Shown here: piece after piece, positions 1 to 64,000 of the stretch | Layout of the letters: every line of letters starts with the position of its first letter | Numbering within the stretch: the stretch's first letter is position 1 | Source of the DNA: Aldrovandia affinis | Taxonomy: Eukaryota; Chordata; Actinopteri; Notacanthiformes; Halosauridae | Assembly: GCA_029706075.1 (NCBI GenBank) | Contig: JAINUG010000208.1 | Location: 1,557,001 to 1,621,000, forward strand | Direction: 5' to 3' | Length of the DNA: 64,000 nt | The notes under the pieces: generated by a model | Database searches by the model: none | What the model was told of the DNA's origin: nothing | Seen by the model: the letters and a program-made list of their open reading frames with translations, nothing else | Position numbers and translations under genes: made by a program

Positions 1-190
1 GCACACACACGGGACAGGCCCCAGCCTAAATTAACCCCCCAAGAAACGGCCCAATACCCAGGAAGGGGTGCGCTACACACACTGAACACTCACACTCCAC
101 CCCCCTTCCCCCACACACTGCATACCCACACACACACACTGAACAGACACTGAACAGACACACTCCGCCCCCTCCCCCCACACTGCATAC

Positions 191-232
<42 letters not shown>

Positions 233-306
233 AACACACACTGAACACTCGGCCCCCTCCCCACACTCTCCACATGCCCAGCTCCCCCCCCAGCAGCACC
301 ACTCAC

Positions 307-417
307 CCGTCGGTTTATGGCACTCATGTCCAGTTCTGCCTTCTTCGCCCATTTCTGCCAAAAATCTGGGTCCTCCAGGGAGATGTCCGTCCTGTTTCCC
401 GAGGAGACAAAGCTGGC
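307..417 (-). CDS. chd7: chd7 exon (19th coding): segment after the ATPase
   Basis: A 111-bp exon (37 codons, about residues 1411-1447) that starts after CCACAG and ends at GTGAGT. It encodes [20 protein letters not shown] and then a KWAKKAELD stretch, close to the human CHD7 segment that follows the ATPase. This is the last exon inside the window; the next lies left of position 1. Both ends are phase 0. Confidence 0.95.
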
Positions 418-516
418 CTGTGGAGAAGAAAGGAGAGGAGGGACGACGGTGACTCCCGACTCTCACACCCAGCAAACTCATTTCCCGGTGAAACACAAAG
501 GCCTGGGTGGTGTTAC

Positions 517-696
517 CTTGGCAAAGGTGGAGCCCTTGCCCTCACACTCGATGGTTATGGTCTGTGTGCGGCGCTGCAGGATCTGATCAATGTCCTCCTC
601 GCAGAATTTGGAGCCCTCGTCCTCGGCCTCCATCAGTGCCCCGTATGCCCCCTTCCGGAGCAGGTCCTCCACTTCCTTCTTGGAGAGCTGCTGGAC
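517..696 (-). CDS. chd7: chd7 exon (18th coding): C-terminal brace of the ATPase
   Basis: A 180-bp exon (60 codons, about residues 1351-1410). It begins [21 protein letters not shown] and continues with the acidic [13 protein letters not shown] segment, ending GKGSTFAK. The acceptor is TTCCAG and the donor GTAACA. The sequence is nearly identical to the region directly after the helicase C-lobe in human CHD7, and the length matches the human exon as recalled. Both ends are phase 0. Confidence 0.95.
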
Positions 697-1400
697 CTGG
701 AACAAAAGACCTCTTCTTTAAACACTGAAAGCGTTTCTCACACACAGCAAACATCTAGCCATAGAACACATTTATCATTACGATTTATAATTCATGGTCA
801 ATACACATACGATCTTTGGCCATTATTGAGAAACAACTAGACGGGCCACATAAACTGGCCATTTCAATTGAAGCTAAAGAAAATGTATGCATTTGAACTT
901 AATTCCATTATGGTATTAGTACACCCGTTTGTCCGAGCTAAGCATTGTAATATCAACACATCAGCTGGCTGGATATTAACAATAAGATTTTCATTACATT
1001 TTATCCATGAACCGACAGGGAAGATCTTGCCAACCGCTTGTGGTAGAAGTTTGAGAAGCACTGAATGGAAAGACTTGCTGTTCATCCATTGTCCTCCAGT
1101 TTACATACATATGGCATTTAGCAGATGCTTTTATCCAAAGTGATTTACAGTAGTGAATGCATACATTTTTCAGTATATGTGGTCCCAGTGGGGATTGAAC
1201 GCACAACCACAGCCAACACCATGCTCTACCTACTGAGCTACATTTAACTTTAAAAAAAACAATTTTCAGCATTTAGCAGACGCTCTTATCCAGAGCGACT
1301 TACAAGATGTGCATTAATACATGGTAGGAGCAACCATAGTTACACAGAACCACTGTTTGCTGTGGATTGCGCTCTCTTAAGTGTAGAGAAATATGCTAAC
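697..1400. repeat. chd7 intron with two SINE/L2-type tail fragments
   Basis: About 1108-1246 is a minus-oriented SINE. Its tRNA-like head, read on the minus strand, has a CTCAGTAGGTAGAGC box A-like stretch near 1243-1225 and a tail with AAAAGCATCTGCTAAATGCC. About 1268-1355 is a second L2-type tail (TTTAGCAGACGCTCTTATCC). The rest is unremarkable AT-rich intron. Confidence 0.7.
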
Positions 1401-1568
1401 CCCGTTAGCAATGTTCTCCCGGCCGCTCATGGACTGAAGCACGGCCCTGTCCAGTCCGAGCTTGAGGCTGGCCTTGTCAAACATCTCTCTCTCGTACGAG
1501 TTCCTGGTGATCAGACGGTAGATCTTCACAGATTTGCTCTGTCCGATTCTGTGGCACCTGGCTTGGGC
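1401..1568 (-). CDS. chd7: chd7 exon (17th coding): helicase motif VI
   Basis: A 168-bp exon (56 codons, about residues 1295-1350). It carries [20 protein letters not shown], which is SNF2 motif VI (arginine finger within RCHRIGQ), and then the conserved [16 protein letters not shown] block. The acceptor is CTGCAG. The donor reads GGG|GTTAGC, a poorer match to consensus than other donors in this gene. Both ends are phase 0. Confidence 0.95.
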
Positions 1569-3075
<1,507 letters not shown>

Positions 3076-3302
3076 ATAATAATAATTTTAAACAAAAACA
3101 AGCATCAGATACATTTGCAGGTGTTTAAAACACATAAGTACACACAATTAATACAGAAAAACTGAAAATAACAAAACACAAGCAGCTGTGAATTATACGA
3201 GAGCAACTATAAATATTTATAAAAACTATATTAAAAAAAGTTAATAAAAAACAAGTGTGTGTTGCAATCATTAGTAGCACTAATAGTATTTGCAGGAATA
3301 TA

Positions 3303-4065
3303 CAAGTAACTGCCAAAACAAAGGAAACACATAATATATGCCATTTAGCGGATGCTTTTATCCAAAGTGACTTACAGTAGTGAATACATACACTTTTTTT
3401 TCAGTATATGTGGTCCCAGTGGGAATTTAACCCACAACCCAAGCGTTGTCAGCGCCATGCTCTACCTACTGAGCCAAACAGGACACTTGAGTAAATGAGG
3501 GATACAAAGTATATTGAAAGCAGGTACTTCCACACAGGTGTGGTTCCTGAGTTAATGAAGCATTTAACATCTCATCATGCTTAGGGTTATGTACAAAAAT
3601 GCTGGGCAGGCCCAGTTGCCCATTTTGGCTACCATGGCTAAAAGAAGACATCTCAGTGACTGACTAAAAGAGGGGTGATTGTTGTGGCACGTTTGTCAAG
3701 GGTTTCAGTGATGAAGACTGCTTAACTTGCTGATGTTTCAGGACGAACAGTGGCTAAGGAGATCTTGGCATGGAAGTCTGAGGGAAAGTCATTATCAACT
3801 AAGGGCAACTGTGGTTGAAAGCGCATACTCCTCGACCGTAATGTCTGTGCATTGGTTTGAGATGCAACAGACAGCAACTCTGAATCGGTTGACTGCAAAT
3901 ATCAATCTAGAGCGTGAGCAGGCAGTTTCATCAAGAAAGTTGAAAACTTCACAGAGGGACACTACACAGAGGGATACTACGGCCGGGTTACAGTGCATTT
4001 GCAGTTGCAAACCTCTTATTACACCATATTTGCAAGTGCAGTGGTGCGAAGAACAGAGACAGTAG
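3303..4065 (+). mobile_element. Tc1/mariner-like transposon remnant, 5' half, interrupted by a SINE
   Basis: It starts with an inverted-repeat end (AACTGCCAAAACAAAGGAAA) also found at 15,127 and, degenerate, at 21,266. From about 3640 the plus strand resembles the helix-turn-helix part of a Tc1-like transposase, broken by stops and frameshifts, and runs to a degraded copy of the 'REGYYGR...KPLIT' region near 3990-4015. A SINE (about 3338-3477) sits inside it. The right half is missing. Confidence 0.65.
3338..3477 (-). repeat. tRNA-derived SINE with L2-type tail
   Basis: Minus oriented. The head, read from the right, is TGGCTCAGTAGGTAGAGCAT, then a box B (GGTTAAATTCCCACTGGG), then a tail ending AAAAGCATCCGCTAAATGGC. 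It belongs to the same family as the copies at 1108-1246 and 11,482-11,625. Confidence 0.75.
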
Positions 4066-4781
4066 TCTACTGAGCAGTGGAAAAATGGTCAGATGGTCAT
4101 ACTTCACCCTGTTCGCAACAAGCGAACGAGTGCAAGCGTGGCACGTGCGTTGCCACGGTGAAGAGTTCCGGCGGCTCTTATGCCGGAAAAAATGCATCAC
4201 ATTTTTTAATGCAACCGGCCCCTTTCAGCGTACCTCTGGTCTGGGTTAAGCAGTGAGTCAGTCCTCTGTATCCAGATACGTTTCATCATTTACAGCTGCC
4301 ATGTTACAGCGGGCCCATGAGTACATTTATTTTCCCAGATCTCCTGAAGCTATCCAAAAAAAACCCAGGTAGTAGGAGCCATCGACTGCACCCACATCCA
4401 TACCTGCCAACATTGACACTTGAAAACAGGAGATTTTTTGTTGGCATGCGAACAAATTGTTCAGCTGTTGATTACAATACGGGATTTTTTTCGAATTAAA
4501 CTGGCATATACTAAACCATTGGCAATAACATGTTTGGCCATTGATTTGTTGTACAGCTCATAATAATAATCATTTGAATTGCGTCGTGTGGCAAAATAAT
4601 TCAAAACTCAGCCATTGCTGAAATATGGGAGGACTTGGGGAGAACAAGAGACTCCCTGCAAAATGGGGAGAGTTGGCAGGTATACATGTCTCCATCGTTC
4701 CACCCAAAGACAGCGAAGCTGCATTAAGCAAATCGGTAGCTTACGTGTTAAATATGCATCACCTAATTAGCATCACAATTT

Positions 4782-4821
4782 CATTGGTTGTCAGCTGCCA
4801 CACTACAGCTGACAACCAATG
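4782..4821. repeat. 15-bp perfect inverted repeat (hairpin) with CCAAT boxes
   Basis: CATTGGTTGTCAGCT at 4782-4796 pairs perfectly with AGCTGACAACCAATG at 4807-4821 around a 10-base loop. It directly precedes a SINE copy (4836-5085), so it may be the end of a small mobile element. Confidence 0.6.
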
Positions 4822-4835
4822 TTTGTCCCTGCTTT

Positions 4836-5085
4836 TTTTGTTGGCCAATTGTACCCTCTATTGATGACATTTCCCCGGCAGCCATGAGGGCGAGCAAACC
4901 GCCTCGTTCGAAACCGACCACAACAGGCCGTCGACTGCGATTCCGATACACGTATGGAAGCTTTCTGTGCATGTGGCGAGTTCATGCCGGCTTCTCTCCC
5001 TCCTCCGCAGTGGGCAACCTACACTCCGGGCAAGTGCCTTTACCAGCTGTGCCATCCGGGGGCCCCGGGCAACGTTTATCACTGC
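4836..5085 (-). repeat. SINE copy, same family as 2740-3075
   Basis: It shares the AATTGTACCCTCTATT start, the GAGTTCATGCCGGCTTCTCT body and the GC-rich segment with the copies at 5335-5655 and 55,925-56,220. It lies in the chd7 intron 2586-6527. Confidence 0.6.
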
Positions 5086-5334
5086 CACGATGCGTTTATG
5101 AAACCACAAGCGGCCGCGGATTTTGCGTGACAATGCTTGCTGAAAATTCGGCCATATGAATTCAAGAGATACATCTTTCTGCATTGACAGAACTGGTTGC
5201 AACTTACAAGTATCGTTTCGCCTTCTGTGTAAGATTTGGAAATTGTTTTTTTTTTTTGCTCTATACCAAAATCCCCATAGTGACACTGCAGTGGCGTTTT
5301 CTTGTGCAAATAATTTATACATTTATCAATTTAT

Positions 5335-5658
5335 TTGATTTTTTTCCCCCGTTTTTCTCCCAATTTGGTTGCCAATTAAACCCTCTATTTACTTCAATTC
5401 CCCACCCTCATGAGTCCGTCGCCTCTTTTGAGACGGGAAATCTTCCACGGACTCCTTAACCTTCTCCTCGACAAACTCGTGCCGGCTCTCCCTCCCCCCT
5501 CCCCCGGAGGCGGACAGCCAAATGCCGTCTCCGATCAGGCTGACGACCAGGGCCGGTCTGGTAGAGTCGCGGGTTTCAATCCGCGTCCCTGACGGGCAGC
5601 GCACACCACTCCGAGGCGTGGTGCGTTAGACCGATGCGCCATCCGCCAGGCCTGTGCA
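5335..5658 (-). repeat. SINE copy with recognisable tRNA-like head
   Basis: A T-rich left end, a body with GGAGGCGGACAGCCAAATGC, and on the minus strand a tRNA-like head near 5655-5570 (GGATGGCGCATCGGTCTAAC, then GATTGAAACCCGC as box B). It is not a tRNA gene: it continues into the SINE body and the fold is imperfect. Confidence 0.7.
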
Positions 5659-6138
5659 AATAATTTCTAATTGCCCAGCTACAATTCTCATCAAAACCGG
5701 GAATCGAATCTAGTGGGAGGGTATGTCACATTGAGGCTGCAAACTTGCTTGGGGTCAAAAATCCTGACTGCCTTTAGAAATTTGGAGCTGCATGAAAGAA
5801 GCTTTAGTTGAAAATTGTAATATGTTGTGAGTCTAACTTCCTTGAATGTTTTGACGTAACAAATCTGATAGAGACTGAAGCACTTTGAATGGTACGGTAC
5901 AGCGGAATACCACCTGCCCCATCTTGTTTTGCATGGCCAAGCAGGGAGTTTATTGATAGGGCAGAACCTTGCTCTGTAATTGCGTTCATCTGATTCAAGA
6001 GCCTGTGGCACTCTCAAAATCACACTTCTGTCAAAGCGTACTTATTACTTGCTGTAACAAAAACGAGTACACACACCCGGGACCGAGTTTGAGAACCACG
6101 GCTCTGTTGTACCGATCAATGCTATTCCATCCAAAGAG

Positions 6139-6339
6139 CACCTAGACCACAGGTGTCCAATATTATCAGAGAAGGGCCAATGTGGGTGCAGGTTTTTGTT
6201 CTAGCCCAGCACTAAATCACCCGATTCAACCAATCAAGGTCTGGATTGAAAACTGGTTTGTTAATTAGTTGAATCAGGTGGTTTTAAAGCTCGGCTATGA
6301 CAAAAGCCTGCACCCACTCCGGCCCTTGATGTAGACCAA
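6139..6339. mobile_element. palindromic hAT-type MITE
   Basis: The left arm (GGGCCAATGTGGGTGCAGGT...CGATTCAAC) is repeated inverted in the right arm (GTTGAATCAGGTGGTTTTA...CCTGCACCCACTCCGGCCC). The ends are too decayed to define a target duplication. A fragment of a related element lies at about 35,955-36,030. Confidence 0.6.
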
Positions 6340-6527
6340 CCGGAATGACTACAAACATCGTGTTTAAAAAAACATTAAAAAACATTTTTTTTTAAATGTT
6401 AACTTGTCTAGGTAATCCTGCAGCTGACAGATAAGGTGACAACAGAGCGGCGGGTCTGTGAAGTACATGTATCAGCACAATGAATGTATGTGGTGATGTG
6501 GGGAAGGCATGGGGGCAGGGGCAGTAC

Positions 6528-6738
6528 CGTCTCTGGATGAGGTAGTCCTCCAGGATGTCCAGACAGCGCACCATCTGGGAGAAGATCAGCACCCTGTGGC
6601 CCCCGGCCTTCAGCTTGGGCAGCAGCTTGTCGATTAGCACCAGCTTCCCCGCAGCCTGGACCATGGCTTGGAGAGGCAGCTCTGGCCCGGTGGTGGGGTG
6701 GGCCTCCCGGAACTCGTCCAATATCTTCTCCTCTGCTC
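6528..6738 (-). CDS. chd7: chd7 exon (15th coding): linker and helicase motif IV start
   Basis: A 211-bp exon, about residues 1159-1229. It encodes [20 protein letters not shown], then [20 protein letters not shown] and the [20 protein letters not shown] block that opens the SNF2 C-lobe. It starts in phase 1 after CTGCAG and ends in phase 2 at CG|GTACTG. The length equals the human exon as recalled. Only the stretch around PTTGPELP differs much from human. Confidence 0.96.
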
Positions 6739-7440
6739 CTGCAGAGAAAGGGGGAAGATGATGAGAGGGGAGAGTGAGAGAGAAGGCAAGACTGAATCCA
6801 TTACGGTCTCTGATTCTGGGGAATGTAAAAGACTGCCATTGAATACACATCAATTAAACAAGGGAATGAAACAACCTTACAACCAAGCTCCTGCATAGGG
6901 CAGTGTCTTTAGCATTAAGAGGCAATACAAACAGTGTCACCATTGCCCTCTTTACTGTGCAAAGCTGCATAATGTACCTGCTTTGCAAGTAACCCAGGGC
7001 AATCTACTACCTTGCATTTCACACATACTTCTTCACACAGTTGAAGTACAGGTTAAGAACCTTGCCTGACAAAAGACACTGCAACACCTGGAATTTAAAC
7101 AGCATTGCCTGAATTCCCCATTTAAAAAGTTGCAAACACCTGTTCCAAAAACTGACTTACCCACCACCTACACATCATTCGATTGATTACAAGGAACACC
7201 ATTGCCTGCTGTATCTGGTACCAGTCAACATGAAGCCAGGGGCAACATGGGACAGGAGACACCCAACATCCCTGCCCTGGATCTGTCTTTGCATTTTTGC
7301 ACTGTACTGATAGATATACGCCTGTCATTAATTCCTTTTCTGAGTTTTCTGAAACTCAATTTCTTGTGATTCCTGTAATTCAGTCCTCCATCAGTAAGAT
7401 GCCAATACAGCCTCCTTCAGACATCATTAATGAGATGATG
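6739..7440. other. chd7 intron, no gene seen
   Basis: Low-information intron. Positions 7388-7424 resemble 48,760-48,796 (CAGTCCTCCATCAGTAAGAT versus CAGTCCTCCAGTGGCAAGAT), so a dispersed repeat of unknown type is present. At 7425-7440 the sequence is already related to the 50-bp minisatellite that follows. Confidence 0.5.
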
Positions 7441-7756
7441 GAGGGTGGTTACAGCAAACCTCCCCTGTTGGTACGTACTATTAATGAGGTAGGGGTGGTT
7501 ACAGCAAACCTCCCCCGTTGGTACGTACCATTAATGAGGTAGGGGTGGTTACAGCAATCTTCCCCTGTTGGTACGTACCATTAATGAGGTAGGGGTGGTT
7601 ACAGCAATCTTCCCCTGTTGGTACGTACCATTAATGAGGTAGGGGTGGTTACAGCAATCTTCCCCTGTTGGTACGTACCATTAATGAGGTAGGGGTGGTT
7701 ACAGCAATCTTCCCCTGTTGGTACGTACCATTAATGAGGTAGGGGTGGTTACAGCA
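7441..7756. repeat. 50-bp minisatellite built from an exon end plus splice donor
   Basis: Six complete 50-bp units (7441-7490, 7491-7540, 7541-7590, 7591-7640, 7641-7690, 7691-7740) and a 16-bp partial unit (7741-7756). Read on the minus strand each unit contains GTAACCACCCCTACCTCATT, AATG and then the GTACGT (or GTACCA-flanked) donor, copying the last ~27 bases of the chd7 exon at 7729-8002 and the start of its intron. The four units at 7541-7740 are essentially identical, implying recent amplification. See findings. Confidence 0.95.
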
Positions 7757-8002
7757 CTTTCTTAGCTCCATCATGGTGTTCAGCAGGTTTGGGACATTGC
7801 CGTTGCCCCCGCCGCCCCCTGTTCCTCCAGACTTGGACAGGAAAGCAAAGTTCTTCTCCAGGATGGCGCGGTAATACTTCTTCTGGACGTTGGTGAGCTC
7901 CACCTCGATGATGGTCTCCTCCTTGGGTGCCAGGTTCTTCTCCACGTCCTCCTTCAGCCTCCTCAGCATCATGGGCTTCAGGATGGCCTGGAGCTTCTGC
8001 AC
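7729..8002 (-). CDS. chd7: chd7 exon (14th coding): end of ATPase N-lobe
   Basis: A 274-bp exon, about residues 1068-1159. It starts [20 protein letters not shown] (motif III region), continues through the conserved [14 protein letters not shown] block and ends [11 protein letters not shown] plus the first base of Gly, in phase 1. It is 18 bp longer than the human exon as recalled because of a glycine-rich insert ([12 protein letters not shown]) before [12 protein letters not shown]. The true donor at 7727-7728 (G|GTACGT) lies inside the first unit of the 50-bp minisatellite, so several identical downstream donors compete with it. Confidence 0.93.
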
Positions 8003-8878
8003 CTGTGGGGAGACGAGGAGGCGTCAGGAGGTGTGCCGAGACACGCCACCGGGGGTCGCTTCCTCTCACAGCACACCCCCGTCTCATTCAGTACGGGACG
8101 GTAAAACTTAATTCCTTACTCACTGCGGTCAGAAAAGATCCAGTGGCACTTACCGAAAGAGCAGGGCCGTTAGGCTGTGGTGCCCCGGCACAAATTGTTA
8201 AATAATTCCAAACCTGGCTCTGGTAATCGGATGGTCCAACAGTTTGACTGCCTGGATAAGCCGCCCCTCCTCCCTCTCCAGCTCAGTGGATGTGTGATGA
8301 GCGTTCTGGTGCATCAGCCAGGTGGGGGGCTCCACATGATATGCACCAGAGGCCGAGGTCCTCCGCTGCTACCTTGCACCTAGCCTCACAGGTGTCAGGC
8401 GTTTTTTATATCCTGGCGGATATAACGCCTGGCCATAACAGCACTGTGTTTGGTGATAAGCCCTCCCACATTGCAGGGAGGAGCCCTGTTGATCCCCCCC
8501 AGCCAAGACTTCATATGACGAATCAGGATGAACCATTGCTGGGTGCTCTAACAACCAGCCAATAAAAAGTACTTCAGAAATCCCAAAGCAGAAATCGAAA
8601 GCCATCACCCCTTTTTTTCCTTTTCTTTTCTTTTGAACTAATTTAAATCAGACGAGACTGAATGAGACTACCTTGTACCTTGCTCTGAATAAGACCTCGC
8701 TCCTCGCTACCTGGCTCTCAATACCCTTCTCTTCCTGCTGCTTTGGTCAATTCTTCCTTTTCCTCCTGAAGCTACTGCCAGAGATACAAACACCTGGTTA
8801 ATTCCCAGCGCAGTGAAACAGTGGCCGTAACGCAATGCTCCGAATGACATACGGAAGTGGGGGTAAAATGCAAATTAC
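8003..8878. repeat. chd7 intron with a dispersed repeat (copy also at 13.6-13.96 kb)
   Basis: About 8405-8620 matches about 13,600-13,955: both contain a TGTTTGGTGATAA-like segment, GGGAGGAGCCCT, and CAGCCAATAAAAAGTACTTC. The 13.6-kb copy carries extra (TAA)n sequence. About 8190-8400 is a separate GC-rich piece with no assignment. Confidence 0.6.
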
Positions 8879-9022
8879 CTGTTCCTCTGTCTTCAGGTCA
8901 CCAAACTCCTGCATGAAGGTGGCTTCAGAGGGGAAGCGCTCGGGTTCAAGGAAGTTGAGCAGGCTGAAGAGTTCCTCCACGGTGTTCTGAAGAGGCGTGC
9001 CGGTGAGGAGAACTTTGTGTTC
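8879..9022 (-). CDS. chd7: chd7 exon (13th coding): ATPase motif Ia/III region
   Basis: A 144-bp exon (48 codons, about residues 1020-1067). It encodes [20 protein letters not shown], the LTGTPLQN motif III of SNF2 ATPases, then the [20 protein letters not shown] segment. The acceptor is ATGCAG and the donor GTAATT. Both ends are phase 0 and the length equals human as recalled. Confidence 0.96.
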
Positions 9023-9128
9023 CTGCATTTGGGGGGGCATTAAAGCTCTTAAACAAGTGCCAGTGCTTGTGTGAGTGTCCCAGTGCATATGTCACATGGA
9101 TGGTGTGTGAGAGAGTACAAGTGAGAGT

Positions 9129-9175
9129 GCGTGTGTGTGTGTGTGAGTGTGTGTGTGTGTGTGTGAGAGTGTGAG
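9129..9175. repeat. (GT)n microsatellite
   Basis: A short interrupted GT/GAGT run in a 207-bp chd7 intron. Confidence 0.9.
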
Positions 9176-9229
9176 AGAGACAGAAAGAAAGAGATGAAGA
9201 GAGTGTACATGTGGGAAGGAGGCTCTCAC

Positions 9230-9406
9230 CATATCCATCATCTTCAACCCTTCCAGCAGCTTGCAGTTCCTGTTTTTCAGCCGGTGCGCCTCATCTATGA
9301 CCACACAGCGCCAGCCCACTGCCCGCAACTCAGGGCAGTCCGTCAGGATCATCTCAAACGTGGTGATCACCGCATCAAACTTATAAGCTCCCTTTATGAC
9401 TGCACC
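9230..9406 (-). CDS. chd7: chd7 exon (12th coding): Walker B / DEAH
   Basis: A 177-bp exon (59 codons, about residues 961-1019). It encodes [20 protein letters not shown] and then [24 protein letters not shown] is about residues 998-1001 and is the Walker B catalytic motif. The donor is GTGAGA. The acceptor AG at 9407-9408 is the last step of a ~260-bp CT repeat, which therefore serves as its polypyrimidine tract. Length and phase match human as recalled. Confidence 0.96.
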
Positions 9407-9408
9407 CT

Positions 9409-9670
<262 letters not shown>

Positions 9671-9673
<3 letters not shown>

Positions 9674-10448
9674 ATTCACACCACCATCCACGGATCCAAG
9701 AAACGCACTTCCAATTAACCACACACTGTAAATAACAGCTTCCACAAACAGCATGTTTTTCTGATCACCAGTCCTAATTTAAGAAATGAATGATGCATAT
9801 TTGACGTTCATGGGGGGTTGTTCTGGGGCTGATTTCTATGAAGGGAGAGGCCTAATTTAAGAAATGAATGATGCATGATTAAATGAAACAATAGCACGGG
9901 TTGTTAATACTGTACCTTATAATGATCAATTTTATTTTGAGAGACCTGATGAATAACATACTATTATGCCACTAGATAATCAATGATTTACAAGAAGCTA
10001 TAATACCGTTACCCCAACAACCTTGCCTATACTCGTTTTTCAGCTGAAATGTATTAGACCGAACCAACAACACTGAACTTGAACAGCTGTTATTTTGGAC
10101 TGATGCCTTTATCAAACTTATTAATATGGGAATGATGGTATAAATCGTGCCTTTTAATCATGACGATTAGATAGATTAGATAGTCAAGAGGGTCCTGATC
10201 GTATTGCCAGATTAGCCTTTATACCTTGAGAAGTTTTACATAGCGTTACCATCCTTGAACTGGAACTGATGGTGAACGCGAACAGATCAACCTTATGCGA
10301 ACCATCGCTACTCAGGCTGTGGGGCTTCTCGCTCTTTTGCATAGACCTGTGACAGGCTGCCCTGGTGCGAACATCGGCAGTCATCCTGTCTCTGTTTGAC
10401 ACTGGTGAAAAGATCTACATAGGTAACTGTTATTGAGCAACCGACCAG
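9671..10448. other. chd7 intron, no gene seen
   Basis: AT-rich intron. AATTTAAGAAATGAATGATG occurs twice (9777 and 9853), a short local duplication. Nothing else is recognisable. Confidence 0.5.
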
Positions 10449-10718
10449 CTAACGCTAACGCTAGGTAATAGGCAGCAGGCACAGGTACTTAAAACATTTC
10501 GTTAGTACTAGCTAGCTAACGCTAACGATAAGTATTAGACAGCAGGCACAGGTAGGCTACTTTTAAAAAATGTCGTTAGTACTAGCTAGCTAACACTAAC
10601 GATAAGTATTAGACAGCAGGCACAGGTAGGCTACTTTTAAAAAATGTCGTTAGTACTAGCTAGCTAACGCTAACGCTAGGTAATAGACAGCAGGTACTTT
10701 AAAAAATGTCGTTAGTAC
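10449..10718. repeat. minisatellite, four units of about 66-74 bp
   Basis: The unit starts CTAACGCTAACGATAAGTAT and ends GTCGTTAGTACTAGCTAG. The two central copies are 74 bp and nearly identical; the outer two are shorter by internal deletion. Confidence 0.9.
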
Positions 10719-10971
10719 ACTCATAATCATGGATATAGGAGGAAGCGTATAGCTTAAACCCCTTGTCCTGTAAACATCTTGTATAGAACAATGCCATTAT
10801 CTCGTCTACCGGAAATGGCCCGCCACGTTTAGCAAAACACGGAAGTCCGTTGCGCATAACCCCCATTAATAGATTCTGAATCAAAAAGGCACCAAATCTC
10901 TCTCTTGCAACATGACGACAGGATTCAGTTTGGGGATTTTTTGTTTGGCAGGCCCCAGGGCTGCTCCCCAC

Positions 10972-11215
10972 CTGAGGATCCCTGAAGCTCATCTCGTAAG
11001 CCTGGATGGTTCTGCGGCTGGCCTGGCTGCCGTGGTACACCACCACATTCAGGTCCGTCCAGGTGCGGAACTCCCTCTCCCAGTTGGGGATGGTGGAGAG
11101 GGGGGCGATGACCAGGAAGGGGCCACGGATTCCCTTCATGAAGATCTCGTACAGGAACGTGATGGACTGGATCGTCTTTCCCAGGCCCATTTCATCTGCC
11201 AGTATGCAGTTACGT
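10972..11215 (-). CDS. chd7: chd7 exon (11th coding): Walker A of the ATPase
   Basis: A 244-bp exon, about residues 879-960. It encodes [20 protein letters not shown] (Walker A, GLGKT at about 889-893), then [20 protein letters not shown] and [12 protein letters not shown]. It starts in phase 2 after TTCAG and ends in phase 0 at CAG|GTGGGG. The length equals human as recalled. Only IFMKGIRGP and the [10 protein letters not shown] end differ slightly from mammals. Confidence 0.97.
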
Positions 11216-11231
11216 CTGAATGAAGACCCCC

Positions 11232-11232
11232 C

Positions 11233-11293
<61 letters not shown>
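11232..11293. repeat. (AC)n microsatellite
   Basis: About 60 bp of AC repeat, 16 bp upstream of the Walker A exon's acceptor on the minus strand. Confidence 0.95.
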
Positions 11294-11481
11294 AAGCGCA
11301 CAACACACAGCACAATTTTAACTGTGGATAAGAGTCAATCCCTTCCGTAAACCAGATAAATAACAGATAAATACATTAGGGCTGTCAGATTATATTCGAA
11401 TATCAAATCTACTTTTGATTCCACATTTCAACACCATTTTTGAAGATGAATGGGGAGATTCAATATTTATAATATAATAAT

Positions 11482-11625
11482 ATATGCCATTTAGCAGACG
11501 CTTTTATCCAAAGCGACTTACAGTAGTGCGTGCATACATATTTCAGTATATGTGGTCCCAGTGTGAATTGAACCCACAACCTAAGCGTTGCCAATGCTGT
11601 GCTCTACCAACTGAGCCACAACAGA
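11482..11625 (-). repeat. tRNA-derived SINE with L2-type tail
   Basis: Minus oriented: TGGCTCAGTTGGTAGAGCAC (box A-like), GGTTCAATTCACACTGGG (box B), tail AAAAGCGTCTGCTAAATGGC. It is the best preserved of three copies (others at 1108 and 3338). A separate plus-oriented tail fragment lies at about 11,825-11,905 (CTTGTAAGTCGCTCTGGATA). Confidence 0.8.
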
Positions 11626-11931
11626 ACCACTGCTGTGGATATTCAATTATTATTTTTTTTTAAACGTGTGCCCATAAGCTAACCAAATGGCAACTGAAAT
11701 TACCGTTAATGAAATAGACATTTTTAACATATCTTTTTGGGTAGACTACCCTATTCACTGCTAATGCTTGAAAGATGTTATGTTTATGAAGTTTTGTATG
11801 TGTTGCACCAGTCTGATCTCTTGCGCGAACAATGATTGATCATACCATGTATTAATGCACATCTTGTAAGTCGCTCTGGATAAGAACGTCTGCTAAATGC
11901 TTAAAATGTCAAATGTAAAATGAATACATAC

Positions 11932-12053
11932 GTGTTGTACCAGTTGAAGAGCAGCCAGTTGACTCCCTCCAGCTGGTATTCCCTGAGTTCGTTGTCATTC
12001 TTATATTCCCTGGAACTCCTTGATTTCTGCCAATCATCTGCAGGAGGTCGCTC
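11932..12053 (-). CDS. chd7: chd7 exon (10th coding): Q-motif region of the ATPase
   Basis: A 122-bp exon, about residues 839-879. It encodes [20 protein letters not shown] and then [19 protein letters not shown], the segment leading into the SNF2 ATPase. It starts in phase 0 after AAACAG and ends in phase 2 at AC|GTATGT. Length and phase match human as recalled. Confidence 0.96.
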
Positions 12054-12112
12054 CTGTTTGGAGTAGAGACATTTCCTATTAGTGGTGTCTTAGTGGCTAA
12101 AAACAAAGATTC

Positions 12113-12350
12113 CCCTCTCTGTAAAACAGCAGGACATTGAATGAGACCCTTTAACCATTCTGTAAAACAGCAGGGTTTTGAACGAGACCCTTTCACCTCT
12201 CTGTAAAACGGAAGGACATTGAACAGGACCCTTTCGCCTGCATGTAAAACAGCAGGGGGTTGAATGCAACCCTTTAACTCTCTGTGAAACAGCAGCGTTG
12301 AACGAGACCCTCTCTGTAAAACAGCAGGGTGTTGAACGAGACCCCACTGG
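12113..12350. repeat. degenerate minisatellite filling a small chd7 intron
   Basis: About six imperfect ~40-48-bp units of the form CTCTCTGTAAAACAGCAGGA followed by TTGAACGAGACCCTTT. They occupy about 240 of the 322 bp between the exons at 11,932-12,053 and 12,376-12,513. Confidence 0.9.
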
Positions 12351-12375
12351 GCTCTGATCTTCGTTCGGGTCATAC

Positions 12376-12513
12376 CATGCGCTCCAGGTCGGGCTCCCGC
12401 AACGCGAGGTGCTGGAACTCCTGGATCTTGCCCTGGTCCACGTCAGCCTTCAGCTCCCAGGTGCTGTCCTCGTAGGGCAGGGAGCACCACTTCACAAGGT
12501 AATGACTGACAGG
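12376..12513 (-). CDS. chd7: chd7 exon (9th coding): chromodomain 2
   Basis: A 138-bp exon (46 codons, about residues 793-838). It encodes [20 protein letters not shown], with the aromatic residues typical of a chromodomain, then a helix ([11 protein letters not shown]...). The acceptor is CTGCAG and the donor ATG|GTATGA. The second half ([20 protein letters not shown]) differs from human more than the first. Both ends are phase 0. Confidence 0.95.
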
Positions 12514-12700
12514 CTGCAGGGGAACAAACACAGTTATTATGCAGGAAAGGCAAGTCCTTAATCCTGTAGTCATCCATTACAAACACAGCTTCAGTTAAAA
12601 GACCTGCCACTACAATAAATTGCTTTAGCTCTGTGACTATAGCCCCCCCCCCACAGACACACAAAAAAACACAAACAAAAAATGCAGTTGTGTGAGTCAC

Positions 12701-12784
12701 CTCGCCGTTTTCATCAGTGCTCTCAGAAACATCCAGTATCCGATCAACTTCCACATAGTCTGGGTTGAACGGCTCATCGTCCAT
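12701..12784 (-). CDS. chd7: chd7 exon (8th coding): start of chromodomain 2
   Basis: An 84-bp exon (28 codons, about residues 765-792). It encodes MDDEPFNPDYVEVDRILDVS and then ESTDENGE. FNPDYVEVDRI matches human CHD7. The acceptor is TCCCAG and the donor GTGACT. Both ends are phase 0 and the length equals human as recalled. Confidence 0.95.
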
Positions 12785-13998
12785 CTGGGAAAGCAGAGGG
12801 GAAGAGTGCACATTCTGTGACAACAGGTGGAGGGTTTAAGACGGCAATACCCAAATTACATTCATTTAAGCTGCTTTCATTCGGCGGGGCCGGTCCTCCG
12901 GGCTGCTGACCTGGGCTCCTTCATTACGGTGCCAAAAGAAACGCTAAAATCCCTGTTGAACGGCGAATGGCTGTTGCAGTATTCTTAAACGAGGCATGGC
13001 ATCGTTAGCACTCCATCGTAAAGCAGAAAAAGAGGTCGTTTCTATACGCATTGCTTTTTGGACGCTTGGAATTCCTCTACGTGCGCTGTGGTGTGAAATG
13101 TGCACAGATCGCCTCTGATTCTAAACGATACTGCGCAATGGGCTGCTCATTTACCCAGGCGACACAAATCAGTGTTTCAATTGTGCACGGTGGAACACAA
13201 AGTTAACAAATTATTACACCGGCAGGGGGGTTGAGGTTTTAAGGTTGAGGGGGTTGAGGTTTTAAGACCCCCGTTGTTGACAGAGTGACTGTGTGCTGTC
13301 CATCACAGGTTTAAACTCTTCGATCTCCACAGAACGCACCACAATTGCTTAGAACGAAAATGAACCGATGACAGGTGACCACTCTGATTCATGAAGCCTC
13401 AAACACCCATCCCTACTTTCCTCTGCCATGCGCACGAACAAAGGAACTAACTGCTCTGTTTATATGGCTCCCCTTCATTCCTTTCAAGGATTTAGAAGTA
13501 CTTTACAGTGTGGAGGAGGGGGTAAGGTGGGGCTGTATAGCAGGGTATGGACCAGTGTTTCCCAACCCTCTCCTCATAACTGTGGCAGCCATGGCGCCTG
13601 CCTGTAACGCACTATGTTCGGTGATAATAATAATAATAATAATAATATGTTTATTTATAGAGCACCTTTCCAGCTACGAGCACAAGGTGCTTGACAAAGG
13701 ACAATAAAAGACAATAAAAGCAAAACATGACCACGGATACTAAGTATGCGAATATAAAAAGTAAAACGCATAACAAAACACTAAGTATGCAAATATAAAA
13801 AGCCCATCTACATTAGAGGGAGGAGCCCTTCCCCCCCGTCAAGGTATAACATGACAAATCAGGAGGGGGGTACTTACTGTGTGCTCTAACAGCCAGCCAA
13901 TAAAAAGTACTTCAGAAATCCTGAAGCGGAAATGGAAAGCAATCACTCTTTTTATAATGAATATAACCAATGTAATCAGACGGTAAGCTGGTGCTCAC
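12785..13998. repeat. chd7 intron with a dispersed repeat and (TAA)n
   Basis: About 13,600-13,955 is the second copy of the repeat at 8405-8620, with (TAATAA)n at 13,624-13,647 and GTTTATTTATAGAGCACCTT inserted. 13,220-13,262 holds a doubled GGTTGAGGTTTTAAG. The rest shows nothing. Confidence 0.6.
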
Positions 13999-14113
13999 CT
14001 CTCTGAGGAAGCCGTTGAACTGCTGCTTTGCCTTGAACCTCTTGAGCTTCTGATGGATTCTCTTGTCCTTTTCCAGCTCTTCCACGTCTGCCCAGCGACA
14101 GTGCAGGTAGGAG
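13999..14113 (-). CDS. chd7: chd7 exon (7th coding): chromodomain 1
   Basis: A 115-bp exon, about residues 726-764. It encodes [20 protein letters not shown], then KLKRFKAKQ and FNGFLRE. The YLHCRW aromatic cage region and the basic helix are typical of the first CHD chromodomain. It starts in phase 2 after ATGCAG and ends in phase 0 at GTGAGC. The length equals human as recalled. Confidence 0.96.
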
Positions 14114-14877
14114 CTGCATGGACAAGATTTCAGAGTGTAAACCCCAGCGCTCCAGGCATGGTTAGCCCTCTAACAACTGATCGAGGATCAGCACACCCAA
14201 AAACTATCATCACTAGTCAAATCTTTGCAATTACATACGTTGCAATTATACATCTATGAATCAAAATACTTTGACATGTTTCTAAAAACACATTTCACAT
14301 ACTTTCATGAAACAATACTCATACTCAAGTACCTATCAATTACATTTCAAAGGCTTAAAAACTTGTTGAAAATAAATTTAAAATCAAGTAATATTCTTTC
14401 ACATTTTCATTTCATAATGTAACCATGGCAATCGCTACGTTTCTCAGATGGTTTTTGAAACCCTGAGTTTTTGTAACAAGTGTGTATTTATCACTCCACA
14501 TAAAGGAGTAAAATATTCCAAAGTATATATTTTTTTGCCCACAACCCCCTCCACTCCGGAGTTCAACTTTAATATAATTTAATTAATACCTACTTTTATG
14601 TATGTGACCCCCTTCCAGTGTATTTCCAAATGCATGACTGAAATCATGTACTTTATAACTGACAAACAATGTCACATACACAGATTTTTTATTTTAAATG
14701 TACTCTGCAGTGCATTAAAATACTTCATAATTTATTTTTCAGATACAGCCTTGAATTTAAATAAACTTTGTTACAACAAACAAAATTATTTTGACTCATT
14801 CTTCCTTTCATCTGCAATAAGAAAAATCACCATACACAACGGAAACATAAGAGTGCAAGCGTGTGGGGAAAACTCAC
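14114..14877. other. chd7 intron, AT-rich, no gene seen
   Basis: Strongly AT-rich intron, with no repeat family or coding pattern I can recognise. Confidence 0.5.
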
Positions 14878-14933
14878 AGGTTTTTGAATTTGACATAAAA
14901 TTCCTCCACTTCCACTTCTTCCCCGGACACCGT
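14878..14933 (-). CDS. chd7: chd7 exon (6th coding): chromodomain 1 first strand
   Basis: A 56-bp micro-exon, too short to stand out as an open frame alone. It encodes TVSGEEVEVEEFYVKFKN plus two bases. The EEFYVKFKN core is the first strand of chromodomain 1 (human EEFYVKYKN). The acceptor is TTTCAG and the donor GTGAGT, ending in phase 2. The length equals human as recalled. Confidence 0.95.
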
Positions 14934-15126
14934 CTGAAAGGAAAGGCATAGGTACAGCTCTGTAGCCATGTCCGTCTGTGTGTGTGTGTGTGCATGTGTG
15001 TGAGAGAAACATGCCTCAGTCCAGGAGAGGCCCTTTTCCTGTGTGTCTGTGTGAATTGCTTGACAAGGTCACGACGAAGACCGATCAGTTGAAACATTTG
15101 TCACTGCTCACGGGTAAAATTAAATA

Positions 15127-15421
15127 CAGATAACTGCCAAAGTAAAGGAAACGCCAACAAAAAGTACAATGGCCTGGCCACCACAAGCTGCCAGAACAGC
15201 TTCAATGCGCCTTGGCATAGATTCTACAAGTGTCTGGAAATACTGGAGGGACACAACTCCATTCTTCCACTAGAAATTCAATAATTTGGTTTTGGTGTAA
15301 TTATTGGCGTTGCCCTCGAAGGGTTTGAGTTGGACTTAAAATATGCCAGGAAAATGCACCCCCACACCATAACAGAGGTGGCAGAACCCTTAAGTATTTC
15401 CTCTATTTTGGCAGTTACCTG
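15127..15421 (-). mobile_element. Tc1-like non-autonomous element with TA target duplication
   Basis: Ends are CAGATAACTGCCAAAGTAAA and, inverted, ...TTTTGGCAGTTACCTG, each flanked by TA (15,125-15,126 and 15,422-15,423). On the minus strand the interior keeps a piece of a Tc1-like transposase 3' region (ATGCCAAGGCGCATTGAAGC at about 15,220-15,201). It is an internally deleted 295-bp derivative of the family seen at 3303 and 21,266. Confidence 0.8.
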
Positions 15422-16263
15422 TATATCACTTCATGGATGTTCGTATGCCTCTGAAAACCATGACTGTGTGAAGAGTCCCCCGGGTGTGTGCATTTGACAG
15501 AGCAGTGTCTGTGAATCTGTGGGAGAGACCGGCTTCTGTGACGAGGGCCCTTTGTAACAGCCACTTAACCCCATCACTGCTTCCCTTAGGGATAGGCCTC
15601 CCAAAGACCTTGCTCTGACAGCCTTATCAGACCGAATGTCTCTCCCTCTCGCTCGCTCGCTCGCTCTCCATTCCTCTCGCTCGCTCGCTCTCCCCCTCTC
15701 CCTCTCCCTCTCTGTGTGGACTCTGTCATGAATCATTTCCACTCCTCGACCGCACGCCGCTCCATTCACTACACCCCGCCACGCTGCACTGTGCCGCGCC
15801 GGGCTGGCCCCCTGCCAATCCCTGGCGGTCAGCCAGCGCCTGCAGCTGGGCTCCTGAAAGCCGCATGCATCATTATTCTTGGCCGCCATCTCAAAGGCTC
15901 TCTCTGGAGGACTTTCCAGCCATCACTTTGTGTCTCGGAGGGTGGAAACTAAACAAGACTACAGGCAGACACTGGACCCATCATAAAATACAAATGATGA
16001 TGAACATTATAGAAAAAAGTAGTGCTTTTCATACAAGTCAAAGACCTTTTGTGAATTGTACAATAAGTACACTTGTTGCAAGCTAAAAAGTAAAGAGCAA
16101 TTTAAAATGTATGTTGAGTACACATGAGCTCAAGAGGTGCTGCCAACCCCCCGCCCCTCACTTCTGCAGGCCTCTGATGTGATAAGAAGGCTCACTCCAT
16201 CACCGCCCACCCTGCCAGACGGCCTTGGTTAGACCTGAGATTATAAACCCGTGTCTGTCTCAC
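15422..16263. other. chd7 intron, no gene seen
   Basis: It contains a CT/CGCT-rich low-complexity patch at 15,640-15,716 (TCTCGCTCGCTCGCTCGCTC) and otherwise ordinary intron sequence. Confidence 0.5.
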
Positions 16264-16326
16264 CTCTTTCTTCCCCAGCCGGACGGCCATGATCTTCTCC
16301 ACAACAGGGCCGTCAACTTCAGCAGC
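16264..16326 (-). CDS. chd7: chd7 exon (5th coding): short linker exon
   Basis: A 63-bp exon (21 codons, about residues 687-707): AAEVDGPVVEKIMAVRLGKK plus E, matching human ESVDAEGPVVEKIM. Both ends are phase 0. The donor is GTGAGA. The acceptor reads CCCCCCCTCAAAAAAG|GCT, with six A between the C-rich tract and the AG, which looks weak. The exon is one codon shorter than human as recalled. Confidence 0.9.
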
Positions 16327-16439
16327 CTTTTTTGAGGGGGGGGGAGAGAGAGAGAGAGACTTGACTTTTAAAAAGCAGCTTATTAAACAGATATGACAAA
16401 TGAACATTTACATAATTGACAGTTCAAAGAATCACAACA

Positions 16440-16492
16440 GACAGGCGCAGGCACAGGCGCAGGCACAGGCGCAGGCACAGGCGCAGGCGCAG
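16440..16492. repeat. 12-bp tandem repeat, GCAGGC-rich
   Basis: Four to five units of CAGGCGCAGGCA, 36 bp downstream of the donor of the next exon on the minus strand. Confidence 0.9.
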
Positions 16493-16527
16493 TCTCCCCC
16501 AGCAGTAGAGGGAGAGCGCAGATTTAC

Positions 16528-16650
16528 CTGCTGCTCAGACTGAGACATCCGCCTGCTGCCCTCCCTCCGTTCACCCTCCTCATCTGAGATCCGGAACTCC
16601 AGTTCCTCCGTGTAGCGCTTCCGCTTGACCTGCCGGTTCGAGCGCCGCTT
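16528..16650 (-). CDS. chd7: chd7 exon (4th coding): basic linker before chromodomains
   Basis: A 123-bp exon (41 codons, about residues 646-686): [20 protein letters not shown], then [20 protein letters not shown] and Q. The [15 protein letters not shown] core is conserved in CHD7, and the dibasic runs suggest a nuclear localisation signal. The acceptor is TTGCAG and the donor GTAAAT. It is shorter than the human exon (138 bp as recalled). Confidence 0.94.
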
Positions 16651-17048
16651 CTGCAAGAGCAGGACGGGGTTACACAGGAAAGTATGCACTTCCAGGACAT
16701 GGTTACACAGGAAAGTGTGCACTTCCTGGACAGCGTGAAACAGGAAAGTTTCTTACACTTGCAGGCCAGGGTTTTATTAAATGCACAAGAAAACTAACCA
16801 AAACCAAAATTCCAGAGATTCAGACACCAAATCATGACATTCAGGCTTCCAGTGTGAAATTAGCTGAGTGGACAGAAGTAAAACTGGCAGCAATTTCAAA
16901 CTAGTCTGACTGTGTAAGAGGCTGCATGCTCTAGGACAAGTCCAGCACTGTTGTAAGAGCCCTGGTGTTGCCTGGCCAGCACAGAGCCCTGTGGAGCCCC
17001 AGCGAGTTAGTCCAGTAAAGTGACCCAGGGCAAATTGACCCTCTTTAC

Positions 17049-17178
17049 CTGCGTGCCCGTGTCGTCCTCTTCATCCTCGGGAGATGCAGGAGGAATCTTT
17101 TCTTCCACGTCTGAATGATCAGAGTCATCGCTTTTGCGTTTGACTTCAGCATCTGTCTCTGTGTTCGCCTTCTTAGCA
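17049..17178 (-). CDS. chd7: chd7 exon (3rd coding): acidic linker
   Basis: A 130-bp exon, about residues 602-645. It starts with the last base of a Ser codon, then AKKANTETDAEVKRKSDDSD and IPPASPEDEEDDTGTQ. The pattern (KK..., S/D-rich, PPxSPxxEED) matches human CHD7. The acceptor is CCGCAG and the donor GTAAAG. It starts in phase 2 and ends in phase 0. Confidence 0.93.
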
Positions 17179-17413
17179 CTGCGGAGAGAGGCGAAGTGCA
17201 CTGTGTGTGAATGGTCAGCTCACACCGAGAATCACAGCGACAACAAACATTTATATGTAGCCTAGCCTTTATAACCATGAGTCTATGACCAATACCAATC
17301 ATGATCTGCAGTACTGTTTGCAGGTTATATAAAAAAGCATGCAGAGATCAAATATATCGGTGATTGGTTATATATTTAATAACAGTCACTTTTCTTCAGT
17401 ATGAAAGGCTATG

Positions 17414-18562
17414 CAGGGGCCAAGATTAGGGTAAAAGTCAGACTTGTCAAAGGGCAAGTATCTTAGAAAAGAAACTTGTCCTTCCTAAAACTTACTTGTC
17501 CTTGGTCTATTCACCTTCCAATTTTCCTGGAAAGTGCAATCTCTGCTCTCTGAATCATATTTTTGCTGAGTTTTTAGCTGATCTTCTTTGGTTTTTGCCT
17601 TTTTAGTGGGGGGTGGGACTTTCACCTTCAATAAATCTCCACATCTTTGAAAATGCGATCACTACGTCGTATGCAGCCCAAAGATAGACACAACGGTTAA
17701 CGTTATTTATTTTCTACACGGATATTTATGGTTGACTTGTGCAGCGTGTGCTCATGGGACTGTGTAGCAGTGAAGCTCTGACGGGAGCCCGTAGGTGGCG
17801 TTAGCGACTAGTGCTCTGACTGTACAGTATATCATAACGTACACTCCAGTCGGGACTCGAACGAGAGATTTTTCCATTCCTAACTGGAGTGTGGTATGGC
17901 AGCTAACATATTAGCTAGCTAATAATTCATAGATTTAGCCGAGCAGGGATGTGGGAATGATTTGTGCGTGGACTGTAGGACGGAGATAAGAAATCACTGC
18001 AGGAAAATCACAGCAATTCTTCAGCCTGACCGGAGGGCTCACTGAACTGAATATAGACAGTAACTAGCTAGCTGGTGTTCATGGATATTGCTTGCTAATT
18101 CAAGGCTTGGTAAGTGATAAATGCATGATCACTTACTATGCCTTGTATTAGCAAGCAACTAGCAACAACAGATATCAATATCCAATGTCCGTGAACGCTA
18201 ACGTTAGCTAGCTAACTATCTAGCTGGTTCCCGCTGTTGCCTATGTGCCGCGATCCGCAAACTTTCTTGACTGCTGCAGTCTGGCATAGCAACAACAACA
18301 AACGCGGTGAGCACAGACTGCATGCGAGTGACAATGTGCCGCTTTTCCCATTTGGAACTTCGGAAATATTTTTGAATATCCGTGCATAACGTGTTTGTTA
18401 CAATGTGAGTGTAAAACAGAAATAGTTCCAGTGAGCTAATAACAAAAAATACAAAAATACAAAATTCAGTTGTCAGCAGGATGATCACTTGGAAATCGAA
18501 GGTCGTCCTTCTTAATTTTTAATCGTCTGAGACGATAGGACAACTGCTAATCTGGGCCCCTG
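17414..18562. mobile_element. hAT-like DNA element with CAGGGGCC terminal repeats
   Basis: The left end is CAGGGGCCAAGATTAG. The right end, read inverted from 18,562, is CAGGGGCCCAGATTAG, a 15 of 16 match. CTATG flanks both sides (17,409-17,413 and 18,563-18,567), a possible short target duplication. No transposase is recognisable inside. It lies in the 5.4-kb chd7 intron 17,179-22,608. Confidence 0.6.
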
Positions 18563-19280
18563 CTATGTAATAACATAATATCATCTTTTTTTTTCCAATT
18601 GGCAATGAGCGCCTGTGAGAATGTCTCTGGTGGGGAAAGATGTCACTTTTTTGAAGTGATCATTTTTACATCTTAATTAAATACATTTGTAGTCGCTATG
18701 GGCAACTAGGAACTTTACTAGTAACATATAAACAGTATATATATATATAAATAATCTCTTTTTGTTCCAGACCAATATAAATAGCCAAAATCAATATCTG
18801 GTGAAGTTGTTGTGAAGAAGAGATGTGGCTTTCCCATGGTCATGAGGGAATGTATCTGCCAAATGAATGAAAAACAGGACCTCCACAGAAAAAGGCAAGC
18901 ATGTGGGTTTATCTAACATTTTGCCAGTAGAAGAGGTATTGCGGACATGTACTGTGTGCATTACACACACAGATCTAAGTACTGAAGGACCTAGATAACA
19001 CTGAAAGCCATAGCTATTTCAGTAACATCTCAATCAGAAACAGGGAACACACAGAAAGTTTAAAACAAGCCTGCAGCTATCTGGACTCTTAACCTTTGTT
19101 TCTAGACAGTCATTTGTGTGCTGTCAGGCTAAACACAGGAGTGCAATCTAAAATGAAACAGAGAGGGGGAGAGAACAAGAGATGCAGAGAGTGAAATACA
19201 AAGACAGGAAAAGGGGGGTGGAGATGCAGACACAGGAAAATAGCGAGAGCAATACAGGACACGAGAGAAACACAGGGGGA

Positions 19281-19281
<1 letters not shown>

Positions 19282-19320
<39 letters not shown>

Positions 19321-19352
19321 CACAGAGAGAGAGAGACACACAGAGAGAGAGA
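19282..19352. repeat. (GA)n microsatellite with ACAC interruptions
   Basis: A GA repeat run with GACAGACACACAGAG interruptions in a chd7 intron. Confidence 0.9.
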
Positions 19353-19440
19353 AAGGCATTAGAGACAGAGCAAAGCACAGCACAGGCCCAGCCTGTACAC
19401 CCTCTCCTCTAAGTAAGTCGACACCACCACACAGCTGGAA

Positions 19441-19610
<170 letters not shown>

Positions 19611-19789
19611 CCATCTCCTATTTCCGCTCTCTGCCACAGATCACACGGTGCTGGAGACCCACCCCCTCCCTTTCATCTGCACGCCAACAGCAATCACATC
19701 GCCCCGGTAACCAGCGGTCACATGACCAGCACCTGCTCCTCTGGCTGGCTGCCACTGACTAAAGCCATCTGCCTCAGTCACCTCTCAGG

Positions 19790-19990
19790 CACTGTTGTGC
19801 ACCTGCACCACTGCTGGCTACCAGGCGCTGCGCCAGCCAATCACTCTGAACTAGGCCCTTGTGCCAGCCAATTACCCTCCACCTGACCCCGTGCCAGGGA
19901 ACTGCCCTCCACCAGGTCCTACGCCAGCCAATTAATTTCCACCTGGCTCTGCACCAGCCAATGACCTTCAACTCGGCTTTGCTCCAATCA
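19790..19990. repeat. degenerate ~35-bp tandem repeat with repeated GCCAGCCAAT
   Basis: About five diverged units of the form CTCCACCTGGCCCTGCGCCA followed by GCCAAT(C/T). The GCCAGCCAAT core is near 19,832, 19,863, 19,924 and 19,953. It lies within the long chd7 intron. Confidence 0.7.
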
Positions 19991-21264
19991 AGGCCCAACA
20001 GCCTCCACCCACCCTTATAAAAATAAACTGCCATAAAAATAGCCCAGTATACAAAGGAAGTAAGGGAGTGCCTGGGTTTGTGGAGGTGATAAGGCCATCT
20101 TCTGATGGCTGACCTCCATAAAACACAAACTGCTGCTTCAAATGAGTGCAAATGTGTGGGTAAGGTCCAGGTGCCGTTTGAAGGCAGAAGTACAGAAGCC
20201 CAGTTCATAAAGAAGAGGGAGGTCAAACACCACAGACAGGGGAAGGGAGCTCAAGAGCGTCCTGAATGTTGCACTCCACTGTGCGTACCGCAAACAGAAC
20301 TCACCTGGTACCAGGTTGGTACCAGTTGGGCTATTGATAGCTAACTGTGCAAACACAAAAACATTAGGGTCCCCCTTCTCTTCAAATCAAGAGCAGTCAC
20401 GACGTAAGGTGCGCCGAGCTAAACTGCACCACAGCCGAATGGATGCAAGCTCCCTCGCAGTGCTCACCCACCCCGTTTCCCCCATCGTGGCCTTCCCCCT
20501 GTAATGGAAACCATAAAGGTCAATACACAATTTCTTGGTTGTTCCACACAACAAACTCAGCAGCCGGGTACTGAAACTACTGATGTTTGCGCACACCCAT
20601 TTCTGCTGTCCTGGTCCTCAGAAGGCCATTCCCTGGAAACCAGAGTTTCGTTTAATTTCCTTTTGACGAATACAAGCGACCCGTCACTGCACCTTCACTA
20701 AACCCTCTGAACTGCAGGCTTTCACTCACTGGCTCAATCTGAACAGATCCGTTTGTATTTGGTTTGAATACATTTCAGGGAAAGATCCATATGGAAAATA
20801 AATATTAAAATCCTTGAACTGATCAACATCCTCATGTTGGATGCAGCAGGCTTATGTGACCTTCTCACTGCTGCATGCTCTACAGACCTGGTTGGATCTC
20901 TGTCATGTCAGTTGTCGATTTCTATGCGGCGGTACCAGAGTAGGATTAGGAGCAGGAAATGTGGAGCGCGCAACACAATTCCGCAATCATGGCCATCAAT
21001 GAATCCATGTTTGTGTCAGAGGCCGTTTTTTTCTTCTTCATGAAAACGTAATTGTCACATGGCCGCTGAAGAGCGTTCGGATCGAATCGATCCCTCATCA
21101 CAGAAAAAAACTGTGAAGAAACAATCAGGCAAAAATGAACTGCCCAAAAAATCTATTTGCCAAATGTAACTACAGGTTAAACATTAATTCACAAATGCTA
21201 AAATAAGCAAACTACAACCAACAATGCCACAAAATGAGAAATTATATGTATATATATAAATATG
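19991..21264. other. chd7 intron, no gene seen
   Basis: Ordinary unique-looking intron sequence. There are many stops in all frames and no conserved protein pattern. Confidence 0.4.
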
Positions 21265-21640
21265 TGCAACTGTCAGAATAAAGGAAATGCATGGGTAAAT
21301 GCTGGCAGCTCTTATGGTGTGAGGTGCATTTTCCTGGCACAGTTTAGGTCCACTCAACCCCTTAGAGGGCAAGGTATACAGCAATAAATATAAAGCCATT
21401 CTGAGACCTTCATCATATAGTGAGGCATTTCTATCCAGATGGGAGTGGTCTCTTCCAGGATGACAATTCCCCCATCCACAGGCCACAAGTGGTCAATGAA
21501 TGTTTTGATGAGCATGAATGAACCTCAACCCAATAGAACACATTCTGGAGTGGCACCTGAGACAGCGTTTTCCATCACCATCAACAAAACACAAAATGAC
21601 GGAATCTCTCATGGAAGAATGGTGTTGCAAGTTAACAGCG
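21265..21640 (+). mobile_element. Tc1-like transposon remnant, 3' part
   Basis: It starts with a degenerate terminal repeat (CAACTGTCAGAATAAAGGAA). Further on it carries a decayed catalytic-domain end: CTCAACCCAATAGAACACAT corresponds to the 'LNPIEH' motif typical of Tc1/IS630 transposases. Frames are broken. Confidence 0.65.
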
Positions 21641-22440
21641 CTAACATTAGCCAGCTAACATGAATTACCTCATTTAACAAGCTTGTAAACTAGCTAAGTA
21701 CAGTACATTACTAAGTACATTATCGTCGAGAGCTAACTTTGCCAAAGTTAGATAAGTTACCCAACGAGACATAATGCCAGCTAGCTATCCAAGTTGGTGG
21801 GACTCATATCAACTCCTGAACAAGTTGGGAGTAGTGCTAGCTAGCTAGCTAGCAAGCAAACATTTCTAGTACTTGCCCAAAGTCTATTACATAGGTTGCC
21901 AACGTGTCTGGCTAGTAGTAAACTAAATATCTGGATGGCTAGCTAGCTAACAAATTAACTAACCATTGCTAGATAAAAACATTCGCTATAACATTAACTA
22001 TATACTGTACACTTGCTGAAAAAGGCAGAAGTCATAGAAGCTGGCTAGATAACTAGCAAGATATGTTATTGTTTGTTTGTTTTAAAATAATTAAAACTGA
22101 GCAAACTCCTACACAGACTTTCTGATCAATGGTGTGGACATTCATTTCCGTAACTTGCCATATCTGCAGATGAGCTGCGGTGTCCGTTTTAATTTTGAAT
22201 CCTGATCTTACAAGAGAAGTTGTTCTGCCGGTGAAGTACCGTTGATCTCTGTTTATGCAGCGTGTTTGGGCAAATTAATATGGAACTTGCTTTAGAAGTG
22301 AGAAGGATGTACCATGTGTATACATGATATATACACATGCCTGTCAGCCAATCAGAATAGAGTATACATCAAGCCGTGGTACATGCATGTATGAAAATAT
22401 ATGTATATGTACACACGTACATACACATACACATGCATGT
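21641..22440. other. chd7 intron with GCTAGCTA-rich sequence
   Basis: Dense GCTAGCTAGC/AGCTAACGTT-type words (21,640-22,060), as also near 17.9-18.2, 36.8-37.1 and 46.5-47.5 kb. No gene is seen. Confidence 0.4.
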
Positions 22441-22522
22441 AGGTATGTATGCATGCATGTATGTATGTATGTATGTATGTATGTATGTATGTATGTATGT
22501 ATGTATGTATGTATGTATGTAT
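22441..22522. repeat. (ATGT)n tetranucleotide microsatellite
   Basis: About 80 bp of ATGT/GCATGCAT repeats, ending 87 bp from the donor of the next exon. Confidence 0.95.
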
Positions 22523-22608
22523 ATATACACACGTGTGTGCGTGTGTGTTTTATTTTACTTTTACTTTCCAGGTTGCCTAGCTCCATCTCTTATTGTATCA
22601 CAATGTAC

Positions 22609-22961
22609 CTGGGCTTCTTGAAGTTTGAAGCCGTGGGCATGGTGGGCTTCACCTTCTTCTGCTGCTTCGGCGTTTTGGGAGTTTTGGGTGTTTTGGGCGG
22701 TTTGGGCGTTTTGGGTTCCTTAGCTTTGGTCTTTTTCTTCTTCAGTCCCGAAGCCGGCTCTTCCCCGGGTCCCTCCACAGCATCCGGCCCCCTGCCCTCC
22801 ACCTCCTCAGCTTCTGTCTTCTCTTTCTTCTTCTTCTTCTTCTTCTTCTTGGGCTTGTGGTCCCCCTCTCCTGGGTCAGAGATCAGTGGCCAGGCACTGG
22901 TGCCTGTGGCGGGCCTGAGGTCAGGCGCTGGGGCCTCAGGGGACGGATGCGATGGAGAAGG
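22609..22961 (-). CDS. chd7: chd7 exon (2nd coding): Lys/Pro-rich linker
   Basis: A 353-bp exon, about residues 485-602. It starts PSPSHPSPEAPAPDLRP, then a run of nine Lys before RKTEAEEVEG, then LKKKKTKAKEPKTPKPPKTP and further PKTPK repeats. The poly-Lys and EPK/TPK repeats correspond to the human exon with KKKKKK and PKEPKEPK. The acceptor is CCTCCAG. The donor CAG|GTACAT leaves phase 2, as in human. The composition suggests a disordered nuclear segment. Confidence 0.93.
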
Positions 22962-23082
22962 CTGGAGGAAGGAGGAGAAGAAAACGAAAGTGTAAATATT
23001 TCAGAGGAAACATCAACGGCCAGGAAGGGAGAGTTTAAAATTGCAGTCAGCAGGTTACTGCACGCCTGGTCAAACTGGTGTC

Positions 23083-24129
23083 TAGGGCTGTCCCCGACCA
23101 ACAGTCGTCCGTTTTTTCAGATTGGTCGAAACTTTAATTTTTTTTCTATATGACACACCCTATTTGTTTTAATAAATACAACTATATGCACACTGCGCTT
23201 GTCTCATGTTTTATAACTTTCTTAAATGAATGACACATATGAGTAACAATAGGCTAATGACTTTATGGAGCCGGAGTTCGAGATTACCTTTGCAAAAAAA
23301 ATAGGCTAACAAACGAATGATCACACATAGCCTAATGTCTTAAATTGTAGCCTAAAGCTGAACATAAAGTGGCTATAGCCTATTGAAAATAACTTACTCG
23401 AGTTGGAGACCATCCGATGGGCTACTTCCCCAGTCGTTTCATGTTATGGCACAGGAACACTAGCTTGTCCACATTTTTGGCAAAAGGCTGCTCCTCGTTT
23501 TATTAACAATAAACCCTGCCTTGGAAAACGCGCTTGCAAAGTTTACATTCCACTTTTTTTGGATCGTCCGCGTCTAAAATGAAATGCTGCCATACTCCAG
23601 ATTTTTTTTTTGACATTATGTTCTTAGGTTATATCGAAATGAGTAATTAAAGTATGCCTATATCACTAATCTTAACTGTAGGCAAATCTTAGGCTACAAT
23701 TAACATGCACATTCACGTGCCTAAAACAAGAAGGATACAATATAGGCTCCATGAAAGGGGGTGTTACGCATGTTCGTTATAAATATATAAACCATACAAT
23801 TAGCAAAACACATTTATTATAAAATGTTACTTTTATTAGTTTTGCAGAATTATTCACAACATTACTATTACCTTAACTGCCTAATATAATTTAAAGAGAA
23901 CATATATAGGCCTAGCTATGTTAAGAGTGAAGGACTGTCACTTCCATACCTGCAGCATCCAGAATGGATTATTCTACTGACAAGCGCGCCGAATTGTGGC
24001 GCGAATCTAGGTGTCTCATGCTGCGTGGAGATTTATTTATTTATTTTTAATTCGCGCGACTGCTCGATCAAAACAAATCTCGGTCGACCAACAGCCCATC
24101 GACCAGTCGACTAAATGGGGTCAGCCCTA
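23083..24129. mobile_element. hAT-like non-autonomous element, 1,047 bp
   Basis: Ends are TAGGGCTGTCCCCGACCA and, inverted, TAGGGCTGACCCC. The flanks CTGGTGTC (23,075-23,082) and CTGTTGCC (24,130-24,137) match at 6 of 8 bases, as expected for an aged 8-bp hAT target duplication. No transposase frame remains. It lies in chd7 intron 22,962-27,079. Confidence 0.75.
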
Positions 24130-27009
24130 CTGTTGCCTGTGGTCTGCTTGCACCAGCTGCACATACGTATGCATCCAATGCAATGACTGCGCAGCCTAGC
24201 TGGGGTGGAGTGCACAGTGAAATTAGGCAGCTGGCTACAGGCATTTCAGGGAACACACTAGTTACATCCTGCACTTGATGGAGGTGTACACTTACACCTC
24301 TAGTTACAAACATTCTGTTTACAAACCTTTGCATTAAAATCAGTATTACACATTGGTCTCTGTCAGCTATTTCATGCATGCTTTCAACATGTGCACAAAG
24401 CCAAACTACCATCTAGTGGATTCATTAAGAACTGTTTGTCTCTGATCTGCCAAAATGAGTGTAGGAAAGCAGCTCCAGCACTTGCTCCAGCTAAACGTCA
24501 AAAGGCCATCTCCTTAGATGTTCAAATTTATATCATACATTGGCGTGAAAGACATAAATGTCTTAAGTGAGATCGTTCCAAGTAGGCTACAGGCTATTTA
24601 CAATGTGACATATTTATGGATTCTCATTGCATTTTCAGTCATTAAACTGATCATTTACATTTTATAAACATGTTGATGTCAATGTTTTAATTAGAAAATC
24701 TGAAGGAAGTGCCCGGTCATGGTCATGCCCGGCTCATGGTGGTTTTACTCATGAAATCTCTGAAGCTGTGCCTCAAAACAAAAAGCCCAAAGAGCTTCTC
24801 AGGCAGCTTCAGATTTCCACCATATTCAAACGCTAAAATTCATACACGGGCCCAGCCGTATGCGGAGAGCCAGTGGGTGACGTTACCAGGCCCCCTGATA
24901 GCTGCAGTGATGAGGGGGAGAGGTCAGGTGATGCACTGCAGTCGCCTCACACTTTTTAGTTTGCTACTCTTGAACAGAAACCTGAAATTGGGCACCAGCC
25001 TGAATGCGCCCACCCGTTCGGGTACCACCCACATGTTGAGGCCCGCCTACTTCGTAGACCCCTCCCTCTCACTGGAGACCCACTTCCTAGAGCCCGCCCA
25101 CATGCTGACGATCACCCACTCACTAGAGCCTATTCCCTTCCTAGAGCCCGCCCACTGAGTAGATCCCACCCACTTCTTACAGCCCACCACCATGTTTAAG
25201 CCTGCCCACCTGTTCATGTGGGTATTTTAAAGTAGAGGGGGGGAAATGCCCCGCCCATTTGAGACCTTACGTACACGGGTGAGACTGTGGGGTGCTTCAC
25301 AGCTTCTTTGATCTACTGTACTTCTGGTCAGTTTTGATACATTTTGAAGGTTAAGGCCACCTCTTTGAATCCGGTGGATGTAATAACCCAAACCAACAAG
25401 AAAAAAAAAAAATATATATATTGAATCTCCACAGAGGGGGGCCTCCCCTCTTTTTTCTTCATTTGTTTTTACATTCCAGCGACAATGTTTGAACAGGAAG
25501 ACGCAATGGGGGGGATGTGAAGGGGTGGGGAGACAAAGGGGGGGGGGAGGAGGAGAAAGAAAAAAAAAAAAAACCTTTATAACCCCCACTAAATATAAAC
25601 ACACACAAACCACCAGATGGCCTTTCCTCAACAAATTAGTGTGTCTGCAGGAAGTCTGAGTGTGGGTATCTTCATCAGCACACCCCCCGTGATAGACTCG
25701 GGAACACCGCACACCACATCTGACTGGGCTGAAGTACCACAGCACTGTGACGGGAGTGTGCAGTCAGAGCCCTTTAAATTAGCACACGAGCAAACATCCA
25801 AGCCTCAGTAAACATCCTGCAGGCCAGACATGGACTGAAACATTTAATCATTAAGTATGTGTGTATGTATATCAGACCTAGGTCTAATAATTATCGCAAA
25901 CACTTTCATTCTTTAGATGCCAGTAAAATCTGAAATCACTCCTGCAAATCCATGAAAATTTTGAATGAAACTTGTTATGAAACGTTTCATAAAACAAATG
26001 GAACAATGAAACATGTTACTAACCAAAAAAAAATTTTTTGTGAAAGAATAATTTTGTTCTGAATAAAAATAGATGTTAGATGCAAAATTGTCAATTTGCA
26101 GGAAACCTAGTGTCTAAAAGGTTAAAGCATTTCAAATAATTATATGATATATATTATATATATATGTCTGGGTCTGGTATACATGCTTGTGTTTTTCTGT
26201 GTATTTGTACATGTATGTGTACGTGAGAAAGAGAGTGCGTATGCGCGTATGTGAGTGAGTGCATGTGTATGAGTGCTTGTGAGCTGCCAGCTCCACAACC
26301 AGAACAGTGCTGCGTTAGACACGCGCGCCACCTGAAACAATCCAAGGTGCATTGTGGGACAGGTGGCCACCATGTACGACCCCAGAAGATCACCATGGAG
26401 GCTCCTAATGGCTCCAGTCACGTGACCACTCAGCCAGGGAGACCCCCACCACCACCACCCCCAACAGAGACACATCCTGCCACACGCCATTAACTCCCAC
26501 ACAAGTCCTCTGAGACATGCACGCTAAACAGAGAGAGGGGGGGAAGGGAAGGGAAAAACAACAGGGGGAGGGGAGGGGCGATAGGGTCTAGGAGAAGGGT
26601 AAGGGGGAGGGAGGGTTGGAGACTGGAGAGAATGGAGTAAACGCAGAGACATAGGAGGGGGGCAGACCAAGGGAAAGAGAGAGGAAATACGGGAGACATA
26701 AGAACAGAGCGACAAGTGAAAAATAGGTGGGGAAAGACAACGGTGGGGGTGGGGTGGGGGCGGGCAGACTGCAAGCAGGAAGGAATGGGAGCAATCCAAC
26801 CTTGGGTAGGAGAGAGGAAGAGGGTAAGAGGAAGGAGGGGGAGAGATTAGCAAAGTGGCAGGCACAGGAAGTTTGAGACTACAAAGCACAGAGGAAACCT
26901 GAAGCTGGGAGAAAATGTTTTAATAATAATGCATTCGTTTCCGGGTGATGCACTGGCCTACAGATGGGAAAGCCCAAACTCTCCTCCCCCATGCAACATC
27001 CTAAGGTTT

Positions 27010-27010
<1 letters not shown>
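24130..27010. other. chd7 intron, low-complexity and unclassified sequence
   Basis: About 25,000-25,215 holds degenerate ~30-bp repeats with CTAGAGCCCGCCCAC words. 25,390-25,575 is A/G-rich low complexity. 26,530-26,870 is a purine-rich (GGGAGAGG) stretch. No gene is seen. Confidence 0.5.
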
Positions 27011-27055
<45 letters not shown>

Positions 27056-27066
27056 ACACAGACACA
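27011..27066. repeat. (CA)n microsatellite next to a splice donor
   Basis: A CA repeat starting 13 bp into the intron after the donor of the first coding exon (minus strand). Confidence 0.95.
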
Positions 27067-27079
27067 GCGCAGGACTCAC

Positions 27080-28531
27080 CTCAGTGACAGGCACTTTCTG
27101 GGTAGCCGGGAGCATGGGGCGTGGCTGTGGCCAGGGCTGGCAGTGGGGGGGTGGAGTGGCTTTCTGGAGGCTGGACAGCAGCTCTCCCTGCTGCAGGGCA
27201 TTTTGGGACTGCGGCCACTGCTCCGGCTGTCGCGCGTGGGAATCGGCATGGCCCCCGTTCTGCCCTCCCGATGGGGGCGGGTGTAGGGGGGCGGCGAGAG
27301 GCAAGCCACCGTAGGACTGCGGGGGGAGGGGCTGCTGGGCCTGAGACGTACTGACGGGCCCCGGGGACTGGAGCCGCGCACTGGGATACCCGCCCACTTG
27401 CACGCCTGCTCCCACAACGACGCCTGCCTGCTGGGGAGGCAGGGAAGAGCGGACACCCGCAGGGTTACCGGCGTTGATCGGGGACATGGGCGGGGCCGAG
27501 CTGTAGGACATTTTGGGGGGCAGGACCTTGTGCTGCTGGTGGTTTTGGGCGGGGCGCAGAGGCCGGGGGCCCATTTGCTGATGGTGGTGCGGCACTGGCC
27601 CCTGGGGGCCTCCCTGTGGCAGAAAGCCGCTGGCGTTGGCGTAACCTTGCGCCCGCATCATGGGGGCACTGCCACCGGCGAGGCCCAGGTTAGGCCCTGC
27701 CCCTGTGCTGCCGGCTGGGCCCTGACTGGGGCTGGAAGGGTAGGAAGGGAAGCGCAAGGAGCCATTGGCAGCGTTATGGGGAAGGGGTTGCCCATGGGAG
27801 CTGAAGCCCATGTTCTGCTGGTGCTGGTGCAGTGAGTGGGGTTGGAGGGGTTGGGGGTTGGAGGGGTTTGGGGTCGGGGAGAAGCATCGTCCTTGCGTTG
27901 CCGCCTCAGGAGGGACGTGTCCCGCAGCGGAGTGGTGGAGTGGGTGGGGGGACAGCTGCTGCGCTGGGTGGCGCATGGGCGGTGCAGCCAATCCAGGACC
28001 CTGCTGGGGGCCCATGTGACCCAAGAAGTGGTTGGAGGCCGGCGCTCTGCTGGCCTCCTGGGGGAATGGGCCAGTCCTGGGGTGGTTCTGGAGAGCGAAC
28101 TCCCCCCCGACCACGCCGGCGTAGGCCCCGATTGCCCGCGGGGGGCCCTGGGGCCCAGAGAGAGCGGGGGCCTGCGTAGGCGTGGCGCCAGGGCCCCACA
28201 TGGTGTTGCCACCCATGAAAGGCTGGCCCCGCCTCTCGCCCTGCAGGTTGGGGTATCCTGCGTGCGTTTGTGACATGGGCAGGGCCGGGGGCGAGGGGTG
28301 GTACTGTGGGTGAGAGGGGGGCACGGTACCCAGCAAGGCGCCCCCTGGCTGCTCGTACTGGCCGAAGTCAAACTGGCCCAGCTCAGGGAGGTTCTGGTGC
28401 AGAGAGCTGAAGCTCTGGTCCATTGGTATCTGCTGGCCGTCGGGATAGGCGCACTCCCCCAGTCCTCCGATCCCGTCAGAGAACAGGGCCCCATCCTCCC
28501 CAAACAGGCTCAGCATCCCTGGGTCTGTCAT
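27080..28531 (-). CDS. chd7: chd7 first coding exon: start codon and N-terminal low-complexity region
   Basis: 1,452 bp, 484 codons. The start ATG is at 28,529-28,531 (context GCCGCGATGA, purine at -3); the open frame continues upstream but has no earlier in-frame ATG. It encodes MTDPGMLSLFGEDGALFSDG, then GLGECAYPDGQQIPMDQSFS, matching the human CHD7 N-terminus (MADPGMMSLFGEDG). The rest is rich in Pro, Gln, Gly and His with scattered conserved islands (for example SYSSAPPMSPINAGNPAG) and is probably disordered. It ends QKVPVTE at GAG|GTGAGT in phase 0, as human exon 2 does. It is about 71 codons shorter than the human exon as recalled. An acceptor at CACTGTAG|GTGCTG would place the exon start at 28,580. 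Confidence 0.95.
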
Positions 28532-28772
28532 CGCGGCTCCACCCCCGCTCCCCAGCGCACGGCAGTCAGCCAATCAGCACCTACAGTGAGGGGCACCTCC
28601 CCCAAAGCCTCTAATCCCCCTGCTAATCTCCGGCAGGTCACTCCATATTCCCCTAATACTGCCAGGGAACACCGCGCCACGGTACGGAACCTGGAGAGGG
28701 AGGGAAAGAGAGAGAGGGGGGAGATAGAGAGGGGGGAGGAAGAGGGCAGAGAGAGGAAGAGAGGAAGGGGGG

Positions 28773-28776
<4 letters not shown>

Positions 28777-28855
<79 letters not shown>
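28777..28855. repeat. (GA)n microsatellite in purine-rich tract
   Basis: A pure GA run inside a longer GGGAGAGA-rich tract (28,690-28,960) just upstream of the chd7 start exon. CT repeats on the minus strand could form a polypyrimidine tract for a 5' UTR acceptor. Confidence 0.95.
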
Positions 28856-28857
<2 letters not shown>

Positions 28858-28960
28858 AGAGAGAGGGGGAGGAAGAGAGAGGGGGGGAGGAAAAGAGAGG
28901 GTGTGGGGGAGAGAAGCAGGGAGAGGAAGAGAGGGGGTAAGAGAATGGGAGAGAGAATCA

Positions 28961-29844
28961 AAACTTTTCAGATCATTTCTGTTAGCGGCATTTGAATCAG
29001 AGCATGTGTCGTAGTTGCATTGAAGCTGCACTAGAGGGTTTGTCCACCTCCTCTCACCAAACAGTCTGCTCTGCTCTCACACAGTGGCTCAGTCACAGCA
29101 CACACAGGCACCAGCTCCAAATGTATTCAAGCCTTTACAAACGGGGCATTTCATCAGGGCTCGGGCAGAACAAAAGGGCTGGAGTGTGGCCGCCCATCTG
29201 TTGAACCCCCCAAAAATTCAACCCCCCCACCCCACCCCCACAACATGGTGAGTGCAGTCAAATAATCAGCAACACTCTGTGTGTGAGAATTATTTCATGC
29301 ACCCCTCACGCGTGCTTACATTTCAACTTCACCACAGCAAACCCCTCCCCCTACACCCACCAAGATCTGTTGTTTTAAAACCTCAATAGATTTTTTTTAC
29401 CTATAGGTCCTACAATATTAAACGCAACATTTCCAAACTGAATACACAGTTCATATATCAGTTATAGATCTTTCCCAATGACAAATGCAGTTTTACACCT
29501 CCAGGTGTGTGTATGTGACCCTGCATTTTATCAGCTCAAACTCTCAACACAGCAGGAAGCCCTACTGTTCTGCCCTCCTCACCGAATCACATCCCACATG
29601 GGTATTTACAGCTGGGCCTCCCTGTCACCAGACTGGGGTCAAACATGCACTTGAAATATTTTAACTCTTCAGATGGCAGTAAAAATTTTAAAACACTCCT
29701 GCCGATCGCTGATCATTTTCAACTAAACACGTTACTGACCAAACAAGGTACAACCGTGGGAAAGAAGTTGTTCAGAATATTGGTGAAAAGTTCTGTTCAT
29801 TTTACAATCATCAGTAATCTGCAGGGATGTCTAAAGAGTTAGCT
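28961..29844. other. chd7 intron 1 (inferred), no gene seen
   Basis: Nothing recognisable. Unique-looking AT-rich sequence follows a C-rich patch at 29,210-29,245. Confidence 0.4.
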
Positions 29845-30073
29845 CCGTTAGCCCAGTTCAGCCAGTGCCCAGTGCAGTGGGTTGCGTCTGGGGCAACATG
29901 GTTCAGGTGGAGTACGAGGACACCTCGGCCCCCTTGACAGCGGAAGTTGCACGGTCTTGATTAGATACCAGACCGTGGGCCTCATCCACTTGCTAGAACA
30001 AGACCCCTCCCCCTTTTCGTCTAAGACTCCACCCCTGTTCATCAAACTTTTTTTTTTTTTTTTTTTTTTTTTT
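29845..30073 (-). repeat. SINE fragment with poly-T end
   Basis: About 29,930-30,005 (GATACCAGACCGTGGGCCTCATCC) matches the GATATCAGACCATGGAGCTC segment of the SINE at 30,843-31,197. A run of 26 T follows at 30,048-30,073. Confidence 0.55.
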
Positions 30074-30537
30074 ATTAAAAAGATTTTTAAAAAGTAGCCT
30101 GCATCTCAGTGCACAACACACACAGGGGAAGGTTTTGTTTAATTCAGAGAGATCTTTCCCCACCTCCCACACAACCTGCTCACAAAGACAGCATTCTCCT
30201 CACGCACGCACCAACGAGGCAACAATGCACGCTCTGTGTGCTAGCCAGAGTGCAGTGTGAGCCTGGTCTCCACTGACCCGCATTTGGGCATCTGTGAGCC
30301 TGCCGTTCCACTGCCACGCTGATGCAGCAGCCGGCATCCGATCTGCATGCAAACAAACAAGCCTCACCTAGGCTACGTCTTCAAACTCCACAATATCTGG
30401 AACAGGGATCTCAAATGGTAGGTCGGGATCTGCTGGTGGGTTGCCGGATCGGCTGAGGTGGGTCATGAGATGACATGAGAAAAATAGCTGGTTACAGTGC
30501 ACATAGTTGTTTTGACGTGTTACGTGTCTGACGTGAT

Positions 30538-31197
30538 TTTTTGCTTTTTTGTATTTTTATGCTTTTCACCCTTTTTCTCCCAAATTGGAATGAAAATTGT
30601 ATTCTAAGCCATGCTCACTGCAAATTCCACTGTCAATCCGGTACATTTTAGGCATTTAGCAGATGCTCTTATCCAGAGCAACTTAGTTTGCATTTCTTTA
30701 CATACATTTACACAGCTGGATATTTTACTGAAGCAATTCAGGTTAAGCACCTTGCTCAAGGGTACAACAGCAGTGCTCCACCTGGGAATTGAACCAGCAA
30801 CCTCTGTCACAAGTACAGTTCCCTAACCATTACACTGCACTGCCATGTACGGCGTAGACAAGCGTGTGCTCTCCTCCAAAACATGTCATGTAAGATGCCG
30901 CTTCTTTTCTCACCACAGTCTACAAGTTAAGCTTGCACAGACATGAGTTGGGGCAAGACACTTAGTGTGCAGCTTAATATCATCAAACTGTGGGCTCACG
31001 ATTGACCAGCAGGGGAGAGAGACACAGCCTGGCTGACTACATCCCTCCCTCCCTGGGTGATGCTACTGCCAATTATGCATCGTCCTGCAGGGCTGTAGGC
31101 CAGTCGGCACTGGCACGGTCTGGAGGTGTAGAATTGATATCAGACCATGGAGCTCATCCACACACTAGAACAGTGCCTTAACAGGATGAGCCACATG
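30538..31197 (-). repeat. SINE split by a second, V-type SINE
   Basis: The outer element: T-rich end 30,538-30,612, continued at 30,843-31,197 (CTCCTCCAAAACATGTCATG, CGCTTCTTTTCTCACCACAG). Its tRNA-like head on the minus strand reads GTGGCTCATCCTGTTAAGGC. The inner element at about 30,640-30,840 is a minus-oriented tRNA-derived SINE (GGTTCAATTCCCAGGTGG box B, tail AAGAGCATCTGCTAAATGCC). Confidence 0.65.
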
Positions 31198-31228
31198 ATG
31201 TATATATATACAATTGTATAGCAAATAT

Positions 31229-34200
31229 TAGGGTTGGGTATTGGCAAGAACCTCCCGATACTACGGATTCTGATACAATTCGATACTTCACATATCAATA
31301 TTATATACATTATGTGACAATTCACAAAGATCTGCATGTATAATAAAACATATAGATAGAATTTGCAGCACAGAGGTAGGAGAACGAATAGGGGCAAGTG
31401 ACCACAGTGCAGTTATTTTTTATATTTTTTGGCAAGTTAAGACAGCCTCCTCTAACTCTCAAATTTTTAATTTTAGACAAGCTGACTTCAATAAAATGAG
31501 AGAATTTAAGTAATATAGATTGGGTAAAACTTCTAGATTGCAGAACTGTGAATGAAAAATGGACTATATTTAAAAGGGTTATTGTAGATGTACAGTGTAA
31601 ATTCATCCCCAAAGTAAGGAAAAATAGGATGAAAAAACTGTCTCCACAGTGGATGACTAAATCTTTACGGGAGATTTTGAGGCAAAAGAAACGACTGTAC
31701 AGAGTATATAAAAAGGATAACTCAGAGAGAAACAAGTTAGATTATTGTAATATGCGGGCTAAGGCTAAAAAGGAAATTAAGGAAATTAAAATTTCCCAAG
31801 ATGCAAAAAGTAATCCTAAGAAGTTTTTTCAATATTGTAGTAGAAAAGTTAAGGATGAGGTTAAGTGCATTTAGAATAAGGAAGGAACTTTGGTTTATAA
31901 TAATAAGGATATTGCTAACACACTAAACAGTTACTTTGTTGAGAGCTTTACTAGAGAAGAAGTTATAAATATGCCTAAATGTATAGACAAGGTACAGAAT
32001 GTTTTGGAGGACTTTGAGATAAGGGACGTAGAAGTACTACAAAAACTACAAAAACCTAAAACAAATAAGGCAGCAGGCCCGGATGGCATATATCCCAGAG
32101 TACTCAAAGAACTTGGGGAAATTATATATAAACCATTGACAGATATTTTCATTCAATCCATAATCACTGGAGAAATACCAGATGACTGGAAGCAGGGTAG
32201 TATAATCCCAATATATAAGAAGGGGGACCGTACTGACCCAGGGAACTATAGGCCTGCCAGTTTAACTTGCATCGCATGTAAAATGCTGGAATGTATTATT
32301 AGGGATAAGTTGGAATCATTCTTGAAAAATAATAGTATTTTAAAGGGAGAGCCAACATGGATTTCTCAAAGGGAGGTCATGCCTAACAAACCTCCTGGAC
32401 TTTTCGAAGAGGCTACAAAGTGTGTTGACCTGAACCAGGCTTATGATATTATATATTTGGACTTTCAGAAAGCATTTGACAAGGTACCACATGAGAGGCT
32501 CATTGCGAAAATGAATTCAGTAGGAATTGCAGGAGTAGTTTCACAGTGGGTTCATAATTGGCTGCAAGGGCGAATACAAAGAGTAACAGTAGGTGGGGCC
32601 GTATCTGACCTCGGTGCTGTGGGCAGTGGTGCCCCGCAGGGATCGGTGCTGGGACCTCTGCTCTTCCTTATTTACATAAATGATCTTGACATGGACATTA
32701 GTAGCAAAATAGTTACATTTGCAGATGATACTAAACTTGGGGGTTTGGCAAACAGTTTGGAATCGACTAAAGTAATCCAAGATGACTTAAACAAAATCCA
32801 AAAATGGGCAGATACATGGCAGATGACATTCAATATTGCTAAATGTAAAGTTATGCATGTGGGAAATAAAAACATTAGACAGGAGTATTTTATGGGAGGA
32901 GAAAAGTTAGTAGGTGTTCAATTTGAAAAGGACTTAGGAGTTGTAGTTGATCAAAGCCTATCTGCATCAAAGCAGTGTGCAACAGCAGTGAAAAAAGCCA
33001 ACAGGATGCTGGGATACATAGCAAAAAGTATTGAGTATAAAAGGAGGTTATATTAATGTTATATAATGCCTTTGTCAGACCCCACTTAGAATACTGTGTG
33101 CAGTTTTTAGGAACCGCACTACAATAAAGATATAGAAGCTCTTGAAAAAGTCCAAAGAAGGGCAACTAAACTGATACCTGGTATGAAAGGTCAAAGTTAT
33201 GATGATAGACTTAAGGCACTCAATCTATTTAAACTTAGCAAACGGAGACTTAGGGGGGATTTGATTGAGGTTTTTACATTTCTAAAAGGGATTAACGAAG
33301 TTAAAATACCAAAGATTTTTTAAGATAAGTGGGGTCAGCAGAACAAGAGGCCACAGGTGGAAATTAGTTAAAGGCAAATTCTGCACAGATATTAGGAAGT
33401 TTTTCTTTACACAGAGAGGTGTCAATGCCTGGAACAGCTTGCCAGGTCAGGTAGTAGAGGCCGAAACGCTTGGGCTTTTCAAGTCCAGGCTAGATGTAGT
33501 ACTAGATACTCTTTAGATTAGGACATGATGAGCCTAGATGGGCCGAACGGCCCGTTCTCATCATTATGTATTCCTATGTTCTTATATTATACATATATAT
33601 CCTCTGAGTATTGAGATTATGATCATGTGCATGATATGGTTTAAGGGACAAATTGCAAATTGGGCCAAAAACTGATTTTAATATTCCAATCTTTATTTAA
33701 GTTAAACAATGTGAACAATACGCACTTTGTGTGTTGTAGTGGATTGGAATAAATGTTAACACACATACTTTGTGCTTTATCAGGAAATTGTAAACAAAAT
33801 GCACAGCTGGTTCAGTTACTTTGTGCATTGAATTAGAAAATGTGACATACACTCTCTATAAGCCTTTGAAAATAGCACAAATGAATGTCTGTTTTTGGAA
33901 ATAGGCTAGTGCAAATGAAACACACACAGTGCACCTGAAAAATGGTGCAAATGATTCAGTTATTTTTAACCACTTATTGTGTTTATATTTTTTAAAAAGT
34001 AGAAAACAAAAGTCACATAAGAACATGGTAAAGACCAGTGAAACAAATTGTAATCTTTCCGATGACTCAAGCGATACAACGACGTTTTTCTTCACCTCCG
34101 CATATAGCTTCGGGGCTGCCATTTCAGTCATGCGTTTGTGCGTTGGTATGGCGTAGCATACCATGTTCCGAAAACCCTCATTTTCCACACCACTATAAGG

Positions 34201-35492
34201 GCCTTACAGATGAAAACTGCCACAGACACTTTAGATGAAGGCCTTGTCCAGTTTTGGAATCCACAAATATAGCCGCTGGCTGTCGGAAAATATCTGCGTG
34301 TTGCTTAGTCAGGTGAGCACGTAAGTTTGTCGTGTTACCAGAGTTTCCAATACCGAATGGCAAAGCTTACAGACGGCATTACTTTGATCTGCTTTGGTTT
34401 TGAACCCAAAATGCGCCCATAGATCTGCTTTGAGACTAGCAGCATACACGTGGGAAGAGGAGGTGATGCAGCATCCGCTGTCATGAACAGTTTTCTTATA
34501 AAGTATAAGTATATATCATATTTACAATAAAGACAAAAATGAGTGTACGTCTGTGTCATAATTGAACCTGTGGGAGGTTCTGAACGGAGGTTTAAAAAAA
34601 GTTAAGAGAAAAACGTTTGATCGACCAAACCTGCATCAACGCAGCTAGCAATGCAATCGAGCTAGCTGGCATGAAATATCAAGACGTAACCATTGATTGA
34701 GCCGTTGTTTTTACATTTTTATTCTAAATGTCTCAAATTCTTCAAAAATCCTGCAACAAAAACAAAACAAAATGCCACCGATGGCAGCGGAGCTTTGCGA
34801 CTGTCGTGATTATGAGGTAAGACCTTAAACCTTAAAACAAAGCTGCCGCTGCGCATCACAAGTTGTGTCAATGCACATTCAAAGGACATTGTAGCTAACA
34901 GTGGTAGCTAGTTCGCCATGAAGCGATTGTTTCTATGCAGGCCTCCATGCTTGTTTATGTATCGCTCTGGGCTTGACAACCTAGCTACGTTCCAAGGCTA
35001 AGCTGCAGCTCTGTGGCTATCTTGTTTTCATGTTCTGCCCGTGTCCTTCTACTCGTCACTACAATTTAGATATGCATTTAATAACTTGAAACACTAAATA
35101 CATTACAAATGGCATGCCAGGGAACTGAATTCTGCACCAAAATTATACGAAACAATACTATTCCATCCCTGCTGCGTTATTATATCGTTATATTTGTTTG
35201 TTTCGGATTTCAGCACCCCTAAGTCAAAACATCTTCCCGCGCCTCTGCTGGCAGGCGCTGGCTTTATGGCATCTGCCTTTGCTAATGCCCGGATGGTTCC
35301 ATGGGCCTTCCGTAATACTCGAAGTAGCTGTGAAAAGATAGCTGGGGTGACACCTACATGCGCCAGTCTTTGATAAAATACAAATAAAATCTGCCCTTGT
35401 TTTAGAACGCAGAGCTCAATACCTGAATTTAAAGAATCGATACTGAAATGGAAAGAATTTACTGGTGTATCAATTTTTTTTACCCAGCCCTA
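31229..35492. mobile_element. hAT-like DNA transposon, 4.3 kb, carrying a nested retrotransposon
   Basis: Ends are TAGGGTTGGGTA (31,229-31,240) and, inverted, TAGGGCTGGGTA (35,492-35,481), 11 of 12 matching. The flanks GCAAATAT (31,221-31,228) and ATAAATAT (35,493-35,500) match at 6 of 8 bases. About 2.2 kb of it is a later non-LTR insertion. On the minus strand at about 34,440-34,270 is a BED-type zinc-finger remnant (LWAHFGF, CKLC, then after a one-base frame change GNTTNLRAHLTKQHAD), the usual N-terminal domain of hAT transposases. A related fragment is at about 48,880-50,080. Confidence 0.75.
31372..33588 (+). pseudogene. 5'-truncated, degenerate non-LTR retrotransposon (jockey/CR1-L2-like group)
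   Basis: It begins inside the endonuclease domain (a SDHSAV-like motif near 31,396). Reverse transcriptase follows. A frame open at 31,890-33,056 has NKAAGPDGIYPRVLKELG (about residues 58-76), the QKAFDKVPHERL block, GAPQGSVLGPLLFLIYINDL, and the catalytic FADD at 32,718-32,729. The C-terminal part (33,057-33,520) has further stops and frameshifts. The 3' end near 33,535-33,588 carries GGGCCGAACGGCCCGTTCTC. Stops occur at about 31,513 and 31,872, and in the TAA ending at 33,056, so it is not functional. The exact clade cannot be fixed by eye. Confidence 0.85.
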
Positions 35493-35629
35493 ATAAATAT
35501 ATATATCATTTTTCATTCCATATTTTAATAAGGGGAGGGTCAAAGCAAATATGTTCACTCAATGGTCACAGGCTTAGAAAGTCTGGGAACAACTGCACCC
35601 GATTTGATCCCAATCACTCGATTTAGTCG

Positions 35630-35905
35630 ATTTAATGCATTAATCACCCCATTCTTATGGTCCTATGTGGCATCCAACGCAGGGTTCCAAGGCCTTTCAT
35701 TAGTGATACTTACATCACTGGTTGGGAATATGATTCAACTGACAAAAATAGTGCACTTCAAGGAAAGGTTTGACACCAATTCCCACAAACGTGACGTAAT
35801 TTTGGACTCAGACGAATGGGTCGGAATCACCATTGAAAGGCCTCAGAACCCTCTGTCTGCTGCATTGGATGCCACATAGGACCATATGAATGGGATGATT
35901 AACAC
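35630..35905. mobile_element. foldback MITE with ~60-bp inverted arms
   Basis: The left arm (about 35,640-35,697: TTAATCACCCCATTCTTATG... GGCCTTTC) is inverted at about 35,838-35,901 (GAAAGGCCTCAG...GAATGGGATGATTAA). A relative lies at about 49,427-49,630 (CCCCATTCATATCCTATGTA, GAGGCCTTTCCA). No coding content. Confidence 0.65.
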
Positions 35906-38240
35906 AACAAAGTGCTCCATTTAATAGTGATTGTGGCCAAATTGGATGGATATAGAGAAGGGATCTCAAACTCAAGTCCTGGAGGGCCACAGTGTCAGCA
36001 AGTTTTTGTGGTTTCCTTACAATCAGCAACCTCTCTCCGTCTGTCTCTCTCCATCCCTCCGTCCCTCCTCCGTCCGTCCGTCCGTCTGCCCACCAATTCA
36101 TCCATCCATCCATCCATCCGCCTGTCTCCCCCTCCAACGCTTGCTCTCGCTCTCCCTCCATCTCCCTCTGTCCCTCCCTCCCAGGGGCCCCTTTTCAAAC
36201 CCCCTCTTACACACACCAGCAGTGTTCAGGCCAGAGTTCCAGACTTGCCCACAGCTGAATGTGATTTATACATGTGCTTAGCATGGGCGATGGAGGGGTG
36301 TGTCTGGAGCACAAAGCCAGGCTGAGGCACAGGATACGACAGGGGTCAGAGGTCTCAGCTCAGGGTCTTATGCGCATGGCTTACTTGTTTACAAAGGGTT
36401 TTCTTAAAAGAGAGAGGGGAAAAAACTGCACAAGGAAGTGGAGTTATTTATGCAGCAACTGATATTTCCCTTGCATGAAAAATCCTGCCGGAATGTCAAA
36501 TGCACAAGAGGAGCATGGGGGGCAGGGGGGGAGCTGAGTGACTGAATGAGTGAGTGAAACAGCACTGCACAATTGACTACAATAGTGGCCGAATGTATCA
36601 GTTACGGAGTGAGAGCGCTACAACGGCGTGAGCATAGGAAAGTACAGCAGTGTCGTACAGGGCTGCAGTGTAGTACACCGGTTAGAGTACTGGGCCTGCA
36701 ACTCAAGAGACTGGAGGTTCAAATCTCAGATGGGGCACCAAGTTACTTCAGTATAAGGCACTAGTCCCCAATAGGTGGCCCGCTTGGTTTCCATTTAGGC
36801 CGTTGATAAATTCCCAAAGTTCACTAGGTTAGTAGCTAGTGCTAGCCTTATCTGGATGGATAGATTTTTGCATGTAATAGCATTAGCTAGCTAGTTTCAT
36901 TCCCAAGAAGATAACTTGATTGTAGCTAGCCACAGGACAGGACTGTTGGCTAATGTATTTCCTGTCACTCAGTAACAGTGCATGTCAAGTAAGTTAGCAA
37001 ATATTAGCGAGCTAGCTACCTGTGAGTGTGAGGAGATACTGATGATCATTGGTGCCGGTGATGATTTTTTTGGGGGAGCTAGCTAGCAAAAGAGTGGGGG
37101 ATAGCAATAGCTTATATTAGTTCTGATCTAGTAAGTTAGCTAACGTTACCAGAATCGTATGATGCAGCTCACTTTCTCTTAAAGTAATCTATGCAGCTAT
37201 ATGCTTCTGGACTGTACATAGAAGTGTTTAAGTTTGCACTTATATTTGAGAAATGCAGTGTATTTTGAGCTATGCTTTAATGTTTTGTGGATATCGGATT
37301 TAATTGTTACTCTCACTGTACCCCGACAAGTAGCCGTCACGTGATCAGTGGTGCATGAAAATGTGTGTGCATCTTTGAGGGCCCTACAGTATCTGGTGTG
37401 TGCATGGGAGAAAGTATTTGTTGTAGCCTCTTTTTATTCTGTGGCATTATATTGTGGAGAGCCATGCAGTTCTTTGCTCGGTGTTTGATTTGCCAAGTAT
37501 TCATACCTTGCCAGTATGGCAAGTATTGTCAGGTTATTTTATTCTCCAGAATTTACAGGAATGCAGGAAAAGCAATCTCAATTCTTAACATTTTTGGGGT
37601 GAGAGTGAAATTGAGAAAATCTAAGGGTTGTTCATAAGGTTTTAGGACATTACTGAAGGTCATTTAATTACCCAAAAGTTACAGAAATGCAGGAAATGCA
37701 GACCCCCTCATCGTTTTAACCTCTTCCCGTTAGCCCCATAGTGGTATGGCGCTTTAGTTTTGTATAAACTCTCCAAAAGTTGTACATTTTTGCTTTTAAA
37801 AATCACGTTCCATTTCAGTTAAAAGGGATGCGTTGTATAATTTATACCATTTCTTTGTCATACCTTCTCACCGTATTTATGTTCAACTCGCTTCCTCGCT
37901 GTGTGTTTGAGGCAGTCTCTTCAGGACAAAGATGTGTATCAACTCAGTTTGCTTAGCGAATGCGAGCAAATGTTGGGTTGTTTTGCTCGTAGAAAATATG
38001 TTTCTTCCCCATAGTCGAGTATTTCTATATATATTATACTCTACTCGGCCACCGAATGTGGGCTCCGGGGTTTATCATCCAAATAGCTATTGGTCGGTTG
38101 TACATGGAAGTCATGGTTAGATTGTTCAGGTTCTAAGCTTTCCAATGAGCTCACTGGCTTCTCGTGGTCACTGTTGGGCTGAGGTAGGTCTACGAGCATC
38201 TGTCCTGTCACTGAAAATCACGGAAGCGCTGTGTATGCAT
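35906..38240. other. chd7 intron 1 (inferred): repeats and unclassified sequence
   Basis: 36,040-36,125 is (CCGT)n/(CCAT)n tetranucleotide repeat. About 36,655-36,765 is a plus-oriented V-type SINE head (GGTTAGAGTACTGGGCCTGC, GGAGGTTCAAATCTCAGATG). 36,800-37,150 is GCTAGCTA-rich. No gene is seen. Confidence 0.5.
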
Positions 38241-39131
38241 TAGGGCTGTGGTGGTATGAAATTTTCACGATATGATAATCGTACTGCCCAGTATCACGGT
38301 TTTCGGTATATCACGGTATCAGTTTTTAAGCAAAAAAAGTATCAGTTTATAACTCGATCCGTTTGTTGTATGGCTCTTTATAGATTTATATACCATTTTC
38401 ATTGAAAAATAAAACAAAAAATGCAACTGAATGTAGTTCACTCCTTATAATTGTATGTTTAAATCAATTTAAATCATTCACTTTGCGAATTAGGAAACAT
38501 TTTGCTTTATCAGTTTATCGGATTGAGTACTATTTTTAGCCGCTCACTTTTTCTATTGTGGCATAAAGTGAAGGATGATGCTCATGCTGGTGGAATGCAA
38601 GGTTTGACGTGTTCCCTCTTCTGGCCATTGCACGTTTCCCACATTCTCTACAGATGGGAGATTCGTTCTCAACAACACAATCTTTTTTTCTGAATCCAAA
38701 GTGAGTCCACGTGGATGAATGAATTCGCTTTTTTGGGGGATATAATTCATAATTACAGACCACCACAGCAACGGAATCAGCGCCGGACATCGCAGGTTTT
38801 ATAAGGGACTGCAAACTGAGATTTATGCCGTGTAGCTAGCTAGCTACCAACCAGGGTTGGGAAATGCGAGGGAGTTGTCTGCATGTGCGCAATCGCGTTG
38901 TAAACAAGACAAAATGCAAGAACAGCCAAAGCGGTGGTGACAAATGACATTAGCAGGCACCCCAGGTCCAGTATATTATATATAATATGGGTTATTTAGA
39001 CATTTTAGTAGGCTGACGGTTGATATTTGTTTTCCCCACGTGAAATACCATGACTTAGTATCATGGTATTACGTTAAGTTTATGATAGTACTATTTCATA
39101 TTTTAATATCGTGGTATACCGTCATACCCTA
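38241..39131 (-). mobile_element. hAT-like element with a BED zinc-finger reading frame
   Basis: Ends are TAGGGCTGTGGTGGTATGAA and, inverted, TAGGGTATGACGGTATACCA. The flanks GTATGCAT (38,233-38,240) and GTACACAT (39,132-39,139) match at 6 of 8 bases. On the minus strand 38,536-38,814 encodes 92 residues with WTHFGFRKKD, then PICRECGK (Cys pair), then GNTSNLAFHQHEHHPSLY (His ligands), a BED finger as in hAT transposases and ZBED genes. The catalytic domain is absent, so this is an internally deleted copy. Confidence 0.78.
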
Positions 39132-39795
39132 GTACACATGTGAAAACTGGGGGCACACGCCACTTCTGGGCTCTGGGCAATTTAAACAGAAATCAATTTG
39201 TGATTGTTTATTACTTGTTTTTGAAGACACATACAGTGGCTTGTTTTCAGAGGATCATTCCTCTGAAGATGTCAACTTGGATGAACGTATGACAATACTA
39301 GCCAATTTATTGGTGTTACCATGATGATGTGTTTGGATACACCTGGAAAGCGTTCTGGCTAATGGGGCTCAGGTTTAATAGATTTTTACAAGAGAACTGA
39401 TTTATAATACGCTTTGGATAGGTTTCTGGACACTTGGATACACAATTATCAGATTCAGGAACCACAAAATAGGTTTTAATAATCGTAGAATTAATTTCTC
39501 TCATACCTGTATACATGTCATTTTATTGTACAAATCCCATACAGTATATGGCATGTGACTGGCTAAAAACACAAAACTGCCTTGGATAGATTTTGGGACA
39601 TGAGAGGATGCCTGGGTCCTGTTTTTAGAATTTCATTGCTTTTAGATATTTGCATCCAGTTTTTGTGGAAGTGTACAACCCCTTGGGGTAGCACATACAA
39701 TTATCTATCTGGAATCTGCTATGGCTTTATAGGAAGAAATCATCATATTAGTAGGGTGTAGTTTGTTTTGATTTGTTTATTTTACATTTTATGTA

Positions 39796-40095
39796 CAGGC
39801 ACTCCCCGGGTTACGCAAGGGTTCCATTCCTGAAGGATTTCCGTAAGTCAAATTTTCCGTAAGTCTAGATATACTATACTGTATTTCAAAGATATTTAAA
39901 AGGACAAAAAAGAATAAAAATGAACTCAAATGACAATTTTAATCAATTATGTGTTTTCAATTAACGTCTTAAAAGATTTTCCGTAACCAATGCAAACTTG
40001 GTGGGCAATTAAATTTTTTTAATTACGGTCAAATTAAATTTCCATTAAGTTGAATTTTCCATATGCCAAGGTTTGCCTAAGCCAAGGAGCATCTG
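39796..40095. mobile_element. pogo/Tigger-like MITE, 300 bp
   Basis: It begins CAGGCACTCCCCGGGTTACG and ends, inverted, CAGATGCTCCTTGGCTTAGG. TA flanks both ends (39,794-39,795 and 40,096-40,097), the expected target site. AT-rich interior, no coding. Confidence 0.7.
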
Positions 40096-42405
40096 TACTT
40101 ATAAAATGCATCATAAGTCTCATAGGTGACACGTTTGTAGATGCTGACACTTGATTCCTCATGGTACTGTCTACTGCCCTCAACCATATCTGTGCAAGGT
40201 ACTTAAGATGTGTACTTAAGATATTTGGCTTGGTGTAGTAGTAGTGAAAAACAGGCAGAAATATCAATTTTTAGGCCTAGACACAACGGGGTTAAATAAT
40301 CATTTTAATTAATTTTAGCTAGCTGAGCAATAGCAAACAAATGAAGAAGAATTATTCGTTTCTTGCCTTAGCCTTTGCGCCAGTGGTCATTTTACACCTC
40401 AGTTCATTTTTAAACAAATGTTAGTTCCTGATATAGTTAATGAGAAGGAAAGATATACAGGTTTTTCTCCTTGCATGGATTTATTACACCAACTTTTTTT
40501 TCTTCAAATTGCGTAATGGTCTTATTCGCACAAAATGAGTACACGATGAAAAACTTTTCGGTGGACGACTCTAGACATTATTTAATTGGCAAAAATGAAC
40601 ACCTACTGCAGGACAAGTGACCCCCTGTGGTCAGGTCACCCAAAAGATTTTAGCTTTGGATCACTAAACCTTCAGGACAGACGTGTGGTCTCAGCACTAA
40701 AAACAGGTCGAAAGGAGGAGGCCAGACTTTTGTGAGCAGAAACACACGGCATGATAGATGTATTCACTGTAGAATAAATCTGTCGGATTTCAGAGGGAAA
40801 AGCAGGCACTCAGGCCACTACTGGGCTGCTGGGCCTATTTCTGGGGATTCACTGTGCCTTGGGATGGGACCTGTACAATAAATCATGGGAATCTGAGGGG
40901 ATCCCTGGCAGGGCTGAAAAACACACATTTTCTAATCAAAATAAATCCAATCAATATATTTTTAAGTACAGCACAACCATAGTAATCAGTTTAAATACAT
41001 CTTATTCTATTGCTTTCATTGCCGTTATTAGTATCATTATTAGTGATTTGAACAATTTATCAAAATGTAGCTACATCTAAAAAACAGACTTAAAATAAGC
41101 AAAAATATAATGGGGGCCCCTGCTCTTCTCCTTTTTCCAGGTTGGAGTCCCTGGGCAAGAAAAGGTTGAACACCCCTGATTTAGGTTACCTCAGTAATTC
41201 CCACTTGATCTGAGGTTATTTATCCATACAGCTGAGTATCAGTATAGACCTACAGTACATAAATCTCACAGAAGGTGCAATGACTGCATTGGGCAGGTAC
41301 GTGAGTAGGGGGGGCACTGGCACACATTCAACCACTCCCTCTCCTTCACACATTCAACACCCGTTACTATAGTTACAGGGCCAAATGTTTGAACAGCAAT
41401 CGGACGCAGTAGAGCGGAAAAAAAATACAAAATGGCAGACGAGGTCTCCTTGACTAAAGTGGTAAGACCCAGGGCCCGGACCAGGAAATGCTCATTCGAA
41501 CGTCACTGCATAATTCATCACCTGCAAGCGGGTAAATATTAACACAACGGAGCGCGTGCAGAGCCAGGAGGCTCCCCTGGGCACTCCTACGTCAAAGCTC
41601 CTGCCAAAAGCCAAACCTACGAGAAAAGCCCTCAGCGTGCGGCCATCTGAGACACGAACACAAATTTGAACCCGTGTGCCTTCCCTTTGTCACCTGATTG
41701 CAGAAGCTCTTCCCATTATTTACACATGGGATTGAGTTGAGGGATGGGAAAGAATCTGAAAGAATCATATACTATAATAATACACCAGACTTCTGTGTCC
41801 AGAATTTTCCAGCTAGTGATTCACTGTATGGGGAGAAGAAAGGGGGGGTTAGGAAGTCCTGCTTGCTTTTGTGCTCAACAGCCCAGAGGGAGGGGGTAGG
41901 GAATAGGAGGGGGTGGGGGGTTCTCCATGCTTGGCTTCAACTGAAAGCCCATTTCCAGATAACAAAATAAAATGGCAGCTGTAAATTCACAGATGAGCAG
42001 CAGTGTCTGGTCCCATTAGGCCCCATTTGAAATGCTAGAAGAGTGACTCAGCCCCACAGTGCAGGGGGTTAATTATTGAACAGCATTGAAGCTGTGTGCA
42101 CAACTTCACAACTGATTTTCTTATGCCCATCTTTATGCTAAATCTGCAGCGTTTTGCCTGTGCATTTAAATTCTTTATTCTTTTATAAGACGCGACAACT
42201 GGTTTTGTGCATCATTCTGTCTAGAGGGGTCATTTTAGACAAGTTCCAAAATGGATGAAGTAACTTACTTTTCCCCCCCATGAAGGACCAGCATAAACCA
42301 ATCCTGTAGCTGTGCACGACTAAGGTAAACATTACTAGTAATACACCGGAGGGGGAGTTAAGAGTAAGAGTATGGGAGAGGAAGTGAGTAAGGAAAAGCA
42401 GCCAC
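40096..42405. other. chd7 intron 1 (inferred), no gene seen
   Basis: About 41,120-41,180 is a decayed MITE end (AGGTTGGAGTCCCTGGGCAA). The 41,400-41,690 stretch is less AT-rich and looks unique; it could be a regulatory region but nothing specific supports that. The rest shows nothing. Confidence 0.4.
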
Positions 42406-43068
42406 TTATAGCACTTTTCCACTGCACAGTACTGTATGGCATGGTAACCAATTCCACATTTTATAGGTTTTTACACTGCCAAGCGAACCGTACCGAACCA
42501 AAGCATCCGTGCTGAATTTAGTTACTGCTCTTACCAGGGTACTAGCGAACCGAACAGGGAGCTAAGGGTGGAGCTAAGGGTGGAGCTCGCAATACTACAG
42601 ACCATTGATTGGTCAAGCCCAATCATCACAGAGTCGTTACACTAAATCTCAGAACGGCTCAGACACAACCGCCATTTTTAAATATCACAATACGGGGAGA
42701 AGATTGCGTTGCAGAACGAGAAGCAGAAGGAACAAACATGGAAAGTTCAGATTGGTCTGTTCTTGAGGTGTAAGCCCTCATCAGTGTTTGGTTGTAAGAC
42801 CAAATTCAACAAGATCTGGAGTCCAGCATTCGCAATGGGAAGGTCTACCATGTAATATTGCAGCGTTTGCCGGATTACATCACCACAGAGGTCGCATTCT
42901 TTTCGTCACTTCAGATAACTCCTCCTATCTTCATGGTTCTGTTGTGCGATGGAAAAACGACACAAGGACTCAATCCAGGAAGGGGATAGTTACGGATTCG
43001 GATGGTTGCCGTACCGTACTGTACTGTACTGTACTGTATTGTATTTTGAGGTGTAAAAGTGCCAATAG
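42406..43068. mobile_element. DNA transposon derivative with GTACTG-rich terminal repeats
   Basis: The left end TAGCACTTTTCCACTGCACA, then GTACTGTATGGCATGGTAACC. The right end, read inverted, is TTGGCACTTTTACACCTCAA, then CAGTACGGTACGGCAACC. The ends correspond with small indels, including expansion of (GTACT)n at 43,012-43,040. The superfamily is not certain. Confidence 0.55.
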
Positions 43069-44441
43069 TCTCCTTGTGAAAAGGTTGGATGGCCCTGCCT
43101 GGAAGTGTATTAAAGGAGTGGGGGGATCGAGAGATCGGAGCATGCAATCTTAATGCTGCACAGGTGACCACCTATCGACTGATTAGCGTGTCCCTTCAAA
43201 GAGCTTCTTTCCAGCACTTCGCCAGTTAATTTTTTATAAGAAGAAGACAAACAAACACAGTAAACTGTGTGGGTGCTTCTTTGGCAGGATGTGCCAGAAT
43301 TGCAGGTTTTAAAACTGCTTTAAAACTTTATTTTTTTATTTCAGGTGAACAACTGTGAGAAGTAACACAAACTACTTCCCCAAAAAAAGCCAGATTGTAG
43401 AAAAACACTTCCCTTTTTCTTACACGCAACACAGCAACATCACCAAATACTTCAGAAAGCACACAAAAAACTAAAAACCAGTTCCTCAACTGTTGTACAA
43501 CCCCGTGTCAATACCTATGACATGCAACATTTATATATTACAAAAAATAAAAAAAACCAAAAATAAAAACATCACATTGCCCAACGGGAATGAAAATTGG
43601 TGTCGCTAACCCACACTGACAGGGAGTTTTCAAATCTAAAGCTGAGAGACGGCAGTCTTACTTCCGCAAATGCCATTCAGAGTCAACACTAGCGACTAGA
43701 GCGGACCGGGGGCAGAAGCTCTGCAGTGTGGAAAATCACTGTTACCTCCACATACCATTTTGGGACTTGTGTGAGTGTGGGACGTGCAGTGATGCAGCAT
43801 TTGCACCCCCACAGCCCCCTCAGTTACCACCCAAACCAACAATCCCATCTCAACGCACCATCATTTACTTTTCCAGCATATTGAATCAGTTCATAAAACC
43901 GTCATGTTTTAAGCTGGAAAAAAAACCCGATCCCAACACTCATTCTGAAAGAGGTAACCATAGCGATGGGAAGTGCATTGTGAGTTAAATGCTTTTAAAA
44001 GCAAACTTGGTCAAACTGTTATTCAAGCTGACTTGTAACTTTAGCCAAACTATACGAGGATGAAATGAACTGAAATTGAACTGAAATGTGAGACTTTTGG
44101 GGTATCCCTGTAGATTTGTTCTCGATGTGAAATGTTGTCCTGCCCTTTTAAGGATAACTCCATCCCAAAGTCCCATCACTGCCACTAATAGAGCATCACA
44201 TAACCCCACCCATTTTATCCCAACACAAGCCCTCCCATAATCTCCATATAAAATCCAAAGCAGCGTAACCATCCACCATCCACCACCCACCCCCTAAACA
44301 TGTAAAGGCCTGTAATGAACCACATACAAGACCAAGAATGTTTGGGATGCGTTCAGGCTGTCTATAGGAATACCAATACTGGAATGGCAGGTGTGCCATC
44401 CAGTGTTAGGGGTTCACGGGGCATAATCCCTACCTATACAG
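43069..44441. other. chd7 intron 1 (inferred), no gene seen
   Basis: Unique-looking AT-rich sequence. No repeat or coding pattern recognised. Confidence 0.4.
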
Positions 44442-44635
44442 CAGTGGTTCCCAACCCTCTCCTCGGGGATCACCAGCCGGTCCATGTATCTGTTAAATTA
44501 CACCACCAGCACACCTGATTCAGCTAGTTAACTACTTAACAAGCATTTATTAGTCAAATCAGATGTGCTGGTGGTGGAATTTAACGGATACATGGACCGG
44601 CTGGTGGTCCCCAAGGACAGGGTTGTAAACCACTG
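44442..44635. mobile_element. palindromic hAT MITE, 194 bp, perfect 8-bp target duplication
   Basis: It starts CAGTGGTTCCCAACCCTCTC and ends ...GGTTGTAAACCACTG. The arms are inverted copies through CCGGTCCATGTATC and CACCAGCACA(C/T)CTGATT. CTATACAG occurs exactly on both sides (44,434-44,441 and 44,636-44,643), so the insertion is well defined and fairly young. Confidence 0.9.
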
Positions 44636-44814
44636 CTATACAGCACCAAGAGTAGTGTACTTTTCAGGTTTAACTAAATCTAGCTAATGCTAGCCATTTA
44701 TGAAACATTTCAAGGACCAAGGATCGATGACCAAGCTGGACAGCGAAACACACTTACTCAGCAAATATGGTCAACCATCTGCCATCTTGTGTTAAAGCGC
44801 CTCTATGGGGTGAA

Positions 44815-45722
44815 ATTAGTGCCAAAAGTATTGACCAAGATACATGCAAAGTCATAAACATAAATAAATAATATTTATAACTGTAATAAAAAGTGGAGTG
44901 ATATGCATTGAGATCAAAAATAAAAGAAATTAAAATTCAAACTGTACGCGAGAAAAGTAAGTTTAAGTATATTTGAAATAGTTAATTTCCTGTTTGCAAG
45001 CAATGAGAATGTTTCTTTGATTTCACTATTGATTGCTCCCACTGCATTTAGATTTCTCTCCTTCACTTTCAAATAATAGTTTTTCGGTCGTTTGACTTTT
45101 GGCATCGTTTTTACTTGGAGGCGGGGGAGAGGCGTGTATATGACGTCACTTTCTGAATTGAACAGAACGCCTTCCCCCCCTCACACATTGTGTGTTTGTA
45201 CAGCATACACGAATATGCAATAACTTCACTTAATAGCAAATAATGTATTTATATGTACGTGCATACCTAGTGTGAAAATAATATCTATTTGTGGGTTACA
45301 CTTTGTTCACCGACAGGGCATCAAGTGGCGCCGAAGACCCAATACTCTATAGTAGCGCCTGAAACGAAATAGTGACGTCATAGACACGGCACAGTCCCCG
45401 CCTCCATGTAAAAACAGTGGCATAAGCCGAAAAGGGCATTTAAAAGGGGAGATAAATCTATAAACGCAGTGAAAGCAATACGTGGAAAAATCTGACTCAT
45501 TGCTTGCAAACATGAAATGAAGGATTTGAAATATAGTTTAACGTCTGAAATATATTTGGTTTACAGCTCAATCTTCATTTCCATTTTCATTCTTTTCTTT
45601 ATTTGTATCTCAATACATATCACTCCACTTTTGCTTCGTTTTTATTGTTACGTTTAGTTATGTTTTACGTTTATGACTGTTTTTCGGTCAATACTTTTGG
45701 CACTCTTAGGAAAAAACATAAC
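44815..45722. mobile_element. ~0.9-kb palindromic element with a CRE (TGACGTCA) in each arm
   Basis: The left arm starts GTGCCAAAAGTATTGACCAA and contains AAAGTGGAGTGATATGCATTG. The right arm, read inverted, has GTGCCAAAAGTATTGACCGA and AAAAGTGGAGTGATATGTATTG. Nearer the centre, GGAGGCGGGG and TGACGTCA occur in both arms (45,141-45,148 and 45,373-45,380). Arms are about 350 bp, with indels. No coding content. Confidence 0.75.
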
Positions 45723-47540
45723 ACTCGCATCCTAAACGTCATACAATGTTCCTAGGCAGTGACCGCTACCTAATTTAGCCAATTAAATCTAGTTCACAAA
45801 GATAAGCGAACCTAAAGGTTAACTAGCGTTACTGCTAAATCCACATTAACACGGGATATCTGAAAGAAAACAGGACGATGTGGGTTGCCACGCTATACAT
45901 AACTCAGTATATTCAAACATTTAGATATTTAATGCTACATTTAAATGTTTTATTGGACAATGTAAGACATGGCCGGCTAAGTTTAGTTTTCAGTTGGCAA
46001 GCCAATCCAATGTGGCCTGCAAGCTAGCTAACTATTTGTCCAACAAACCACTGCGTTTTAATGTTAGACTTAACCACGGTCTTAACTGAAATATTGAAAC
46101 AAAAAAGATATGTATATAACAGTTATGTACCTAACGTTGGTTTGCTTTCCCTTCGGTCAGCGTTGCCAAGCTCATCTCATCACATCAGGATGAATGGCAG
46201 GAAATAAATGATGGCAGCTCCCTTCCAGCTCGTCCCGTGCCCCTCAACGAGCTTACACGTTTCAGTTCGAGACGCACCTTCTAAGCTTGCCATGTCTCTC
46301 TTGTGGATTAGTTCCCAAAAAACATAAAATGCGTTTTTATTACTGGTGTAAGGTTACCCAGTACTTTGCAATGAAATCCTAATTTAAATTATAACACAAC
46401 TGAAACAGAGCTTTATTGTCTGGCCACAGAAAACCCCTGTCCATACTCCGTTCTCCGGACCTCCATCCCGAGTTAGCATAGCCAGCTAGATGGCTGAATA
46501 TAGCATGCTGAGTGAGTTAGCTAGCTAACGTTAGCCAGCTAAAATCTCAATTTATGAGGTTCGCGAACGTTACTTTAATTTATGATTCAATGGCAAAATC
46601 AAGCTAATTATTTTGTATTTTCATCGTTCTACAAAACTTAAATGAAAAGGGAATCTCCCTTAAATATCTAACGCACTTCCACACAGACACATACACACAC
46701 ACCTCGTGCGGTTCATTCAGACTCATACTATGGAGCAGTACTCCTCGCTAGAAAGCAAACTTAGCCATTTGGTTAGTAGGCGCAACATTTACATACTTTT
46801 CCCCCTGTAACAAACAAATTATTAAAAAAAGACTTTGCCACAAAATTGACCGTGCTAAACGCTCTGTATTTTTCACCTTGGCTGATTAACGTTACCGAAA
46901 GAAAGAGAATGAGCAGTGTAGCCAGCATTTTCTGGGGACTCCCCTGTCTAGGGTTTCCAAACTATAAAATAGATTAACGTTAACGTTACCTAACAAGCTG
47001 ACGAGAGCATTAACAGACTGACCTTCTTGCTAGCGACACTGTAATACGAACGGGATCAAACTACCCATCTAGCAAGTCAATAAACTTGCCGAATCTGAAT
47101 ATATAATCGAGCTCGACGGACAAATTCCAGTAAAAACTGCAGATAGTCATTCACCAACTATTCCTTTTAAATTGTAGCTATCTTAGCCAACGTTAGCTAC
47201 CTATCGTATGCCAGTTAGCTTCTCAGCTAACATCTCACTGCCAATTAGTTAGCCACCTAATAGTTGTAAGAAGAGTTGGCTAACTAGCTAGCCATTTCCC
47301 TTTAGCTATCAGCCTGACTCCCACCGCTTTCACTAACTCAACTGGCTAACTAACAGTCTAATCTCCGTTAAACCAGCTAGGTAGCTACTATAGGTATATA
47401 GTGCTTAAGAGTAAAAGCTAGCGAGTAAACTTAAAACAAATTGTTCGACAACAAGCACGTTGCTCTAGTAGCTAGCTAGCTTACACACCACTAAACCTAG
47501 CTTGCTAACGAACGATGATAAAAAAACAAGAAAAACTCAC
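45723..47540. other. upstream end of chd7 intron 1 (inferred)
   Basis: Rich in TAGCTAACGTTAGCTA-type words, no gene seen. It lies between the palindromic element and the candidate non-coding exon 1. Confidence 0.4.
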
Positions 47541-47920
47541 CCTAAGTAGTTGACTAGGTCAGTTTAGGATTTGTCTCAAATAAAGACATATATTTCCAGC
47601 GATATTTTCTTTTTGTACGTTAATATAACCAGCTAGTTAGCTATACATCCAATATCAGTTGGTATCTTTACTTTTGGCTTCTCCGTGTCCCGTCCTCGCG
47701 CACTATCTCGCCTTTGTGTTCATTTCACTCGATTCAAGTTTAATCCGATCGGCCCCAGCGGTCGCGCTCTCGAGCCCTCTCCACGAGACACCCGCCCGCT
47801 CACCTTCCACAAGCAAGGGGCGCGTTCGCCGCTTGCTCACGTGCGTGCGCGTGAATGAACCCTCCAAGCGCTTACGCACATGCGTTTGTTGTTGTCATCA
47901 TTACCATAATCTTGTATGCA
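47541..47920 (-). promoter_or_regulatory. chd7: candidate chd7 promoter / CpG-rich non-coding exon 1
   Basis: 47,690-47,870 is the CpG-densest non-coding stretch in the window (for example CCTCGCGCACTATCTCGCC, GCGGTCGCGCTCTCGAG, CGTGCGTGCGCGTGAATG), as at vertebrate housekeeping and developmental promoters. On the minus strand two consensus donors follow: AAG|GTGAGC at 47,803/47,804 and AGG|GTGAGT at 47,540/47,541. Human CHD7 has a non-coding exon 1 and a long first intron, so this position fits. The transcription start and the true donor cannot be decided from sequence alone. Confidence 0.5.
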
Positions 47921-50900
47921 AAGAAACCAGTATCCTCCAGGTCTGAATAACCCAAAAGTAGTTGTTTCCGGTTACTCTGCTGTTCTGTACTGTATTTTAC
48001 TGTACTGTCACATGTGAGAAGGGTAATGGAACCAGGTCAGAGCAGCCCGGACAGCGAAATTAACGCTTTAAAGTTCCTTTCCATTGTTTCAATGCTTTTA
48101 TAGAAAAGTGCTTTGGAAATGTCCCTGAAACCCAAGGAAAACTAGCTCGCACACCAAGTGCACGCCTGTGATGTAAGCCTCGTTAGTGTCGCCTAATGCC
48201 ATCACCAGACAGCAGGATGAACTGCCAGGGCGTGTTACCGGTCAATAATCTATTCCTAAGAATGCACATTTTCATGAGAATTTCAGAAAGTCATTATGAC
48301 AGCAGAAACATAAACATATTTTCAAATATTTGGGATATTAAGAGATATTAATTTACATTCCTACTCTCGGCATCCCAATGGACATCTCATGCCTATCTTG
48401 GCATTCATTTCCTAGCCTCAGGAATCTCCATTATTGCATCCACATATTCATATCTGTTAATAGTTGTACCATATATTGTTACAAATGTGTATGTAATTGA
48501 GATGGATTTCTTTCATGTTTGATAAATGAATTAAGGAATTATGAGAATCCCCCCACCGCCCAAGTTGAGCTCCTTATTAGCACCTGAGCCAAACTGTTGG
48601 CTTTACACCACAGTGCCACCCCCAGCCTGCTGATCCATATAATTCCCCCGGCTGCCTGCTGTTTGATCCTTTGGGCCACCTTGGCCTTTAAGATGGACAC
48701 CATCATGTGATAATTAGGACCGTACATTTTCCGCAACCATATTGTATAGCCTATAATCAGTCCTCCAGTGGCAAGATGCCGATACAGCCTCTTCAAAAAG
48801 TAAAGCCACATGTTGAGGAATCATTTACCGCTATCCTATTGTGGGACCGGAATCGTTTCAGGTAGTCATTTATTACTGATTATGCGCAATTGCACATTGA
48901 TTCATGGAGTGCCATTATTGGCTACTGCCATACGTGCGGGACGTGGGGGTGCTGCAGTACCCACTGTCATGAACAGTTTCCTTATATAGCCTAGTATAAG
49001 TAGGCTACATCATATTTAAAATAAAGACAAAATGAGTGTGAGTCTGTGTCTGTGTGTCATAATAGGCGTGACACTGCGGGAGGTGCTGAACAGAAGGTGC
49101 TGAAAAAAAAGTTCATAAGAAAAAAACAGTTGATCAATCACCTCATAAGCGTACGAGAAAAAAATCTGCATCAACGTAGCTAGCAACGCAAGCAAGCGAG
49201 TTAGCTAGCTAGCTATAAAGAAGTAACCAGAAGTAACACATTTTCCACAATGCCGTGTAATTAATTGTTTGAGCTGTTGTGTTTTTAAATTTTTAACCAA
49301 AATGTCTCAAAAACGTATTAGCGAATTATTCAAAAAGCCACCAACAAAAAAACAAAATACCACCAACGAGAGCGCCATCACGTCCTCGTCGCCGCTACCT
49401 CTATCCTCAACGTCAGAGGCACAGCACCTGATTTGACCACAATCACTCCAATGGAGTACTTTGTTGCCACATCCGCCCCATTCATATCCTATGTAGTACC
49501 GAACGCAGAACACTAAGGGTGTTGAGGCCTTTCCATGGTGATCCCTGCCCATTCGTCAACGAGTCCATTGCTGGAGTTGTGCTTGAAATGGTCAAATTGC
49601 GCTTGAAATAGGTGAGTGCACTATTTTTGTCTGTTAAAAAACATAATACCAATTTGGTATACCAATTGGTAACCAAACGGTGATTGTAAGTTGCTTGTAA
49701 GGTGCTACTGTAAGTTACTTCTAACAGGTTTTCTGTTTTTTTCTGCTTTACTCAAAACGAATTCCATCCGAAAGTAGAAGCACATTTTTGATGATGCCTT
49801 TCAATGGTGTAACTTATATCAGCACCGAAACTTTTTCAAGTTCCTTTAAACCAGGTTGGTTTGATAAGTGGAAGTGCTTGCATTATGTCAAAGAAACCGA
49901 CCGTGTTCCTTTCTATGTCTGTGTAAAAGCATTTGAGAAAAACTGGTCAGTGCAAGTAGGCTACTATTAAAAACAATACTATTCAATCCCCGTTGCGTTA
50001 TTATAACGTTATATTTTTTCGTTTCGGATTTCAGAACCAAATCAAAGTCAAAACATCTTCCCGCGCCTCTGGCTAGTATTTGTACATTGTATTCAGTGTT
50101 CATGGGAATACGATAATAATACATGTATATTTACCAGTAAAAGTATGCGATTTTGGTGAATTTTGACAGATTGTATACCAAATACTGAATCAGAAATTCA
50201 CGCCGACACTGTAACAAATAAAAGCTTTACTCATATTCTGGAATAACTATATTAAATAAGACATACGGTATTATAAATTAAATATATTACACATAAATTA
50301 ATCAAAAATGCAGTAACAAAGGGTACAAAAAAAGAGTGTCGTTTTCTATATAATAGCACAAACCATATCAAGATGTTTAATTGTTATTTTAATCACCGTA
50401 TTTGACAATGTTTGAAAACGAAACAAAAAAAAAAACCCGAACAGACGTTCAATTGATGCTACCCACTAGTGGTGAAATGTTGCTACTGTAGACGTCTTAC
50501 TCAAGGCTAATGAGTGAATACTCCAGACTCTCTGTAGAGTACCGTATAGTACCATAGGTTACAAGCCTGACAAGGGACGGAAGACTTCCTGAGTGAAGGG
50601 AAATAGACTACGGTTGTGAGATAAGGGTACTGCTAAATTTGCCTAGGGCAAATTGATGTGGGCCTCCACTGATGGCTTTATATAAATATTCAGAAAACAT
50701 GCAGAGCACAGGTCCCAATGCAAAAATATAAAATAAATAAATAATTTGACTATTCCTAACGTGTTCGATATTGCACCTCTTGCACAGGTATGAGCTGCAT
50801 AGCCAGCATTGAATGCATATTATTTTGCATGTCCACATTGCAAAAGCTAACATGTACTGTATAACGATGCATTGTAAATGTAATAAAGTCTCACCCTGAA

Positions 50901-51500
50901 TTAAATGATCAAAAAGGAATGTGGTTGCTTCTCTACTTTGTCACAAGATTGTTTCAGAAAAAACATTTTTGCAATCACATTTTTAGATACCTTTTTGAAG
51001 CAATATAAAACCGTAAATATATTTAACGTTCGCCCTATCCCCATAAAATCAAACGCCAATGTCTGACCCCATAAGACACTTGTTCTGATATAATATAAAC
51101 ATCTCTAAAGTTGGACCCGCCCCTGGAAAAAAGCAATCAAGCATATGTTTAATGAAAATTAAAAAAGCTTTGTGTAAAAATTTAACTCAGAATGGTCTGA
51201 GGAAGTCTGATGTTGGCATGCCAGTCCCTTCTTTAGAAGTTCAGAGGCAGAAGTTTATTAAAACAGCGATCGAAAGTAACGATGTGTCACTGCAATGCAA
51301 GCCATATCTCACATGAAAGGCCAAAACTCCAATCCCAGTGCTGGGAAAGACCGAAACAGACACATTTCACAGAAATCCCTTTACTCCAAGATTTAACATC
51401 TCAACTGGTGACAGAAGGAAACGTCTTTATACAGGTGCCTGGTTGGCTTTTTTTTTCATGGAATCATGAAAAGAATAGATTTGAGTTTAGAATCATTTAA
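47921..51500. other. intergenic region between rab2a and chd7
   Basis: About 3.6 kb. About 48,880-50,080 is related to the hAT-like element at 31,229-35,492: shared CTGTCATGAACAGTTT, AAAATGTCTCAAA and TTTCGGATTTCAG...CATCTTCCCGCGCCTCT. It is itself interrupted by a foldback relative at about 49,427-49,630. 48,539-48,811 holds a 90-codon minus-strand frame with no recognisable family. No gene is supported. Confidence 0.55.
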
Positions 51501-52749
51501 ACCACAGGATTTTCTTTTATTGTTTTAACATTTCATCTTAAGAACCAACACAGCAAATAAAGTTTGAAAGGGGGGGTCACAAAGATGGTCCAGGTTTGGC
51601 TCTTATAACGCTACCTTTCACTTTAGACAAGGTGTTCACCACACATCTCTGAACGGGCCTTCACGCAACCCCGCTCACACGTCCACAGTTACATGTTCAT
51701 CTGCGCCAGCATCGGTCACAGAGTAACCTGAAAAATGTACTTCTGATAAGAAACATAACATTTAGATATTTCTGTTATTAGTCTGAATCCATGTGACATA
51801 ATTTGCGCTTTAATTTTTTTCTGTACCACTAAAAATATCTGCATCTTTTTAAGGCAATCAGCTGATCCTTCTCTGCAGGGAGGTGGTCCACTTCTGTTGG
51901 TGTGATTACAGAACACAGATAAACACAAAATTTGGCATTAAAATAGATAGAGAATATTGAGCCGTCGTCACAATACACAGAGCAGTTTGGGTGGGGTGGG
52001 GGTGGGGGGTGTGAGGGAGATGATGAGGAGAAGGCAGGTTTCAGGACAAACTAAAAGAACAAAGTAAAACAGGATTAAAAAGTTTGTGTCAAAAGCAGGT
52101 TTCGGACTATAGCAATACTGTTGCAGTTTCAAGCTCTAATTATACAGTATATAATTTCAGGAAATTCAGTAAAGAACTCTAGCTTGGTCAATATACACCG
52201 AAGCAAGAAATCATGACTATATATACAGAAGGTGAATGATAAATACAGAATTAAAATAGTCCTGCTTTTCTTTTCTTCCTCTTCTTCATTTTTGAAAATG
52301 GCTGCCGGCTGTTGACACGGTCCTACATGTATTCATTTTAGCCAGAGAGTTCACTCACATAATCCCATTAAAATACTCAGATGACCTTGTAGTGTTTAAT
52401 ACAATTCAGTTTTGAAATCAAAAGGGCACAAAAACAAAAAAAGAAGAAAAAAAACCATGATGAATCACAACTTGACTGAGAAATCAAATGCAGATAGATA
52501 CGAATCCTCAGATTCTTTGTCTTGTATGTGAACAGTAGCCATATCTGCTACAGGCCCAGGAACAGACTTCCAGTTTTACGAGGACTGCAGAGGGCCTGGG
52601 CTTGTTGACGGACAGCCATCTGGTACGTGAGTGGTCTCCGGGGACCGGGTGGTCGTGTGGAGGTTATGGGGAGGTTGAGAGAGGGTTAGGGGAAGGTGGT
52701 TAGGGGGGGGGGGTTGTGCCCAGCCAGGGGGAAGTATAGACAGGAGGAC
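51500..52749 (-). other. rab2a: rab2a 3' UTR (extent inferred)
   Basis: Sequence directly downstream of the rab2a stop on the minus strand, without coding signs. Candidate AATAAA signals on the minus strand are at 51,516-51,521 and, further on, 51,254-51,259. Vertebrate RAB2A messages have a long 3' UTR, so either is possible. Only transcript data can fix the end. Confidence 0.45.
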
Positions 52750-53055
<306 letters not shown>

Positions 53056-53084
53056 TCAAATATACTCTCAAACACACTCTCACA

Positions 53085-53205
53085 AGCTCACACACGGACA
53101 CACACACGGACACACACACGGACACGGACACACACATGGAGACGGACACACACACACGGACACACACACACGGACGGACGGACACACACAGACACACACA
53201 CTAAC
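53085..53205. repeat. (ACACGG)n/(AC)n tandem repeat
   Basis: Units of GGACACACACAC in rab2a intron 7, followed at 53,220 by the inverted repeat. Confidence 0.9.
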
Positions 53206-53219
53206 AGGCAGGCTCAAAC

Positions 53220-53493
53220 ATGTGTGTGCACACAAACTCAAACATTCCACTTGCACACAAGTTTAATCCAGCTGAATTTCACATCCAAAGGTGGGGGTCA
53301 CACAGTAGGCATTGAAATCCTCTTGAGGAAACTTTAGGTCCATGGCATCTGGCAGGGTTTCAGACAGCCTGGCCTAGTGCACCGCTCTCTCTGCCAGAGC
53401 AGAGTGGGCTTGTGACTGAACCCTTCATTTCCCAAATTCAGCTGGATTAAACTTGTGTGCAAGTGGAATGTTTGAGTTTGTGTGCACACACAT
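53220..53493. repeat. 60-bp perfect inverted repeat with 154-bp spacer
   Basis: 53,220-53,279 (ATGTGTGTGCACACAAACTC ... GCTGAATTT) is exactly the reverse complement of 53,434-53,493 (AAATTCAGCTGGATTAAACT ... CACACAT). Arms are 100% identical over 60 bases. It lies in rab2a intron 7. No terminal-repeat signature or target duplication was recognised. Confidence 0.95.
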
Positions 53494-53536
53494 ATATATA
53501 TATCTCCGCTAAAGACTAGATATTTCCACCACTTTA

Positions 53537-55106
<1,570 letters not shown>

Positions 55107-55924
55107 TCATTTCATGCAGTAGAAGACCCTTGGTGTGAGACCCTTGGCTACACATAGCGCTAGATGCTCATAAGTCTGTAAAATGACATAGATGCCCCGA
55201 ATAGCCCATTCTTGTCATCAAACAATCATATAGAAAAATGAATCATTATTGGGAAAAGAATCACATGACTCTTCAGGGGTGGAAAGTGTACCTCCCATCA
55301 ACAGAAGTGGTCATTGTGATCAGAAAGCCACTGTGTAAAGCAAATGCAGGTGAAGACCAAAACCACAGAAAGCTAAAGGCCCAATGTGCATTATGTGTGT
55401 TCCAGTAACTGAAAGTGAATTAAAAACATTGTTTACTCAAACAATTATGAGTAGAAGGGGAACACTCCCAGATGTCTAGAATTTGATGTTTTGCCTCCAA
55501 AAAAAAGGTTTGGTTTGATTTATCTCAAAGAACTGCTTTGTGTGCTTACATAGTTCAGAGCAGGAAGTCCCACCTGCTCCCATGTGAATGTATGGGCTGT
55601 TCTCACTTCCCTGAGAAAGGTTGTAATACAAAGTAATAAAAAAATTGACATCTTAAGTTTCTCAAACTTATTGGTTATTAATCAGGAAATGTATACATTG
55701 TCCATGAAAATACTATAGATTTTACAGAAATCTGGGACAACTGTTGGATAGCCCATACATTCACATGAGTAGGCAGGACTTCCAGCTCTGAACCATGTAA
55801 GCAGTGCTTTGACCATGTAAGCAGGGCAGTTGTGGCTAAATGGAGCATCTATGAAACCATTTCAATTAGCCCTCCCCCACAGAGAGAGAAGAGAAAAAAA
55901 TATATATATATAAAAAAAAATAAT

Positions 55925-56220
55925 AATAAATTAAAAAAAACACTTGCCGCCCGTCTTCTGGGCCAAGCTAATTCCCAGAGGCCAGCGATGATCCACCTCT
56001 TCCGAAATGGAACTCGCCCCCCTTTCTGGAGACACCCTTCGCGCTTCACGGTGAGTTCGTGCCGGCTCACACTCCCCCCTCCCCTTGGGGCGGACAGCCA
56101 AATGCCGCCCCCCATCGGGGCTCCCGACCAGAAATCGAACTGTGACTGCAATAGGCAGCTCACACTTGCAAAGAACCAGTCAATGCGAGTGCGTTAGACC
56201 GCTATGCTATCGGAGGCCCC
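55925..56220 (-). repeat. SINE copy, same family as 2740, 4836 and 5335
   Basis: GGTGAGTTCGTGCCGGCTCA, GGCGGACAGCCAAATGCCGC, and on the minus strand a tRNA-like head (GCATAGCGGTCTAACGCACT, box B GTTCGATTTC). It lies in rab2a intron 5. Confidence 0.7.
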
Positions 56221-56271
56221 AAATTAACCATGTTTTTTGAGGTGAGAAAAAAAACTATGCAATTCTACTCA

Positions 56272-56538
<267 letters not shown>

Positions 56539-56801
56539 TTAACTTTGATTTAGAATTAAATCCAAGTGTTACTTGTTTTCAATGCAAACACAGTTTGGCG
56601 GGTAACATTTTGGTGCTCACTGAACTTTTGAAGAAAAACACATTCAATGATGAGTCAGAGTTATGGTCTTTAAAGTATGATTTCAGCATGGTGCAAGCAG
56701 AATTTAACCAAGTTGAATGGGTAAATAAATCTCAAAGGCCCAAAATCATAACGTTTGTGATAGGCATACCAGAGGTCTATCCTGGACTGCAGTCGGACTC
56801 A

Positions 56802-60081
<3,280 letters not shown>

Positions 60082-60644
60082 TTAAAACAGAGTTTTTGCT
60101 CTGAGGTTGAACTGCCAAATAAAGCTTAATATTCTGTTATTTAGCCTATAATATTTGTTTTGGCCTTGCGTTTTAGGGATACAAAATTGTATACATCATA
60201 GCACTAGCAATGAAAATGAGCATATGGCTAAATTGGGTACAATACATGGCAAGTATGTCAATGCATGAATATTCGTGTCCCTCATAAACAAAAAAAATAA
60301 AAATAGGTGACTGAAGTCATCAGGATCTTTTGACAGAAGAGGCATTTTTGCACAGCCAAATTAAAATGAGGTCTGTCACTGTAACCTGGACTGACTCACA
60401 ACTGCCTCCTTTACAGAGGAAATTAAAACTAATACCTGCTATGATACAAACATAAGCAGTCAACAGCATACCCACAAAGACATTCACAACACCAATTACA
60501 GGTTGAACAGGGAAGTACCCACATGTATGCATTGCAGGGTAAATATGAAAGATGCCACTTGAATTTTGATATACAATTCAACATGTATGACAGTGTGCAA
60601 AACTATTCTGTCACTACCCTAGTGCTGTCTAAATAAATGTTTTA

Positions 60645-64000
<3,356 letters not shown>

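Follow-up and report, generated by a model that had tools for sequence, protein, structure and literature searches.

A tandem array of exon-end and splice-donor copies in a CHD7-like gene of the fish Aldrovandia affinis

Introns are said to arise from tandem arrays, a view reportedly due to Zhuo et al. in 2007, and the minisatellite of the human gene IFI6 reportedly has 12-bp units that keep the reading frame. The IFI6 minisatellite is reported to supply multiple splice donors, and a paper citing the IFI6 study says that minisatellites interfere with splicing; De Grassi and Ciccarelli (2009; PMC2812944) report that tandem repeats at exon-intron boundaries in human paralogs alter splicing. Introns derived from tandem duplication (PMC2891723), a downstream donor of Hps1 whose use introduces a stop codon and reduces mRNA (PMC4222953), and polymorphic intron minisatellites in fish growth hormone genes (PMC3045353) are likewise described or mentioned. 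No exon-end donor minisatellite of a fish is described among the matches listed in the open-licence literature; one may exist in print.

Here, we describe a minisatellite at an exon end of a CHD7-like gene (chd7) in the window, a 64,000-nucleotide stretch of the Aldrovandia affinis genome. Minisatellites with multiple donors and boundary repeats that alter splicing are already known, and the chd7 array is a further example. As reported for IFI6, a minisatellite would offer one intron several donors; the chd7 unit holds exon sequence. Compared with the 12-bp frame-keeping units reported for IFI6, the chd7 units are 50 bp long and break the frame; the 45-bp frame-keeping units of a chd8-like gene are closer. 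The parallel with PMC2812944 is minisatellite expansion at exon-intron boundaries, but that study reports, for segmental duplications, new introns and coding repeats that vary, whereas here an old intron gains donors. Tandem-duplication introns, as excerpted (PMC2891723), also duplicate splice signals; they are new introns whose repeat needs both a donor and an acceptor, whereas the chd7 unit has a donor and, by reading, a poor acceptor-like CAG. Intron birth within the array was set aside on reading of the sequence. Hps1, in the excerpted account (PMC4222953), similarly reaches a stop codon through a downstream donor, experimentally there and by prediction here, but has two unlike donors under Ptbp1 control and no repeat. 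The growth hormone genes share intron minisatellites of variable number in a fish gene; the excerpt (PMC3045353) does not state an exon end or donor within their units, unlike the chd7 unit.

Anatomy of the chd7 array and its gene

The exon at 7729-8002 and the exon starting at 6738 join in frame (NG/AEEKIL). Pfam assigned SNF2-rel_dom and Helicase_C to the joined translation, the best solved-structure matches carry the name Chromo domain-containing protein 1, and tblastn against human CHD6-9 sequences gave CHD7 as the best match, with provisional references, those of CHD6 and CHD9 incomplete. On its sequence the array-bearing gene looks like CHD7, of chromatin-remodelling type; the initial annotation had called it chd7, of which the gene family stands and chd7 itself depends on these provisional, partly incomplete references. 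Human CHD7 is dosage-sensitive and is associated with CHARGE syndrome. Four related CHD genes were located in the same genome. Two of them, the chd7 ohnolog (C668) and a chd8-like gene (C2049), were named by summed scores; the chd9-like (C1878) and chd6-like (C2289) genes are presumed to be such from their motifs, and by summed score both are closest to the CHD8 reference, which exceeds the CHD6 and CHD9 pieces in length.

TRF bounded the array at 7443-7756 (period 50, 6.3 copies, 98% matches, score 586), bearing out the 50-bp array reported initially, and a whole-genome search (1.22 Gb, 2576 contigs) matched it once among the best candidates scored. On the minus strand, the unit combines 28 nt that match the exon end exactly (CCCCTACCTCATTAATG on the gene strand) with 22 nt of intron from GTACGT (intron start, GTACGTACC); the proposed composition of exon end, donor GTACGT, and intron start is right, with an exon part of 28 nt by count instead of about 27 bases. 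The features of the locus, all on the minus strand, are as follows.

7729-8002, minus strand: CHD7-like conserved exon (274 nt, SNF2 ATPase region), whose 3'-terminal 28 nt (7729-7756) seed the array; from frame and boundaries, Pfam, and tblastn.
7707-7728, minus strand: authentic donor (GT 7728-7727) and the 22 intron bases belonging to the unit (unit 0); from sequence reading.
7657-7706, minus strand: extra unit 1, donor 7678, same as unit 0; from unit alignment.
7607-7656, minus strand: extra unit 2, donor 7628, same as unit 0, with TAA at 7651-7649; from unit alignment and frame.
7557-7606, minus strand: extra unit 3, donor 7578, same as unit 0; from unit alignment.
7507-7556, minus strand: extra unit 4, donor 7528, identical context, with three differences, all in the intron part; from unit alignment.
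7457-7506, minus strand: extra unit 5, donor 7478, weakened by A at -1; from unit alignment and a consensus table.
7425-7456, minus strand: decayed copy of the exon end, lacking a GT donor; from sequence reading.
6528-6738, minus strand: next exon (AEEKIL...QRR), with acceptor CTCTGCAG preceding 6738; from the junction frame, with the right end from AGACG/GTACTG.

Units 0 to 3 are identical across 50 bp and units 4 and 5 each depart from that sequence at three positions, so the newest copies adjoin the exon, and the recent expansion suspected earlier holds. Each of units 1 to 5 carries the 28 nt of exon end, with a single change there (-1 in unit 5). The donor G at 7728 (authentic) and those at 7678, 7628, 7578, and 7528 share an identical context from -3 to +6, and the sixth, at 7478, has A at -1. 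GT donors are thus present in five extra units, with identical context in four; about five equivalent extra donors had been proposed, of which four are equivalent and the fifth is weakened. Against a consensus table, the authentic donor falls at the 47th percentile among 110 donors and that of unit 5 at the 5th percentile.

Inclusion of one extra unit shifts the frame, as initially claimed, and leads to a stop in the next exon about 106 nt before the following junction. With two to five extra units, the TAA at 7651-7649 is reached; this stop, correctly placed inside the array but assigned to about the third unit, lies in the second extra unit. Three extra units restore the phase, yet include the same TAA. 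Early stops are therefore predicted for all five downstream donors (5/5), and nonsense-mediated decay is predicted to target the five products and would presumably remove them.

Two further repeats were observed. A 27-bp repeat (five copies, open acidic frame) at the L006/L007 border on C1202 (sense 73884-74017 of the joined stretch) is possibly a variable coding repeat of what appears to be the same chd7 gene. A (GA)n tract of about 260 bp at 9409-9668, TC-rich on the gene strand, seems to reach the acceptor of another exon of the gene (open frame) as an unusually long pyrimidine tract.

Sister arrays and the placement of minisatellites

The chd7 array had been taken as a single case; sister arrays are present in three other CHD genes. 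In the chd7 ohnolog, 45-bp units come after an exon ending FRVEKNLLVYG and repeat its end with GGG/GTGAGT, giving seven donors in total (six extra) of the GTGAGT type. In the chd8-like gene, the 45-bp units lie behind an exon ending HLKHQCNK and bring the AACAA/GT sites to 12 in all. Use of any of the first six extra donors would lengthen the protein in frame, by 15 to 90 residues in steps of one 15-residue unit (YALRTHKPLKHQCNK); the context of the sixth is damaged, and subsequent donors are out of frame. At the exon end homologous to that of the chd7 array, the chd9-like gene carries a decayed array of 41-bp period and about five copies, and the four copies read comprise two with GC, one with AT, and one with GT. 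Two of the sister arrays lie as follows.

L002 9117-9444 (C668): chd7 ohnolog 45-bp array, exon end FRVEKNLLVYG with GTGAGT donors.
L023 about 7446-7983 (C2049): chd8-like array, 45 bp x 11.9, with 12 exon-end/donor copies, occupying most of the intron.

On C2049, a 33-bp array (L005 8498-8602) resembles an acceptor and exon start, with a further decayed copy nearer the exon; by its sequence, this decayed array resembles a mirror case of the donor arrays. Separately, a long (GA)n tract lies about 20 nt past the ATCACAG/GTACTGAG donor of the chd8-like gene (C2049, L005), the homologue of the chd7-array donor.

Placement was evaluated over 188 conserved exons, 144 from five CHD genes (at least one of which, C2289 22017, is low-complexity noise) and 44 from five 10-kb stretches of ryanodine receptor (RYR) genes. 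Conserved exons were defined by translated comparison, with exon ends from a rough script; minisatellites had units of 20 to 150 bp and at least 2.5 copies, with simple repeats removed, and exon overlap was set at 9 nt or more. Across the 200,795 bp examined there were 26 minisatellites. Four overlapped exons, every one at a donor and all in CHD genes, a count that carries ascertainment because the starting chd7 array is itself one of the four. Random placement would give 2.6 donor overlaps (P(>=4) = 0.26) and 5.1 overlaps with acceptors, exon interiors, or whole exons, where none was observed (P = 0.0026); donor arrays are thus not over-produced, and it is the other overlaps that are missing. 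The acceptor-side array on C2049 was excluded from this count because its TRF boundary stops before the exon. With rough exon ends, a 31-bp array on C2049 was counted as a fifth at donors; it begins within the intron and drops out with refined ends. A stricter minisatellite filter misses the chd7 ohnolog array. Open frames that are not among these conserved exons carry arrays of period 27 bp (C1202) and 24 bp (C2289); where coding sequence is less conserved, repeats inside it can therefore survive.

Copies of exon ends were found beside 6/144 CHD donors and 3/144 acceptors (controls, 1/144 and 0/144), and after complexity filtering beside 3/142 donors (two dropped) and 2/143 acceptors (one dropped), with controls of 0/143 and 0/142. 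The chd7 ohnolog array is absent from the three filtered donor matches and was retained on its sequence. The donor match at C2289 22017 was rejected as GT-rich noise, and that at C2049 43143, a probable degenerate 36-bp array, was left uncounted. The acceptor match at C2049 21559 is a real decayed array; the other filtered acceptor match corresponds to the preceding exon. RYR exons had exon-end copies at 0/41 donors and 0/43 acceptors (controls, 0/43 and 0/41). The RYR stretch on C2074 (L027) contains large minisatellites within introns (29 bp x 22 and 22 bp x 25), and TGGCTCAGTAGGTAGAGC in the 29-bp unit resembles a tRNA A box.

Explanations of the arrays and their significance

The arrays are probably by-products of a minisatellite-rich genome, carried as a tolerated splicing load rather than as an evolved dosage switch. 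A 50-bp segment across the chd7 exon end and 5' splice site would have been duplicated in tandem and then expanded, the latest expansion lying beside the exon in a minisatellite-dense genome. Because duplication across the donor would spare the original exon copy and its donor, normal protein could still be made and arrays at donors would be tolerated; minisatellites overlapping conserved exons in any other manner would apparently be removed. U1 may bind every intact donor copy, most functional mRNA would come from the first donor, and leakage to later copies would yield early-stop transcripts that may then decay. According to PMC5585400, SRSF1 promotes the choice of intron-proximal donors and hnRNP A1 that of intron-distal ones, which would allow use of later copies.

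Regulation of dosage, as envisaged initially, would have the ratio of first to later donors determine what fraction of chd7 mRNA enters nonsense-mediated decay, tuned by unit number. The early stops at 5/5 downstream donors and the identical, middling strength of the donors are consistent with such a role, and the decay-coupled donor choice that controls Hps1 in the excerpted account (PMC4222953) makes the mechanism possible in principle. We nevertheless consider it unlikely, as donor columns of the copies are not significantly less variable than other columns in three arrays (variable columns, chd8-like 1/9 versus 5/36, ohnolog 0/9 versus 11/36, and chd7 1/9 versus 3/41; Fisher P, 1.0, 0.09, and 0.56), counts from which a chd8-like unit of variant length and, in the ohnolog and chd7 arrays, the authentic units are omitted. 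The sister arrays moreover differ in unit and frame outcome, one keeping GT in 1/4 copies, and donor arrays do not exceed random placement. Beyond the predicted stops, a dosage role finds no clear support in the sequence.

That a special process, such as DNA damage linked to transcription or splice sites, makes repeats at exon ends appears improbable. Five sister genes do hold four donor arrays, and one exon end bears an array in two different paralogs, but RYR genes have none at 41 donors, and such a mechanism was rejected since a donor excess is absent (4 observed versus 2.6 expected, P = 0.26).

The chd7 donor, GGTACGTACC, is a perfect 10-bp palindrome and its own reverse complement, so every added copy is also antisense to the authentic donor. 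Modelling raises the very improbable scenario of a self-masking array, in which donor-donor pairing would hide donors from U1, and chd7 splicing would depend on unit number and temperature. The array transcript is predicted to fold donor to donor (-121.6 kcal/mol; 0/100 shuffles as good; z -3.8, inflated because the shuffles do not preserve repeats). Modelled openness of the authentic donor goes from 0.0061 with the copies masked to 0.0002 with at least one copy (about 25-fold), the latter at the 18th percentile of 109 donors and within their range, and is 0.0014 under other settings. In the ohnolog, whose donor is not palindromic, masking the copies raises openness about 7-fold (register one base off); in the chd8-like array the same model gives no such rise.

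An assembly error, which the identity of units 0 to 3 might suggest, is scarcely credible given the private variants of units 4 and 5 and the decayed copy and the divergence among units of the sister arrays.

The arrays could show why repeats survive at donors and are absent from other edges of conserved exons. One genome here offers natural rows of equal or near-equal 5' splice sites (six, seven, and twelve, authentic sites included), which could reveal how the spliceosome picks among equal donors and could show splicing load limiting repeat growth. The most useful features are these rows and the confinement of exon-overlapping arrays to donors (4/4), the latter checkable in any annotated long-read fish genome.
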